64,000 nt of DNA, taken from the NCBI GenBank assembly GCA_945869675.1, contig CAMBPS010000002.1:1-64000 (forward strand). The letters run 5' to 3'. The notes under the pieces are model-generated. The model was not told the DNA's origin. It did not search any database and saw only the letters and a program-made list of their open reading frames with translations. Positions within the stretch are counted from its first letter, which is position 1. The number at the start of each line of letters is the position of its first letter. The position numbers and the translations under genes are program-made. This DNA comes from Prosthecobacter debontii. GTDB taxonomy: Bacteria; Verrucomicrobiota; Verrucomicrobiia; Verrucomicrobiales; Verrucomicrobiaceae. Shown here one piece after another: positions 1 through 64,000 of the stretch.

Positions 1-1581
1 GGTGGGTTTCCAGTGACGCTTTTCCCAGAAGCCCCAGATGACGAAGCCAGTCATTTGCGGGTGGCTATAGCAGAGCGTGAGCATGTCGCGCATGTGATCG
101 GCGTGAAGTTGGTCATCGAGCGTTTGGAAGTCGTATTCGGTGACGGTCAGAAGTTTCACCATGGAGCCAAAGTGCTGATAAATCTTCCACTCGTCGTCGA
201 TGCTCGGGATGGCGTAATCGCTGAAGTGGCTCTGGAAGCCGCAGCCATCGGGTGTTTGGCCTTTGGCTATCAGGTGCTTCATGTGCTTGTCGAAGCCTGC
301 GGTGCGATCAGGATTGAAGGTGTCTTCATTCACAAAGAGCAGCTTGTCGGTCTGCTTGCGGATCTTTGAATAGATGTCGGGATACACATCGGGGCCGACA
401 ACCTTGTAGAGGGCATCAGCTTCCACAAAGGGCACGGGATGATTCAGCGCGTCCCATTCATCGACATAGGGCGCAGCAAAAGGCAGCGCAAAAGCCCAGT
501 GCTGATCATAGCGAGCCATCAAGCCAGCAGGTCCACCCTTCTTCACTTCCTCAGCGGCCCAGGGCTCCAGATATCCCCAGCTCAGGTAGTGGCCGCGTGA
601 GGTCATCTTCTTGTCCTTGGCCCATTGCAGGGTCCACTGCACCGCGGCCTGGGTGCGCAGGCGGTTAGCGGCTTCCCAGGGTTTTGCGGGATCGGTTGCA
701 CCTTCGATGTTGCCCACGCGCAGGCCACTCTCAGGCACCACACGACTGAACAACTCATCGACGGTGTTGCGATACTTGATCTGATCTTCCTCGCTGATTT
801 TAAAGCCAAGCCCCGAGAGCATGTTTACATCCACCGCACTGCCGAAACCAAAGAGATGGCGCTTCATGCGCACGGTCACTTTGGCGCCTTCGATGGGTTT
901 GCCTGCGGCATCATGGACCACGACGTTGAGTTGTCCCTGCCGCAACTTGGCGATGCGGGCCTCCGCTTCCGCGCGCCATGGCGAATCGAGTTCACGACCC
1001 GCATAAGTTTTCTTCATCTGCGGTGCCTTGAAGACATCAAACCCAACCGGAAAGCGATACACCTGAAAGTCCGCCACCTCGATGACCTGCTTCTGCTCGC
1101 CGATGGCGATCTTGGCATTGCCCACGCCTTCCGGAAGGTCATTTCCGGCTTGGAAAACAAAGTAGGTGGTCTCCCAGTCCTTGCCGATGATCTGCGTCTT
1201 CCAGAGCACGGTGGACTTGTAGTCCTTCGTGTTCTGAACCGCGCAGGTGATCTTGCCTTTGCCATCTGCCATCTCGCTTTTGACGGTACGAGCCTTCACG
1301 ACAAACAAGCACACCTGATCTTTAGCGATGGCTCCAGTGAAACTCTTGTTCAAAGCGAGTTCATAGGACCTTTCGAGCTTCGCCGGTGACGTAGCGCGGA
1401 AGATAGATTTCGTCGGCGCATCGGTGTTCTCCACGTTTTCAATCGTCCCAAACTCCGGCTTCACGACCTTCGGAGCGATAAGCGCCTCCGGCAGCAAAGC
1501 GACGGCTTCATCTGGAAGCTGTGGTTCTTCGGCGTGCAGTGATGTGGCAGCGAGAAAGGCGAGGAGGAGATGGCGGATCAT
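1..1581 (-). CDS. GH10 family endo-1,4-beta-xylanase (3' end beyond window edge)
   Basis: Reverse-strand reading from ATG at 1581: MIRHLLLAFLAATSLHAEEP (signal peptide) ... GHYLSWGYLEPWA, NEDTFNPD, GFQSHFSDY, LTVTEYDFQTLDDQ, MTGFVIWGFWEKRHW; matches GH10 catalytic layout. Not in ORF track because it runs off the window. Confidence 0.85.
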   Translation of the reverse strand, partial: MIRHLLLAFLAATSLHAEEPQLPDEAVALLPEALIAPKVVKPEFGTIENVENTDAPTKSIFRATSPAKLERSYELALNKSFTGAIAKDQVCLFVVKARTVKSEMADGKGKITCAVQNTKDYKSTVLWKTQIIGKDWETTYFVFQAGNDLPEGVGNAKIAIGEQKQVIEVADFQVYRFPVGFDVFKAPQMKKTYAGRELDSPWRAEAEARIAKLRQGQLNVVVHDAAGKPIEGAKVTVRMKRHLFGFGSAVDVNMLSGLGFKISEEDQIKYRNTVDELFSRVVPESGLRVGNIEGATDPAKPWEAANRLRTQAAVQWTLQWAKDKKMTSRGHYLSWGYLEPWAAEEVKKGGPAGLMARYDQHWAFALPFAAPYVDEWDALNHPVPFVEADALYKVVGPDVYPDIYSKIRKQTDKLLFVNEDTFNPDRTAGFDKHMKHLIAKGQTPDGCGFQSHFSDYAIPSIDDEWKIYQHFGSMVKLLTVTEYDFQTLDDQLHADHMRDMLTLCYSHPQMTGFVIWGFWEKRHWKPT

Positions 1582-1943
1582 GATTGTCTATTTGTCTATG
1601 TTTGGCGGAAATGAGGCAAGTCGCAAGCATCTCAGAGTGCAATGGCTGCATGAGGAAAGCGGCTGCGTCGGCAACCTCATCGGATTGCGGCAAGCTCAGA
1701 ACTTCTTCTCACCCTAAAATCGAGGCCCCACGGAACAACTCTATCGAGCACTCATCTTCAGCGTTCCGGCAGCTCGGCGAGTCGCCTTAGCGGCGTTGGG
1801 GGCGGTTAAGTGGCCGATGACACTCTCGCAGATCGTGGTAATCGGTGCCTCGGCAATCCAATACTTCTCTCAACAGCTTGACGCCTTCAGAGCGACCTTT
1901 GCCACTCCGTCCACGAGGTGATCAAGTGAAGCAGCTACCCAGA

Positions 1944-3209
1944 CTAGAGCAGCCTTTCCCAAGCTGCATCCACCCAGAAGAACTGGGAATAATAGAGCTT
2001 CGCGTAGTCGTAATGAGCGATCACACGCTCCAGTTCAGCACGGCGTTTTTTTAGAATCGTTACGTCTGGTGCCAACGTAACAACCCACGCAGCGGCGGTG
2101 GGCTCCCGCACAAAGGCAGTCTCCTTACCACGACGCGGAGAGATCTTCATGAAGTTCTTCAACTGCACATGAGCCAAGTCCTGCGCCTCCTGCTCCGTCT
2201 GCTGCGGTTTCCAGTCTTTGTTCATCACACGCCAGTCCATCTCGAAATAGCTTGTGTCCGCGTTGTCGAACTGCTGCGCCATGGGCAGGTTCTTGAAGGC
2301 GAGATCGGCGCTGGCTTGTAGCCCTTTGGCATACGCGGCGCGGATGGTTTCATCCTTCTCCATCTCCCACAGCACCCGCATGGCACTGACGCAGGTGCAG
2401 GAGGTCCAGCTGTGATATTTGGCATGCTCAAAGACCATGCCCTGTGCGCAGATCTCCAGCCGTGTGCGATTCTCTTTGCCACCTCGTTCCACCAGAGCGG
2501 AGTGATACATTTTGTCCCATTTCGCATCACCCGATACCGCATGGAGGACTTTGCACAGCAGCAGCAGCCGTGGTGCGCTGTCGAAGCTGAAGCCTGCAAA
2601 TCCACCACGCCGACCAAAAGGTTGTTCAGCAGGCATCGACCATTTCATGGTCACAATGGCATCCGCCGTATCGACGAGATGCTTGCTGATCTGCAACTTC
2701 TCCGCTTCGGTCGCGAGGCCAGACTCGAAGTAGCGCCACAGGCCAAGAAACCACGGCGACGACTGATCATTTGAGCCCATCGGATAGTGTGACTTGCCGT
2801 CCGTGGTCACACCGCGGCCCACAAAGCCCTTCACCTCACTAATGGAGTTTAATAAAAGCAGACCCTGCATCAGCTTGCGGGCCTTGTCAGCATCATCCGC
2901 TGACTTCGTCCGCTTCCATCGCAGTATGGCAGCATCCATATAAAGCCCGTTAAACATCGCCCCATTCTCAATAGGTGCCCACCAGCCCAACGCATTTGGT
3001 TTTCCTTCACGCAGTTCCTCTGGCGTCGGTAGCGAAACCTTCCCGTCCATGTCCGCGAAATCGATCATGATCCCATACTTGTCGATGAAACGCCGCCAGA
3101 TCTCCGTGTGGGCTTGAGCTGCAGCAGACGCTGCATCACGTGCAATCGACAGGCGTGGAAGACAGGCGCTCGCGGCGACGGATACTTGAAGGAAGGTTCT
3201 GCGATTCAT
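1944..3209 (-). CDS. Exported protein, probable (alpha/alpha)-barrel carbohydrate-active or polysaccharide-associated hypothetical protein
   Basis: ORF 1944..3230; likely start MNRRTFLQVSVAASACLPRL (Tat/Sec-like signal); helical-repeat-type sequence. Family not firmly recognised. Confidence 0.65.
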   Translation of the reverse strand: MNRRTFLQVSVAASACLPRLSIARDAASAAAQAHTEIWRRFIDKYGIMIDFADMDGKVSLPTPEELREGKPNALGWWAPIENGAMFNGLYMDAAILRWKRTKSADDADKARKLMQGLLLLNSISEVKGFVGRGVTTDGKSHYPMGSNDQSSPWFLGLWRYFESGLATEAEKLQISKHLVDTADAIVTMKWSMPAEQPFGRRGGFAGFSFDSAPRLLLLCKVLHAVSGDAKWDKMYHSALVERGGKENRTRLEICAQGMVFEHAKYHSWTSCTCVSAMRVLWEMEKDETIRAAYAKGLQASADLAFKNLPMAQQFDNADTSYFEMDWRVMNKDWKPQQTEQEAQDLAHVQLKNFMKISPRRGKETAFVREPTAAAWVVTLAPDVTILKKRRAELERVIAHYDYAKLYYSQFFWVDAAWERLL

Positions 3210-3358
3210 CAATAAAGAGTGGAGATTCATACCGTCTCACCTTGCCGCGGGCACGGCAAGGACTTGCTTGTCTGCCAACAACATTTCCCGCACTTGGCTG
3301 TAGCGAACGGGCGCTGCGCGTACCTATATTTCGGTCAAAACGAAGCCACCAACGAGGA

Positions 3359-5626
3359 TTAAGGCGACTGAAGCCGATCAGGCACATTGTTGTTGTCACG
3401 ATCCAAGGGCAGCGGGTCATCGAGGTCTTTGCGGCCATCGCCATCGTCGTCGCCGCCGGGCTGGAGCCATGTGCCTGCGGCGGGCATCCATTCCTTTTTC
3501 AATCCAAGTGCACACCAGAGGTGCTGTGCGGCCTCGGCGCGGGTGACGTTGCGCGTGCCGAAGTCTGACAAAGATTTCGCCACGGGCAGGCCAAGACGTT
3601 TCAGCCATTCGGCAAGTGTGGCGCGTGTGGCTTTAGCATCCGGGGTGAAACGCGCCGCAGTGGGCTGGAAGTCGCCCCAGGTGACCATCGCCTCGATGGA
3701 AATGCGATCAGGATCATCGGCTGACACATCGGCATACACCGGCTTGTCATGATGCGGCCAGTCCTTGGCGTCTGGCAAGGCGCGGTACATTCGAGCGAGC
3801 ACGCGGGCGAGTTCGCGGCGGGTCATGGGTTGATCAGGCTTGAAAAACAAACTTTCCGCATCGGGCTGCCAGATGCCGCGCACGGACAGCATGTTTGCGG
3901 CTTCAAAGTGAAGATCATCGGGCGCGAGATCATGCCAGGGCCAGAGCAGGATGCCAGGACCGCCCGTGCCGCGCACAAGGCGCAGTTGCAGTTCGCGCAC
4001 CTTTGCCACATCGCTGGTGACCTCACGCGGCTCGATGCCATCTCGCAGACTCAGCCAGGCGAGCGTGGCTCCTGCTTGGCCGACGTGCATCATTTGGCCA
4101 TGCAATCGAATCGCGGACTGCACGACGCTGCTGACACCGATGTTTTTTCCCGCACCGATCAAGCCCTTCATCTCCACGGGCACGAGTCCACGCAGTGGGA
4201 AGGTGGAGCGATCCGTGTCCGTGTGCCAGCCACGTGTGGGTGTCATGATGTTGCGCCACGGGCCGTTGCGCGATCCGGCGACAAAGCCGCGACGAGTGGG
4301 ATGAAAGTCGATGTTAAACTGGTAGCCGAAGATCCCGTCCGTTGGCAGCACCTTGGCCCACATCGGTTCGCGAGTGGCGGCGCGGATGTCTTGCTCGCGC
4401 AGCATGTAGAGTGCTTCGAGGCGCAGGCCTTCGCGGATGTAGGGCTTCGGCGGCAAACGATCCGCCGTGCCGAACTCGTCCGTGAGCTGCATGTAGCGAA
4501 AGGATTGCGGGAAGTCCCCCACGCGATCATGCACGGCTGTTTGCAGATGGTACAGCATACCGAGCGCATGCTGCTTCACGTCATCGAAGATGATCCGGCG
4601 TTGCGCGGGCGTGAGTTCGACGATGTTCTTCTTCGATGCGCCAGGCTCCGTCTTTTCCAGCGCATCCACGACACGCTGCGGGAGTTGGCACAGCGGATAA
4701 TCCTGCGTGGGGTAGTTCAGAAAGGTAGCCTCGGTGCCCGGCGCGAAACCATTGTGCCAGCGATCCACGAGACGGCGGTGCGTGTAAGGGCTGTTGCCGC
4801 TCGGCGAATAAATGCCGCCGCTCATGTCGCTGTCCACCCACGGCGCTAGCTTGTCGAGCCCAGCGAAGGAGAGCGGGTGATAAGTCTCAGGCTTCGTGAT
4901 GGTCGCATCTTTGCCGCCCGTCTCTCGCAGCACCAGGCACCACGACATGGGATTCATCTCCTGCGGTCCCGCCTCATCAAAAGCCTCCGGCGCACTGGCT
5001 TCGCCAAAGCGTGCTTTCAAATCCGGCCCCGCGCCATGCTTCGCGCCACTGAGGCGAATCACATCGCCCCAATCGCTCGCATCCATCGTGAGACGAGCGT
5101 TGATCTGCATACGCTCCGCCCCGCCTTTCGTCGGCTCAAACTCCGCTCCGGTGACACGGCCCTCTTTGACCATCACCTTCATCGGCTGCCAACCGCGCAC
5201 GATGCGCAAGGACCCACCATCGACAGACGGCTTCACCAGTTCCTCGAAGATCTTCGCAGCCGCCGCAGGCTCGATGGTTTCCGTGCCGCAAAAGGAATTC
5301 CCCGGAGTCGCCATGCCATACGTGAGCGAGTTGTGCGCACGGATACGACGCAGCACCTCAAGGAAGAGTCCACTGCGAGGAAAGTTCGTTCGGGTGCCAT
5401 TCACCACCGTCCATTCATCTGGGCAACCCACGCCCTCCGCGCTGAACTGTCCACCGAGCCAATCAATGTCATTCACCAGCACGATCTTCTTCACGCCCAG
5501 TCGCGCCGCCTGCACCGCCGCCGCGCAGGCGGATTCATTGCCGCCGACAATGAGGAGATCTGCCTCAATGACCTCGGCAGGCAAGAGACTGGGTAAGAGT
5601 AGGAGAGGCAGAAGGAGTTTCATCAT
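3359..5626 (-). CDS. FAD-dependent oxidoreductase with C-terminal SLH-like segments and Asp-rich Ca-binding motif
   Basis: MMKLLLPLLLLPSLLPAEVIEADLLIVGGNESACAAAVQAARLG (signal + Rossmann), FAD_oxidored-like body; C-term MTRRELARVLARMYRALPDAKDW...YADV and DDDGDGRKDLDDPLPLDRDNNNVPD. Confidence 0.85.
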   Translation of the reverse strand: MMKLLLPLLLLPSLLPAEVIEADLLIVGGNESACAAAVQAARLGVKKIVLVNDIDWLGGQFSAEGVGCPDEWTVVNGTRTNFPRSGLFLEVLRRIRAHNSLTYGMATPGNSFCGTETIEPAAAAKIFEELVKPSVDGGSLRIVRGWQPMKVMVKEGRVTGAEFEPTKGGAERMQINARLTMDASDWGDVIRLSGAKHGAGPDLKARFGEASAPEAFDEAGPQEMNPMSWCLVLRETGGKDATITKPETYHPLSFAGLDKLAPWVDSDMSGGIYSPSGNSPYTHRRLVDRWHNGFAPGTEATFLNYPTQDYPLCQLPQRVVDALEKTEPGASKKNIVELTPAQRRIIFDDVKQHALGMLYHLQTAVHDRVGDFPQSFRYMQLTDEFGTADRLPPKPYIREGLRLEALYMLREQDIRAATREPMWAKVLPTDGIFGYQFNIDFHPTRRGFVAGSRNGPWRNIMTPTRGWHTDTDRSTFPLRGLVPVEMKGLIGAGKNIGVSSVVQSAIRLHGQMMHVGQAGATLAWLSLRDGIEPREVTSDVAKVRELQLRLVRGTGGPGILLWPWHDLAPDDLHFEAANMLSVRGIWQPDAESLFFKPDQPMTRRELARVLARMYRALPDAKDWPHHDKPVYADVSADDPDRISIEAMVTWGDFQPTAARFTPDAKATRATLAEWLKRLGLPVAKSLSDFGTRNVTRAEAAQHLWCALGLKKEWMPAAGTWLQPGGDDDGDGRKDLDDPLPLDRDNNNVPDRLQSP

Positions 5627-6351
5627 AGCTGGGAAATGGGCTGCACCATCGGCCAGAGCTTGATCTCCTCGGTCACGAGGTGCGCGGGCAGTTGGGCGAT
5701 TTGAAGGATAAAAAGACCCATGTCAGCAGGCGAGATGCATCGCGCGAGCACGTCAGGATCACGCGGCGGAAGGTTGGCCGCTTCCGTGAAGTCCGTCTGG
5801 CCCCAGGAAGGCAAAACGGAGGTCACGCGCACGCCGTGAGGTCGCAACTCGGTGAGCAGGCAGCGCGTGAACATGAGCAAACCAGCTTTCGCTGCCGAAT
5901 ACACACTCCAGCCCGGCCACGCATGCGAGGAGCAGGCGCTGCCGATGTTCACGATGAGGCCGCTGCCCTGCTTTTGCATGATCGCAGCAGCGCGACGGCA
6001 GCCGAGCATGGCACCCGTGAGATTACTGGCGAGGCTTTGCGCGATGGCCACATCCGTCTGCTCGCTGGCCGGTCCAATTTTGACGCCTTCGCCTGCATTG
6101 TTGATCAAGACATCGAGCCGCCCTGTTTGCGTCAGCACCTCGGCCATCAGCCGATCCCAAGCATTACCATCCGCCACATCGGCGACGAATGACCTCGCTC
6201 CGATGCGGTTGGCGGTCTCTTGGAGTTTGTTCTGGCTTCGTCCCGTGATCCAGACCCGCGCCCCAGCCTTCACGAAGGCCTCCGCGATGCCCGCGCCGTA
6301 GCCGCGCGAGCCGCCGGTGACGATGACAGTGGAGGCGGTCAGGTTTGTCAT
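5623..6351 (-). CDS. SDR family oxidoreductase
   Basis: TGGSRGYGAGIAEAF (TGxxxGxG), NNAGEG, YSAAKAG; overlaps the downstream FAD oxidoreductase start by 4 nt. Confidence 0.9.
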   Translation of the reverse strand: MTNLTASTVIVTGGSRGYGAGIAEAFVKAGARVWITGRSQNKLQETANRIGARSFVADVADGNAWDRLMAEVLTQTGRLDVLINNAGEGVKIGPASEQTDVAIAQSLASNLTGAMLGCRRAAAIMQKQGSGLIVNIGSACSSHAWPGWSVYSAAKAGLLMFTRCLLTELRPHGVRVTSVLPSWGQTDFTEAANLPPRDPDVLARCISPADMGLFILQIAQLPAHLVTEEIKLWPMVQPISQL

Positions 6352-6401
6352 TTGGGCTATGAGTTGAAAGGAAGAACCGATTGAAGATCACGAACTACGC
6401 G

Positions 6402-6435
6402 TTTGCAATGGCAAATCTTGTTTCGTATATCAAAC
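6402..6435. promoter_or_regulatory. Two adjacent inverted repeats in the divergent SDR/IclR intergenic region (candidate operators)
   Basis: TTTGC-AATG-GCAAA (6402..6415) and GTTT-CG-TATA-TC-AAAC (6420..6435), immediately upstream of the IclR ATG at 6438. Confidence 0.4.
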
Positions 6436-6437
6436 TT

Positions 6438-7259
6438 ATGTCCAAGGCCCGAAAAACCGTCGTCAACCCTCTCGGCCGCTACAAGGTGCCCATCCTCGAA
6501 CGCACGCTGGATCTGCTGGAGCTGCTCTCGCGACACCCAGAAGGCATGACCCTCACCGCAATGACCGAGACCCTCAAGATGCCAAAGAATTCCGTCTTCC
6601 GCATCGCCACCACACTCACGCTGCGTGGCTACACCGAGCGCGATGAGGGCACCAAAACCTACCGTGCTAGCCGCAAGCTGCTCAGCCTCGGCCATGCCGC
6701 CGTGGGCAGCGAGCGTCTCATCCAGGCCGCTGCGCCCATCCTCACCGCCTTACGCGATGCCACGGGCGAAACTGCCCTGCTCGGCACGCTGGCTGGCAAT
6801 CATGGCGTGGTGCTTGATCAGGTGCTGTCATCGCATCCGGTGAAGGTCGTGGTCGAGATCGGCCATGCCTTCACTCTGCACACCGCCGCACCGGCAAAGG
6901 CCATGCTCGCCTACTGGAGCCCGGAAACACAGAAGGCCTTTGTGAAGCAGATCAAGTTCACCAAACACACCCGCCACACAATCACCAGCGCCTCGGCTTT
7001 TCTCGCCGAGCTCAAGCAGGCCAAAGCCAGCGGCTACGCGCTGGATCGCGGCGAGGAGAGCGAGACGTTTGCCTGCGTCGCCGCACCTGTGTTTGATCAT
7101 CGCGGCCATCCCGTCGCCGCCATCTGGATCAGTGGTCCATCGGATCGAGTCACGCCGTGTGCTTTGGATAAACTGGGGCTCAAGGTGAAAACGTTCGCCG
7201 ATCAGCTCTCTCAACGGCTTGGTTATCAGACGAAAGCGAACCCATACAGCTTCTGCTGA
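6438..7259 (+). CDS. IclR family transcriptional regulator
   Basis: wHTH N-term (ILERTLDLLELLSRHPEGMTLTAMTETLKMPKNSVFRIATTL) and IclR effector domain (HTAAPAKAMLAYW...GYALDRGEESETFACVAAPVFDHRG). Start chosen at MSKARK. Confidence 0.92.
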   Translation: MSKARKTVVNPLGRYKVPILERTLDLLELLSRHPEGMTLTAMTETLKMPKNSVFRIATTLTLRGYTERDEGTKTYRASRKLLSLGHAAVGSERLIQAAAPILTALRDATGETALLGTLAGNHGVVLDQVLSSHPVKVVVEIGHAFTLHTAAPAKAMLAYWSPETQKAFVKQIKFTKHTRHTITSASAFLAELKQAKASGYALDRGEESETFACVAAPVFDHRGHPVAAIWISGPSDRVTPCALDKLGLKVKTFADQLSQRLGYQTKANPYSFC

Positions 7260-7308
7260 AGCACGCGCACGGATGCGTCGAGCAAAGTTGTGGACGTTTT
7301 GACTACGC

Positions 7309-8895
7309 TTAGGGGGCTGGGCTTAAAGACTCCAGTTTCCCGAACATGATGCGGTCGCTGGAGCCTTTGTGGTCACTCTGCGTGACGGTGAGCCAGACCG
7401 CGCCTTCGTGTTCGTGGAAGGTCGGATACTGGAACGAATGCGGAGACTCGAAGCGGTATTTGCGCTCCCAGACCCGGCCATCGCGGGAGATGTCCACGTT
7501 GAACACGCTGCGCCCGCAATTCTCGACTTTGGTGTTTTCCTGCCAGCCGAGGTAATAGACATCGCCAAACTTATCGAAGGTGGGTTTCGAGTTCAGCCCG
7601 TTCGGCACAAAAGGCATCGGCTGGCCAATGGTCCACGTCTTGCCGTCTTTGCTGGTGGTGAAGTGGTAGTTGCCGGCGTCGTTGCGGCAGATCGCCATCC
7701 AGGTGCCGTCCGGCAGGCGATTCACAGCCGACTCGCTGATCTGCTGCGACTGCGGTTCGTTGTAATGGCCGATAACCTCGAAGGTCGTGAAGTCATCATG
7801 CAGCACGGCGAGCGCGTTCTGTTTGCCGGGGAAGTTGTTGAGCGCCACGTAGCGCCGGCCGTCGAACTCCTTGAACGAATCGAAGATGAAGAGGCCCTGA
7901 TTGACGGCTTTCCTCGTGAAGCCCAGGGCCGCCGCATCGGCGTGAAAATGACGCGGCTCCATGTCGAACACTCCGGCGGCAGTTTTCAGCTTCGCCTTGT
8001 GGATGCTTCCTTTGAAGGTCTGCGTGCCAAGATCGAAATCGCGATACCAAGTGAGCGCCTGTTCCTTTGCGGGCTGGCTGCAAAAATAGGTGCGCAGCGT
8101 GTGGTCGTCCTTGCGGATGATGCGCGGTACAAAACACATTCCCTTTGGCAACGTTACGTTGTCGAACACCTGTTCCGATTTCGCCATTGGGATGGTCTTC
8201 TCCACCTCGCGGGTCTTCAGATTGACAATCGATAGGACACAATACTGCGCCGCACCCGCGCCGTGGCCCGGTTCTACATCGTTGTCGTGCTCCACGATGT
8301 AAGCGCGATCACCCACACAGACGAACTCTGCATCATGCGCGCCTTTCGCCTGCGGTGCGGTGACTTTGATGAGCCTGGAGAGAATTTCATCCCCCTCACG
8401 CTTGGCATCCCATTTGGTGGGAAGGTTAGCGGTTGATGTCGGCAATGTTTCCGCAGACGTTTGAACTGGGATTTTACAGGATTGCCAGGCGCGGAAACGC
8501 CACTTTCCTTTCTCTTCGCACCACACAGCCAAAAAACTAAGCACGCTATCGGCGACGACTCCGGCAGCGGTGACTTTCACGACTGCGCGACCAGTCATCA
8601 GTGCAACGCTGGGTGAGAGTCTATGAAAAGTGCGCTCTTCGTAACGGATGGACTCGTAGCGAGTGCGCCCGCTGGTAAGCGTCTCGATGAGGCTTGTCTT
8701 GGTATCCACAGTCCCGGTCGAATGGGCATAGCGCAGGCCATCTGAGAAAAGATCGGCCAATCGTGCATGATCAGCGGCGACGGTGGCACTCACGCGCTCG
8801 TCATCCGCAGCTTGTAGAGCCTTGAGCGCAGCATCATCGGCGGCCTGAAGCGTGGCGACGGAAAGTAGGATGAGAGATAAAAGGCGAAGGGTCAT
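7309..8895 (-). CDS. DUF4440/NTF2-like domain fused to BNR/sialidase-like beta-propeller; exported
   Basis: Signal MTLRLLSLILLSVATLQAADD; N-term SnoaL/DUF4440-like (DDERVSATVAADHARLADLFSDGLRYAHSTGTVDTK); C-term sialidase-like (TTSKDGKTWTIGQPMPF, DISRDGRVWERKYRFES). Confidence 0.75.
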   Translation of the reverse strand: MTLRLLSLILLSVATLQAADDAALKALQAADDERVSATVAADHARLADLFSDGLRYAHSTGTVDTKTSLIETLTSGRTRYESIRYEERTFHRLSPSVALMTGRAVVKVTAAGVVADSVLSFLAVWCEEKGKWRFRAWQSCKIPVQTSAETLPTSTANLPTKWDAKREGDEILSRLIKVTAPQAKGAHDAEFVCVGDRAYIVEHDNDVEPGHGAGAAQYCVLSIVNLKTREVEKTIPMAKSEQVFDNVTLPKGMCFVPRIIRKDDHTLRTYFCSQPAKEQALTWYRDFDLGTQTFKGSIHKAKLKTAAGVFDMEPRHFHADAAALGFTRKAVNQGLFIFDSFKEFDGRRYVALNNFPGKQNALAVLHDDFTTFEVIGHYNEPQSQQISESAVNRLPDGTWMAICRNDAGNYHFTTSKDGKTWTIGQPMPFVPNGLNSKPTFDKFGDVYYLGWQENTKVENCGRSVFNVDISRDGRVWERKYRFESPHSFQYPTFHEHEGAVWLTVTQSDHKGSSDRIMFGKLESLSPAP

Positions 8896-9043
8896 AAGGT
8901 CATGGCGTTGCTTGAGATGGTTTGGGGCGAATGCAGATGGGCGTATCAGGGTTCACCAGCAGCCAGACAAGCGAGCCTGCCAGGCAGACAGCAGCGGCGA
9001 GTCAATGGGATGAGTGAGGATTGTTCATATTTGGGGTGGTGTT

Positions 9044-10093
9044 TTAGCGCTTCACGCGACCCGCCGAATCGCCGCCGACCAGGGCTGCGATTTCCTCACG
9101 CGTGCTGAAGTTGAAATCACCTTCGATGGAATGTGCGAGGCAGCCAGCGGCCGTGGCAAAGGCGATGGCGCTTTGTGGCGCGTCGAGATCAGGGTTGGTC
9201 AGCGCGTAAATCAGTCCCGCCGTGAAGGCATCGCCCGCGCCGAGACGGTCCACGATATTCGTGATGGGATACAGTCGACCATTGACGGGAGCGTAGCAGA
9301 CTTGATCCGTGGCCTTCTCAAAAAGCAGGCCACCGAAGTTGTTGTGCGTGGCGGAAATACCTTCGCGCACGGTCATCGCGACGCGCGAGATCCGGGGAAA
9401 TTGTTGCGCGAGCTGACGTGCCAACTCATCGAGCGATGGAGAGCCTTGAAGGCCGAGCATGGCTTCCGCGTCCTCGCGACCACCGATGAACAGGTCTGCG
9501 AACGGCAGCAAGTCACGCATCGTGCGTGTCGCCAGCTCGCGCGGCAGCAAAGGCGGTTCCCACTGCCAGAGCTTGCTGCGGTAGTTCATGTCGATAGCCA
9601 CCTTCACCCCGCGCTGCAAGGCTTCGTGCAAAGCGGTCATCGTCACTTCAGCCGCATTGCGCGAGATCGCGGGCGTAATGCCGGAGACGATGAACCATTC
9701 CGCGCCTTCGAAGATCGCGTTCCAGTCGTAGTCGGCCGCCGGTGTAATCGCGATGGCTGAACCTTCGCGATCATAGATCACATTGCCGGGGCGTTGGTTT
9801 GCGCCGGTTTCGAGAAAATACAAACCCAGGCGGCCTTGTGGCGTGCGCAGGATGTGGCGAGTATTCACTCCGAGCGAGCGCAGGTTCGCCACACAAGCAT
9901 CGGCAATCGCATGCTCCGGCAGCGCCGTGACAAATGCAGCATCACCACCAAGATAAGCAATCGAGGCGGCAATGGAAGCCTCGGCTCCCGCAAAAGTCAC
10001 ATCCATCGTGCCAGGCATGGCTTGCTGGAAACGCTTGAAGCCCGGTGCAGCTAGGCGGCCCATGATTTCGCCAAAGGTAACAACGCGGCTCAT
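9044..10093 (-). CDS. kdgK: PfkB-family sugar kinase, probable 2-dehydro-3-deoxygluconokinase
   Basis: MSRVVTFGEIMGRLAAPG...DMNYRSKLW...DRLGAGDAFTAGLIYAL (PfkB GAGD motif), KdgK-like. Confidence 0.85.
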   Translation of the reverse strand: MSRVVTFGEIMGRLAAPGFKRFQQAMPGTMDVTFAGAEASIAASIAYLGGDAAFVTALPEHAIADACVANLRSLGVNTRHILRTPQGRLGLYFLETGANQRPGNVIYDREGSAIAITPAADYDWNAIFEGAEWFIVSGITPAISRNAAEVTMTALHEALQRGVKVAIDMNYRSKLWQWEPPLLPRELATRTMRDLLPFADLFIGGREDAEAMLGLQGSPSLDELARQLAQQFPRISRVAMTVREGISATHNNFGGLLFEKATDQVCYAPVNGRLYPITNIVDRLGAGDAFTAGLIYALTNPDLDAPQSAIAFATAAGCLAHSIEGDFNFSTREEIAALVGGDSAGRVKR

Positions 10094-10269
10094 GCCTCAC
10101 CTCCTCGCACACGCTTCACGATGGCCGACACATCACGTGCATTGGCCGTGATACCGCTCCAATCCTTGCGCTGGCCCGCGCTGCCGTGATCATCGGAGAG
10201 CAAAATGAGCCCATTTGGCTGCGCCGCGAAAAGTACCGGAGACAGAAAAAGAAAAAGCAGGAAACGCAT
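10090..10269 (-). pseudogene. Chimeric 59-codon remnant: sulfatase-like N-terminus joined to KDPG-aldolase-like C-terminal tail
   Basis: MRFLLFLFLSPVLFAAQPNGLILLSDDHGSAG (signal peptide + sulfatase PNxxLLSDDHG start) followed directly by QRKDWSGITANARDVSAIVKRVRGGEA (KDPG aldolase-like tail); stop overlaps kdgK start as ATGA. Confidence 0.6.
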
Positions 10270-10379
10270 GGGTGTGCTTAAACGACGTGTAACGGGTTTT
10301 CTAGCTTGTGTTTCCAATCGTGAGTCAACCATACTTCGGCCTGCAAGCCTCGAAACCGACACGAAGCAATCTCAACATG

Positions 10380-11666
10380 ATGAAGTTTCTCTTTTTGAAC
10401 GTCCTGATGACGCTGTTTCTCAACGCGAGAGCCGAAGATGCGTTGCCGAAGCACAAACAGGCACCTTTGGTAGCAAGCGAATCGACGCCCCAAGAGGCAT
10501 TTCATATCGGCAAACTCGCCGAGCTGGATGCTGCGGTGACGCAGGCGGTGAGTGATGGCGTGATCGTGGGCGCGGCGGTGTGGGTCGAGCGGAATGGAGT
10601 ATCTCATCACAAGGCCTTCGGCCATCGCGCGATCAAGCCAACGATAGAGCCGATGACAGAGGACACGATCTTTGACGTAGCGTCAGTGACCAAAGCCGTC
10701 GCGACGGCGAGTGCGGCAATGCTCTGTCTGGAGCCTGGTTTGATCCAGCTCGATGACCCGGTGTCGAGGCATCTGCCGGAGTTTACTGGCGAGGGACGCG
10801 AGAAGATCATGATCAAGCATCTGCTGCTGCACAGCTCCGCGTTGCAGGTGAACCTGAACGGCACGAAAGCCCCATTCAGCCGCACGCCAGCGGAGGCCTA
10901 TGCCCAGGCCTGCCGAGAAAAGCCACTCTTTGAGCCAGGCAGTGCGTTTTCCTACAGCAGTGTGGGCAGCATGGTTCTGGGCATGGTGATCGAGAAGCTG
11001 AGTGGACGGACGTTTGATGCATTTTGCACCACTGAAATCTTCAAGCCTTTGAGAATGCAGGACACGCAGTTTCGTCCCTCTGGCGAGACCTTAAAACGAG
11101 TCGCGCCAACGAGCGCACCTCAGCTTGGACTCGTGGATGACACGGTGGCCCGCGAGATGGGCGGCGTGAGCGGTCATGCATCGCTCTTCAGCACCACGGG
11201 CGACCTGGCGCGCTTCGCCCGCATGATGCTGAATGGTGGCGAGCTGGATGGCGTGCGCGTTCTGAAGCCGGAAACGATTCAGCTTATGACCCGCGTGCAA
11301 AGTCCTGAGGCACTACGCTCACCCGATGCGAAGAACCTGCCGGTGAAGCGCGCCCTCGGCTGGGACATCAACACGCCCTACCGAACACCGCCGCATGATT
11401 ACTCGCTCGCGCGTGGTGCGCTGTTTCCCATCGGCAGTTATGGCCACACTGGCTGGACCGGCCAGATGCTTTGGATTGATCCGTTCTCGAAGACCTTCGT
11501 CATCTTCCTGTGCAATCGCTACGGCCCCGATGGCAAGGAAACGCGCTCAGTCGTGTCGCGGCTTCATCACCGGATCTCCACCCTTGCCGCCGAAGCCGTG
11601 AAGGGCTTTGATTTCAATGGCACTGCTCTGAAAAGACCGCCCGCTTTCCCAACTCCTACATACTGA
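10380..11666 (+). CDS. Serine hydrolase (class C beta-lactamase-like)
   Basis: Signal MMKFLFLNVLMTLFLNARAED; SVTK motif (FDVASVTKAVATASAAM); YSSVGSMVLGMVIEKLSG; GHTGWTGQMLW. Confidence 0.9.
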   Translation: MKFLFLNVLMTLFLNARAEDALPKHKQAPLVASESTPQEAFHIGKLAELDAAVTQAVSDGVIVGAAVWVERNGVSHHKAFGHRAIKPTIEPMTEDTIFDVASVTKAVATASAAMLCLEPGLIQLDDPVSRHLPEFTGEGREKIMIKHLLLHSSALQVNLNGTKAPFSRTPAEAYAQACREKPLFEPGSAFSYSSVGSMVLGMVIEKLSGRTFDAFCTTEIFKPLRMQDTQFRPSGETLKRVAPTSAPQLGLVDDTVAREMGGVSGHASLFSTTGDLARFARMMLNGGELDGVRVLKPETIQLMTRVQSPEALRSPDAKNLPVKRALGWDINTPYRTPPHDYSLARGALFPIGSYGHTGWTGQMLWIDPFSKTFVIFLCNRYGPDGKETRSVVSRLHHRISTLAAEAVKGFDFNGTALKRPPAFPTPTY

Positions 11667-11698
11667 GCACAGGGTCAACCACTGCCGCATCTCCGCCA

Positions 11699-12301
11699 TC
11701 ACTTCTTGCTCCGAGGCTTCGTAAGCGGAGGGGCATCCGTCAGCTTCTGCCCATCCAGCGTGATCTCCTTCGTCGCTGCCAGCCCCAACACGCGACAGCC
11801 GCTCACGGAATCGGGTTGCATGTGGTTTTCGATGCGGGAGTCGTGGATGCCGATGAGGTTCATGGCGGGTCCGTCGCTGCGAGTGAAGGCGTTGTTGGTA
11901 ATAAGGAGGCGCTCGATAGGCGGGATGCCGACTCCGCCTTGGGCGTCGATGGCGGAGTAATGTGGGCGCGAGCTGACGTCGATGAATGTGTTGTCCGTAA
12001 TGGTGATTTCGCTAGGGATGCCGCCGACGCGGTCGCCTTGCTTCTAGCCTTCGACTTCCTTGCCGACCTCAATGATATACCCGCCCAATTCATGCCCGAG
12101 CACCACGGGATAATTCACCAGCCAGGAGTGATCGGCGGTCCATGGGTGAAGATCGGAATCGCAAACACCGATATTGACGACTTCGAGGAGTACATCCTCA
12201 GAACCGATGGTGGGCTTTTCGATCTCACGAATTTCGACGGAGCATTTTTGAGGTGCAAAGTTGACAACGGAGGCAGATTTCACGGTGGTGGGAGGCATCA
12301 T
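11699..12301 (-). pseudogene. Chimeric remnant: zinc-type MDR alcohol dehydrogenase N-terminus with in-frame TAG, joined to C-terminus of a right-handed beta-helix protein
   Basis: MMPPTTVKSASVVNFAPQKCSVEIREIEKPTIGSEDVLLEVVNIGVCDSDLHPWT...VVLGHELGGYIIEVGKEVEG, TAG at 12044..12046, then same frame KQGDRVGGIPSEITITDNTFIDVSSRPHYSAIDAQGG...LLITNNAFTRSDGPAMNLIGIHDSRIENH...KPRSKK stop. Confidence 0.7.
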
Positions 12302-12383
12302 ACGCTGCGCCAACAGATGTCCACCAAGACAAAAAGTGTGTGAACTGCGCCAGACACCTCTTCCAATGGCATCATCCTTCATC

Positions 12384-13352
12384 CTACCACGGTGTGAACC
12401 GCAATCCGAACAAGGCGAGCACGCCTGCGCAGAGCACGCCAAGCGCGGGAATGAAGAACGGGTCGTAGAAGTCGATGACGTGCGGCTGCTTTTGCAACAC
12501 GACGACCTTTTTCATTTCATCGATGCTTTCGAAGACTTTCTTCAAGCCGTCCTCGCTGACGGCATTGAACACCTCGCCACCGGTTGCGCGAGTGATGTTG
12601 GTGAGCGGCTCGGAAATCTTGTCGCCCGTGAGCATGATGGTGAAGACGGTGATTTTCTCTAAGCGCAGATGCTCGATGATCGCGGCATCGAGCGGAGGAT
12701 TGATGTCGCTGCTTTCGCCATCGGTCATGAGGATGATCATGCGGTCTCCCGTGGGTCGCTGCGAGAGGAGGTCCGCAGTGCCATGCAGCGCCTTGCCAAT
12801 GAAGGTGCCACCCCAGAGTTCGTCGGGCAGGCCGTGGCGTCCCATGGAGGGTGGATCGAGCTTGGGGTTGTTCGGTTCGATGAAGCGCTTCGAGAGCGGG
12901 ATCGACTGCGTGTCGAGCGTGAGCGGCAACCAATGGATAAAGGAACGAGAGAAGATGGTGAGTCCAAAAGCATCTCCCTGGCGATAAGTGATGAATTGCT
13001 CAATCGCATTCATCGCCGAGTCGAATCGACGTTGCCGACCCTGCGCCTGCGAACCGTGGTTTTCAGCCATGCTGCCGGAGGTATCGAGCACGAACTGCAC
13101 GTTGTTCAGCTTCCGCTCCACCTCCGGTGGTGTATAAGTCATCGGATGCGCGAGGAAGATGATCGCGATGGCGAGCAATGCGGCAGGTAGGCAGTTCGCA
13201 GTGAGAACCAAGAACTGTAAAATACGTCCACGTCCTTGCTGCCCATGATCGAAGGGCATGGCGATGGTTTGCCCACGCCGTGTCCACTCCCAGAAGGCGA
13301 GGATGAAAGGTAAAGCGAGCAGACCGAGCAATTGTGGATGCTGGAAGATCAT
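12384..13352 (-). CDS. VWA domain protein (BatA/BatB-like), membrane-anchored
   Basis: FVLDTSGSMAENHGSQ (MIDAS DxSxS), IILMTDGESSDINPP; terminal TM segments. Confidence 0.9.
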   Translation of the reverse strand: MIFQHPQLLGLLALPFILAFWEWTRRGQTIAMPFDHGQQGRGRILQFLVLTANCLPAALLAIAIIFLAHPMTYTPPEVERKLNNVQFVLDTSGSMAENHGSQAQGRQRRFDSAMNAIEQFITYRQGDAFGLTIFSRSFIHWLPLTLDTQSIPLSKRFIEPNNPKLDPPSMGRHGLPDELWGGTFIGKALHGTADLLSQRPTGDRMIILMTDGESSDINPPLDAAIIEHLRLEKITVFTIMLTGDKISEPLTNITRATGGEVFNAVSEDGLKKVFESIDEMKKVVVLQKQPHVIDFYDPFFIPALGVLCAGVLALFGLRFTPW

Positions 13353-14161
13353 GAGGCAGCCTCCACGGTGTAGGGCATGATCACCGCAGCGATGTCAGCA
13401 CTGGGAACAGATGAACTCGGATGATGCAACCAATGCTGCAGCTTCTTCAAAGCCTCGCTGGTCCTGCCATGACTAGCGATCTGAGCGAGCGTGCTATCCA
13501 TCGGCTCATTGCCTAGGGCGAGTTCGTTGCGCCAACATTTCAGCATCACCATCTCCAGCTTGGCTTTCGCATCGGCGTTGAGAGTACCCGCTTCGAGTTG
13601 AGCAAGAAACGTCTTCATCATCTCGGCAAGCGTCGGTGGTGGTGGCTCGGCATCCGGCTCGGCAGGCGGTTTCGGACGCTTCCAAAAAATGAGCAGGAGC
13701 AACCAGCCGATCCACAGCAGCGTGAACAAAGCCATCCACTCATAGTAGCGGCCACCGACATCGACGCGGATCTCTTCGGTCTCCTGGATGCGTGTGTCGA
13801 GGTTCTTCGAGAGCTTGGGATCGCCTTCGAACTTAAAACTAGGCAATCCCGTGAGCACGCTGCCGTCATCGGCGACGAGGTAGTCTTTGAGATCAAAGGT
13901 GCCTGCTCGATTGACGATGTAGCGCAAGTCATACACTCGACGATCAGGCCTCTCCGTGACCTCCGCGATGCGCACATTCACCGCCACACCCCACTTATAC
14001 GGCGCGACCGCGAGCAGCGGTCCACTGTAGGTGACGATGGCGGCTTGCTCGACACCGAGGGGCACACGCAGTCCATCGTCCTTCGTTCGCGTGACGACAA
14101 AGGCGATGATGCCCGTGATAACGAGGACTGCGGTGATCAGGATGACGTGTTTGCGTTTCAT
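13349..14161 (-). CDS. Membrane protein of MoxR/Bat operon (unknown family)
   Basis: Start chosen at MKRKHVILITAVLVITGIIAF (4-nt overlap with upstream DUF58 ORF); second TM ALFTLLWIGWLLLLIFWKRPK. Confidence 0.75.
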   Translation of the reverse strand: MKRKHVILITAVLVITGIIAFVVTRTKDDGLRVPLGVEQAAIVTYSGPLLAVAPYKWGVAVNVRIAEVTERPDRRVYDLRYIVNRAGTFDLKDYLVADDGSVLTGLPSFKFEGDPKLSKNLDTRIQETEEIRVDVGGRYYEWMALFTLLWIGWLLLLIFWKRPKPPAEPDAEPPPPTLAEMMKTFLAQLEAGTLNADAKAKLEMVMLKCWRNELALGNEPMDSTLAQIASHGRTSEALKKLQHWLHHPSSSVPSADIAAVIMPYTVEAAS

Positions 14162-15021
14162 CGTCCTGCGCTGCCTCCGAAGCCCCGGCGGTTTAAAAAG
14201 TGACGCAGCTTGCCGAGAATGGGCTGGTCGGTGAGCAGATGCAGGTAGTCGATGCCGAAGCGTGTGAGTTCGCTTTTCCATTCCTCGCTTTTGATGAAGG
14301 CGCAACGTCCGTGGCCGACGAAGCTGCGGCCGGACTCAGCTTCACTACCACGGAAGATGCCTGCGCCTTTGATGTTCAGTTCGGCAGGATCTTGGAGATG
14401 CAGCACAAGGCAGTCATGCTCCTGCGACATCACCTGCAGCGCCGCGAAGGCATCGGGGTCATGTAGATCACTGAGCACGATGACGGTGGTGCGACGCTTT
14501 AAGGATGGCGCGACTTCGCGGGCGCGTTTGGCAAGTGACGTTTCTTCGAGGAAGTCGTGCAAGCGCAGCTTGTGTGACCATTCCATGATCAGATTTCGCG
14601 AGAGCGTGGGCCGCACATGCAGCTCGCGCGCGCCGCAGCCGAGCAGGCCCACGGGCGTCATGCTGGTCTGTGCAGCGAGCGCGATGCCGGTGGCGATGCG
14701 CACGGCCCAGGCATATTTGCTCAGCGTTTGCGACGTGAAGCACATCGACGCTGACGTATCGAGCAGGAGGTAGAGCGGAATTTGCTTTGGCTCCTGATAC
14801 TCCTTGATGAAGAGCTTGCCGACACGCGCGGACACCTTCCAATCAATGAACTTCACCGGATCGCCCGCCACGTAGAGCCGTGACTGCGCATACTCCAAGC
14901 CCCCGCCGTGGAAGACGGATTCCTCCTGCCCGAAGTTGAGGCTGTTGGCCAATTGCTTGACCGTGACCTCGAACTGCCGTGCATCGACAGGATCGGGATT
15001 GAGTTGGACTTGGCGTTGCAT
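14158..15021 (-). CDS. DUF58 domain-containing protein
   Basis: EYAQSRLYVAGDPVKFIDWKVSARVGKLFIKEYQEPKQIPLYLLLDTSASMCF typical DUF58. Confidence 0.93.
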   Translation of the reverse strand: MQRQVQLNPDPVDARQFEVTVKQLANSLNFGQEESVFHGGGLEYAQSRLYVAGDPVKFIDWKVSARVGKLFIKEYQEPKQIPLYLLLDTSASMCFTSQTLSKYAWAVRIATGIALAAQTSMTPVGLLGCGARELHVRPTLSRNLIMEWSHKLRLHDFLEETSLAKRAREVAPSLKRRTTVIVLSDLHDPDAFAALQVMSQEHDCLVLHLQDPAELNIKGAGIFRGSEAESGRSFVGHGRCAFIKSEEWKSELTRFGIDYLHLLTDQPILGKLRHFLNRRGFGGSAGR

Positions 15022-15032
15022 GACAAAATAAA

Positions 15033-16022
15033 TCAGCCCATGCCAGCGAGGATACCTTCGAGCACTTGCTTGCCCGTGTGGCCTGCCGCAGATGCCTCGT
15101 AGCTGACGCGGATGCGGTGCAGGATGACGTCTTCGGCGAGATCGAAGAGATCCTCGGGGGTGACGTAGTCGCGATCATGCATGATGGCGCGGGCGCGGGC
15201 GGAATTGATGAGAGCGAGGCCAGCGCGCGGGCTGCAACCAAAGTCGAGCAGCGGATTGTCGCGCGTGCGGCGGACGAGTTCGACGCAATGCTTCACGAAG
15301 ACTTCACTGACATGCACCGCTTGCACCGCTTCCATGGAGGTGACGAGATCGGCGACTGAGGCACCTGGACTGTCTTCGATCATGTCAAACGCGGAGCGCG
15401 GCACGGCACCGCCATCTTCCTTCCGCAAACCCATGCCGAGCTGGCGTTGCAGGATCATCTGTTCTTCATCGCGTGTCGGGTAGCCAAGGCGATGCAGCAG
15501 CATGAAGCGGTCGAGCTGTGCCTCGGGGAGATCGAAGGTGCCGGATTGTTCCACGGGGTTCTGCGTGGCGATGACCAGGAAGGGCGTGGGAAGTTTGAGG
15601 TTCTGGCCGCCAATGGTAACCTTGCGTTCCTGCATCGCCTCAAGCATCGCGCCTTGGACCTTCGGAGCGGCGCGATTGATTTCATCGGCGAGCAGCAAGT
15701 TCGTGAACACCGGCCCGCGATGAATGCGGAACTCGCCACTCTTTTGCTCGATGATCTCCGATCCGATGATGTCGGACGGCAGCATGTCGATGGTGAACTG
15801 GATGCGCTTGAAGTCGAGATTGATCGCCTTCGCGATGGTGTTGACGAGCAGCGTCTTCGCTAGACCTGGCAGGCCTTGCAGCAGCAAATGCCCGCCCGTG
15901 AGCAAGGCGATCATCACGCGCTCGACGACGACGTCCTGACCGACGACGATCTTTGCAACACGCTCGCGAACTCCGGCGACGAAGTGCTGCGGACTTTGAG
16001 AATTGGTGGTGGTAATGGACAT
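15033..16022 (-). CDS. MoxR family AAA+ ATPase
   Basis: LLQGLPGLAKTLLVNTIA (Walker A-like), LLADEINRAAPKVQGAMLEAMQE, FLVIATQNPVEQSGTFDLPEAQLDRFML. Confidence 0.95.
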   Translation of the reverse strand: MSITTTNSQSPQHFVAGVRERVAKIVVGQDVVVERVMIALLTGGHLLLQGLPGLAKTLLVNTIAKAINLDFKRIQFTIDMLPSDIIGSEIIEQKSGEFRIHRGPVFTNLLLADEINRAAPKVQGAMLEAMQERKVTIGGQNLKLPTPFLVIATQNPVEQSGTFDLPEAQLDRFMLLHRLGYPTRDEEQMILQRQLGMGLRKEDGGAVPRSAFDMIEDSPGASVADLVTSMEAVQAVHVSEVFVKHCVELVRRTRDNPLLDFGCSPRAGLALINSARARAIMHDRDYVTPEDLFDLAEDVILHRIRVSYEASAAGHTGKQVLEGILAGMG

Positions 16023-16046
16023 GAAGTGTTTGTGAAAAGATTGTTC

Positions 16047-19000
16047 TTAAGTAGCGCTGCGGAGCCACTTCGATGCGATGGCGCGTAAATCAGTTTCGGA
16101 CATCGCGCCTGCGCTCGCCCCGAAACAGATGGCTTCCACGCGTTTGAGGTCAGTTTGCAATTCGCTCTGTTGGGTGTCCTTCAGTTTTACGAGTGGACTC
16201 GAACGCAAGCGGCGCAACAAGGCGACAACGGCGAAGCCATCGATTTCCTTAGGCATCGTGAAGACGTCGCGGGCACTCAGCGGGCGCTCGGTTTTGCCTT
16301 TGCCGTGTAGTGCGAGCCAGAGGATGAATGCCAAGGCCAAAACCGCGCCGCCGATGATGGATGGCCAAAGATACGGACTCTTCGCTGCGACGATGGCGAC
16401 CTCCTTGGCAGTCATGGTGCGGCCAACTTGCACCGCGGGCTCCTTCAAGGTGGTGAGGTTCATGTCGGTATAGCTTTCGTTCACGACCTTCGCATCCTTG
16501 GCCTTCGATTGAGGGAAGCTGAACGTGATCGGTGTCTCGGAGGCGCGAACTTGATCGCCATCCAATGAGATCGTCCAGACACGCTCGGACTTCGGCGCGA
16601 CTTGGTCGGCCCAGGTGTTCAGCTCGGTTATTTGCAGACCTTCGTGCGGGTTCACGTTCTTCACCGCGATGGCGTTCGCGGCTTTCATGTCGAGCAGTTG
16701 CTCAAGCTCCGGCACGAGGCCACTGGCGGTGGCTTTCACTTCGAGCGTGAGTGCGCCGTTGATGTTGAGCTGGCGGTTGTCGAGCGTTTGCGTGATCTCG
16801 ATGTTGCTGGCTGGACGTGGTTCAATCTTATCCGTGGCGACCTTGATGACGGTCTCGGCAGACTCGGCGGGAATGGTGATAGGACCGCTGAGATCGACGA
16901 ACTTCAGCTCGAGCTGCACCGGCGGAATCTTATCAACGCTGGCGTCCTTCGCGCGCACATGCAGGTAGGCGAGCACGGTCTCGTCCCAGCCTGCTTGCGC
17001 GGTGGGGCGCGGTTTGATGTCGGGCGTGGCGAAGGTGATGCTTTTGATGTCAAAAAAGGGCGTAAGCGCTTCGGTGATGTTGAGTTCGAGTTCATCGCGG
17101 GGGCCTTGCGCGGCGCGCATCTTCTTCACGAGCGCGGATGGCTTCTTTTGTTGCTTCACGAGTCCGGCATTGGCGTCATTGGTGAGGTATTGGCCGAAGT
17201 GTGCGGCGCGGCCCATGGCCTCGGTGTGGACGATGCTGACGATGATGCCGAAGTCTTGATCACGACCCACAGCATTCGATCCATCGACGCGAGTTTGCAG
17301 CCGCACTTCACTGAGCAATTCATCGAGATATGCGACCTGTTTTTGTGCGCCGAGCGTGAAGGGATCATCCTTGGTGATGACGAGCGAGCTGGCGAGGTAG
17401 CGGTATTTCAAATCCTCGTGCAGCGGGTCTTTTTCATCGGCGAGTCGGTCGTTCACGATCTTGGCAAACAGGCTGATGTGCGCCTTTGATGCCTTGCCCG
17501 GTAGCGCGACGAGATGCTCGCGGATGCGCGTCAAGGCAGCACGGTTCATGGCTTTGCTGAGATTGATCTGCCCGTTCGAGCTGATGCCGAGCAGGCCATT
17601 GAACCAACCAAGGTAGGCCGCGACGTTGTAGTCACCAGGCGCGAGTTTCTCGACCTGCTTGCCATACGCGGCGGCTCCGCGATTGAAGTAGTCCTGGGCT
17701 TGCAGGTTCTTCTCCTTATAGCCGACCATGCGCATCTTGTTTTCACTCGCGACGAGTTCCTGGAAGTATTCGAAGTCGCCCCACTCGACAAGCAAGGTGC
17801 CTGCGAGCGTCAGTGCTCGCGAGCTGTCGCCGTGGCCTGCAATCCAGCCGTCGATGAGCTTCAGCGCAGTGCCGTAGCCTTCACGGACGAGATCGAGCGT
17901 CTGTGTTTCATCGCGCTGTGTCATGCCGGCTTTTTGCACGTCCATCTTGCGCCAGCGCTCGCCGAGGTTCTTGCTCATGCGCGAGATGAGGAGGAAGAAC
18001 AAAGGCTCATCCATCTTGTCCATCGGGCCAAAGACTTTGTCGATGTGCGTGGTGCGATACGTTTCCGCATTGCTGTAAGCAAGATCGAAGGCCTCGACGA
18101 CCTTGCTGTAATCCGATGGCGCGATGCCGGCCTGACGAAACAGCGCCATCATGCGCGCGAGACTCTCAATGTTCTTCTCCATCATGATAGGCGTGACCGG
18201 AATGCGCGCGTCATCGGGTAAGTTGAACTTGCGGCGCAGCTGCTCGGGAATCTGCGGATTGTGCGTCTTCGCCCATACGCCGAGAAAGTCCTCCGCCAAT
18301 GCGGCTCCCACGCGCGCGCTGCGTTTGCCGATCTCGACGATGCGCTCCGCAGCTTGATCGAAGTTCGCACCCGTCAGGATGAGCCGCGACATGCCGACAT
18401 CGATGCGGTCTCTCATGCCTGTGCTCAAAGCAACGAGCCATTTGCCTGTCGGTGCTTGCGGCATCAGATCCTCGGGCAGGACAAAGCGCTGCGGATTGTT
18501 CGTGGCCTTCTGCGTAAAGGTGTTCTCGGCTTCGCTGGCCCAAACATCGGCCATCATCTCGATGACCTGCGTCCATGGTTGTTCACCAGGCTTCACCAGC
18601 TCGCAGAGCAAGTTTGCGACATTCGCCTGCACGGCGATGTTCTGCGTGCGCGTGACGACTTCGCCGTTGCGGTCGTTCTGCACCTTGCGTTCGAGCGCGG
18701 TGAGAAGCTTCATCGCGGTCTCGGGGTTGGATTTGACGAGTTCGGTAAAGACGGGCGCGAGCGTGCTCACCGGCACTTGGGTGATGATCTTCGAGATGTT
18801 ACTGATGGCTTTCTGCTTTTCTGAGTTTCTTTTTTTGTCAATCGATGGTGCCAGGAGCTCGCGGATGTTCTCATCCCAGATTTTCTGCACTTCGCTTCGC
18901 TGCGTGCTCTCGCGCTGCTCCTGCGTAGCGACAAAGGCCATCAATTCATTGCGCACGCTGTCATCGGCGATCTCTGCGATCTTGTCATTCGCTGGCAAAT

Positions 19001-19598
19001 ACGTGCGCGCGAGATCGCGGAAGTTGCCCGCGATGAGCACGCGGGCGGCGAGCAAGCGCTTGCTTGGATCAGTGCCGCCGAACTTGGCGGTGCCTTTTTG
19101 CAAACGATCCACCAGCCAAAAGCTCTCGCTCATCGGCACCGCGACGCCGAGGAGTTGGCCGAGTCGACGGATGTTGTCGTTGTTGAGCTCCGTCGGTGAG
19201 ACCTCGGAGAGCGCGATGATGTCATCGAGTCGCACCACGGGTTTGCGGTTCTCCGTGAGGTCCACGAGCATCTTGTTGTAGATCTTCACGGCGAGGTCCT
19301 GTGGCATCGCTTTGAGTTCCTCGCCAAGCTTTGCCCAATCACCGGTGACAAAGCGAAGTTGAAAGCGGTCGTTGGCGGACAACGTCGCGGGATCACTGGT
19401 GCCGACGCGTTCGAGATGACGCAGGAGTTCGTTGGGATCGCGTGTGAACTTTTGCTGAAGAATCGACTCGTATTCCTTAATAAGCTTCGGGTCCGGAACA
19501 GATGCGACAGGCGGTGATGCGGGAGTCTGCGCGGCAGGTTGTTGAGCTTGCGAGGTCGCAATGAGGGCGAGGGCAAAGCAGAGTCGGAGGCAGTTCAT
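16047..19598 (-). CDS. Large exported/membrane protein (~1183 aa) of MoxR/VWA operon, unknown family
   Basis: Start chosen at MNCLRLCFALALIATSQAQQP (signal); C-terminal TM SPYLWPSIIGGAVLALAFILWLALHGKG followed by a cytoplasmic tail. Confidence 0.75.
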   Translation of the reverse strand: MNCLRLCFALALIATSQAQQPAAQTPASPPVASVPDPKLIKEYESILQQKFTRDPNELLRHLERVGTSDPATLSANDRFQLRFVTGDWAKLGEELKAMPQDLAVKIYNKMLVDLTENRKPVVRLDDIIALSEVSPTELNNDNIRRLGQLLGVAVPMSESFWLVDRLQKGTAKFGGTDPSKRLLAARVLIAGNFRDLARTYLPANDKIAEIADDSVRNELMAFVATQEQRESTQRSEVQKIWDENIRELLAPSIDKKRNSEKQKAISNISKIITQVPVSTLAPVFTELVKSNPETAMKLLTALERKVQNDRNGEVVTRTQNIAVQANVANLLCELVKPGEQPWTQVIEMMADVWASEAENTFTQKATNNPQRFVLPEDLMPQAPTGKWLVALSTGMRDRIDVGMSRLILTGANFDQAAERIVEIGKRSARVGAALAEDFLGVWAKTHNPQIPEQLRRKFNLPDDARIPVTPIMMEKNIESLARMMALFRQAGIAPSDYSKVVEAFDLAYSNAETYRTTHIDKVFGPMDKMDEPLFFLLISRMSKNLGERWRKMDVQKAGMTQRDETQTLDLVREGYGTALKLIDGWIAGHGDSSRALTLAGTLLVEWGDFEYFQELVASENKMRMVGYKEKNLQAQDYFNRGAAAYGKQVEKLAPGDYNVAAYLGWFNGLLGISSNGQINLSKAMNRAALTRIREHLVALPGKASKAHISLFAKIVNDRLADEKDPLHEDLKYRYLASSLVITKDDPFTLGAQKQVAYLDELLSEVRLQTRVDGSNAVGRDQDFGIIVSIVHTEAMGRAAHFGQYLTNDANAGLVKQQKKPSALVKKMRAAQGPRDELELNITEALTPFFDIKSITFATPDIKPRPTAQAGWDETVLAYLHVRAKDASVDKIPPVQLELKFVDLSGPITIPAESAETVIKVATDKIEPRPASNIEITQTLDNRQLNINGALTLEVKATASGLVPELEQLLDMKAANAIAVKNVNPHEGLQITELNTWADQVAPKSERVWTISLDGDQVRASETPITFSFPQSKAKDAKVVNESYTDMNLTTLKEPAVQVGRTMTAKEVAIVAAKSPYLWPSIIGGAVLALAFILWLALHGKGKTERPLSARDVFTMPKEIDGFAVVALLRRLRSSPLVKLKDTQQSELQTDLKRVEAICFGASAGAMSETDLRAIASKWLRSAT

Positions 19599-19650
19599 GA
19601 GAGTCAGTGGAAAAGTGAAATCGGAGGCGGGACGTTGCAGCTTGGTGAGA

Positions 19651-20244
19651 TCATGATCCCGGCTTGTCGAGTTTCTCGAACTCCTGGAGAGCTCCGCGAC
19701 CATCACCATTTGGAACCGGTGGCGCAGGCACGAGCCCCTTAGGGCCGTTCAGCAATGCAGCCGCAGCGGCTTTGCCTCTGCCACCCTCGGCTCCGGGCGT
19801 GGCGGGAGTGCCTTTGGCATCTTCTTTGAGGACGAGCGCGGCTTCGAGATTGAGCTGCTTTGGTGCGATGATTCCCTGCACACCTTGCACTGCGCGGATG
19901 GTGCTGATGGCGGCGGCGGGCGGTGGTGTCACGCCTTTGACGGTGTTCGGTGGCGTTGCTTGCATGCCATCCACTTTGTTCACGGCCTGCCTTGGTGGAG
20001 GCGGCTTTACCCCTTCGATGTTGTTCATGGCTTGCGCAGCAGGCGGCGGAACAGGCTGGGTGACACCCGTGGGTGGCGGGGATGTCACGGGCACGACCGT
20101 TGTTGGCGCGATCTTCTTAATGCTTTGCACGGCTTCCTGCTTCACGCCTTTGACACCATTGATGGCATCGGCAGACGGTTGCTGCTGGGCATGCACGTGG
20201 CATGTGAAGAGCAATGAAAGAATACTGAGCGTCGGCGTCTTCAT
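19651..20244 (-). CDS. Exported Pro-rich protein with degenerate GVKPPPP-type repeats
   Basis: MKTPTLSILSLLFTCHVHAQQQ signal; repeats AINGVKGV / AMNNIEGVKPPPP / AVNKVDGMQATPP / TVKGVTPPP / AISTIRAVQGVQG. Confidence 0.65.
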   Translation of the reverse strand: MKTPTLSILSLLFTCHVHAQQQPSADAINGVKGVKQEAVQSIKKIAPTTVVPVTSPPPTGVTQPVPPPAAQAMNNIEGVKPPPPRQAVNKVDGMQATPPNTVKGVTPPPAAAISTIRAVQGVQGIIAPKQLNLEAALVLKEDAKGTPATPGAEGGRGKAAAAALLNGPKGLVPAPPVPNGDGRGALQEFEKLDKPGS

Positions 20245-20795
20245 TGGTTGGTCGTCTTTGCAAACTCCGTTGCGACTCGGTCTTCATACTTCTCCAGCGC
20301 GCCGGCCTCCTGATGCTCAGCGAGGAAACGGAAGATCTGACGCGTGCGCTCGGCAAAGGGTCGCCATTCTTCTTCGGCGGCACCGTTCGTCTTCAAGAGA
20401 TAGGTCGCGTAATAGTTCGCCTTGCCGAGTATCTCACGAGTGGCGCGTGTGATCTTCGCGTCCTCGCCGTGCGTCTGTGCGGTTTCACGCAAAAGATCGG
20501 TCAGTTCTTCGATGCTGCCCGCGACATCGAGCAACTCCAACTGCGCCTTCGACTTCGCCAGCCGAATCTGATGCCGCACGAGCGGCGCTTCGGTCTTTGG
20601 CAATTCGGCGCTGAGTTTGTCATACTCCTCGATGATCGTTGCCCAGTCCGGCTCCTTGGAATGCTCGAGTTCGCCGATCTGCTCGACGTGCTTCCGCGCC
20701 TGGATGCGAGCCATCTCTTTTTGGCCTTCGTTGAAGTGATAGTAAACCGCCGCCACGGGACACAGCAGCCAGAGCAAGGTGAAGAACTTCCTCAT
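20241..20795 (-). CDS. Membrane-anchored helical protein of MoxR/VWA operon
   Basis: Start chosen at MRKFFTLLWLLCPVAAVYYHFNEGQ; 4-nt overlaps with both neighbours; Glu/Lys-rich helical sequence. Confidence 0.65.
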   Translation of the reverse strand: MRKFFTLLWLLCPVAAVYYHFNEGQKEMARIQARKHVEQIGELEHSKEPDWATIIEEYDKLSAELPKTEAPLVRHQIRLAKSKAQLELLDVAGSIEELTDLLRETAQTHGEDAKITRATREILGKANYYATYLLKTNGAAEEEWRPFAERTRQIFRFLAEHQEAGALEKYEDRVATEFAKTTNQ

Positions 20796-21793
20796 CGAAC
20801 CAGCGCCTCCTTTTTCATCATGACTAAAGGCTTCACTGAGACCGTGCGGACCTCCCAATCGGTGCCGAAGAATTTGAGCGCGATGGGGATCAACGCATTG
20901 ATCACCGCACCAAGCACCATCGCGAGCACCGCCCACTGCGCGAGCGTGAGCTCGGTGTGCGGCAGCGCGAGCGGCACCACAAGATCGCCGAGCGCGGTGG
21001 TGTCGAGATGCTTCTCATTCACATCGTGATAGACGCCGAGCAAGGATGTCGCGAGGCGTTGCAGCGTCTTTGCTTCCTGCCGCGATTGATGACCGTCGAT
21101 AAAGCTGCCTTTGCGCGGATTACCCACGCCGAGCACGAGCATCTCACGCACGGCGGCTGGACGAGGATTGATCGCCGCGAGCGGGATGGAATCGCCATCG
21201 GTGAGGATGATCATGCGAGTGCTACTCTTCGGGAAATTCGCCACCGTCTCTAAAGTACGATTGATGGCGGTGCCGAGATCCGTCTGACCCACGGGCATCG
21301 CATACGTCAGTGGCAAACCATTGAACACATTCCGCACCAACTCCGGATCGCGAGCCTCCATCACCACGGGCAACGAGTCCGTGTAAAAGCCCACCACGCC
21401 GAAGCGCAGGTTCCCACTCACGCGCTGAAGAATGCCTTCGACGACATCCTTCATTCGATCATGCCGCGTCATCGTGCCGTCCGGGCCTGCGTCCGGCAAA
21501 TACATGCTCGGCGACAAATCAGCGACGAACACCAAACGTGTCGCCTCCGCATCATGGCGCTCTTTGGCCGTCGCATCATCAGGCGCTTCGAGCTTCAGCA
21601 TCCATAAGGTCGTCACGCCCCAGGCAAACGCCGTCAGACTCGCGACCCGCAGCCAAGGCACCACGTTCGTCCACGCCTTCGCGCCTTGCTGCCCAAACGC
21701 CAGCCGCGCAGTCACACGAATGCGCCGCGCATGCTGCCACTCGGCAAGCGAGACGAGAAGCAGGGTGATCAGGGCAACAATCAGCGGAGTCAT
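20792..21793 (-). CDS. VWA domain protein (BatA-like), first gene of MoxR/VWA operon
   Basis: VFVADLSPSMYLPDAGPDG (MIDAS-like), MIILTDGDSIPLAAINP; terminal TMs. Confidence 0.88.
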   Translation of the reverse strand: MTPLIVALITLLLVSLAEWQHARRIRVTARLAFGQQGAKAWTNVVPWLRVASLTAFAWGVTTLWMLKLEAPDDATAKERHDAEATRLVFVADLSPSMYLPDAGPDGTMTRHDRMKDVVEGILQRVSGNLRFGVVGFYTDSLPVVMEARDPELVRNVFNGLPLTYAMPVGQTDLGTAINRTLETVANFPKSSTRMIILTDGDSIPLAAINPRPAAVREMLVLGVGNPRKGSFIDGHQSRQEAKTLQRLATSLLGVYHDVNEKHLDTTALGDLVVPLALPHTELTLAQWAVLAMVLGAVINALIPIALKFFGTDWEVRTVSVKPLVMMKKEALVR

Positions 21794-21935
21794 GCGAAAT
21801 TGCGTGCGCCGCAGGCCTGCGTAGCAGGAATAGGTGATGGCATGTGACCAATACGATGCTTCACAAACATTTGTTCAGTCTGAAAACAAATGCCTCAAAA
21901 TGCCGCTACAGCCTCGCAAATCATCCTTAACGAGG

Positions 21936-22271
21936 CTACGAGATTGCCATCCACTGTCTTAAAAGCATTCGCGTCGATGCGCCGAGGACGACAGTGGGCC
22001 CGCCGTATTTCGGACACTGGATCGCCTGTTCCAAACTCAGGCCGCCGACGGCTGAGACGGGAATTTTGACTGCCTTGACGACTTCACAAAGCTGATCGAG
22101 CGGACTGGGCATGCGTTTGCCAGAGGCGGCGATGCCGCGACGCTCGTCGTAGCCGATGTGATGGATGACGTAGGCGCAGCCGAGATCTTCGAGAAACTTG
22201 GCGCGGTCGATCATGCTTTCGCAGATCATGTTATCGCGATAGGCAATATGTTTGCTGCCTTCGCTGGCACT
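21936..22271 (-). pseudogene. 5'-truncated HUMPS (orotidine-5'-P decarboxylase superfamily) gene remnant
   Basis: ORF 21936..22229 extended in frame upstream as SASEGSKHIAYRDNMICESMIDRAKFLEDLGCAYVIHHIGYDER... to an in-frame TAA; retains VKIPVSAVGGLSLEQAIQCPKYGGPTVVLGAS but lacks the N-terminal half of the barrel. Confidence 0.55.
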
Positions 22272-22338
22272 GACTTAGGTGAAGAGTCGATGCGTGAGCA
22301 GACGCCCTCCATCAGGTCATGAAATCTTCGGCACCAAA

Positions 22339-22364
22339 AAAGCGGCCCCTTTCAAGGCCGCTTT
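22339..22364 (-). terminator. Rho-independent terminator for the Gfo/Idh/MocA gene
   Basis: AAAGCGGCC-CCTTTCAA-GGCCGCTTT stem; T-run on the minus-strand 3' side. Confidence 0.75.
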
Positions 22365-22389
22365 AGAAGCATTAAGTGGTGCTGGGTGA

Positions 22390-23739
22390 TTAGACCTTCC
22401 ACTCGCCGCGGTAGTCGCGAGTGAGCCATTTGTCGTCGCCGCCGCTGATGAATTTGTGCTCGGTCGGGTTCCACTTGAGGTTAGCCCCATACCAGTAACC
22501 AAAGTTCATGAGGTGGCAGGAGATGGCGCTGCTGGCACCCACACCCGCGTGGCAAATCGGTTGCTGACGGCTCTTCATGCAGGCAATGAAATCAGCAATC
22601 TGATCCTTGCTAACGTACAGCTTGGTTTTGGCATCCTTCAAATATTCACGCTCGGCCAATGCGACTTCACGATCGACGGAGGTGCCTTTGCTTTCTTCTT
22701 TGCCACGGAAGGCAAATTTATCCTTCCCGCCCATGCTGAGGGCAAATTTGCCACGACCGACGTTCACTTCACCTTCGGTGCCATGGAAGGTGCAACCCAT
22801 GCTGCCTTCAGCGTGAGTGAGCACGGTGCCATTGGCGTAGACGAGTTGTCCACCACGCTTAGCGGTTTCGTGATTGGCTGGTGCGCGGACTTCAACCGGA
22901 CCATTTTCATCCATGCCAAGCCCCCATTGAGCGATGTCAATGTGATGAGCACCCCAGTCGGTCACCATGCCACCGCCGTATTCGCGGGTCTTACGCCAGT
23001 TCGGGAAAGTCTTGCTTTCGCCGACCGGGCAGAGCTCGTGATTAAAAGGAGCCAGTGGCGCGGGGCCACACCAGAGATTCCAGTCAAGACCTTCAGGCGT
23101 TGGCTCTTCTGGGTACTTGTTTGGCCAAGCAGGATCACCAAAGCTAACCGTGACCGTTTTGATATCGCCAATGACGCCATTGCGGACGAGTTCACAGGCA
23201 ATGCGGAATTCTTTGCTGGAACGCTGCATTGAACCCGTCTGAAGCACGCGATTGTGTTTCTTCATGGTTTCCACGACAGACACGGCCTCATGGATGTTGT
23301 GCGTAAGAGGCTTTTCACAATAGACATCTTTGCCATGGCTCAGAGCTGAATTGGTGATGATCGCATGCCAATGATCCGGTGTGGCGATGCAAACAGCATC
23401 GATATCAGCACGCTCGGTGATCTGACGGAAATCGTTTACGGCATCACAGGGTTTACCCTTGCCGCCATTCTTGGCGTAATGCTCGTTCACCTTCGTCTGA
23501 TACATCTCGCGGCGGAAAGCATAGACATCACAAACAGCGACGACTTCGATTTCTGGATACTGAAGGAATTTGTTGATCAATCCGCCCATCTGCTTGCCCA
23601 TGCCGATGAAGCCCATGCGGATGCGGCTGGTCGGAGCAGCATCAGCTGACCAAATGCGGCCAGGCAAGATGAAAGGAGCCGCGGCTGCGCCAGCAGCAGT
23701 GGTGAGGAAGGAACGGCGGGACGGGTTGGTTTGGCTCAT
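22390..23739 (-). CDS. Gfo/Idh/MocA family oxidoreductase (Tat signal)
   Basis: MSQTNPSRRSFLTTAAGAAAAPFILPG; IRMGFIGMGKQMGGLI; DVYCEKPLTHNIHEA. Confidence 0.93.
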   Translation of the reverse strand: MSQTNPSRRSFLTTAAGAAAAPFILPGRIWSADAAPTSRIRMGFIGMGKQMGGLINKFLQYPEIEVVAVCDVYAFRREMYQTKVNEHYAKNGGKGKPCDAVNDFRQITERADIDAVCIATPDHWHAIITNSALSHGKDVYCEKPLTHNIHEAVSVVETMKKHNRVLQTGSMQRSSKEFRIACELVRNGVIGDIKTVTVSFGDPAWPNKYPEEPTPEGLDWNLWCGPAPLAPFNHELCPVGESKTFPNWRKTREYGGGMVTDWGAHHIDIAQWGLGMDENGPVEVRAPANHETAKRGGQLVYANGTVLTHAEGSMGCTFHGTEGEVNVGRGKFALSMGGKDKFAFRGKEESKGTSVDREVALAEREYLKDAKTKLYVSKDQIADFIACMKSRQQPICHAGVGASSAISCHLMNFGYWYGANLKWNPTEHKFISGGDDKWLTRDYRGEWKV

Positions 23740-23808
23740 AGAGATGGTCGTGAACTTAACAGGTAGATTCAAACGCCGCCAAGCCTCTTTTTATGCAGCC
23801 TTTCAGCT

Positions 23809-26800
23809 TTAATTCAGGGTAGCTCTAAACTGGCGCAACTCCGCTGCAGCAGCTGGCTGGGTCTGGAGCGATTTCAGGTAGGCTTCTAAAGACTCATCCT
23901 CAGTCGGTGCCAGCGGTCGGGTTTCAGCATCTTGAAGCAGCCAATTAGTCCAGCGCATGGCCGTTGCCTCGCTTGGAGAAATTCGAGTCGGCACGGCAGC
24001 GATAGCGCGCTGAACATCTTTAAAGCTGAGCGCGATGTATTTACCTTCCGGGGAAAGCCGCCTGCGAGCCAACGCCTCAGAAAGGTCGAGAAACCACGTC
24101 GGAAGAGCAACCACCTCTGGAGGCATCGGCAAGGAGAACCAACCCTGCTTTTTGAGTCGGAACTGAATCAGGCGTGCATCGCCTGAGACTCGCAGGGCAT
24201 CAATCCCAGGTTCTAAATGAATGGCTGGAGTGTGACAATACCCCTGCGCTGTATCCCAAACACGCAGCTCACCCTCATCCGTCACTGTGACAAGAAATTG
24301 ACCGTCTGGACTAAGCGCCAGCTCACTGACAAAGTTGCTGGGGCGAATCACAATGCCTTTGCTCTTGCCGGTGATGCCATCCCAGAGTCGGACTTCCTGA
24401 TCCCGACCCGAAGTGACCGCAAGATGTCCGTCTACCGACAGAGCAACCGCCCCAATTGCAGGAGGATGCTGAAACTCGACGCCACGCGCCTTTCCTGAAC
24501 TAGGATCACGCACCACGACTCGACCTTCAGCATCTGCTGTAGCGACTAAAGACCGCCCCGGATTCCAGCCCAAAGCGGCAGCTTTTTTGAGAACTTCGGG
24601 GGCATCTACTGCTAAAGCTGGCGGCGCTAACGCGGGATCATCTGCGCCCGCCAAAAAACGCCTCGTGCTCATGCGCTGATAAATGCTCCAAACCTGCACA
24701 TAAGGCTCGTATCGCGGTGCCATGGCTAGCATGGATTCATCATCGGTTAAGCTTACTTCAGCGATGCTGTGCTGCAGGCGATGCTGGACGTGTTGATTGG
24801 TGCGGGTGTTCCAGATTTGTAGCTCGCCATGACGAGAGACGCTGGTGATCAGACCCGAAGTCGGAGTCTGGTGGGTGAGGAGGATCTCCCCGTCATGGGC
24901 CTGGGCAGGAAAGCGCGGCCTGCCATTTTTGAGATTCCAAGCATGAAGATAACCGCTACCATCTCCGACCGTTAGCATCGTGGCTTCAGGATTGAGGGTG
25001 AGACTGGTGATGGTAGATGGGTGATTAAGATCCGGTAAAATTTCTTCCAAAGCACGATAATTCAGCGCATGCACTACGCCACTGTGCAGACCGATTAGGA
25101 TCATCTCACGCGAACGGTTGACGGCAATGGCACCAATCCCATCATCGACTTGAATAGCCTCACCTAGCGGTTGCTTTTTGGCCAGATCCCAAACCTTGAC
25201 GATACCGCGCTGCCGCCCCTGCCTCAACGTAAATGGACTGCCCGCCGTTGCTAGCACACCGCCTCCGGCATCCATAGATAAAGCCGTTATTGGGCCACTT
25301 TCGGAAGGGCCTTCAGGCGGCGTCAGAATCACACCGGCAGCCCATGGCTGACGACGGTCCCAGATGATCACAGTGCCATTCTCACCACCAGCAGCGAGAG
25401 TTTGACCATCCGCAGACAGAGACAGGCACAAAGCTGACTGAAACTTCTTTCCTAGAGCTGGGGGCATGATCGGCGATAAAGGGACAGCGGTCTGTTCCCT
25501 CAGAGACCATAGAACAATTTGGCCGTCATCCTGAGCTAGATAACATTGCAAACCGTCCTGAGTCATTTGCAAAGCCGTCGTCACAATGCCTGGAGGGAGC
25601 ACATGGTCACGCCGCACTTGGGTCTTGATATTCCAGAGACTCAGCACCTCCTGACGTTGACTGCTAGGAATGGCCTTAGGACTGGAAATGGCGACGACAC
25701 AATCTTCCTGCCGACTCACCGCGATCAGCCGAGCCTCGACCGTGCCTGCGGGTAGAGGCAGCGCTGGTGTCAGTGGATGCAGCAGATGTTTGTGCTCCAA
25801 AAGAGTCAATAAATTCGTGGCTGCGAGGCGATTGCCAGCATCCGTCCGTAGCGCCCGGCAGAGCCAAGCCACGGCTTCTGTATAGTCGGTGCGCTGGGCC
25901 AGCATGTGTGCCATTTGTTCGTCGGAGCGAGAGAACTCCTTCCTCAAATTTTCCCGCCCTAGATCCGCTTCGACGCGGTTCCGTTCAGCAATCAGATAAA
26001 GTGCCGTGCTGGTGATTCCTCCAACTAAAACAGCCAAGGCCACCGCTAGGCCAGCCGCGACACCCACACGATGCCGACGCACAAACTTACCGATTAAATA
26101 GCGCCGGCTGGGGGGCGTAGCCAACACCGGCTGATCGTACAAATAGCGACGCAGATCATCCGCTAGTTCATCTGCACTGCGATAGCGGCGCGCAGGCTCT
26201 TTTTCCAATGCCTTCAGAATAATCCAGTCGAGATCTCCCAGTAACAAAGGTTCGCGAGACGAAGGCCTCGGGGGATCTAATTCCACTTGGTCACGCAGAA
26301 TTTGATGCATGGGCTTCTGCGCCAGATCAATCGCACTGATCAGCGGCTTTCCCGTCAGCAATTCCATCAGGATGGAGCCCAAAGCATAGACATCGGAACG
26401 TGTATCGACATGCGAGCTGCCATGCTGGATCTGCTCGGGACTGATGAATCCAGGGGTTCCCACCAGCTGATCCATACCCGTCATCAGCGTTTGGCTCAGC
26501 CCATTTTGCTCCAGCACTTTGGCGATTCCAAAGTCGATCACTTTTGGCACCGGTGCCTCGCCATCCTCCATGATCATCACGTTGGTAGGTTTAAGATCGC
26601 GATGAATGATCCCCTTCTGATGGGCATGATTGACGGCCTGACAAACCGGAATAAAAAGCTCAATCCGATCGCGGATGCTGAGTTGCTTTTCCTTGGCGTA
26701 AGCCGTGATCGAACGGCCTCGCACCAGCTCCATGACGAAATAGGGCATGCCGCGCTCCGTCTCACCGCCGTCCAGGACGCGGGAGATATTCGGATGCTCC

Positions 26801-27030
26801 ATCAGCGCCAGCGATTGCCGTTCTGTATCAAATCGGGCGATGACCTGCTGCGTATCCATCCCGGCCTTCAAAATCTTGACCGCCACAAAGCGATGAATCG
26901 GTTGCGTCTGCTCTGCTTTATAAACCAACCCGAAGCCGCCTTCCCCCAGCTTTTCCAGCAAGTGGAATTTCCCATTAATCCAGCCATCATTTTCCTTCAG
27001 CGGATCTTTCGCACGCCCAAGTGAAGCCAT
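23809..27030 (-). CDS. Serine/threonine protein kinase with C-terminal WD40-like repeats
   Basis: EKLGEGGFGLVYKAEQ, HRDLKPTNVMIMEDG, IDFGIAK; TM GVAAGLAVALAVLVGGITSTALYLIAE; multiple WD40-like blades (e.g. GTVIIWDRRQ, REVRLWDGITG). Start chosen at MASLGRAKD. Confidence 0.9.
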   Translation of the reverse strand: MASLGRAKDPLKENDGWINGKFHLLEKLGEGGFGLVYKAEQTQPIHRFVAVKILKAGMDTQQVIARFDTERQSLALMEHPNISRVLDGGETERGMPYFVMELVRGRSITAYAKEKQLSIRDRIELFIPVCQAVNHAHQKGIIHRDLKPTNVMIMEDGEAPVPKVIDFGIAKVLEQNGLSQTLMTGMDQLVGTPGFISPEQIQHGSSHVDTRSDVYALGSILMELLTGKPLISAIDLAQKPMHQILRDQVELDPPRPSSREPLLLGDLDWIILKALEKEPARRYRSADELADDLRRYLYDQPVLATPPSRRYLIGKFVRRHRVGVAAGLAVALAVLVGGITSTALYLIAERNRVEADLGRENLRKEFSRSDEQMAHMLAQRTDYTEAVAWLCRALRTDAGNRLAATNLLTLLEHKHLLHPLTPALPLPAGTVEARLIAVSRQEDCVVAISSPKAIPSSQRQEVLSLWNIKTQVRRDHVLPPGIVTTALQMTQDGLQCYLAQDDGQIVLWSLREQTAVPLSPIMPPALGKKFQSALCLSLSADGQTLAAGGENGTVIIWDRRQPWAAGVILTPPEGPSESGPITALSMDAGGGVLATAGSPFTLRQGRQRGIVKVWDLAKKQPLGEAIQVDDGIGAIAVNRSREMILIGLHSGVVHALNYRALEEILPDLNHPSTITSLTLNPEATMLTVGDGSGYLHAWNLKNGRPRFPAQAHDGEILLTHQTPTSGLITSVSRHGELQIWNTRTNQHVQHRLQHSIAEVSLTDDESMLAMAPRYEPYVQVWSIYQRMSTRRFLAGADDPALAPPALAVDAPEVLKKAAALGWNPGRSLVATADAEGRVVVRDPSSGKARGVEFQHPPAIGAVALSVDGHLAVTSGRDQEVRLWDGITGKSKGIVIRPSNFVSELALSPDGQFLVTVTDEGELRVWDTAQGYCHTPAIHLEPGIDALRVSGDARLIQFRLKKQGWFSLPMPPEVVALPTWFLDLSEALARRRLSPEGKYIALSFKDVQRAIAAVPTRISPSEATAMRWTNWLLQDAETRPLAPTEDESLEAYLKSLQTQPAAAAELRQFRATLN

Positions 27031-27235
27031 GGTAACGACCTCAATTTCTGGATGACCTGACAAACTCCCCCGCATGTCCGGGCGGGCATGAAACGTGGTG
27101 GGAGCATTGGAAAAATCTTCAGACACGGAATATGAACAATCTTTCAAGCACGAACCCCGCCGTAAAGCAATCATCTTGATGTTCATGACGCTTCTCACTT
27201 GAACGCGAGCTAGCCTTCCGCCATGACTGAGGCCT

Positions 27236-28204
27236 ATGCGTATTCTTTCCGGCCTCCAACCCAGTGGGCGTCTCCACATCGGCAATTACTTCGGCATGAT
27301 GGAAGCGGCTCTGAAGCTCCAGCATGAAGGTGATGCCTATTATTTCATCGCCGATTACCACTCACTCACCTCCATCCACGACGGCAAACTGCTGCGGGAT
27401 CACGTGCGTAATCTCGCTATCGACTTCCTGGCCTGCGGACTAGATCCCACGAAGTGCGTCTTTTTCCGTCAAAGTGACGTGCCAGAGCATACGGAACTCT
27501 CCTGGATCCTCAGCACCGTGACGCCCATGGGCCTGCTCGAGCGCTGTCACAGCTACAAAGACAAAGTCGCCAATGGCATCAGTGCCTCTCACGGCCTTTT
27601 TGCCTACCCCGTGCTGATGGCCGCGGACATCCTCATTTATGACAGCGATGTCGTGCCTGTTGGCCGAGATCAAAAACAACATGTCGAGGTGACACGAGAC
27701 ATCGCCATCAAGATGAATGAAGCCTTTGGCGAAGGCCTCTTCAAACTGCCCAATCCCCGCATTCGCGATGAAACCGCCGTGGTCCCGGGTCTGGATGGTC
27801 AAAAGATGAGCAAGAGCTACGACAACACCATCCAGCTTTTTGAAGAACCTGCTGCCTTAAAAAAGAAAATCATGGGCATCAAGACCGACTCCACCCCCGT
27901 GGAGGCCCCAAAATCGACCGAAGACAGCAGTATCCTAGCTCTCTACAAGCTCGTCGCCTCAGCTGCCGATTACGACACCCTGATCGCTGACTTCCAGCGT
28001 GGTGGCATTGGCTATGGCGACTTCAAAAAACGCCTCCTAGTTGCTGTCACTGAGCACTTTGCCCCCTTCCGCGAACGCCGCGCAGAAATCGTCGCCGATC
28101 CGAAGTATGTGGACCGTGTTCTCGCTGAAGGCGCAGAAAAAGCCCGTGCCGTGGCTCGGAAGACGCTCAACCGAGTCCGTGATGCCGTGGGTCTCGGCGG
28201 TTAA
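27236..28204 (+). CDS. trpS: Tryptophanyl-tRNA synthetase
   Basis: MRILSGLQPSGRLHIGNYFG (HIGN), DGQKMSKSYDNTI (KMSKS). Confidence 0.97.
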   Translation: MRILSGLQPSGRLHIGNYFGMMEAALKLQHEGDAYYFIADYHSLTSIHDGKLLRDHVRNLAIDFLACGLDPTKCVFFRQSDVPEHTELSWILSTVTPMGLLERCHSYKDKVANGISASHGLFAYPVLMAADILIYDSDVVPVGRDQKQHVEVTRDIAIKMNEAFGEGLFKLPNPRIRDETAVVPGLDGQKMSKSYDNTIQLFEEPAALKKKIMGIKTDSTPVEAPKSTEDSSILALYKLVASAADYDTLIADFQRGGIGYGDFKKRLLVAVTEHFAPFRERRAEIVADPKYVDRVLAEGAEKARAVARKTLNRVRDAVGLGG

Positions 28205-28259
28205 GCCGTGGGAATCGACGCAAACTTTGACCTACGGCCTGCGTACCATCTTCCCCCCT

Positions 28260-29579
28260 ATGAATCTTTCTCGTCGCAAATTCCTCCGTGGTAGCGGAGT
28301 CGCCCTCGGCCTACCGTGGCTGGAGTCCGTGTGCTCCTTTGGAGCCGAGTCTCTCAAGAGCAATGTTGCCCCCCGGCGCCTAGCGGTCTGTTTCACGGGC
28401 AATGGGGTCAATCCACATCATTGGGGTGCCACCACAGGTGCCAATGGCATGGAGTTCATGAAGTCACTGTCTCCGCTTGAGCCCCTCAAAAAGCACATCA
28501 GCGTTTTTAAAGGTCTCTGGAATCCCACCACGGTCGAAGGTGAAGGCGGGCATTATCCCAAGATGAATGTCCTCTGTGGACTGAAAGTCAAAAAAACCAC
28601 CACCGACGTGGAGGTGGGCACCACCATGGATCAGCTCATCGCTGCCCAGACAGGCAAACTCACCCCCATCCCAAGCATCGTCCTCGGCACCGAGCGGCCC
28701 AGCTACAGCACCGATTCTGGCTTTACCAGCATCTACTCTGCTTACATCTCGTGGAGCACCCCGACCACCCCTGCACCCAAGGAAATCTTCCCCCAGCAGG
28801 CCTTTGATCAGCTCTTTGACGATGGCAGCCGCCGAAAACGCGATAAAAGCATTCTCGATCTCGTGCTCGAAGATGCCAATGGACTGAAGCCAAAGCTCAG
28901 TCAGCGCGACAAGCAAAAACTCGACGAATACCTCACCTCCGTGCGCGAGATCGAACAGCGAGTCGAATTGGCCGAAAAAATCAGTCAGGTCGAAACCCAG
29001 GGTGCTGGCTGGCAGCCAAGCGTGAAAGCACCCACCATCCCGCGCCCAGCCGCCGGTATCCCGACTAGCGCCGAAGATCACCTCCGACTGATGTTTGACA
29101 TCATGGTTCTGGCTTTCCAAATGGACCGCACCCGTGTGGCCACGTTCATGATGAACAACGACCTCTCCAACATGCGCTTCCCGAGCCTCGATGGCATCAG
29201 CGGCGGTATTCATGAGCTTTCTCATCATGCCAATGATGAGCACCGCCTCAGCCTGTATCAGCGCGTGAACCAACATCAAGTCAAGCTTTGGGGTGAAGCC
29301 TTGGCTAAAATGCAGGCCACGAATGAAGGCGAACGCACCCTCCTGGAAAACAGCATGATCATGCTCACCAGCAGCCTCTTTGACGGCAACGCACACGATT
29401 CCCGGCAACTGCCCGTCGTGCTCGCTGGCGGCGGTGGCGGCAGCATTCAGGGGGGCCGCTTGCACGACCTTAGCGCGGATCCCAATCGTAAACTGTGCCG
29501 CCTTCACATCGCCCTCATGGATCGCATGGGCCTACGCACCACCCACTTCGGCGATGCTGAAAATGCTCTCGCCATTTAA
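28260..29579 (+). CDS. DUF1552 domain-containing protein
   Basis: Start MNLSRRKFLRGSGVALGLPWLESV at 28260; FTGNGVNPHHWG...LDEYLTSVREIEQRV; MLTSSLFDGNAHDSRQLPVVLAGGGGGSI. Confidence 0.9.
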   Translation: MNLSRRKFLRGSGVALGLPWLESVCSFGAESLKSNVAPRRLAVCFTGNGVNPHHWGATTGANGMEFMKSLSPLEPLKKHISVFKGLWNPTTVEGEGGHYPKMNVLCGLKVKKTTTDVEVGTTMDQLIAAQTGKLTPIPSIVLGTERPSYSTDSGFTSIYSAYISWSTPTTPAPKEIFPQQAFDQLFDDGSRRKRDKSILDLVLEDANGLKPKLSQRDKQKLDEYLTSVREIEQRVELAEKISQVETQGAGWQPSVKAPTIPRPAAGIPTSAEDHLRLMFDIMVLAFQMDRTRVATFMMNNDLSNMRFPSLDGISGGIHELSHHANDEHRLSLYQRVNQHQVKLWGEALAKMQATNEGERTLLENSMIMLTSSLFDGNAHDSRQLPVVLAGGGGGSIQGGRLHDLSADPNRKLCRLHIALMDRMGLRTTHFGDAENALAI

Positions 29580-29653
29580 AAAGCCAAGGGTCGCGATATG
29601 AAGCCTACTGAGTGCTTGCATGAGATCAGACGATTCTATAAAACGTATTTCTC

Positions 29654-30682
29654 ATGAGCACCTCACGCCGCGCCTTTCTCTCGAGTTTAACTGCTTCTGC
29701 TGTCACCAGTGCCTATGCGCGTGACTGGTCAGGAAACAGCCCCGAGCGTTATCCAGATCCAGACATCATCTCTCTGGAGCCAGCCTTTGATCAACTCGTC
29801 CAAGGCAATTCGCCGATTCGCCGCCTTCACACCGGCATGCTTTGGGCCGAAGGTCCTGCTTGGAACGGTTCTGGAAATTACCTTGTCTGGAGTGATATCC
29901 CGAACAATGCGCAAATGCGCTACCTACCCGAAGATGGTCACATCTCGACGCTGAGAAACCATGCCAACAACAGCAATGGCAACACCTTTGACTTTCAAGG
30001 TCGGCAAATCTCCTGTGAACACGCAACCCGCAAAGTCGTCCGCTATGACTTAGATGGTCAAGTCACCGTTTTAGCCTCTGACTTTCACGGCAAGCCTTTC
30101 AATGCTCCCAACGATGCGGTCGTTCATCCTGACGGCGGCATTTGGTTCACCGATCCCGGCTACGGCAGCATGATGGACTATGAAGGGAACAAGGGCGAAC
30201 TGGTTCTCAAGGAGGCCGTTTACCGCATTGATCCGAATGGCAAGATTGTAAAGGTCACGGATGAGCTGACGAAACCAAACGGCCTGTGTTTCAGCCCCGA
30301 CTACAAGAAACTGTATGTCGTGGATACTGGCGAACCCAAAAACATTCTGAGCTACGATGTGATTGACTCCGTGAAGTTGGGTAAAGGCAGCACCTTTGCT
30401 GTCAACAAAGGTGCCCTTTCAGACAAAAAGGCAAAAGGCGGCTCAGATGGCGTGCGCTGTGATGTGAATGGCAACGTTTGGGCCAGCGCTGGATGGGTAG
30501 GCGATGGCTTTGATGGCGTGCATGTTTTCAGTCCTGAAGGACAGCGCATTGGCCTGATCAAACTTCCTGAGACGGCCAGTAATCTGTGCTTTGGAGGACC
30601 TAAGCGAAATCGTCTTTTCATCACCGCTAGTCAGAGTCTGTTTTCCGTTTATGTGAATACCCGCGGAGCCCATTTCTGTTGA
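29654..30682 (+). CDS. SMP-30/gluconolactonase/LRE family protein
   Basis: Signal-like N-term; LWAEGPAWNGSGNYLVWSDIPNN; FNAPNDAVVHPDGGIWFTDPGYG; KPNGLCFSPDYKKLYVVDTGE. Confidence 0.92.
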   Translation: MSTSRRAFLSSLTASAVTSAYARDWSGNSPERYPDPDIISLEPAFDQLVQGNSPIRRLHTGMLWAEGPAWNGSGNYLVWSDIPNNAQMRYLPEDGHISTLRNHANNSNGNTFDFQGRQISCEHATRKVVRYDLDGQVTVLASDFHGKPFNAPNDAVVHPDGGIWFTDPGYGSMMDYEGNKGELVLKEAVYRIDPNGKIVKVTDELTKPNGLCFSPDYKKLYVVDTGEPKNILSYDVIDSVKLGKGSTFAVNKGALSDKKAKGGSDGVRCDVNGNVWASAGWVGDGFDGVHVFSPEGQRIGLIKLPETASNLCFGGPKRNRLFITASQSLFSVYVNTRGAHFC

Positions 30683-30805
30683 TGAAAATGCTCCACATCA
30701 AATCCAGCTAGAATGGAGAGACGGTTGGCAATCAACGTCAGCAACGTTCGCCATTCACGCATTCCGCTCGACCGTTGCCCATTTTCTACTTAACTGTCAG
30801 TCACC

Positions 30806-31861
30806 ATGCCACCCACCATTCGTGACATCTACCTCGGCACTGACTCCGGTGCCACCACTTCCAAAACTGGAGGCGTCTTCGCAACCGGTGAGCCTGTTTC
30901 TCGTCAACTCCGCCAAAGCTCGACCAATTCACAAAACGGCACGGCCGCGGTCGTGGCTGGTTGGATCGAAGGCGCTGAAGGTTTTCTCAAGGACAATGGC
31001 CTTTCTTGGGACCGCGTTGCCGCTGCGGGACTGGCTCTTCCTGGACCTTACCAGAGTTATGGTGTTCTGGATAAATCCTCCAACCTGCCTGAAAGCTTCA
31101 CGGGTTGGAATTTCCACGCCGAGTATTCAGCCGCTATCGCCAAGGCCGCAGGCCGTTCCATTCCTCTGTTTGCAGGCAATGATGGCGACTTTGGTGGCGT
31201 CGGCGAGGCAGCTCGTGTTCGTGGCGAATCCAAAGCCAGCGTGCTTCTTTTAGCTCCAGGATCTGGCCTAGGTACTGCCTACGTCGATGCCAATGGCCTG
31301 CCTCTCTCAGGTGATCACCTTGCCGGCATGGAAGGCGGGCACATGCCTATCCCGCGCCACCTTCTCGGCCATGGACTCGATCAAGTTCCAGCTTTCCGTT
31401 GTGGCTGCGGACGCGACTGGGGCTGCATTGAGGCCTATTCCACCATCTCTGGCCTGCCTCAATTCTTGGAATTCTTCCTGACCAAATATCCTGATCATCC
31501 ATTGGCCATCAGCACCGACACTCCCAAAAACAAAGGCCTCTCTCTGCGTGGCCTTGCTCAAAAGGGCGATGCTTTAGCTCTTCAAATATTTGATATTCAA
31601 GCCCGCGCTCTTGGGCTTCATGTCGCGAATTTGTCCATGGCCCTAGACCCAGGTATCGTCGTCATCGGCGGCGGCCTCATGGACCCTGACAGCACGACCC
31701 CCGAATTCCGCGATCGTTATCTTGGTGGCATTCGCCAGGCAGCCTTGCCTTATTTATTCCCCAAACAACGTGCCGAACTTCAACTCGTCCCCGCGACGCT
31801 AGGTGAACTGTCCCAAGCCATCGGAGCTGCTCTTGTGGCACTCTATTCTCCCAAGGATTGA
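30806..31861 (+). CDS. ROK family protein (sugar kinase-like)
   Basis: YLGTDSGATTSKTGG; LLAPGSGLGTAYV; FRCGCGRDWGCIEAYS (ROK cysteine motif); VVIGGGL. Confidence 0.9.
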   Translation: MPPTIRDIYLGTDSGATTSKTGGVFATGEPVSRQLRQSSTNSQNGTAAVVAGWIEGAEGFLKDNGLSWDRVAAAGLALPGPYQSYGVLDKSSNLPESFTGWNFHAEYSAAIAKAAGRSIPLFAGNDGDFGGVGEAARVRGESKASVLLLAPGSGLGTAYVDANGLPLSGDHLAGMEGGHMPIPRHLLGHGLDQVPAFRCGCGRDWGCIEAYSTISGLPQFLEFFLTKYPDHPLAISTDTPKNKGLSLRGLAQKGDALALQIFDIQARALGLHVANLSMALDPGIVVIGGGLMDPDSTTPEFRDRYLGGIRQAALPYLFPKQRAELQLVPATLGELSQAIGAALVALYSPKD

Positions 31862-31894
31862 AGCTAGGTCACGAGGGGTTCTCTCTTCAACAAA

Positions 31895-31926
31895 AACCCC
31901 AGACCACATGGCTGTGGGCTGGGGTT
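31895..31926 (-). terminator. Rho-independent terminator between convergent ROK (+) and Gfo/Idh/MocA (-) genes
   Basis: AACCCCAG-A-CCACA-tggc-TGTGG-G-CTGGGGTT stem; T-run on minus strand. Confidence 0.7.
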
Positions 31927-31955
31927 CAACGGGAAGCCAAAGCCGGCCTCAGAAC

Positions 31956-33329
31956 TTAGATGATCTCGACACCTGGTTTCCCTGGAATAGCAACCGGGTA
32001 ACCACCGTCGGCGTCGGGTTTCACTGGAGGTTCAGTTTCAGCCGTGACGATGGCGGGCATATGCTGGACTTTGGAGTTCAGCGCCTGATCCCAAGTGAGT
32101 TCTTTGCCGGAATAGGTCGCCATGCGGCCCATGACAGAAGTCATGGTGGACTCAGCGCCGTAGTAGGCATTGTTCAGCGGGGTGTTATTACGGATAGCGG
32201 CCTGGAGGGTATCGTGCTCGATCTGGTATGGATCAGGATCGCTACCACGACGAGCTTTTTTGCCTTTGGATTCACCTTCTGGGGCGACGGCTGCTTCACC
32301 ACTCGGACGGTATTTCCAGATGGTGTTGCCTTTGTGATCAACAGCGTAGCAGGCACCGCTGTTGATGAGGTAGATTTTACCTTTGGTGCCAGTGAATTCT
32401 TCACGCACGGCATTGAAGACACCGGACTGATGACGGCACTGGCTGTTCACGCGGACGCCGTTGGCGTAGGTGTACTCGACGTAGTGATGGTCATAAATCT
32501 GGCCGGTCTTTTTCTCGGTGCGCTGCATCCGTCCGCCCATGCCTTGAGCACTGATCGGGTGACCACCGATGAACCAGTTGGCGACGTCGATGTTATGAAT
32601 GTGCTGCTCGTTGATATGATCACCGCAGAGCCAGGTGAAGTAGTACCAGTTGTTGATCTGATACATCAGCTCTGATTGTCCTGGCTGACGGTCGCGGAAC
32701 CAGATGCCGCCGCCATTCCAGTAAACTTGACCCGAAACGATGTCACCAATGATGCCATTTTCTTTGACCTGCTTCAGCGCTTCCAGGTAGCAGTTCTGGT
32801 AGCGACGCTGAAGACCGACAACGACCTTCAAGTTCTTTTCATCAGCGATCTTGGCCATCTCCTGGACCTTACGGACACCGGGGCTATCCACAGCGACAGG
32901 TTTTTCCATGAAGATGTTTTTGCCAGCATTCACGGCTGCTTCAAAATGATACGGGCGGAAGCCGGGAGGTGTGGTCAGGATGACGAGGTCACAGGACTCA
33001 ATGACCTGCTTGTAGCCGTCCAATCCACTGAAAATGCGGGAGTCATCGACCTGCACTTTTTCAGCATGCTTGGTGCGGAGGTTGGAGAGAGCGCCATCCG
33101 CTTTTTCTTTGAAAGCATCAGCCACCGCGTGAAGGACCACACCTTCCTGCTTAGTGCTCAGAGCTTGGTTAGCCGCGCCTGATCCGCGACCGCCACAGCC
33201 GATGAGGCCGACTTTGATTTTGTCACTGCCGGCGGCCCAAGCGGATTGGGCGACGGTGAGTGCGCCTGCGGTAGCGGCGGTTTTGCCGATGAAATCACGG
33301 CGTGTAGTTGGGGTAGTTTCGGTTGTCAT
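31956..33329 (-). CDS. Gfo/Idh/MocA family oxidoreductase (Tat signal)
   Basis: TTRRDFIGKTAATAGALTVAQSAWA; IKVGLIGCGGRGSGAA; NIFMEKPVAVDSPGVRK. Confidence 0.93.
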   Translation of the reverse strand: MTTETTPTTRRDFIGKTAATAGALTVAQSAWAAGSDKIKVGLIGCGGRGSGAANQALSTKQEGVVLHAVADAFKEKADGALSNLRTKHAEKVQVDDSRIFSGLDGYKQVIESCDLVILTTPPGFRPYHFEAAVNAGKNIFMEKPVAVDSPGVRKVQEMAKIADEKNLKVVVGLQRRYQNCYLEALKQVKENGIIGDIVSGQVYWNGGGIWFRDRQPGQSELMYQINNWYYFTWLCGDHINEQHIHNIDVANWFIGGHPISAQGMGGRMQRTEKKTGQIYDHHYVEYTYANGVRVNSQCRHQSGVFNAVREEFTGTKGKIYLINSGACYAVDHKGNTIWKYRPSGEAAVAPEGESKGKKARRGSDPDPYQIEHDTLQAAIRNNTPLNNAYYGAESTMTSVMGRMATYSGKELTWDQALNSKVQHMPAIVTAETEPPVKPDADGGYPVAIPGKPGVEII

Positions 33330-33365
33330 GAGATATTCGAGGACTTTTAAAACGAAGGCTTGGGC

Positions 33366-34220
33366 CTAGCTGTTCCAAGATTTTTTAATCAGATCGATCC
33401 CTTCGAGGTAAACTTGCTCAGTCGTGGGGAAGAAATCACGCCAGACGCGGGTAGCCGCAGCAAGGTCAGGCAGAGAGCCGCCAAAGGCCTCAATGGTCAT
33501 CCAGCCATCGTAACCGATCTTTTTCAGATGCTGAATCTGCTCGGTGATGTTGATGTGGCCGCGCCCTGGCGTGCCGCGATCATTTTCAGAGATGTGGACG
33601 TGGTTGAGTTTGCCGGAAGCAAAGACGGTGTCGATGGCAGTAAAGGGGCACTTTTCCTCAATGTTCGCGTGGAAGGTGTCATACATGGTGCCGAAATTCG
33701 GATGATTGACGCGCTTCACGTAGCTGGAGGCCTGCTCCATGGTATTGAGCAGATGGGACTCAAAGCGGTTCAACGCCTCAATGCCGCACTTCATGCCAGC
33801 CGCTTCCGCTACCGGTGCGATGGCACGATGGACGGCTGCCGCGTTGTCGAGCTCTTCTTCACTTGGATACTTGCCCGTGAAGTTGCCGAGGACCTGATAA
33901 TAGGGACCGACTAGGGTCTGCACGCTGGCTTGATGCGCACAGTCAATGACGCGCTTGAGGTGGTCGATAGCACCTTGGCGATTCGCGGCAACGGGGCTGA
34001 TAGCGTTGTGCTCTTCGTCTGGCAATACAGTCACGGCGGTGGCTTCGAGGCCATTGTCTTTCAGCACTCGACCGATCTTAGCAAAGTGCGATGGATCGCT
34101 CACGTCAAAAATAGGGATCTCGACGCCATCATAGCCAGCGGCTTTGAGCTTTTCGATGACAGGGAAGTTTTCATCGGTCACGTGACCGGTCCAGAGGAGT
34201 AAGTTAAAACCAATTTTCAT
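33366..34220 (-). CDS. Sugar phosphate isomerase/epimerase (hydroxypyruvate isomerase-like TIM barrel)
   Basis: Start chosen at MKIGFNLLLWTGHV; GIEALNRFESHLLNTMEQA; MYDTFHANIEEK; HVHISENDRGTPGRGHI. Confidence 0.9.
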   Translation of the reverse strand: MKIGFNLLLWTGHVTDENFPVIEKLKAAGYDGVEIPIFDVSDPSHFAKIGRVLKDNGLEATAVTVLPDEEHNAISPVAANRQGAIDHLKRVIDCAHQASVQTLVGPYYQVLGNFTGKYPSEEELDNAAAVHRAIAPVAEAAGMKCGIEALNRFESHLLNTMEQASSYVKRVNHPNFGTMYDTFHANIEEKCPFTAIDTVFASGKLNHVHISENDRGTPGRGHINITEQIQHLKKIGYDGWMTIEAFGGSLPDLAAATRVWRDFFPTTEQVYLEGIDLIKKSWNS

Positions 34221-34476
34221 GTAAAGGGCCTCTAGACTACGGAGGTCCGATGAAAACCGCAAGAATTGCCTGCAACGATTTAACCTGCCCGCAGTGCCTC
34301 ATTGAAAAAAACACCGTTGGCGGTAGAGACTGGGGTAGCAGGAACAAGTCGATGCCTCACAAAAGGCGACACCATGGCCAATGGAGCCATGCTTGATGAA
34401 AGAAAGCCTTGAAGACTACACCCGTGTGATGCGCGGGCGGTATGCCCGTCGCACGAGCAAGCGAAAAAATAAGGAA

Positions 34477-34549
34477 AAAATAAGGGTCTGTCCCTTTATA
34501 AAACGGATGCAGACAACGGCTCGCAAAATAAGGGTCTGTCCCTTTATAA
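34477..34549. repeat. Two identical 25-bp repeats upstream of RAYT gene
   Basis: AAAATAAGGGTCTGTCCCTTTATAA at 34477..34501 and 34525..34549; each has AAGGG-TCTGT-CCCTT dyad symmetry. Confidence 0.9.
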
Positions 34550-34592
34550 GAAAAAGGTTGCCTTTACCACTCAATCAGCTTTAAATCACCTC

Positions 34593-35663
34593 ATGCGTCA
34601 GCGTCGTCTCAAGGCTCCCGCCAACTCCTATTCCGATACTGCTTTTTACCACTGCATCTCTAGGGTGGTGAACAGGGATTTTGTTTTCGGAGACGATGAG
34701 CGGGAGGAGTTTGTGCGGCTCATGCGCGTTTATGAGCGGCTCTGCGGTGTGCGGGTGGTGACATATTGTGTCATGTCCAATCACTTTCATTTGCTGCTGG
34801 GCGTGCCAAAAAAGCCTGACGTAATGCCTTCGAATGGAGAACTGATCGCGACAGTGAGGGCTTCACTAGGGCTTCTCGCAGCGACGAATCTGGAGTATGA
34901 CTTGAAACAGGCGGCGAAGATCAAATCGACCCCATGGGAGGAAGAGATCCGGGAACGTTATCTCCGGCGCATGTGGGATGTGTCCTCTTTCATGAAGACC
35001 TTAAAACAAAGGTTTACCCAGTGGTTCAATCGAAGGCACAAGCGGAAAGGCACGCTCTGGGAGGATCGCTTCCGCAGTGTGCTGGTGCAGTCAGCAAGCG
35101 GGCCTGTGGCGGCAATGGCAGCCTACATTGATCTCAATCCGATCCGCGCAAATATGGTGGAAGATCCGCAGGAATATCGCTGGAGCGGTTACGGAGCGGC
35201 GATGGGCGGTGATGCGCTGGCGACCGAAGGACTACATGAGATCGACAAGATCAGACACTCAGAAATGAATCCGGAATCGGCCGAGTCTTCAGTCAAACCA
35301 ATGCTGCGACGCTCAGCGGTCGAGGTGCTGGAAGACTACCGGATGCTGCTTTATAGCCGAGGTGAGGAACGGGGTGTGGCAAAGGATGGATCTGCGCTTA
35401 AAAAAGGCTTCACGAGAGAAGAATCCCAACAAGTGATTACTGAGGGCGGACGACTTCCCAGATCCGTCTATCTGCGATGCCGCGTGAGATATTTCACGGA
35501 TGGAGCCGTGATTGGGAGCCGAGATTTCGTTAATGAAGTATTCACGAATCTCAAAGAGCGTTTTGGAGAGAACCGAAAGACCGGCGCACGCCTAATGCGA
35601 GGCCTAGCAAAAGACGAAGGACTCTACGCGATGCGTGATTTAAAGCGAGATGCGGTGGGATAA
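34593..35663 (+). mobile_element. REP-associated tyrosine transposase (RAYT, Y1/HUH superfamily)
   Basis: YHCISRVVNRDFVFGDDEREEFVRLM; VMSNHFHLLLGV (HxH); GTLWEDRFRSVLV; AAYIDLNPIRANMV (catalytic Tyr region). Confidence 0.95.
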
Positions 35664-35949
35664 AACTGGGACACTAAAGGCTAATGTTCCTGACGCTGTT
35701 CCTCTTCTACTTCTAGGCTAAAGAGAAACTCAACATGCTTCCTATATCGAGTGTCCGAAGGTTGCTTCTTTCCTTGTGATTGCGGGGCGGCCAATGCATT
35801 CAATGACTTCTTGAGAGAAGAGGCGGATCACCATGCATTTCCTCCCTTTGAGCCGAAAGCATTAGAGCGCTGACATTACGGATCCTGATTGCACAATAAA
35901 CAACTGGCAATGTCAAAGAAGAGGTGGATCAAATTGAGCCACTATAGAC

Positions 35950-38259
35950 CTACTTACCGACGGAGCGTGCGGTGATGACGCTTTTCACCAAGCGCAACAT
36001 GTCCGAAGGTTCATAGGGTTTGGGCAAAACTGCCGCAAAACCATAGGAGGCAGGCTTGGCCATCACGGGATCGTCGGAATAGCCGCTGGAGACAATGGCG
36101 GTGACTTCTGGGTCGATCTGACGAAGGCGCTCCATGGTGCGGACGCCGCCCATGCCGTTGGGGATGGAGAGATCCAGAATGACCAAATCAAAACGGCGAC
36201 TTGCTTGCAGGGACTCCTGATACATCCGGACGGTTTCGCTGCCTTCAGCCGTCTCCGTGATTTCGTAGCCTTGCGTGCTGAGATTCCTAACGATGAGATT
36301 TCTGACCAGTGGATCGTCTTCTAAAACAAGGATGCGTGTGACAGCCGCCTGGGGGGCTGTTTCAAAGGCGCGGCTGAGTCCCATGGCATCGACTTCCTCG
36401 CCATCGGCATCGACAGGAAGGTAAAAGCGAACGCTGGTGCCTTTCCCTGACTCACTGCGGACGGAAAGAGAGCCACCATGGGCCTTGGCAATCGATTCAC
36501 AGACCGTCAAGCCGAGCCCAGTGGCGTTTTCGGCTTTTCTGGTGCTGAAATAGGGCTCAAAAATATGCGGCAGATTATCAGGCAAAATGCCTTCTCCACG
36601 GTCATGCACCTCAATGATGATGCCTAGGGGCGGATCGGCCGGGTCACTGGTAGCATCATGCGGGAACATTTCCCCTGCATCTGGGGCATAGCAACGCACG
36701 GTGATCACGCCGCCTTCTGGCTGAGCTTGTTCGGCATTACGCACCAGATTGGCCAATAACCGACGGATCTGCGCAGGATCGACTGCGACGGTGGGTAAGT
36801 GAGGGGACACTTCCAGACGATACTCGATGCGTGTGGCCCGAGTGTGATGTTGAAAGAATTGCTCCACCATTTCGCCAAAATTGGTCGGACGTTTAATCGG
36901 GGCCCCGCCACGAGCAAAGGTGAGCAACTGCTGCACAAGGCCTTGGGCCTGAAGGGTGGCCTGCTTGGCTGAATGCAGCTCAGGGAGCTGAATGGCGGAG
37001 CGCAGGCGCATCTCTGCCAGTGAAAGATTGCCTAAAAGAACTGTCAGCAGATTATTAAACTCGTGGGCAAAACCACGAGCCAGCAAACCTAATGACTCCA
37101 GGCGATCCAGACGGTGCTTACGCTCGGCCTCCTCACGCTTGGAGGTGATGTCCTGCCACAAAATCAAGAGACCTTCTGCGAAAGGATAACCGCGCAGTTC
37201 GAGCCAGACGTGCTTTTCTTCAAAAAACAGCTCACGGCTGACCGGCTCACGATGCAGCATGGCATGCGCAAAGGCTTCGTAGTGAATTTCTTTGGTCGCC
37301 GCAGGCAGGAGATCCCAGAGATTGGCTCCCAGGAGTTTCTCAGGCCCACGCTCAAAGAGCTGTTGAGCACTGGCATTGGCATAAATCAGACGCCAGCGTC
37401 CATCCAATGCCACCAGTGGATCTGAAATACTCTCGACGACATCGACGAGAGGAGCCTGCGCGGTAGCATCGGCAGGGCTGGTCAGTGCATCTGACTCCGC
37501 CATAGCCTCAGGGGATTGAGCGCGGAAAAGGATGACCACGCCCGTGAGCTGCCCACTTTGATCGCGAAGCGGGGTGCTACGATCCTGAATCGGCAGACGA
37601 GCCCCACTGCGCGTCGTGAGCCAGACCGTGCGATCTTGAGCAGGCTGACTCGGGGTGGCGAGCTCGACATTGGCGGGTTCACCACTGGCCGCATAGATGC
37701 GGAACACTTCGTGCAGGGTGCGGTTGACCACGTCTTTTGGGTCCCAGCCTGTGATGCGAGCTGCAGCTGGATTCATGGAAATGATGACGCCAGCCAAATC
37801 CGCCGCGATGACACCATCCGCTAAGCTTTCAAACGTCTCAAAATAGCTCTGCTCCCTGCGGCAGCGGCTCTTCTCTTCGTGGATACGATTGGCAGCGATC
37901 TCCACGGTGAGTCGCAGCTCATCGTGACTAAAAGGCTTCAACAAGTAACCTTGAGGGCGGGTTTCTCGGGCACGATTCACCGTTTCCAGATCCGCACAGG
38001 CAGTGACATAAATAATGGCGACAGGTCGGCGCAATTGAAGTTGTCGTGCTGTTTCAATCCCATCCATGCGCCCATCCACATGCACATCCATCAGGATAAG
38101 ATCGGTGCAAAGCTCGTTGTATCTCTTGATCGCCTCCTCACCGCTGGCACAGGTGCCAACGACTCGATGGCCGAGATCATTCAAGCAGGAGGCCATGTCG
38201 CAGCCTACCAGCCCTTCGTTCTCGACGATTAAGATGCGGAGTCGATCAAAATCTGTCAT
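35950..38259 (-). CDS. Hybrid histidine kinase (REC-PAS-PAS-HisKA-HATPase-REC)
   Basis: N-term REC (RILIVENEGLVGCDM...LILMDVHVDG), two PAS regions, FAHEFNNLLTVLLGN H-box, GLGLTVCESIAKAHGG, C-term REC (LVILDLSIPNGMGG). Confidence 0.93.
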   Translation of the reverse strand: MTDFDRLRILIVENEGLVGCDMASCLNDLGHRVVGTCASGEEAIKRYNELCTDLILMDVHVDGRMDGIETARQLQLRRPVAIIYVTACADLETVNRARETRPQGYLLKPFSHDELRLTVEIAANRIHEEKSRCRREQSYFETFESLADGVIAADLAGVIISMNPAAARITGWDPKDVVNRTLHEVFRIYAASGEPANVELATPSQPAQDRTVWLTTRSGARLPIQDRSTPLRDQSGQLTGVVILFRAQSPEAMAESDALTSPADATAQAPLVDVVESISDPLVALDGRWRLIYANASAQQLFERGPEKLLGANLWDLLPAATKEIHYEAFAHAMLHREPVSRELFFEEKHVWLELRGYPFAEGLLILWQDITSKREEAERKHRLDRLESLGLLARGFAHEFNNLLTVLLGNLSLAEMRLRSAIQLPELHSAKQATLQAQGLVQQLLTFARGGAPIKRPTNFGEMVEQFFQHHTRATRIEYRLEVSPHLPTVAVDPAQIRRLLANLVRNAEQAQPEGGVITVRCYAPDAGEMFPHDATSDPADPPLGIIIEVHDRGEGILPDNLPHIFEPYFSTRKAENATGLGLTVCESIAKAHGGSLSVRSESGKGTSVRFYLPVDADGEEVDAMGLSRAFETAPQAAVTRILVLEDDPLVRNLIVRNLSTQGYEITETAEGSETVRMYQESLQASRRFDLVILDLSIPNGMGGVRTMERLRQIDPEVTAIVSSGYSDDPVMAKPASYGFAAVLPKPYEPSDMLRLVKSVITARSVGK

Positions 38260-38285
38260 TTGGAGTTAGCAAAACCAAGCTAGCT

Positions 38286-41234
38286 CTAAATATCAGCATA
38301 TGCTATAGGAAATCGCAAACTAATTTCAGCCCCCCCTGAATCACTCCGACCCAGAACAAGCTGCCCGCGCATCTGTTCGGCAAAAACTGTCAGTATTTTT
38401 AAGCCCAACCCAGTGCCACTGCCTGGACGCAGGTCATCGGGGATACCGACTCCATTGTCAGTGACGACTAACTCACCCTGCTTGCCTGTGAATGTAAGAG
38501 AAGCTCTGACCAATCCCTGACGTCCGTCCGGAAAAGCATGTTCAAAGCAGTTAGATAAGGTTTCATTAAGAGTCAACGCCAGCGGCATCAGCCATTCCTG
38601 CTGAATTTCCCCCGCCTGCAGATCAAACTGCACGTCCACACGATCGACCTGCAGTTGGTAGCATTCTCGGAGGTGGCCGAGCAGGCCTTCGGCAAATTCA
38701 TTGAAACCTTCGGAGGTTCCGACAGCGATCTCGTAAAGATGCTGATGAAGGTCCGCAATAGACCGCACTCGATTCTGGCTGGAGCGCAAGGCATTGCGTG
38801 CGGAGAGGTCGCTGGTCGAATTTGACTCCAGATTCAATAGGCTGGAAATGATCTGCAGATGATTTTTGATCCGGTGATGCGTTTCAGATAAGAGTAGCTT
38901 TTCACGCGGCAGATTCATCATCGACCATGGCACAGCCCCTGTCGGAGTTAAGATCGGCTGGGGAACGACCATTTTGATCAATGCTGCCTCCGGCTGTTCC
39001 TCTGGCGCTGCCTTTTCAGCGATTGGCTGTGGTGAGGGCACTTCACGCTGGACCTCAGTCCATTCAGTGACTTCGAAATCAAACCCGCCATGACCTCGTG
39101 GACTGACCTTGAACTGACAGGTCTGGCGCTCCCCTAATGAACGGTAGCAGTTCATTTGGACGACTTGCTCCGGAGTCTCTGCCAATTCGGCCATGTGCGC
39201 GTAAAAGCCACTGGCATCTGAAGGACGAAAGTGCTGATGCAGTGGCCGACCTTCTGCTTCTTCAGCAGTCAGTCCGAGCAATTCCAATCCGCGGACAGTG
39301 CACTCTTTGATACGTCCATTCACGTTGGTTTTGAAGAGAAGCGTTTCTGTGACAGTGGTCACGGGCAGCATAGTAACTTGAGCTTCCGGCATCGCTTCGT
39401 CAGCCACGATTTCGTCCTCGGCCGATTGTATTCGCCGGGTGGCTGGTCTTTGCTCAAAGAAGTGAATGGTGCAGTGCGGTTCACCCTCTGCATCAGTGAC
39501 CTGAGCTAAGTGCAAGTGAGCGCATACAGTGGCGCCGTCTGTCTGCTTGACATTGACGACTAATTCAGCACTACGCTGGCCTTCGACCTGCATGAGTTGG
39601 ACGAGGTCCCGTCGGCTCTGCCCGCTTTCAGGCTCTAACCAAGCATCTAAGGGATAACGGCGCAGCTCATTTTTAGGGTGGCCCAGCAATGCCTCTGCAC
39701 GGTGATTGACTTCAAAGACAGCGCCCGTTTTATCCATGAGCACAATTGGTATCGGTGCTTCTTGAAGTAGGGTACGGAACTTCGCCTCTGTGGCACGCAA
39801 CTGTTCTTCATGGCGGCACTTTTCTGTGGAGTCCAAAATATTGATCAGCAGGCCCCCGCCAGGCAGACTCACGGGCTGGAACTCAAGCTCTTTCAGCAGA
39901 CCATCCGCTGTTGCTAGAGAAAAAGTGCGGGTAAGCTGACGACGCCACACGTCTTCACGCCAAAGAGCCGCAACATTGTCGCGGTGTTGATCACTCGGGC
40001 AGGCGGCGGCTAACCACTGTTCCACGCTTTCATCACCCAACAAGGGACGGCCCAATAGCTTCGCCAATGGCTCGTTTTGATAAACCGGTGAACCAAGCTC
40101 GTCTAAGACCAAAACACCACAGGGCAGCACTTCCAAATACTGTTTCGCGCGGGTCTCACGTTGCGAAAAAGTACGCTCGGCCTCATGCAGTGTGCGTAAC
40201 TCCTGCTTCGCGCGGGATAGATCATCTTGAAGACGACGCATCTCTAAACTATTCACCAGGCCTTCCTGAGATGGCGGCTGCGTAATCGCAGCGACGGCGC
40301 TGGCGATGGCGGGCAAATTCATAGGGGCCAATGACACTCGAGGTGCTGCCTCTGCCGGTAAAGCCACTGCTGTAAAACGTGGCGACTCCGGATTTGATTC
40401 GACTTTAGCAATCAGCCAATGGCTTGGGCGCGACACTCCGGCCCCATTCATCGCCGCCCAGGTCGAGGCCACTCCTGTTTCCTGAAGTGTTAAAAGACGT
40501 GATTCTGCACTCTCCCTCAGATTTTCAAAAATTTCGAGAAGCTGCACTTTCAGCGCTTGCGATTCGCTACCTTCGCTAAAAATTTCCCAGAAGATAGATT
40601 CGCCTTCTTGTAAACCTTTGGCCAGACATAGCCGTGAAGCCGCACTATTCGCTGAATGTACCACTCCGAGAGCATCGATCATCACCATGGGCAGAGAGCA
40701 ATCGACCATTTGAATGCTTTCTGTTGTCTGCGTTTCAGAAGTTCCACCTTCGAGATCAGATTGACATTCTTTGGTTTGGCCAAATCTTTCACAAGTCACC
40801 ATTAGGCCGCCAACAGAAGCGTCTGCTTGTATTCGCCATGGGCGGACTTCCCATCGGTAAATGATACGCACTCCATCTGGTCCCGAAAGAGCATCGTGCT
40901 CACTGCGAATCACATGCCCATGAAGCGCACGTTCATAAACCTGCCGCCACCCAGGGTGTAGCCCGGGAAAGACCTCATACTGGCTCCGGCCGATCAGCGG
41001 CTGAATACCATTGAGTCCAAATTCATCCATCCATGCACGGTTTGCTAATAGATAGCGCATGTTTTTATCAAACATGGCCATAGAGACCGGCGCATTCTCC
41101 ACCAGCACGCCTAGGATTAACTCCATTTCATGCGAAGACTCATGGGGATTGCCCAAATCATCTCCCCCAGATCTTGAAGTGGAAGCAGGCGTAGGGCGAG
41201 GTTGGATCACGTTTTGTAGTACAGATGGAGACAT
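38286..41234 (-). CDS. Multi-PAS sensor histidine kinase, HisKA_2 type
   Basis: PAS repeats; LLLSETHHRIKNHLQIISSLLNLESN (HisKA_2 H-box); LVVTDNGVGIPDDLRPGSGTGLGLKIL. Confidence 0.92.
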   Translation of the reverse strand: MSPSVLQNVIQPRPTPASTSRSGGDDLGNPHESSHEMELILGVLVENAPVSMAMFDKNMRYLLANRAWMDEFGLNGIQPLIGRSQYEVFPGLHPGWRQVYERALHGHVIRSEHDALSGPDGVRIIYRWEVRPWRIQADASVGGLMVTCERFGQTKECQSDLEGGTSETQTTESIQMVDCSLPMVMIDALGVVHSANSAASRLCLAKGLQEGESIFWEIFSEGSESQALKVQLLEIFENLRESAESRLLTLQETGVASTWAAMNGAGVSRPSHWLIAKVESNPESPRFTAVALPAEAAPRVSLAPMNLPAIASAVAAITQPPSQEGLVNSLEMRRLQDDLSRAKQELRTLHEAERTFSQRETRAKQYLEVLPCGVLVLDELGSPVYQNEPLAKLLGRPLLGDESVEQWLAAACPSDQHRDNVAALWREDVWRRQLTRTFSLATADGLLKELEFQPVSLPGGGLLINILDSTEKCRHEEQLRATEAKFRTLLQEAPIPIVLMDKTGAVFEVNHRAEALLGHPKNELRRYPLDAWLEPESGQSRRDLVQLMQVEGQRSAELVVNVKQTDGATVCAHLHLAQVTDAEGEPHCTIHFFEQRPATRRIQSAEDEIVADEAMPEAQVTMLPVTTVTETLLFKTNVNGRIKECTVRGLELLGLTAEEAEGRPLHQHFRPSDASGFYAHMAELAETPEQVVQMNCYRSLGERQTCQFKVSPRGHGGFDFEVTEWTEVQREVPSPQPIAEKAAPEEQPEAALIKMVVPQPILTPTGAVPWSMMNLPREKLLLSETHHRIKNHLQIISSLLNLESNSTSDLSARNALRSSQNRVRSIADLHQHLYEIAVGTSEGFNEFAEGLLGHLRECYQLQVDRVDVQFDLQAGEIQQEWLMPLALTLNETLSNCFEHAFPDGRQGLVRASLTFTGKQGELVVTDNGVGIPDDLRPGSGTGLGLKILTVFAEQMRGQLVLGRSDSGGAEISLRFPIAYADI

Positions 41235-41358
41235 GAGAGTCCGAATAGGTCAAAGTTGAAAGTTTTTAAAATATAAACCAACCTTAACATCTCAACAAGG
41301 AGAAACCCGACAGATTTGCGTCTCAAATTATCACGCTTCAAACGTCCGGAATCTTTTT

Positions 41359-41799
41359 TTATTCACGGTGATACGGCTCCTTTCTCATGATGGTGTAGGC
41401 CCGGTAGATCTGTTCCGCTAAAACAACCAAAGCAATCTCATGCTGAAGGGTGTAGCTAGATAAAGTCCAACATTCATCGGCCTGTTCACGAAATTTTTCA
41501 GAGTGGCCGTCGGCACCACCGATGATCAGGCTGGCGCGTTTCGTTCCCCGCAGGTCATGCTGCTCAATCCAACGTGCTAATTCCAAGCTCCGGCGGGACT
41601 TTCCGCGTTCATCCAGAATGATTCGCAGGCTTTCTTCACTCGCATTCAAGAGCTGTGTTTCCACTTGATCTCTTGGCCCCTCTTTAATCACTACATGCTC
41701 GATACGCGTGACTCTTTTCAGACGGTATAAATAATCTTCGAGGGCCGCTTTTGCCCAAGGGAGTGCGGGCTTCCCAACAGTGATCAATTTCCATTGCAT
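41359..41799 (-). CDS. rlmH: 23S rRNA (pseudouridine(1915)-N(3))-methyltransferase RlmH
   Basis: MQWKLITVGKPALPWAKAALEDYLYRLKR; LIIGGADGHSEKFREQAD; LQHEIALVVLAEQIYRAYTIMRKEPYHRE (SPOUT RlmH C-term). Confidence 0.95.
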   Translation of the reverse strand: MQWKLITVGKPALPWAKAALEDYLYRLKRVTRIEHVVIKEGPRDQVETQLLNASEESLRIILDERGKSRRSLELARWIEQHDLRGTKRASLIIGGADGHSEKFREQADECWTLSSYTLQHEIALVVLAEQIYRAYTIMRKEPYHRE

Positions 41800-41962
41800 G
41801 AGAGTTTCATGGACCAAAAAAACAGAATCGCCAAGCTATGATAAATCTAATTAAAATGAATAATAAAGCTGTTATTCTAAATCCTGAACTCATTACTGTT
41901 GCAAAAACAAAAAAAGTTCACTAAAATGGGAATGCGAATATTAAAAAATCCTCGCTCAAGTC

Positions 41963-42748
41963 ATGACACCTTCACTAATGTCCCTCCGTTTATCACTCAT
42001 TGGCCTCACCGCCTTTGTCGCTGTTTCATGCCAGGCCCCCCCGCGGGAAGCTTGGAATGAGATTCGCTCACGTGGCTTAATCACTTATTACATGGAGAAC
42101 TCAGGCTCACCGCTGACGCGTTCCTCCTCCAATCAGTCGGTAGCGAGTAGCACGCCTGTTCAAGCCGTCACTCAACAGCCTCCTTTTGACACCCCTCCGC
42201 CTGCACAGTTAGGTCAGGATCTGCCCATGGCCAATCCTGTAGCAGATCTGCCAGGTTATGTTCGCAGCCCTTACACCAATCCAGGTCGTTTGATCGATGT
42301 TCGCGGCATGAGCACGGGTTCCCGCGTCGTGTGCCCTTACACACAGAAACCTTTTATCGTTCCTGATGCAGCTCCAACTTCTGTTCCTAATGTTGCCAGT
42401 GCACCTCAACTACCAGTAAATAGCACGCCGAGCGTGACTCCGCGAACTTCTGAGCCGCAATTACGCCCAGAACCACGCCCGACCCCAGCCCCACTCAATA
42501 GCAATGTCGCGGCAATGACCAAGCCAACTCCTGAACCGAAGCTGGAGCCAACGCCAGCACCAACTCCACCCACTACATCAACTCCAGCTTCTTATCTACC
42601 TTATGGTTCTTCCATCCCCGGTCGTGCTGGTTTTGTGAATAGTCCGTTCGCTGCCAAGCATCAATTGGTCGATGTAACAGGTCTGCCTGCTGGCATGGAA
42701 GTGAAGTGTCCCTACACTGGCAAGCTCTTCCGCGTTCCACCCCAATAG
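41963..42748 (+). CDS. Putative lipoprotein with duplicated SPY/CPYTxKxFxVP module and Pro-rich linker
   Basis: Lipobox-like LTAFVAVSC; module 1 [39 protein letters not shown], module 2 [42 protein letters not shown]. Confidence 0.8.
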
Positions 42749-42766
42749 CTCCTGACTTCAAATTAC

Positions 42767-42803
42767 AAAAACCCTGCCTGATCTGATCACGGCAGGGTTT
42801 TTT
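42767..42803 (+). terminator. Rho-independent terminator
   Basis: AAAACCCTGCC-loop-GGCAGGGTTTTTT just after the 42748 stop. Confidence 0.85.
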
Positions 42804-43017
42804 GTGTCTGCGAATCTGTTGAGGTCTGGTTCATCGCACGCTATATCCGCTAGGCGTTCCCTAGTGATGTCTCCCACTGCATGCATGTTTAGGTTTCGAA
42901 TTCTAGACACACTTTTCTTCATAACGCCCGTTTTTAGCAAGCGGCGCCCAGAAGAAACCCATCGGTTGGTGCCAATGGTGCAAAATCCGATTGCCCCTGG
43001 AAAGTTGATCGGCAGGC

Positions 43018-46000
43018 TTACGGACTAAAAGCCCACTCTGGGGCATTGAGCATAGCCCAAAGGATGTCTTCAAGGCGTTGCCGCCACTCGGAATGCAGCC
43101 GGTCGGTAGGAGGGTCGCCAGCACGAGCAGCAGATTCTTGAGCCATGCGCACGGTAGTAGCCTCGGAGTCGAGGTGGTTGGACCAACTAACATACTTCTC
43201 GCGCGAGCGCGTGGATTCGAGAGATGCGACCTGAGATGGCTGATTGAGGCGTGAGTTAAAGCCTGCGCTGAGGTGCTTCGTATAAAGTTCTTTTTCTTCA
43301 GCACTGGGATGGCGAGTGAGGAGTTTGAGGAAGAGTTGATCGATGAACTGATCAACGGATTGTTTTTTCAAAGCAAGCTGCGTGACGCCGTGGTCGGCGC
43401 TGAGTCGCGTGAGCCAGATGCCGACAGTGCCATTACTGAGGATAGCGGGCTGGAGGACGTTGGGATCAGCGTCTCGTTTACTTGTGGGATCTTGCCGGGA
43501 GCCGCGCCAACCAAAGGCGGCCAGCACGTCAGTGACGGCCTGAATGCGTGGCAGATTGAGGCTGGGGCGGTCGCGTTCATTGCTGGTGCTGGTGAGCATC
43601 CAGCTGCGGTGCGGTTTACCGAGATGAATGGCGTTTTTGAGGTCGCGGGTGTTATCGATGTCGAGGCAGACTTCTTCGGTACGGAAAGGTTTGCCGGTGG
43701 CCGCAAAGAGACTGTCCACGATTTGCTCAGCGTAGAGTCGGCGGGGGGCAGGGCTGGTGTAGAGTGGACTGGTTTCTTTCAGGGTGGAATCCGTGGCGCG
43801 CTGATAAGCAGCAGAATTCAAAATGATTCGGGCAAGTTTTTTCACATCGTAACCACCACGCACGAATTCGCGTCCGAGCCATCTGAGTAGTTCAGGATGC
43901 GTGGCCTTACCCTTCTCCCAATCATCGACAGGATCGACAATGCCACGACCCATAAAGCGTGACCAAATGCGATTGGCCATGACCTGGGCAAAACGCTCGT
44001 TTTGCGGCGCAGTGATCATAGTAGCGAGCTGGTCGCGCGTGTCCTTAGGATCGACAGCGAGAGCTGCAGCGCTTTCATCACAGAACTCTGCGAAGGGCCA
44101 TTTGGGTTGTACTTTGGTGCCGGGCTTTAGCGTGACCTGAATGAGTGGCTTACGGCCTGCAGCGATGATCTTGTCGGTTGAAACCGTGCTGGTGATTGGC
44201 AACTCAATCTCCTTGGCCCCGAGCATGGCGGCTAGGTTAAACAAATCTTCCTGCATCGACTTGTTCGTCGGCGAGTCATGACAGCGGGCGCACTTCATTT
44301 CCACACCAAGAAACGCAGCACTGACGATCGTACCTTTCGCAGCCATGGGCACGTCGTTTTGTGAGGCGGTGCCAAAGCCCGCAGGGCCGCCAAGTCGCTC
44401 ACTACCCTTTTGTCTCAGCAATTCAGTGACAAAAAGATCCATAGGTTTGTTATCCTGAAGAGACTCGTAAAGCCACCAGCGGAAGGGTCCGGTATTGTTG
44501 AGTGTCGGATTGAGGATGTTTGGATTTTCGGCCAGCACATCCTGCCAATAGCCCATCCAATGATCAGCCCAGCGTGGGTCGGCAAGCAGGTTGTCGATCA
44601 CCGCTTTGCGATCATGATTTTTCTGGAACGTTCCAATCTCCTCCAGCGTTGGAGGCACACCGACCGTATCAAGATACACTCGGCGCAAAAAGGTGAGGTC
44701 GTCCGCTAGCTGGGTCAGTGTGAGGTGATCCGCTTTGATTTCAGGCCAGTTAGCACCTTCTTCGATCCATTTCGTCAATGTGGCGATCTGATCTTTCGTG
44801 AGGCGTTCGCCCTTGGGGGGCATTCTGTCGTCTTCATCTTCGGAGTGAATGCGAGCAAGAATGGAACTTTCGCTTGGATTGCCAGGTGTAATGCCCGCAC
44901 CGTCGCTTTTGCCACCTTTGAGGGCATCGGTAAGGGCATCAAGTTTTAGTCCACCTTTGGCCTTGGCTCCGCGATGGCATTCGATGCATTTGGCCTCAAA
45001 AAGCGGCTGTACCTCTTTGAAAAAATCGATGCTGCCTTGATGGGCGGCCTGATTGGAAACAGTGGCGATCCGTGCAGCAATAAAACGATCAATCTCATTA
45101 CCTTCGGGGAAGCCTTGAGGCAATTCGGGCACCTGGCTTTCTTTAGACTTGGCCAGCCACTGCTTAGCGGCATCGCGTCGCTTCGACCAGTAACCCTCAT
45201 ACTTAGTCCGCATCGTGGCGCGGGCTTTGGCATTCACCGCTTCATAATGCTTACGGCGCTCTGCCTCGTAAACAGCCAAGCCTTGATCATGATAAGGAAC
45301 ATCGCGCTTCCCAGGTGAAAGCAGCTTCCATGAATCGCTACCTTCGGGCGACCAAGCGACCACGGTTTCACCGAGTTCAGGGCGGCGCACACTTTTTCCA
45401 GCGAAACTACCCACCACTGTTTCTAAGACGATGAATTGCGGCTTGCCGGTTCCCGTGATCTCGCACCAGGCCTCACGGTTTCCTGGTGGAACAAAGCGAA
45501 AGTCTGATCCAAGATTTAGATAGTCTTTCTGATCGGACACAAGGTGATGACCATCGCTATCGTTCGGTGGAAAAGGCGTGTTAAGCACGGACTTGCCGTC
45601 GAGAAAGAGATTCGTAGCCCCACGAGCACGCAAGAGTAAGCGGTGCTTGCCTTTCGGAAAGGTCACGCTTGCGGCGGCGCGCAGCAGAAAAGGTATGTGG
45701 CGCTCCCCCCGAACCCCAGTATCGACGTATTTTTGAGGCACCTCAAGGAAGCCGAAAACATCTTCCAAATAGCTCTCTGCTACCTTCGGCGGCTCACTGG
45801 GCCAAGCATTCGATTCAGGCATGCCTTCTTCAGCGATTTGGACGAGCACACGGCCAGTGGGAACCTCCTTTTGAGCAATGGGCGGTGGTGGTGAGACAAA
45901 CTGGTAGCGTGATTTCAGAACCTCCGCATCGATCTTACCACGATAGATCGCCACATCGTCCAACCAACCACTCAGCGCATGAGAGGCACCTAGGGTAGAG

Positions 46001-46635
46001 CCATTGCCGATCATGAGTGCGTCCCCATCAGTCACAGGTGCCCGATCCGTCGCACCACCCATATCCCAAGTGCCGTCGGTTTCGCGACCATCGATGTAAC
46101 CTTTGATGCTCTTTGATTTGCCAAAGGTATACGTTACCGCGATGTGATGCCAGCCTCCGCCAACCATCCGATCCTTAGACCACCAGCGATGCCAATCCCC
46201 TTTTCTATCCGGCGCATTGGCGCTGTGAAATAGAAAACCAATTTGGCCATTCTGAAGCCGCAACGCGTAATTCTGATTATTCGCTCCTAACTCCTTCGTT
46301 CCTAGCCGCCCTTTGCCGAGAATGTAAGGCGTGCCTGTCAAATCGGCCAGTTTCACCCAGGCCTCAAGGGTGATGGTCTCATTCAACCCGAAGCGTAGTT
46401 CGTGGCTATCTGCAATCTTGAGTGGCGTCTTCACGTCAAAACGGCGTGCGGTATTGGTCTGCGAAAAACCAGGGTAAGTCGGCGCACGTGGTCCTGCTTC
46501 TTTGGCATCTTCGAAGTGCCACTGCATCAGCGGCACGATCTTGACCTTTTCGGGGATATCAAGACCCCCAGAGTCGCTTTGGGCCATGGCGACGGCAGGC
46601 AAAAGGAGAGTGCAGAGAAAAGCAGAACGTGTCAT
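43018..46635 (-). CDS. LamG + planctomycete cytochrome c (PSCyt1) + DUF1549/DUF1553 protein
   Basis: Signal MTRSAFLCTLLLPAVAMAQ; LamG-like region; VQPLFEAKCIECHRGAKAKGGLKLD; EMKCARCHDSPTNK; ANRIWSRFMGRGIVDPVDDWEKG. Confidence 0.92.
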   Translation of the reverse strand: MTRSAFLCTLLLPAVAMAQSDSGGLDIPEKVKIVPLMQWHFEDAKEAGPRAPTYPGFSQTNTARRFDVKTPLKIADSHELRFGLNETITLEAWVKLADLTGTPYILGKGRLGTKELGANNQNYALRLQNGQIGFLFHSANAPDRKGDWHRWWSKDRMVGGGWHHIAVTYTFGKSKSIKGYIDGRETDGTWDMGGATDRAPVTDGDALMIGNGSTLGASHALSGWLDDVAIYRGKIDAEVLKSRYQFVSPPPPIAQKEVPTGRVLVQIAEEGMPESNAWPSEPPKVAESYLEDVFGFLEVPQKYVDTGVRGERHIPFLLRAAASVTFPKGKHRLLLRARGATNLFLDGKSVLNTPFPPNDSDGHHLVSDQKDYLNLGSDFRFVPPGNREAWCEITGTGKPQFIVLETVVGSFAGKSVRRPELGETVVAWSPEGSDSWKLLSPGKRDVPYHDQGLAVYEAERRKHYEAVNAKARATMRTKYEGYWSKRRDAAKQWLAKSKESQVPELPQGFPEGNEIDRFIAARIATVSNQAAHQGSIDFFKEVQPLFEAKCIECHRGAKAKGGLKLDALTDALKGGKSDGAGITPGNPSESSILARIHSEDEDDRMPPKGERLTKDQIATLTKWIEEGANWPEIKADHLTLTQLADDLTFLRRVYLDTVGVPPTLEEIGTFQKNHDRKAVIDNLLADPRWADHWMGYWQDVLAENPNILNPTLNNTGPFRWWLYESLQDNKPMDLFVTELLRQKGSERLGGPAGFGTASQNDVPMAAKGTIVSAAFLGVEMKCARCHDSPTNKSMQEDLFNLAAMLGAKEIELPITSTVSTDKIIAAGRKPLIQVTLKPGTKVQPKWPFAEFCDESAAALAVDPKDTRDQLATMITAPQNERFAQVMANRIWSRFMGRGIVDPVDDWEKGKATHPELLRWLGREFVRGGYDVKKLARIILNSAAYQRATDSTLKETSPLYTSPAPRRLYAEQIVDSLFAATGKPFRTEEVCLDIDNTRDLKNAIHLGKPHRSWMLTSTSNERDRPSLNLPRIQAVTDVLAAFGWRGSRQDPTSKRDADPNVLQPAILSNGTVGIWLTRLSADHGVTQLALKKQSVDQFIDQLFLKLLTRHPSAEEKELYTKHLSAGFNSRLNQPSQVASLESTRSREKYVSWSNHLDSEATTVRMAQESAARAGDPPTDRLHSEWRQRLEDILWAMLNAPEWAFSP

Positions 46636-46907
46636 TCTGTTAATAACGGTGATTTGAGGCATCTTTCAGCACTAAGCTCACCCCACTTTCGTGAGGGAGA
46701 AAATGGGCCTGACTATGATAAAGCGGCAGCTTGTAACCAGATGACCTTGAGATAATTCCAGCCTTTGAACGTTCAACTGACTGCAAATTGATGACGAATT
46801 TGGCGAGAAGACTCTTGGCAAGACCAACGACGGTGATTAGCCCCCGCACCAAGAATGATCGTGCAGCGCCATTGCCTTTATTCAGGTTGATGTCATGATA
46901 AACGCTC

Positions 46908-47714
46908 ATGAACTTTCCTTTTGGAATTTTGTCCATCTCCGGACGTTGGTTTCTCGATTTCCTTGCCTATCTCGGGGAGCTAGGCGCGCTCACTGGCGAG
47001 TTGGTCGAGTCGATCAAATTGGGTGCCGTCCGCGGGCGACTGATGCTGCAACAAATTGTCACCATCGGCTATGGATCACAGGCCGTCGTGATCGTGACAG
47101 GGGCTTTTACAGGCGCTGTTTTCACAGCGCAGTCTTATTTTAAATTCAAAGATTTCGGCATCGAATCTTCGGTCGGGGGAATCGTCAGTGTCTCTCTCTT
47201 TCGCGAATTAGGACCTGTTCTGGCGGGTTTGATGGTGACCGGCCGTGTCGGGGCCTCCATGGCGGCGGAGATTGGCACCATGAAAGTCAGTGAGCAGATT
47301 GATGCCCTGCGAGTGATGGGAGCACACCCCGTGGATTATCTGGTGCTGCCACGTTTTTTAGCGATGCTCATTTCTATGCCCCTACTCATTTCGGAGTGCA
47401 TTGCTTTCGGACTGGCGGCTTCCTTCATAGTCGGGACAGGGATTTTTAATATTCCCTACGCTTGGTATTGGAAGCATGTGGTCGATCATACAGCCTTAGA
47501 GGATGTTAGTTTTAGCATGATTAAAGGCTTCGTTTTTGGCATCCTCATCGTCCTGATTTCCTGTCATCAGGGACTCATTGCCAACAATGGCGCCGTGGGT
47601 GTGGGACTCGGCACGACACGTGCCGTCGTTTATTCTTCTTTGTCGCTTCTAGTTTGTAACTTTTTCCTGACTTTCCTCCTGAACTACTTCTTCCCGCTTG
47701 GCAGCGCGTTGTGA
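46908..47714 (+). CDS. MlaE family lipid ABC transporter permease
   Basis: FTGAVFTAQSYFKF...RELGPVLAGLMVTGRVGASMAAEIGTMKVSEQIDALRVMGAHPVDYLVLPR. Confidence 0.95.
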   Translation: MNFPFGILSISGRWFLDFLAYLGELGALTGELVESIKLGAVRGRLMLQQIVTIGYGSQAVVIVTGAFTGAVFTAQSYFKFKDFGIESSVGGIVSVSLFRELGPVLAGLMVTGRVGASMAAEIGTMKVSEQIDALRVMGAHPVDYLVLPRFLAMLISMPLLISECIAFGLAASFIVGTGIFNIPYAWYWKHVVDHTALEDVSFSMIKGFVFGILIVLISCHQGLIANNGAVGVGLGTTRAVVYSSLSLLVCNFFLTFLLNYFFPLGSAL

Positions 47715-47723
47715 TCTGAGACC

Positions 47724-48488
47724 ATGGCCACCCTTTCATACGAAGAACCTTTCATCCGCATCACAGGACTCAAAAAGAGCTTCGGTGAACAAAAAACGCT
47801 ACAAGGTGTGGATCTGGACATCTATCACGGTGAGACGTTGGTGCTGATCGGTCCGAGTGGTGAAGGAAAAAGCGTGCTTTTGAAACACATCATTGGCCTG
47901 CTAAACCCCGATGATGGCAAAGTCGAGTTAGAAGGAACCGACCTCAGTCACATGAAGGAGCGCGAGCTGCTAAAGATGCGTCGGCGCATGGGCTACCTAT
48001 TTCAAAACGCAGCTCTTTTTGACAGTCTAACGGTCGCCCAAAACGTGGCCTTTCCATTACTCGAAGCCGGCCTTCGAAACCGAGCCGAAATCTATAAGCG
48101 GGTGCAAGAGGCCCTGGAACTCGTTGAACTGGGTGAGCACAAAGACAAAATGCCCGTCAATCTTTCTGGTGGCATGAGAAAGCGCGTCGGCATCGCCCGC
48201 GCCATTATTGGCAAGCCTGACTGCGTTCTTTACGATGAGCCGACTGCGGGCCTAGACCCCATCGTCACGGACGTCATCGATCTCATGATTCAGCGACTGC
48301 AAAAGCGATTCCAAGTCACCAGCATCGTCATTACGCATGACATGGGTAGCGTCTTCAAAATTGCAGATCGGGTGGCCATGTTAAAAAACGGTGTCATTTA
48401 TTTCATCGGCACTCCTGATGAGATGAAACAATCTCCTGATCCTGAAATTCAAAACTTCATCGCAGGCCGCTCCGGCATGTGTGCCTAA
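47724..48488 (+). CDS. ABC transporter ATP-binding protein, MlaF-like
   Basis: GPSGEGKSVLLKHI Walker A; NLSGGMRKRVGIARAI signature; VLYDEPTAGLDP Walker B. Confidence 0.95.
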   Translation: MATLSYEEPFIRITGLKKSFGEQKTLQGVDLDIYHGETLVLIGPSGEGKSVLLKHIIGLLNPDDGKVELEGTDLSHMKERELLKMRRRMGYLFQNAALFDSLTVAQNVAFPLLEAGLRNRAEIYKRVQEALELVELGEHKDKMPVNLSGGMRKRVGIARAIIGKPDCVLYDEPTAGLDPIVTDVIDLMIQRLQKRFQVTSIVITHDMGSVFKIADRVAMLKNGVIYFIGTPDEMKQSPDPEIQNFIAGRSGMCA

Positions 48489-48494
48489 ATCCCT

Positions 48495-49559
48495 ATGAAT
48501 TCTCATCGTAAAACTGATATCCTCGTCGGCATGTTCCTCTTTGTAGGATTACTGCTGCTAGCTGCGCTTATTCTACAATTCGGCAGCTTACGCAGTTATT
48601 TCCGAGATTCCTATGTTCTGAAAGTAGCCTTCCCCAAAGCCTCTGGCATCAAAGAAGGGTCTCCCGTGTACCTCGGCGGATCTAAAGTTGGTAAAGTCCT
48701 ATATCACCCGCGTCTGAATGACACCTATTCAGGCGTCATCATTGATTTGGAAATCTTTGATAGCGTGCAAATTCCCATGGAATCTGCCATCGCCATCGGC
48801 TCAGACGGCCTTATGGGAGATGCTATGATCGAGATCCAACCCTCTGAAAAAGAGGCCAAAGAGTTCGTGCCTCATGATTACAAAAAAATCATCAAAGGCC
48901 AAGCCGGAGGTGGCCTTTCAGATCTACAAACACAGGCCGAGCAAGTGGGTAAAAAAGTCGATCTCGTGCTGGATGACGTGCGCACAGCCCTAGTGGACAT
49001 CAAGGGGGCTATGGCAAAGATCAACCAAGGCGCGCTCTCCGATGCCACGATCAATGACTTCAAACAAAGCATGGAGCACCTGAACAAAACCATGACTCGT
49101 GTGGACGATAAAGTGCTCGGCGAAGACAATGCCAATAACCTTAAGGCCGCACTCGCCGATTTAAAAGACGCATCTGCCAGCTTCAAATCCAGTGCTAAAA
49201 ACGTCGAAGAATCCACCAAGCGCCTTGGGCCTATGTTTGATAAGCTCGACCCCGCCATTGGCAAAGTGGACAAGGTGATGACCACGGCAGATGACTCCCT
49301 GCAATCCATCAAAAAAACTGCTGACAGCTTTGCCATTGCCGCCAAAAACATCACCACAGGCAAAGGCCTGCTGGGCGCACTCACCAATGACGCCGAACTT
49401 AAAACCGAGTTCAAAGATCTAATCTCCAACCTCAAGCGCAATGGCGTGATCTTTTACAAAAACAGCGCCGACAAAGAACGCAGTGAATCGACTCCGAGCC
49501 ATGCATCTCTAGAGCCTGCTGCGTCAGCCACAGGCTTAAAACCCATCTTTGGTCGTTAA
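48495..49559 (+). CDS. MlaD/MCE family protein
   Basis: Single TM then MCE domain: VAFPKASGIKEGSPVYLGGSKVGKVL; helical C-term. Confidence 0.93.
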   Translation: MNSHRKTDILVGMFLFVGLLLLAALILQFGSLRSYFRDSYVLKVAFPKASGIKEGSPVYLGGSKVGKVLYHPRLNDTYSGVIIDLEIFDSVQIPMESAIAIGSDGLMGDAMIEIQPSEKEAKEFVPHDYKKIIKGQAGGGLSDLQTQAEQVGKKVDLVLDDVRTALVDIKGAMAKINQGALSDATINDFKQSMEHLNKTMTRVDDKVLGEDNANNLKAALADLKDASASFKSSAKNVEESTKRLGPMFDKLDPAIGKVDKVMTTADDSLQSIKKTADSFAIAAKNITTGKGLLGALTNDAELKTEFKDLISNLKRNGVIFYKNSADKERSESTPSHASLEPAASATGLKPIFGR

Positions 49560-49620
49560 CTTTGCTGACTCGGCTTGGCATAAGCTGAGCCGAATGGCGC
49601 AGGAGTCTAGAAGGAAGGAT

Positions 49621-50790
49621 TCACTTCTTCTTATCCCATTCGTTGGCTTTCACGACTTCAGCGATCGTTGCTTTGAGTGCGAAGTCATCCGGCAGAACTT
49701 TGAACTTGATGAGGTAATCCATGGCTTTGAGAAAGGTCAGGGCATCACCCTTTCGTGACTCCAGCTTTTCTTTGGGCGTATCTTTTAGATGGTCGATGAA
49801 TTGACGCGCCGCCGCGAGACCAGACTCACGCGCTGCTGGGTCATCGGCATAACAGAGGCTTTCTAGCAAGCGGTACATCTTAGCATTTCCCTCGAGTTTC
49901 GCTGCATCTTGTCGGAGGTCTTTCGCAATCTCACGGCGCTTTGCCGCTACAGCAGCTTCGCTCATGCGGCTGTATTCGCCACCTTCACTCGCTCGTTTGG
50001 GCAGGGGACGGTACCAGATATTGCGATAGCGAACTGGATTGCCATGATCCTGAAGTTTCAGCGGGCCTTTCTCTGGGAAGGCACGGGATTTTGACCGTGA
50101 TTTATGTCCACCACCACCTTCAAGAGGTGTGTGATCTTGCGTGAGAACACCATTCACAAAAACCGTGATATAGCCAGGATCGATCTCCTGCCCATCCTTG
50201 AACAATGGACGCCGAAAGACAATGTCGTAAGTCTGCCATTCACCCGGAGCGTGCAGGGCATTGACCAGTGGTGGATTGATGCCGTAGATGGACGAAGCAA
50301 AGCCATCGGCATAAGTTGGGTTCTTATAATTATCCAGCACCTGCACTTCCACTTGCCCCATCAGGAAAACACCGCTGTTACCGCGCCCCTGGCTATTGCC
50401 TTCCACCTTACTCGGCGCACTCCATTCGAGGTGAAGTTGGCAGTCAGCGAACTCTTCCTTGCTGCGAATGTAACCACTGCCTGGCACGCATTGCAAAACG
50501 CCCTCTTTCACTTCCCATTGGGTCGGTTCAGCAGGCTTCTTGTCTGCTTGCCATTTTTCAATCTCTTCAGCCTTACCTCCAAACAAAATAATGGCGTCAG
50601 AGGGTGGATTCCCGGGCCTTTCCTGAGAACTGAAAGTCCCTGGCTCGACCCGCATTGGCTGAGGCCGATTCATGTCATGAATCGCCCAGGGATGCGTGGC
50701 ATCCGGTGCATCCCCGTAAAAACCACCTTCGGCCAAAGCCGCTGAGGTGAGAAAAGTCAGTGCAAAAGTGTGAAGCGTGAATGAAGTCAT
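49621..50790 (-). CDS. DUF1080 (3-keto-disaccharide hydrolase-like) protein
   Basis: Start MTSFTLHTFALTFLTSAALAEGG; DCQLHLEWSAPSKVEGNSQGRGNSGVFLMGQVEVQVLDNYKN; PLKLQDHGNPVRYRNIWYRPL. Confidence 0.93.
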   Translation of the reverse strand: MTSFTLHTFALTFLTSAALAEGGFYGDAPDATHPWAIHDMNRPQPMRVEPGTFSSQERPGNPPSDAIILFGGKAEEIEKWQADKKPAEPTQWEVKEGVLQCVPGSGYIRSKEEFADCQLHLEWSAPSKVEGNSQGRGNSGVFLMGQVEVQVLDNYKNPTYADGFASSIYGINPPLVNALHAPGEWQTYDIVFRRPLFKDGQEIDPGYITVFVNGVLTQDHTPLEGGGGHKSRSKSRAFPEKGPLKLQDHGNPVRYRNIWYRPLPKRASEGGEYSRMSEAAVAAKRREIAKDLRQDAAKLEGNAKMYRLLESLCYADDPAARESGLAAARQFIDHLKDTPKEKLESRKGDALTFLKAMDYLIKFKVLPDDFALKATIAEVVKANEWDKKK

Positions 50791-51074
50791 GGCAGATTTG
50801 AAGAATAGACTCAAAAGCATCTGGGGCAATGATCCTTTCATTAAGTCCAAAGCTGAGACAGAGCGCAACACGTTAGGTCTGGCACGGAGACGTTAGATCC
50901 AGAACGAACTGACTGTTGGTCCGACTCGAAATGTTTGAGCCCGCACCGGGCGTCGTCAATGCATGGGTAAGCTTGGTTTAGGATGAGGTGACAGGCTGAT
51001 CGTCCAAGGACGAATGGGAGCACTGACTGAGCTTAGCCCAGTGGAGGATGGCTGAGTCAGCCAGCAGAGCAAGG

Positions 51075-53075
51075 TCAAGGCGCCAGCACGCACTTTTGGA
51101 TGCCTACTTCTCCTTCAAAGGCAATGAAATTGAGTTGCGCCTTTTTCTCCGCCAAAAGGGCATGTTGGGCCTTCAACGTGATCCCGGCGAATTCGACGAT
51201 GAGTTCGTTCCCTTTGAACGTGAGGCGTAATGTCTGCCACTCGCTCGATTTGAACTTCACGCGTTGTTTGCCGAGCTGAATCGTTTCTTGATCCTTCGTG
51301 AGAGGATTGATGGCAATGTCGAGATTCGCATGCGAGAGCACCACGCGGTAGCTTTGTTTGTTTTCAACCGTGTGAATGCGCAGCGAGTGACGATCTGCTT
51401 CGCCAAGGCGGAGTTGGAATTCGAGCACCCCATCGGTGAACGACGTGGGGCCCGTTAGGGTGGCACCTTTGCTATCAGACTTACCAAACATGGCTCCATC
51501 GCGTGCGGTCCATCCTTTGCCTTTGAAGGTCGTGAGATCGACGTGCTCTGCGTTGGCGAGCGGCGGCAGCTCGGCAAAGGCAGGTTTCGGCTTCAGGCCA
51601 GCCGGAGGCAGTTCACGACTGTAACCGCCGTCGCGGTAGCGATTGAGTAGGGCTTCCAACTCTTTCACCAAGACCGGTAGCTGCGCGCTGAGTTCGTTCC
51701 CTTCGGCAATGTCGGCTTTCAGGTCATAGAGCTGGGGTTTGAACTGAACAGCATGTGCTTTTTTCGCCGCAGGTTTCACGTCATCCGCAGGAATACCTTC
51801 AATCCATTTGTAGCCGCCTTTGCGAATGGCAAAATTACCATCGGCACTGTGGACGATCACGTCGGGACGCAACGGGCCTTCGTAGGTTTGGCCAAACCAA
51901 GCTTTGGAGACATCGTGGCTATCCTCGGCACCATCGCTGGCTTTGGGCAAAGCGGCAGCCGTGATGCTGGCAATGCTGGCAAGGGTATCAACAAGGCTGA
52001 TCGTCTCATCGCAGACTGTGCCCGCTGGAACATGGCCAGGCCAACGCACAAGGTATGGCACACGGAAGCCGCCTTCCCACACATCATGCTTGCCACCACG
52101 AAACGGCCCTACGGGCTTCAATCCGGCCTTCTGAGCATCGGTTTGCACTAGGTTGGCATTCTCCGGTTTGTTCACGCCGCCGTTGTCGCTGCTGAAGAGC
52201 ACCAGCGTGTTGTCTGCCAAGCCTTGTTTGTCTAGCGCAGCAAGCACGCGGCCCACACTAAGGTCCAGATCACCGATGAAGTCGCAGAACGGTCCACCTT
52301 TGCTTTTACCTGCCGTGGCCTTCGATGGCGTGATCGGGTTATGCACGGCAACTGGCGTGAAATAGACAAAAAAAGGCTTGTCATTTTTTTGCTGGCGAAT
52401 CCAGGTCACCAGCTTGTCGGTCAGCGTTTCCATCACATTTTCGTCCACACGTTTCGGAGCATTCAATTCGAGCGTTTTGGTCGGTTTCCCCTTCTGCTGG
52501 CCGATCGTGAAATATGGCGGACTCGGCGAGGTAGGGCTGTTCTTGTTCAGGCCATAGACCCAATGATCTTCGACATAGACACCACTGAGATCGCCGTGAT
52601 TCGCAGGCACACCAAAGTGATAATCAAAGCCAATCTCCAGCGGCCCAGGCTTCAGCTCCTTCGTGTAATCACACTTCTCCGCCGTACCATAGCCGAGATG
52701 CCATTTGCCGACTGCTGCGCAGTTGTAGCCCTGTTGTTTCAGCATCGAGGCCACGGTGATCCGCGTCGTCTCGATGTGTAGCGGAGCGGTGGTACCCAGC
52801 ACCTCACTGATCAACGATGTACGCCAGCAGTAGCGCCCCGTCATCAGCGCATAACGCGTTGGCGAGCAGACGGACGAGGTCGTATTCGCATCCGTAAAGC
52901 GGCGACCTTCCTTCGCGAGGCGGTCGATATTCGGCGTGCTGACCAACTCAGGATTCGCCCCGTAGCAGCCCACACTGCCCCAGCCGAGGTCATCACTGAG
53001 GATCACGATGACGTTCGGCTTCACCGCGTAGAGCGAAGGACAAAAAGCGAGGAAAAAGAGAATGAGGCGGTGCAT
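51075..53075 (-). CDS. Sulfatase with C-terminal DUF1080/LamG-like sandwich domain
   Basis: MHRLILFFLAFCPSLYAVKPNVIVILSDDLGWGSVGCYG; TTSSVCSPTRYALMTGRY (C-x-P-x-R sulfatase motif). Confidence 0.95.
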   Translation of the reverse strand: MHRLILFFLAFCPSLYAVKPNVIVILSDDLGWGSVGCYGANPELVSTPNIDRLAKEGRRFTDANTTSSVCSPTRYALMTGRYCWRTSLISEVLGTTAPLHIETTRITVASMLKQQGYNCAAVGKWHLGYGTAEKCDYTKELKPGPLEIGFDYHFGVPANHGDLSGVYVEDHWVYGLNKNSPTSPSPPYFTIGQQKGKPTKTLELNAPKRVDENVMETLTDKLVTWIRQQKNDKPFFVYFTPVAVHNPITPSKATAGKSKGGPFCDFIGDLDLSVGRVLAALDKQGLADNTLVLFSSDNGGVNKPENANLVQTDAQKAGLKPVGPFRGGKHDVWEGGFRVPYLVRWPGHVPAGTVCDETISLVDTLASIASITAAALPKASDGAEDSHDVSKAWFGQTYEGPLRPDVIVHSADGNFAIRKGGYKWIEGIPADDVKPAAKKAHAVQFKPQLYDLKADIAEGNELSAQLPVLVKELEALLNRYRDGGYSRELPPAGLKPKPAFAELPPLANAEHVDLTTFKGKGWTARDGAMFGKSDSKGATLTGPTSFTDGVLEFQLRLGEADRHSLRIHTVENKQSYRVVLSHANLDIAINPLTKDQETIQLGKQRVKFKSSEWQTLRLTFKGNELIVEFAGITLKAQHALLAEKKAQLNFIAFEGEVGIQKCVLAP

Positions 53076-53152
53076 GGGGCCTCTTAAACGCAGCAATTGA
53101 AACAGATTTTCATTCCGTTGAGCCAAAACTTTTTAAAGCATGGACAACCTAA

Positions 53153-53170
53153 AGTAGGGTTACACCCCAT
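53153..53170. promoter_or_regulatory. Shared 18-bp palindromic motif, copy 1 (upstream of CsbD gene)
   Basis: AGTAGGGTTACACCCCAT; 17/18 identical to copy 2. Confidence 0.5.
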
Positions 53171-53205
53171 GGTTCTGCTGAAAAAATCAAGCAACCGTGT
53201 GACCT

Positions 53206-53409
53206 ATGACAACAATCGAAATCAAAGGCGACTGGAACATCCTTAAAGGCAACCTCAAACAAAAGTGGGCGAGGCTAACGGATGACGATCTTCAGCTAAT
53301 TGAAGGCCAAGAAGATGAACTTCTAGGCCGCATCCAAAAACGCACTGGCGAAAGTCGTGAAGCCGTAGAAGCCACGATCGAAGAATACCGTGCGGCCCTT
53401 GCGATCTAA
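53206..53409 (+). CDS. CsbD family stress protein
   Basis: IKGDWNILKGNLKQKWARLTDDDLQLIEGQEDELLGRIQKRTG. Confidence 0.95.
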   Translation: MTTIEIKGDWNILKGNLKQKWARLTDDDLQLIEGQEDELLGRIQKRTGESREAVEATIEEYRAALAI

Positions 53410-53469
53410 ACAAGCATTGGCACACGGCCAGCCGTGAAGCGCCCCTACCACATCAGCCCAGATCAAACC

Positions 53470-53613
53470 ATGAAAACAAAACACACACGTCTCAGTCTCC
53501 TTCTCCTCCTCTCCATTCTCGGAAGCATGATCGGCTCAAGTTGCCGGACATTCCGAGGCTTTGGCCAAGATGTCAAGCACGCAGGAACTCATATCGAACA
53601 CGCGGCACGTTAG
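53470..53613 (+). CDS. Entericidin-like small lipoprotein (47 aa; below ORF-track cutoff)
   Basis: MKTKHTRLSLLLLLSILGSMIGSSCRTFRGFGQDVKHAGTHIEHAAR; lipobox-like SSC and GxGxDVKxAGxxIExAA entericidin signature. Confidence 0.8.
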   Translation: MKTKHTRLSLLLLLSILGSMIGSSCRTFRGFGQDVKHAGTHIEHAAR

Positions 53614-53636
53614 TCTCTGCTGCCATTCGATAACGA

Positions 53637-53678
53637 GGCGCTGTCGCAACCCCCATGAGGTTTGTAACAGCGCCTTTT
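53637..53678 (+). terminator. Probable Rho-independent terminator
   Basis: GGCGCTGT ... ACAGCGCC followed by TTTT. Confidence 0.65.
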
Positions 53679-53702
53679 CATGTCCCGTCATTAGTAGCGA
53701 AG

Positions 53703-53720
53703 AGTAGGGTTAGACCCCAT
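53703..53720. promoter_or_regulatory. Shared 18-bp palindromic motif, copy 2 (upstream of BON-domain gene)
   Basis: AGTAGGGTTAGACCCCAT. Confidence 0.5.
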
Positions 53721-53755
53721 CGCTTTAGATCCCACAATGGCTCAACGTGAGATCC

Positions 53756-54568
53756 ATGAAAATCCACACCACATCGCAAGTCCGTCATCCCATTCAAAAG
53801 CACATCAGTGCCCCATGTTTGACACTGGCCCTGACCGCCATTTTACTGAGTCAGACTTCACTCAAGGCTACAGAAACAGATGACCGCATTGTCGAGTCAG
53901 CCAACTCGTCCTATGTCTTCAAAACTTATCTCGCCAAGGACACGGTCAAAACAGACTCTGTCGATGGCGTGGTGACTCTGACAGGCAGCGTCCATGAAGA
54001 ATCCCACCGAATGCTGGCCCAAGACACCGTCGCAGGACTGCCTGGCGTCAAGAGCGTGAACAACCAAATTCAAACGAAAGAAAGTCCTCCGGAAAATTCA
54101 GATACTTGGCTTTACATGAAAGTGAAAAGCACGCTTGCCTATCATCGCAGCGTGAGTGCTTTTAACACTCAGGTCGAAATCAAAGAAGGCGTGGCAACCC
54201 TGAAAGGAGAAGCGTCCAGCCAAGCCCAGAAAGACCTAGTGACTGAGTTCTGCCAAGATGTGATCGGCATCAAAAGCGTGAGCAATGAAATGACCGTGAC
54301 CAACCCAAGTCAACCTTCAGCTCCGACCCTCGCAGAAATGATTGATGACGCATCGATCACTGCGCAGGTCCGGATGGCTCTGCTGTCTCACCGCTCAACG
54401 AGCAATCTGCGCACTTCGGTGACGACCGCTGAGGGTGTCGTCACCGTCAGTGGCAAGGCAGAGAATATCGCTGAGAAATCCCTCGTGACAAAGCTTGTCA
54501 CGGACATCCATGGCGTCAAAAGCGTGATCAATAACATGACCGTCATTACGACGGCCGCCGCTAACTAA
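53756..54568 (+). CDS. BON domain-containing protein (three BON domains)
   Basis: Three repeats of VDGVVTLTGSV / KEGVATLKGEA / AEGVVTVSGKA with following VxGVKSVxNxx. Confidence 0.92.
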   Translation: MKIHTTSQVRHPIQKHISAPCLTLALTAILLSQTSLKATETDDRIVESANSSYVFKTYLAKDTVKTDSVDGVVTLTGSVHEESHRMLAQDTVAGLPGVKSVNNQIQTKESPPENSDTWLYMKVKSTLAYHRSVSAFNTQVEIKEGVATLKGEASSQAQKDLVTEFCQDVIGIKSVSNEMTVTNPSQPSAPTLAEMIDDASITAQVRMALLSHRSTSNLRTSVTTAEGVVTVSGKAENIAEKSLVTKLVTDIHGVKSVINNMTVITTAAAN

Positions 54569-54678
54569 CAGTCTCGTCAAGCACGGGTGATGCGGGCGAA
54601 AACGCTTCATCCTCCGTGCTTTTCCTTTCACTGCGAGCAGGCCGAGCCTGCGCGCCGACTTCTTCCTCTTCTCTTTTG

Positions 54679-56208
54679 ATGAAACGATCTATCTCAGCTT
54701 TGATCTGCGCTCTGGCGTTGGCCATGCCCGCACTTCCCGCGCTATCTCAGGAAGCCGCCTCCTTGGACTTCTTTTACAACAACCTCGCCAATCAAGGCAA
54801 CTGGCAGGACGTAGGTCAATATGGCTACTGTTGGCAGCCCGCGAATGTTGGTTCCGACTGGCAGCCTTACAGTGATGGCAGATGGGTTTACACGGATGCC
54901 GGCTGGACGTGGGACTCTTATGAGCCTTTTGGTTGGGCTGTTTATCACTACGGTCGCTGGGTCAATACCAACCAGATTGGCTGGGTCTGGGTTCCCGGCA
55001 CTCAATGGGGTCCGGGCTGGGTTTCCTGGCGGCACAGCTCGCAGTACGTTGGATGGGCCCCCTTACCCCCTGAGGCCCTTTTTATGCGAGCGCTTGGCTT
55101 GAGTGGCTGGGTGGATGATTATTACAACATCGGGCCTAACAACTATCGCTTTGTTGAAAACCGCAACTTCGGTGCTCGGCGCATGGACTCCGTCTTTATC
55201 GATCAGCGGCAGAATGTCTCGATCATCCATCAAACCACCAACATCACCAACATCACCTATATAAACAATGTCGTTCACAATGGTGGCCTAGGCTTTGATC
55301 AGCAATCACGTCAGAGCAAGGACCCGCTTCATCGCTATAAGCTAGAGCGCAGGCAAGACTTCGATCACCAGGTTCAACGGCAATCTGACGATCGTCTCAG
55401 ATCGCGTATCCAGGGTGATTCGCTGAGCGTTCTGGCTTTGCCTTTCACCCGACATTCGTCCGGTGCTCCGCAAATACTATCGAAACGACTGCCGCGCGCG
55501 GAAGTCAATCATGGTTGGAAAAATGCCGGCTCTGCAACCGAGATCGCAAACCTGCGTTCTAAGTTAAAGCACCAATCCAAAGCACCCCAGCAGCTTCCGC
55601 CGCCGACGGTCTTCGAAAAAGCTCCCTCTGAACCCCACGCGGAGCGTGGCACGCCTCAATCCAAAGGACGGTCAGCCATTCAGACCACGCCTCCAGCAAA
55701 CACAGGGCCCAAAACAACAGGCGCTGCAGATCCACGAGATAGGCCACCCCCCGCAGAGAAGAAGCCCAACGCGGCTGACGCCCCACCGACACCTAGAGCA
55801 CCAGTGCCCATGCCTCCGGTTCGAAAGCCCGCAGACAAAGCCAATTCTGGAGGTCGAAATAAAGCCGTCCATCCACAAATTCCGCGCACCGAGACACGAC
55901 CTCAGCACAAGATTGAAACGAATCCCAAGACCCAAGATCGCCTGCCACAGACAGCACCGTCAGTCACTCCGCGGCCCCGTTTGGAACCAAAACCGACCCT
56001 GCCACGGATCACTCCGCAAAAACCTGAAACCTCAAGACCTCAGCCGCAACGCCCAGCCCCTAAGCCTAGACCGCCACAAATCCAGAAACCGCCGCTGCCA
56101 GCGCAACCCCCAGCCAAGGTCACCCCACCGAGACCTAACCAATTCCGCCAACCCAAAAGCCCCACAAAACTTCAGCTCAAAAAACCAGACTCTCTTCCGA
56201 AGAAATAA
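54679..56208 (+). CDS. DUF6600-type protein with long Pro-rich C-terminal tail
   Basis: MKRSISALICALALAMPALPALSQ signal; YCWQPANVGSDWQPYSDGRWVYTDAGWTWDSYEPFGWAVYHYGRWVN...WVPGTQWGPGWVSWR. Confidence 0.88.
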   Translation: MKRSISALICALALAMPALPALSQEAASLDFFYNNLANQGNWQDVGQYGYCWQPANVGSDWQPYSDGRWVYTDAGWTWDSYEPFGWAVYHYGRWVNTNQIGWVWVPGTQWGPGWVSWRHSSQYVGWAPLPPEALFMRALGLSGWVDDYYNIGPNNYRFVENRNFGARRMDSVFIDQRQNVSIIHQTTNITNITYINNVVHNGGLGFDQQSRQSKDPLHRYKLERRQDFDHQVQRQSDDRLRSRIQGDSLSVLALPFTRHSSGAPQILSKRLPRAEVNHGWKNAGSATEIANLRSKLKHQSKAPQQLPPPTVFEKAPSEPHAERGTPQSKGRSAIQTTPPANTGPKTTGAADPRDRPPPAEKKPNAADAPPTPRAPVPMPPVRKPADKANSGGRNKAVHPQIPRTETRPQHKIETNPKTQDRLPQTAPSVTPRPRLEPKPTLPRITPQKPETSRPQPQRPAPKPRPPQIQKPPLPAQPPAKVTPPRPNQFRQPKSPTKLQLKKPDSLPKK

Positions 56209-56241
56209 CAGGTATACGAAGACATACTGACGACTCAGTCC

Positions 56242-57528
56242 TCAGGCCACAATCTCCTTCAAAACACCCGAGCTGTCACCGTGACGCTCGACATTGACAC
56301 CAATGCCATGAAGCATCGTCAGCCAGGTGTTGCACAAGGGCGTGTCCTTTGGCGCGACGATGTTGTGGCCGAGCTTGAGACCAGCGCCACCACCGGTGAG
56401 TAGCGTGGGGCAATTGTCGAGGTTGTGCTCGGTGCGGATATTGCTGCCATAGGCCAGCGCGACGTGATCGAAGAGGCGACTGCCATCGGCTTCCTTTGTG
56501 GCTTTGAGCTTGTCGATGAGTCCGGCGAGGAGTTCGCTTTGCGTTAGATCGCGCTTTTGGGAGGCCGCGAACTTTTCGCCCATGGTCGAATGGTAGTGAC
56601 TCATGTCATGAGGGGCCACTTTAATGCCGATGCTCGTCATCAGCGTGCTCACTGGCTGCCGATAGGTCAGCACGCGGGTGCTGTCGGTCTGCATCGCGGC
56701 GATGATGATGTCATACATGATCTTGATCTCCTCTTTGCCTGCGAGGCCTTCCTGCGGCTGAGGGATCGGAGCCTTCGGCTGCGGCACACCGATCCATTGC
56801 TCGTCTTTGCTGAGACGTGTCTCGATGTCGCGGATGCCTTGGAAGTATTCGTCGAGCTTGGCCTTATCGTTTTTGCCGAGGTCTCGCTGCATCGCCTTCG
56901 CGTTCTCCATCACCGTGTCGAGCACGCTACGCTTCTGCGCCAGCATGGCCTTCTGTTGCTCGATGGGCGTCGTGTCTTTCGAGAAGAGCCGATGAAACGC
57001 CTCCACGGGGCCTTTGTGACCACCGATGGGTTTTCCACTCACATCCCAAGCCATCGAAAGCCCCGGCCCGTGTCCAGAGGCCTCCGCATTCTCGCTGCCA
57101 TTCAGTTGCAGGGAGGCAAATCGCGTATCCATGCCCAGCTTCGCTGCCGCCACCTGATCTGCCGAGATGCTGTTGTGAAAGGTCTGCCCCGGCTCCGCGA
57201 AACGATTTGCACCCGTGAGCCACATCGTGCTGCCCCAGTGGCCTTCGTTCGAGTATTTGTTCCAAAGCCCCTGCACCACCGTGAAGTCCGCCTTGTGCCT
57301 TGCCAACGGCTTCAAACCCTCCGGCAGCACGTAGTCCTTGCCCGTCTGCTTGATATCCGGAAACCACGTCTCCGTGGTGATGCCCCAACCGAAGCCAAGG
57401 AACACCAACCGCTTCGGCGGTGCCACAGGAGTCGCTGCTGAAGCAAAGCGACGAAAGCCCAGCGACTCAAGCGCAGGCAAGGCAATTAGTGAGGAACTGG
57501 ACTGGAGGAAGTGACGGCGATTTTTCAT
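56242..57528 (-). CDS. DUF1552 domain-containing protein (paralog a)
   Basis: MKNRRHFLQSSSSLIALPALESLGFRRFA; LPEGLKPLARHKADFTVVQGL; ends DTPLCNTWLTMLHGIGVNVERHGDSSGVLKEIVA. Confidence 0.92.
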   Translation of the reverse strand: MKNRRHFLQSSSSLIALPALESLGFRRFASAATPVAPPKRLVFLGFGWGITTETWFPDIKQTGKDYVLPEGLKPLARHKADFTVVQGLWNKYSNEGHWGSTMWLTGANRFAEPGQTFHNSISADQVAAAKLGMDTRFASLQLNGSENAEASGHGPGLSMAWDVSGKPIGGHKGPVEAFHRLFSKDTTPIEQQKAMLAQKRSVLDTVMENAKAMQRDLGKNDKAKLDEYFQGIRDIETRLSKDEQWIGVPQPKAPIPQPQEGLAGKEEIKIMYDIIIAAMQTDSTRVLTYRQPVSTLMTSIGIKVAPHDMSHYHSTMGEKFAASQKRDLTQSELLAGLIDKLKATKEADGSRLFDHVALAYGSNIRTEHNLDNCPTLLTGGGAGLKLGHNIVAPKDTPLCNTWLTMLHGIGVNVERHGDSSGVLKEIVA

Positions 57529-57562
57529 GATTAAGTGATAGAGTGGAACGTCGTTCGAGTGG

Positions 57563-60500
57563 CTATTTCCTGTGAAATTCTTTGCTGGAAGCCAGTGCGA
57601 TAAAAAACTCCTTCACCGCAAAATCTTTCGCTTTGGCTTTTTTGACAATGTCATCCGCAAGCGCGGCATCGGTGAAGCCATAGGGCCTGCCAAGCGCATA
57701 CTCGATGAGCGCCTCGGTAAAACCTCTCGCGAAATTTCCGCTCTGGTCAGCGATTTGATCGCGGAGGTCGAAGTAGGTTTGGAAAGTGGGGCCGTTGTGG
57801 AATTGGCCGGCGGGGTCGATGGGCCAGTCTTTTTTGGTTTTGGGGTCGTGATCGATTGCCCGCCATTTGCCGGCAGCGTTGAAGTTTTCCAGGCCGAAGC
57901 CGATGGGGTCGATCTTGCGATGGCATTGCAAGCACTGCGGCTCTTCTTGATGGGCGAGGAGATGCTCACGCGGGCTGATGGGTTTGCCGGCGAGGCGGTC
58001 GAGCTGCGGGACGTTGGGCGGGGCGGGCGGTGGCGGGTTGTGCAGGAGTTTGCGCAGCACCCAGGCACCGCGTTCGACCGGGCTGGTGCGTTCGCCATTG
58101 CTGCCCATGGCGAGGATGGCAGCCATGCCGAGCAGGCCGCCGCGTGGGGAGTTGGCGGGGAGTTTGACCTTTTGAAACGCATCGCCGCTGATGCCTTCGA
58201 TACCGTAGTAGGTGGCGAGCAGACCGTTGACGTGGATTTCGTCGCTCTTGAGCAATTTCGTGAGGCTGCCGTTGTTGCGCAGCAGGTGGGCGAAGGTTTC
58301 ATAGACCTCGCGGCGGGCGGCGGCCTTGGCGCTTTCGTCGAAGTCGCGGAACTGTTTGGTGTCGAACTGAAAGAAATCGAGACGGTCCATGCCGAGCCAT
58401 TGATGCACGAAACCGCTAACAAACTCGTCCGCCTTCGGGCTGTCGATGAAGCGATCCACCTCGCGGGCGATGACTTCGGGTTTCGATAGATCTGCTTCGA
58501 GCAGTGGTTCATCCGGTGGAGCGCTCCAGAGGAAGTAGGACAGACGTGAGGCGAGTTCGGGAGGTGACAGCGATCTCGGCCTTTCATCTTTTACCCCCAA
58601 CCTTTTACCAGCCTCGTCTTTTGGTAAAAGATTCGGGGTAAAAGATTGGGGACCCGTTTCCTGAAGATACAAAAACCCCGGCGAGGCCAGAATGACGCTC
58701 AAAGGCTCGCAGATGGCCTTATCGAAGCTGTCTCCGGCTTTGAGGTGTGTTGCATGCAAAATCGTCAATTTGTTCAAAAAGGCTGCGGAAGGCGTTTTGC
58801 CGCGAAAGGCACGTTTAGCGAAGGTTTCGAGCACTTGGCGTGCATTCGTCTCACCTGTAGCGAGCACGGGTGGAAAGCTTGTTTTGGCATTCGCGGGCGC
58901 GAGCGGGCCTTCGTATTCGATCCAGTCGATCCACAGCACGGGATCGCGCTGTTTGGCATCGGTGATCAATCGAGTGCGACCAGGCAGGCTGATGGTTTCT
59001 TTTTTCAGCGGGCGCTTTTCGAAGAGCACAAACTTCCGTGGGCCACCGGCGACGATCTTGAAAGGAAGCTCGATGACCTCAGGCTGGTCGAGCGTGTCGG
59101 TGATTTGTTTGTTCGCGAGGAAGGTGCGGTCGTCTTTGTCGATGGGGCTGGCTTCGACAAAGGTGAGAAACGCCCGTTCGCTCGGTATGTCCGGCACGCG
59201 ACCGATCTTCACGCGCATCACGTAGTCGCCGGACGCGAGGTCGGCGGGCAGGTCGATAGCGTATTCGCAGGTTTCCTGCATGGTGTTGTCGAGAAAGAGG
59301 CCCGTCTTCGACAGCGGTCGATCAAGGTATTGCTGGAACCAGCGGTTGTTGCTGTCCCACACGACCTTGGCGAACTCGGCGTGCGATTTGTCGGTGAAGT
59401 CGAACTCCTTCAGCCGCTTCTCATCACCGCCAGCGGCCTTCCACTTGGCGTATTGCTCATTGAGATACTTGAAGCGCAAATGCCCGCGCTCGACCTCCGC
59501 GCGGCGTTTCTCCGGCTCGATGCGCTCAACTTTGGCGATGGGCGCTTGCTTCACGATCGGGCCTTCCCACTCCACCCAATCGATCCACAACGCGGAGGGA
59601 GGTCCCACGCCGGTGGCTTTCTGCGCAGCGGTGTAGAGTTCGTGATCGAGCTTCACATCCCGCTTCTCGCGCAGCACAAAGGTTCGAGGACCATCGGAAG
59701 CGAGGCTCACCGGCACCTCAATGATCTGCGGTGCATCGGTGGTGCCGCTGATTTGGAACGTTTGCATCAATGTGAAGTCTTCATCGCCCGCCTTACGACT
59801 GCCGAGCGCGACGAAGTGCTGCTCCTTCGGCGTGCCCTTCACCGCACCAATACGGAAACGCAGCAGGTAGTCGCCCGGCTCGGCTTTTTCGACCTCGTGC
59901 TTCGTTTTGAGCCAGCCGGAGGGCTGCTCCGGTGGCAGCGTGATGACCTCTTCCTTGTGGACGTTGTAGATCGTCAAATACGCGCCAGTCTTGGTGAGCG
60001 GATCGTTCAAGTAACGCTCAAAACTCGGCCCATGCTGCTCAAAGCTACGGATGCGGAACTTCGCCTCCTGCTCGTCCGGGATTCCCTTCTGCGGCTGCTT
60101 GGTCTCCATGAACTTTTTCGCCGCCTCGTAACCACCTTTGAAGTAGCCCTTGTAAGTGCCGCCGACCATCGCGTTCGCATGCAGCTCGACCTCGCGACGT
60201 TGTTTGATCGTACTAGCGATGGGCTTGGCTGCACTCGCGCTCGCCACCTCGATCCAATCAATCCACAGCGCGAACTCCGGTCCGATGCCGTTGCGCTTCT
60301 TTGCTTCGGCAAAGAGGCGATGCGCGACCTCCTCGGACTCGTAGCTGCCTTTCTCCTGGAAGAAGAAGCCGTGGCCGTTGAGCGGCGAAAACTTCAGCGG
60401 AATCTCGATCACCTGCGGCTTCTCCATCGTGCCGGTGACCTGATGGCTACTCGTCACCGCACGCACGCCGCTGTCATGCTGCGAGCCAAACTCAACGAAG

Positions 60501-61651
60501 TGCCGCTCCTTGGTCGTGTTGCTCGTGGCCGCGATGCGCGCACGCACCACGTAGTCGCCCGCTGGCCAGTCACCAGGGATGCGGAAGGGCTGATACGGAT
60601 TCGCGAACACATCCTCGATGGTCAGGAAGCTGCCCGTCTTCGCCGCCGGATGCGCCAGGTAAGCACGCTGCTGCGGCACGGAATGCACCCAGTTCCGCCG
60701 ACCCTGTTCGTCCGCATGCACCGCATCCGTGAAACCAAAGTCCACGGGTGAGGACGCGCCGGTGATCCTCTGCCACGCGAAGAAGAGATGCGTTGCATTA
60801 CCTTTCTTCTCCGCGCGGATCTGCGCGACGACATCTGCATTTTCAGGCCTCGCCGCCGCTGCATTCACCGCCGCCGTCCACTTCTCGTAGCGCTCATGCG
60901 CATCCGTGCGCTCCTTTAGCGACACCCCGATGCGAGCATTCCGCTCCTCCGCCTCCACATGCATCAAGCGCGACTTGGCGGCCGTCGGCACAATGAATCG
61001 TGCGAAGTGCTCATCCAGCGCCTGACGTCCGAGCGCGAGGTATTGCTCGAATTGATCCGATGACATGAAGAGCGACGATCCCACGGTATCAAAAGTGCCC
61101 GCGCCACCATCGGCAGGCAGTTCGTTCACCCGCAAGTCCACGCCGAGCAGATCGCGGATCGTGTTCTTGTATTCACGCCGGTTCAGTCGACGCATCGCGA
61201 TCTTGCCACCGCTGTCGCTCAGCACCGCTCGCGCCGTCACGAGCATGCGCGAGAGGTCATCAAGGAAATCCGTCTTCGCCGCCGCATCAGGCTGCTTTTC
61301 ATCCTCAGGCGGCATGTCGCCCGAGTTGATCGAGTTCAGCACCTTTTGCCACAGATCCGCCTTTTCGACCGTGTCCACGCTGAACGCGATGTCATCGAGC
61401 CGCACCTTCCCCTTCTGCTTCTCGGCGTTGTGACAGTTCAGGCAGTTGTCTTTGAAAAAGGCACGGTGTTTGGCGTCGAGTGTGGCTTGAGGCTGCTGGG
61501 CAACGGATGCGCAGGAAAGTAGGCCCAGGGCTATGAGGATGGCTTTTGGCTGGTAAAAGGCTTGGGGTAAAAGATTGGAGAATGGATTGAAACCTTTTAC
61601 CCCCAATCTTTTACCAGCCAGTTCAATGTGTATCATTTCGAGGCCGTTCAT
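57563..61651 (-). CDS. PSCyt1 + DUF1587/DUF1592/DUF1588/DUF1585 protein with three internal beta-sandwich-like repeats and repeat-encoded insertions
   Basis: FFKDNCLNCHNAEKQKGKVRLD; MRRLNRREYKNTIRDLLGVDLRVNELPADGG; LASRLSYFLWSAPPDEPL; QCHRKIDPIGFGLENFNAAGKWR. First ATG free of the upstream GxxExxY ORF at 61651 (ATGA overlap). Confidence 0.9.
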   Translation of the reverse strand: MNGLEMIHIELAGKRLGVKGFNPFSNLLPQAFYQPKAILIALGLLSCASVAQQPQATLDAKHRAFFKDNCLNCHNAEKQKGKVRLDDIAFSVDTVEKADLWQKVLNSINSGDMPPEDEKQPDAAAKTDFLDDLSRMLVTARAVLSDSGGKIAMRRLNRREYKNTIRDLLGVDLRVNELPADGGAGTFDTVGSSLFMSSDQFEQYLALGRQALDEHFARFIVPTAAKSRLMHVEAEERNARIGVSLKERTDAHERYEKWTAAVNAAAARPENADVVAQIRAEKKGNATHLFFAWQRITGASSPVDFGFTDAVHADEQGRRNWVHSVPQQRAYLAHPAAKTGSFLTIEDVFANPYQPFRIPGDWPAGDYVVRARIAATSNTTKERHFVEFGSQHDSGVRAVTSSHQVTGTMEKPQVIEIPLKFSPLNGHGFFFQEKGSYESEEVAHRLFAEAKKRNGIGPEFALWIDWIEVASASAAKPIASTIKQRREVELHANAMVGGTYKGYFKGGYEAAKKFMETKQPQKGIPDEQEAKFRIRSFEQHGPSFERYLNDPLTKTGAYLTIYNVHKEEVITLPPEQPSGWLKTKHEVEKAEPGDYLLRFRIGAVKGTPKEQHFVALGSRKAGDEDFTLMQTFQISGTTDAPQIIEVPVSLASDGPRTFVLREKRDVKLDHELYTAAQKATGVGPPSALWIDWVEWEGPIVKQAPIAKVERIEPEKRRAEVERGHLRFKYLNEQYAKWKAAGGDEKRLKEFDFTDKSHAEFAKVVWDSNNRWFQQYLDRPLSKTGLFLDNTMQETCEYAIDLPADLASGDYVMRVKIGRVPDIPSERAFLTFVEASPIDKDDRTFLANKQITDTLDQPEVIELPFKIVAGGPRKFVLFEKRPLKKETISLPGRTRLITDAKQRDPVLWIDWIEYEGPLAPANAKTSFPPVLATGETNARQVLETFAKRAFRGKTPSAAFLNKLTILHATHLKAGDSFDKAICEPLSVILASPGFLYLQETGPQSFTPNLLPKDEAGKRLGVKDERPRSLSPPELASRLSYFLWSAPPDEPLLEADLSKPEVIAREVDRFIDSPKADEFVSGFVHQWLGMDRLDFFQFDTKQFRDFDESAKAAARREVYETFAHLLRNNGSLTKLLKSDEIHVNGLLATYYGIEGISGDAFQKVKLPANSPRGGLLGMAAILAMGSNGERTSPVERGAWVLRKLLHNPPPPAPPNVPQLDRLAGKPISPREHLLAHQEEPQCLQCHRKIDPIGFGLENFNAAGKWRAIDHDPKTKKDWPIDPAGQFHNGPTFQTYFDLRDQIADQSGNFARGFTEALIEYALGRPYGFTDAALADDIVKKAKAKDFAVKEFFIALASSKEFHRK
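58586..58646. repeat. Palindromic element copy A, inside DUF1592 CDS
   Basis: Left arm ATCTTTTACCCCCAACCTTTTACCA (58586..58610), right arm TGGTAAAAGATTCGGGGTAAAAGAT (58622..58646): 25-bp inverted repeat, 2 mismatches, 11-nt loop; each arm holds two GGTAAAAG-type units. Confidence 0.9.
61551..61616. repeat. Palindromic element copy B, at 5' end of DUF1592 CDS / 3' side of GxxExxY gene
   Basis: TGGTAAAAGGCTTGGGGTAAAAGATT (61551..61576) ... AACCTTTTACCCCCAATCTTTTACCA (61591..61616). Confidence 0.9.
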
Positions 61652-62433
61652 GAGAGAGTGGTGAAGCGAATCGAGGTTTGGGTGATATTGATCCACTGAA
61701 TCGCCTTGAGATTTGTATGTCGGAGCAGCCGGATGGCCTGACGCTCAAAGTCATCAAGCCTGTCCTGCAAAGCTGTCACTTTGAAAGCGACTCCTGGTGC
61801 GACGAGGCGCATGCGCTGATCCGCCAAATGACCTTTGGGGCCAATCACCGGCACTGGCACAAGCACCTTTTCGTCTCCTCCGAGGAAGTGGGTAATGGCC
61901 TCTTCGTAGAGTCCCGTTTCCAGGTCCGCGCCCCAATCGGCGATCAGAGGCATGAGAATATCGCGGAGAGCTTCCGCGCCAGCGGACTGAAGACTCCATC
62001 TGGCATCGTCAATGTGTGGGTTTTTCAGATCGACGAGTCTCGCCGGGCAATTGACGAACTCATGCCCGACAGACTCAGGGCGCATGTTGATGACCTTGCC
62101 GTGTGCGAGGTCGAGAAGGAGCAGATAGTTGAGCGTTTGGCCACGATGACGGGGATGAATCGCGTCCGCAGCCTTGAACTCGAAGAGGCCACTGCTGTTG
62201 ATCAGCACATCCACATAGTAAGTCTTCGAGAAGGCACCGTGCGTGACGATGATTTCCAACTCCAGCACTACGCCGCTCATTCGATCAGCGAGTTCCTTCT
62301 TGTAAACGATCTCGTCAAAGAAGCGACCGAAGTCATTGTGGATGGCGAAGACATGATCCATGACCTCACTGGAAAGCAGCTTGAACCGCTCCTGCGAGAT
62401 GCGGTTTGTTGGAATCGGGCAGTGAATTGGCAT
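61648..62433 (-). CDS. GxxExxY protein (PDDEXK_3-like nuclease fold)
   Basis: MPIHCPIPTNRISQERFKLLSSEVMDHVFAIHNDFGRFFDEIVYKKELADRM; VTHGAFSKTYYVDVLINSSGLFEFKAADAIHPRHRGQTLNYLLLLDLAHGKVINMRPESVGHEFVN; D...ExK motif VDVLINSSGLFEFK. Confidence 0.85.
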   Translation of the reverse strand: MPIHCPIPTNRISQERFKLLSSEVMDHVFAIHNDFGRFFDEIVYKKELADRMSGVVLELEIIVTHGAFSKTYYVDVLINSSGLFEFKAADAIHPRHRGQTLNYLLLLDLAHGKVINMRPESVGHEFVNCPARLVDLKNPHIDDARWSLQSAGAEALRDILMPLIADWGADLETGLYEEAITHFLGGDEKVLVPVPVIGPKGHLADQRMRLVAPGVAFKVTALQDRLDDFERQAIRLLRHTNLKAIQWINITQTSIRFTTLS

Positions 62434-62446
62434 TAGCGATGAAGGC

Positions 62447-62503
62447 CGGTAAAAGGTTAGGGGTAAAAGATTCAGAGATCCGATTTCAAGCTTCTACCAA
62501 CAG
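62447..62503. repeat. Palindromic element copy C (3' arm degraded), 5' side of GxxExxY gene
   Basis: CGGTAAAAGGTTAGGGGTAAAAGATTCAGAGATCCGATTTCAAGCTTCTACCAACAG; left arm intact, right arm lacks about one GGTAAAAG unit. Confidence 0.8.
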
Positions 62504-62597
62504 ATTTGGACTGCGTGGGCTAGGCAGACGGAGTGCAATTAGGGGTCCTGTTTGGCGATTGGCGAGTTTGGCAGTGGATGGGGATTGGTGATGAAGG

Positions 62598-62667
62598 CTG
62601 ATAAAAGGTTGGGGGTAAAAGATTCAGAGATTTGAGTTCCAATCTTTTACCCCAAATCTTTTACCAG
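62598..62667. repeat. Palindromic element copy D, downstream of DUF1552 paralog b
   Basis: CTGATAAAAGGTTGGGGGTAAAAGATT (62598..62624) ... AATCTTTTACCCCAAATCTTTTACCAG (62641..62667): 27-bp arms, 3 mismatches, 16-nt loop. Confidence 0.9.
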
Positions 62668-62676
62668 CAGATTCTG

Positions 62677-63951
62677 TCAGGCCATCAGTTCCTTCACCAC
62701 ACCCGTGCTGTCACCGTGGCGTTCGGCTTGAATGCCGAGGCCGTGGAGCATGGTCAGCCACACGTTGCAGAGCGGTGTGTCTTTGGGCAGCACGAGATGG
62801 TGGCCGAGTTTGAGCTTGGCGGCTCCGCCGGTGAGGAGCGTGGGGCAGTTGTCGAGATAATGGATGGTGCGGATGTTGCTGCCATACGCGAGCGAGACGT
62901 GATCGAACAAACTCGTGCCATCGGCCTCCTTTGTGGCTTTCAGCTTGTCGATGAGGCCAGCGAGCAGCTCGCTCTGCGTCACATCACGCTTCTGCGAGGC
63001 CGCCATGCGGTCGCCGGGCGAGTAGTGGCTCATGTCATGCGGTGCGACCTTCGTGCCGAGGCTCTGCAGCAACGTCCCGACCGGCTGGCGATACGTCAGC
63101 ACTCGCGTGCTGTCCGTTTGCAAAGCGGCGACGACGAGGTCATACATCACCTTGATCTCCTCCTTACCCGCGAGACCCGGCTTGGGCTCGGCGACGGGCG
63201 GTTTGGACTTCGGCACGCTGAGCCATTGCTCGTCCTTGCCAAGTCGCACCTCAATGTCGCGGATGCTTTGGTAGTATTCGTCGAGCTTGTCGATATCCGT
63301 CTTCGTGAGCCCGTTCTGCACACGCTTCGCATCCTCCAGCACGGCATCGAGCACGCTGCGCTTCTGCGCGAGCATCGCCTGCCGTTCGCTTAACGGCGTG
63401 GTGTCATCTGAAAACAGATGATGAAACGCTGCGACGGGATTTTCTAGCCCCGCCATCGGTTTGCCGCGCGGGTCCCAAGCCATCGACAAGCCAGGCCCGT
63501 GCCCCGAGTTCGCCACGTCCGGAGTATTGAGCTGGATCGAGGCAAAACGCGTCTCTTTCCCCAAATACGCCGCCGCCACCTGATCCGCGCTGATGCTGTT
63601 GTGAAAGCTTTGCCCCGGCTCTGCATAGCGATTCGCGCCCGTCAGCCAGAAGGTGCTGCCCCAGTGCGCCTCGTTGGCAAACTTGTTCGAGCAACCCTGC
63701 AGCACCGTGATGTCCTTCTGATGCCTAGCGAGTGGCTTCAACCCTTCCGACAGTTCCCACGCCGCGCCCGTCTTCTTCACATCCGGAAACCACGTCTCAT
63801 TCGTCACACCCCAGCCAAAGCCGAGAAACACCATTCGCTTCGGCGGTGTCGCGACTTTCGGAGCGGCGAAGGCTTTGAAGCCGATGGATTCAAGCGCAGG
63901 CAATGCCATGAGCGTGCCAGTGCTGCGGAGGAAATGGCGGCGGGTGGTCAT
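62677..63951 (-). CDS. DUF1552 domain-containing protein (paralog b)
   Basis: MTTRRHFLRSTGTLMALPALESIGFKAFA; same architecture and near-identical segments to 56242..57528; ends DTPLCNVWLTMLHGLGIQAERHGDSTGVVKELMA. Confidence 0.92.
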   Translation of the reverse strand: MTTRRHFLRSTGTLMALPALESIGFKAFAAPKVATPPKRMVFLGFGWGVTNETWFPDVKKTGAAWELSEGLKPLARHQKDITVLQGCSNKFANEAHWGSTFWLTGANRYAEPGQSFHNSISADQVAAAYLGKETRFASIQLNTPDVANSGHGPGLSMAWDPRGKPMAGLENPVAAFHHLFSDDTTPLSERQAMLAQKRSVLDAVLEDAKRVQNGLTKTDIDKLDEYYQSIRDIEVRLGKDEQWLSVPKSKPPVAEPKPGLAGKEEIKVMYDLVVAALQTDSTRVLTYRQPVGTLLQSLGTKVAPHDMSHYSPGDRMAASQKRDVTQSELLAGLIDKLKATKEADGTSLFDHVSLAYGSNIRTIHYLDNCPTLLTGGAAKLKLGHHLVLPKDTPLCNVWLTMLHGLGIQAERHGDSTGVVKELMA

Positions 63952-64000
63952 AGGACGCGGGGAATTTGAGAGGTGAAGTTTTGGAGTAATGGACTGAGTT

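Follow-up and report, generated by a model that had tools for sequence, protein, structure and literature searches.

A palindromic element read in frame in the PSD5-PSD4 linker of a DUF1592-family protein from Verrucomicrobiaceae: probable single origin and a linker filled by several palindrome families

How does a strong DNA palindrome come to lie within the reading frame of a conserved protein, and what becomes of it there? The window considered here, 64,000 nucleotides that form part of a 4.04 Mb metagenome-assembled genome, raises this question in an open reading frame of the DUF1592 family (57563-61696, minus strand, 1377 residues) with the domain order PSCyt1-PSD3-PSD5-PSD4-PSCyt3-PSD2. 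The gene is followed downstream by a DUF1552-family gene of 428 residues (56242-57528, minus strand), and its nearest named relatives are in Verrucomicrobiaceae assemblies, several of which come, judged by their names, from lakes or ponds.

The palindrome, its empty sites and its dispersed relatives

Positions 58586-58646 of the minus strand (61 nt) form a palindrome, the linker form of a family designated A, that codes residues 1017-1037 and contributes SFTPNLLPKDEAGKRLGVKDE to the protein. Its arms (58586-58610 and 58622-58646) are 25 nt each and 92% complementary, with 11 nt between them, and the RNA of the coding strand folds at -35.1 kcal/mol (z -7.3), a value reached by 0 of 200 dinucleotide shuffles. 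In the linker form generally the arms are divergent and enclose a conserved, AAAAGAMGAGGCT-like loop of 13 nt. The PSD5/DUF1595 domain (58658-58843, minus strand, residues 952-1013) ends just N-terminal to the insert and the PSD4/DUF1592 domain (58199-58570, minus strand, residues 1043-1166) starts just past it. A sequence-only reading had placed a palindrome at these positions with the frame open on both sides; the arms and fold bear out its coordinates, and the open reading frame does continue through the palindrome, which is read in frame. A comparison of the domain with solved structures gave no match at E 0.01, and a PADLOC search for defence systems gave none either.

The palindrome is an insertion. 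In 46 homologues from Verrucomicrobia and Planctomycetes, exactly 34 residues make up the segment that runs from SPxF to RLSYFLWS; the window has 54 (+60 nt). The insert proposed by the sequence-only reading is therefore real, although its size is a net 20 residues (60 nt) relative to the empty linker, not about 22. The 34-residue linkers contain weak inverted repeats at best (score mean 5.6, maximum 8.5), and linkers of at least 44 residues score 10-23.5 in most members of family A and of two further families, B and C, described below. The cleanest empty and occupied pairs share one empty gene, L069: the A-bearing L123 differs from it by +60 nt, with flanking DNA 92% identical on both sides, and L068, which carries family C, by +30 nt between flanks of 96% and 93% identity. 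A more distant pair, L065 and L066, again differs by +60 nt (flanks 80% and 85% identical). No target-site duplication is visible in these pairs, which are 4-20% diverged. Orthologues missing just these residues had been named beforehand as the mark of an insertion, and residues shared by distant taxa as evidence against one; the former are present, and the distant taxa are without the residues.

Family A also occurs outside the linker, and its distribution there speaks for a mobile or dispersed element. The intergenic copies are found at the ends of genes, most of them as convergent pairs. The arm of the family, GGTAAAAGNTTNGGGGTAAAAGAT, consists of two direct repeats (period 14 nt), and two arms are usually joined convergently with about 16 nt between them and GCT...AGC at the flanks, the complete intergenic form being GCTGGTAAAAGATTNGGGGTAAAAGAT - about 16 nt - ATCTTTTACCCCNAATCTTTTACCAGC. 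Pattern searches, the source of all genome-wide counts of A, find arms in 19 of 96 related genomes. The highest count in one genome is 23 arms, and a reversed control pattern has 0 matches in the same genomes. All carriers belong to the genus of the window except G067, a genome of another family, and among 339 genomes of the order scanned for exact matches to the complete form, three have it, all within the genus. The window's own genome has nine arm matches, seven in a 4-kb cluster and two on another contig, where one (C3:77376) falls in a signal-peptide-like N-terminus, MKFPFFTANLLPALLFAGLASAATL. Three further copies in the window had gone unmentioned beside the one palindrome first described: a convergent copy at 61547-61620 (minus strand), in frame and immediately 5′ of the part of the host gene that codes the signal-peptide core AILIALGLLSCASVA; a single arm, or half copy, at 62448-62471 (plus strand), in the gap that separates the host gene from the DUF1552 gene upstream of it; and a complete convergent copy at 62597-62668, some 15 bp away from where the alignable part of that DUF1552 gene ends. 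The copy at 61547-61620 codes AGKRLGVKGFNPFSNLLPQAFYQP if translation starts upstream of it; relatives that do not have it begin MKRSFATLVLSLLGALPSHA, and the copy may be 5′ untranslated.

One linker, several palindromes

The same linker is filled in relatives by families B (TCGACAGGAGAATGGGGACAGAAGAAT ... ATTCTCCTGTCCCCATTCTCTTGTCGA) and C (GAAAGTGGCTTGAGCTTTAGCTCAAG ... CTTGGGCTAAAGCCCAAGCTACTTTC), both of which also occur elsewhere in the genus. The net gain at the linker is 60 nt for A, 42 nt for B and 30 nt for C, and since the full B and C elements are longer than these gains, they replaced part of the old linker. Two planctomycete homologues have longer linkers of other sequence. L110, from a Planctomyces sp., contains an inverted repeat read by eye as CGTGGGATAGGC-TTCC-AGCCTGTC ... 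GACAGGC-AGGA-TGCCTATCCCACG, which the automatic score missed because the arms are further apart than its 40-nt loop limit, and L121, from a member of the Planctomycetaceae, contains a weaker one (z 3.4). Judged from sequence, these inserts are apparently two further mobile palindrome families. One loop of fixed ancestral length has thus been filled by three families in one genus and apparently by two in Planctomycetes; with at least two, and probably four, palindrome families besides A, the linker is a recurrent landing site. The single insertion first reported stands as an insertion, but is one of several palindrome types at this position.

A separate observation concerns L083 (from position 1226 onward, genome G036), where a linker of 73 residues holds a GGCAAAAGAATGGGGGCAAAAGAAT palindrome with a sequence intermediate between A and B, after which comes a second insert, of low complexity. 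Perhaps A and B belong to a single superfamily as two of its branches.

The distribution of linker types conflicts with the gene tree built with the linker left out. A single clade is rejected for the carriers of A, of B and of C alike (AU p 8e-11, 4e-5 and 7e-5, respectively), and the tree calls for at least 13 changes of linker type, a figure that is indicative given low support in parts of the tree and the mosaic nature of the gene family. Because the family itself recombines, such counts alone cannot separate re-insertion from exchange of linkers. The distribution of the element is more telling: the loop-containing core of the linker form occurs in seven of 193 genomes, once in each and every time in a DUF1592 linker, so that this form probably arose once and then spread by recombination or transfer. 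Families B and C differ from it in sequence and arrangement, and so must have entered the linker separately.

The explanation we favor, with a probability of roughly 0.8, is that a small palindromic element of the dispersed family A landed in the flexible PSD5-PSD4 linker of an exported DUF1592-type protein and became fixed there in frame, adding 60 nt with the frame kept, and that the linker form had a single origin and spread later. A single insertion followed by recombination or transfer is the best account of A, and by this route the linker form would have passed from one paralogue group or species to another among the DUF1592 genes. The insert and its surroundings show less synonymous divergence than most of the gene does (two of 30 windows are as low). 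Recent exchange would agree with this, though the evidence is weak, and constraint is another possible cause. The placement of the dispersed copies counts against this explanation. Of 83 A clusters, 30 have a DUF1592 or DUF1552 gene no more than 250 bp away, far above the genome share of such genes, although the figure is inflated because the search pattern was derived from such copies and orthologous loci were counted separately; a purely random mobile element would not cluster in this way. A further, tentative proposal is that the linker is a true exchange site in which palindromes act as interchangeable cassettes swapped between paralogues and species by recombination. We consider this possible but doubtful; if true, such a site would provide variable loops on conserved exported proteins across Verrucomicrobia and Planctomycetes.

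The strongest competitor to a single origin is independent insertion of A into the linker in each lineage by site-preferring transposition. The carriers form no clade and include L123, a paralogue from another family at 57% identity (about 43% different), and B, C and the planctomycete elements must have entered the same linker separately, as this alternative would have it. However, all A linkers share the divergent arrangement and the 13-nt loop, a combination found nowhere else in the 193 genomes, and the dispersed A copies differ in their loops and, for the most part, have their arms arranged the other way round. The flanks GGTYCCC and GAAAGGCAGAGA are likewise common to the A linkers, in altered form even in L123. 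Repeated insertion is thus unlikely, and we retain a single origin for the linker form of A.

The primary mover would probably be a tyrosine (Y1/HUH) transposase acting in trans, by analogy with REP elements. Y1_Tnp genes are common in the genus (the family is present in 47 of 48 genomes), but among 76 Y1 loci of the genus, A-rich genomes included, none is flanked by A, B or C arms, a negative that counts against the favored explanation. In the window, a Y1_Tnp-family transposase gene (34593-35663, 356 residues) is closely preceded on its upstream side by two identical copies of AAAATAAGGGTCTGTCCCTTTATAA (34477-34501 and 34525-34549), a layout that resembles a TIR- or REP-associated transposase.

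Translation and tolerance of the insert

Several lines of evidence bear on the fate of the palindrome within the protein. In a set of five A carriers, pN/pS falls from 0.42 upstream of the insert and 0.38 within it to 0.13 in the 150 codons downstream, and the insert varies about as freely as the variable region that precedes it. The low downstream value indicates that the downstream domains are constrained, and the frame is free of stops. Since the protein 3′ of the insert is under purifying selection the palindrome is very probably translated. An AlphaFold2 model of the window's domain, built with 26 homologues, is of moderate confidence overall (mean pLDDT 64, pTM 0.61) and gives pLDDT below 50 for residues 109-139, a segment that includes the insert (117-137 in the model) and sits between confident helices at 91-104 and 145-156. 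The suggestion that structure prediction might reveal a loop is in line with this result. The linker would tolerate almost any stop-free peptide and so keep palindromes that elsewhere would destroy a gene. Because the arm GGTAAAAG... has stops in two of its three frames, only one frame can be fixed within a gene. The peptide itself is probably without function.

The palindrome might instead be kept as DNA or RNA, as a regulatory or mRNA-stability hairpin or a protein-binding site for the DUF1592-DUF1552 operon, with translation incidental. Copies are indeed concentrated at the ends of genes of these two families and the hairpins are very stable, but the stem is not preserved by compensatory change, no excess of compensatory substitutions being found in it, and two carriers (G013 and L095) have kept the length and lost the palindrome (inverted-repeat z 1.9 and 0.4). 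These two results are what a tolerated loop would show, and not what a maintained DNA or RNA structure would. Closely related genes moreover do without the palindrome, and Rfam reports nothing above its gathering score, the sub-threshold matches being to microRNA precursors and one sRNA family. Maintenance as a nucleic acid structure is on balance improbable, and we return to a translated, tolerated insert. An assembly artefact or a pseudogene is far less plausible still: the window is from a metagenome-assembled genome, as are most of the genomes analysed, yet the same in-frame insert is present in seven separate assemblies with open frames and purifying selection downstream. That the residues are an ordinary native linker, palindromic by chance, would suit the intact frame and conserved protein but is refuted by the empty sites, and runs against the fixed linker length of homologues, the fold z-score of -7.3 and the occurrence of the same 24-nt arms in intergenic DNA of many genomes.

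Relation to known palindromic elements and cases in other genes

Most known protein-coding palindromes are from Rickettsia or a small number of REP-rich genomes, usually as single frozen insertions. Rickettsia palindromic elements (RPEs) are repetitive palindromes of several unrelated families that are inserted in frame in protein genes and translated (PMC10969869; PMC3733652). Family A resembles them in lying in frame within a protein-coding gene, and the likeness drawn in the sequence-only reading is sound as far as in-frame insertion and read-through are concerned. The A copies are shorter, however, at 61-76 nt (61 in the linker, 72-74 elsewhere in the window) against about 100-150 nt for RPEs; they belong to another phylum and lie mostly at gene ends, and one linker is reused by several families. 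Any claim to a first case outside Rickettsia would fail, since Di Nocera et al. described in 2013 intragenic GTAG REP dimers in open reading frames of Opitutus terrae, also of the Verrucomicrobia, that are in frame and encode 20-30 residues (PMC3733652). Reuse of a site also has a precedent in recB, struck by REPs at about the same site in two Xanthomonas species (PMC3733652). The in-frame behavior is thus already known, also in Verrucomicrobia. As far as we have searched, within open-licence papers, what is new is family A and the way several families have repeatedly used one linker of otherwise fixed length, alleles of which are present in empty, intact and decayed form. These alleles offer a means to measure how selfish palindromes become protein, at what rate they decay, and whether recombination then spreads them.

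The three families differ in their likeness to other repeats. GTAG REPs and REPINs are hairpins of 20-40 nt with GTAG at one end and a cognate RAYT gene flanked by the same repeat. The arms of A are without the tag and are not self-pairing: a single arm, as a direct-repeat pair of 14-nt period, pairs only with an inverted partner, unlike a GTAG REP hairpin, and the 76 Y1_Tnp loci of the genus provide no cognate RAYT in that arrangement. Family C has a GTAG-tagged hairpin, GTAGCTTGGGCTTTAGCCCAAG (read by eye), like the GTAG REPs. Family B (GGGGACAG), with its arms as inverted dimers, fits the motif GGGGWSAS described for the terminal inverted repeats of TIRYT tyrosine transposases (TIRtron; PMC3733652). 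Family A reads GGGGTAAA and does not fit it, and for neither A nor B was a flanked transposase found. In being short, non-coding, dispersed and built of inverted repeats, these elements are like MITEs; they are unlike them in that no parent element and, at the above divergence of the pairs, no target-site duplication was identified.

In-frame palindromes in other proteins indicate that the phenomenon is general in the genus and extends beyond one gene. A GH63/MGH1-type protein carries a family B palindrome in frame (L242:3370-3413, residues 349-363), N-terminal to its catalytic domain. In three genomes, DUF1549/DUF1553 proteins have an in-frame pair of C elements that separates PSCyt1 from PSCyt2 (residues about 129-170), a position assigned by Pfam in L253 and L255 and by sequence in L254, and the GTAG-like repeat of family C is in frame within the DUF1552 domain of L251 and L252 (about 3355-3441). 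The DUF1592 proteins themselves vary in size in L030, L052, L054 and L055 (open frames of about 1100-1980 residues) and align piecewise, which suggests repeated or exchanged middle modules between PSD3 and PSD5.
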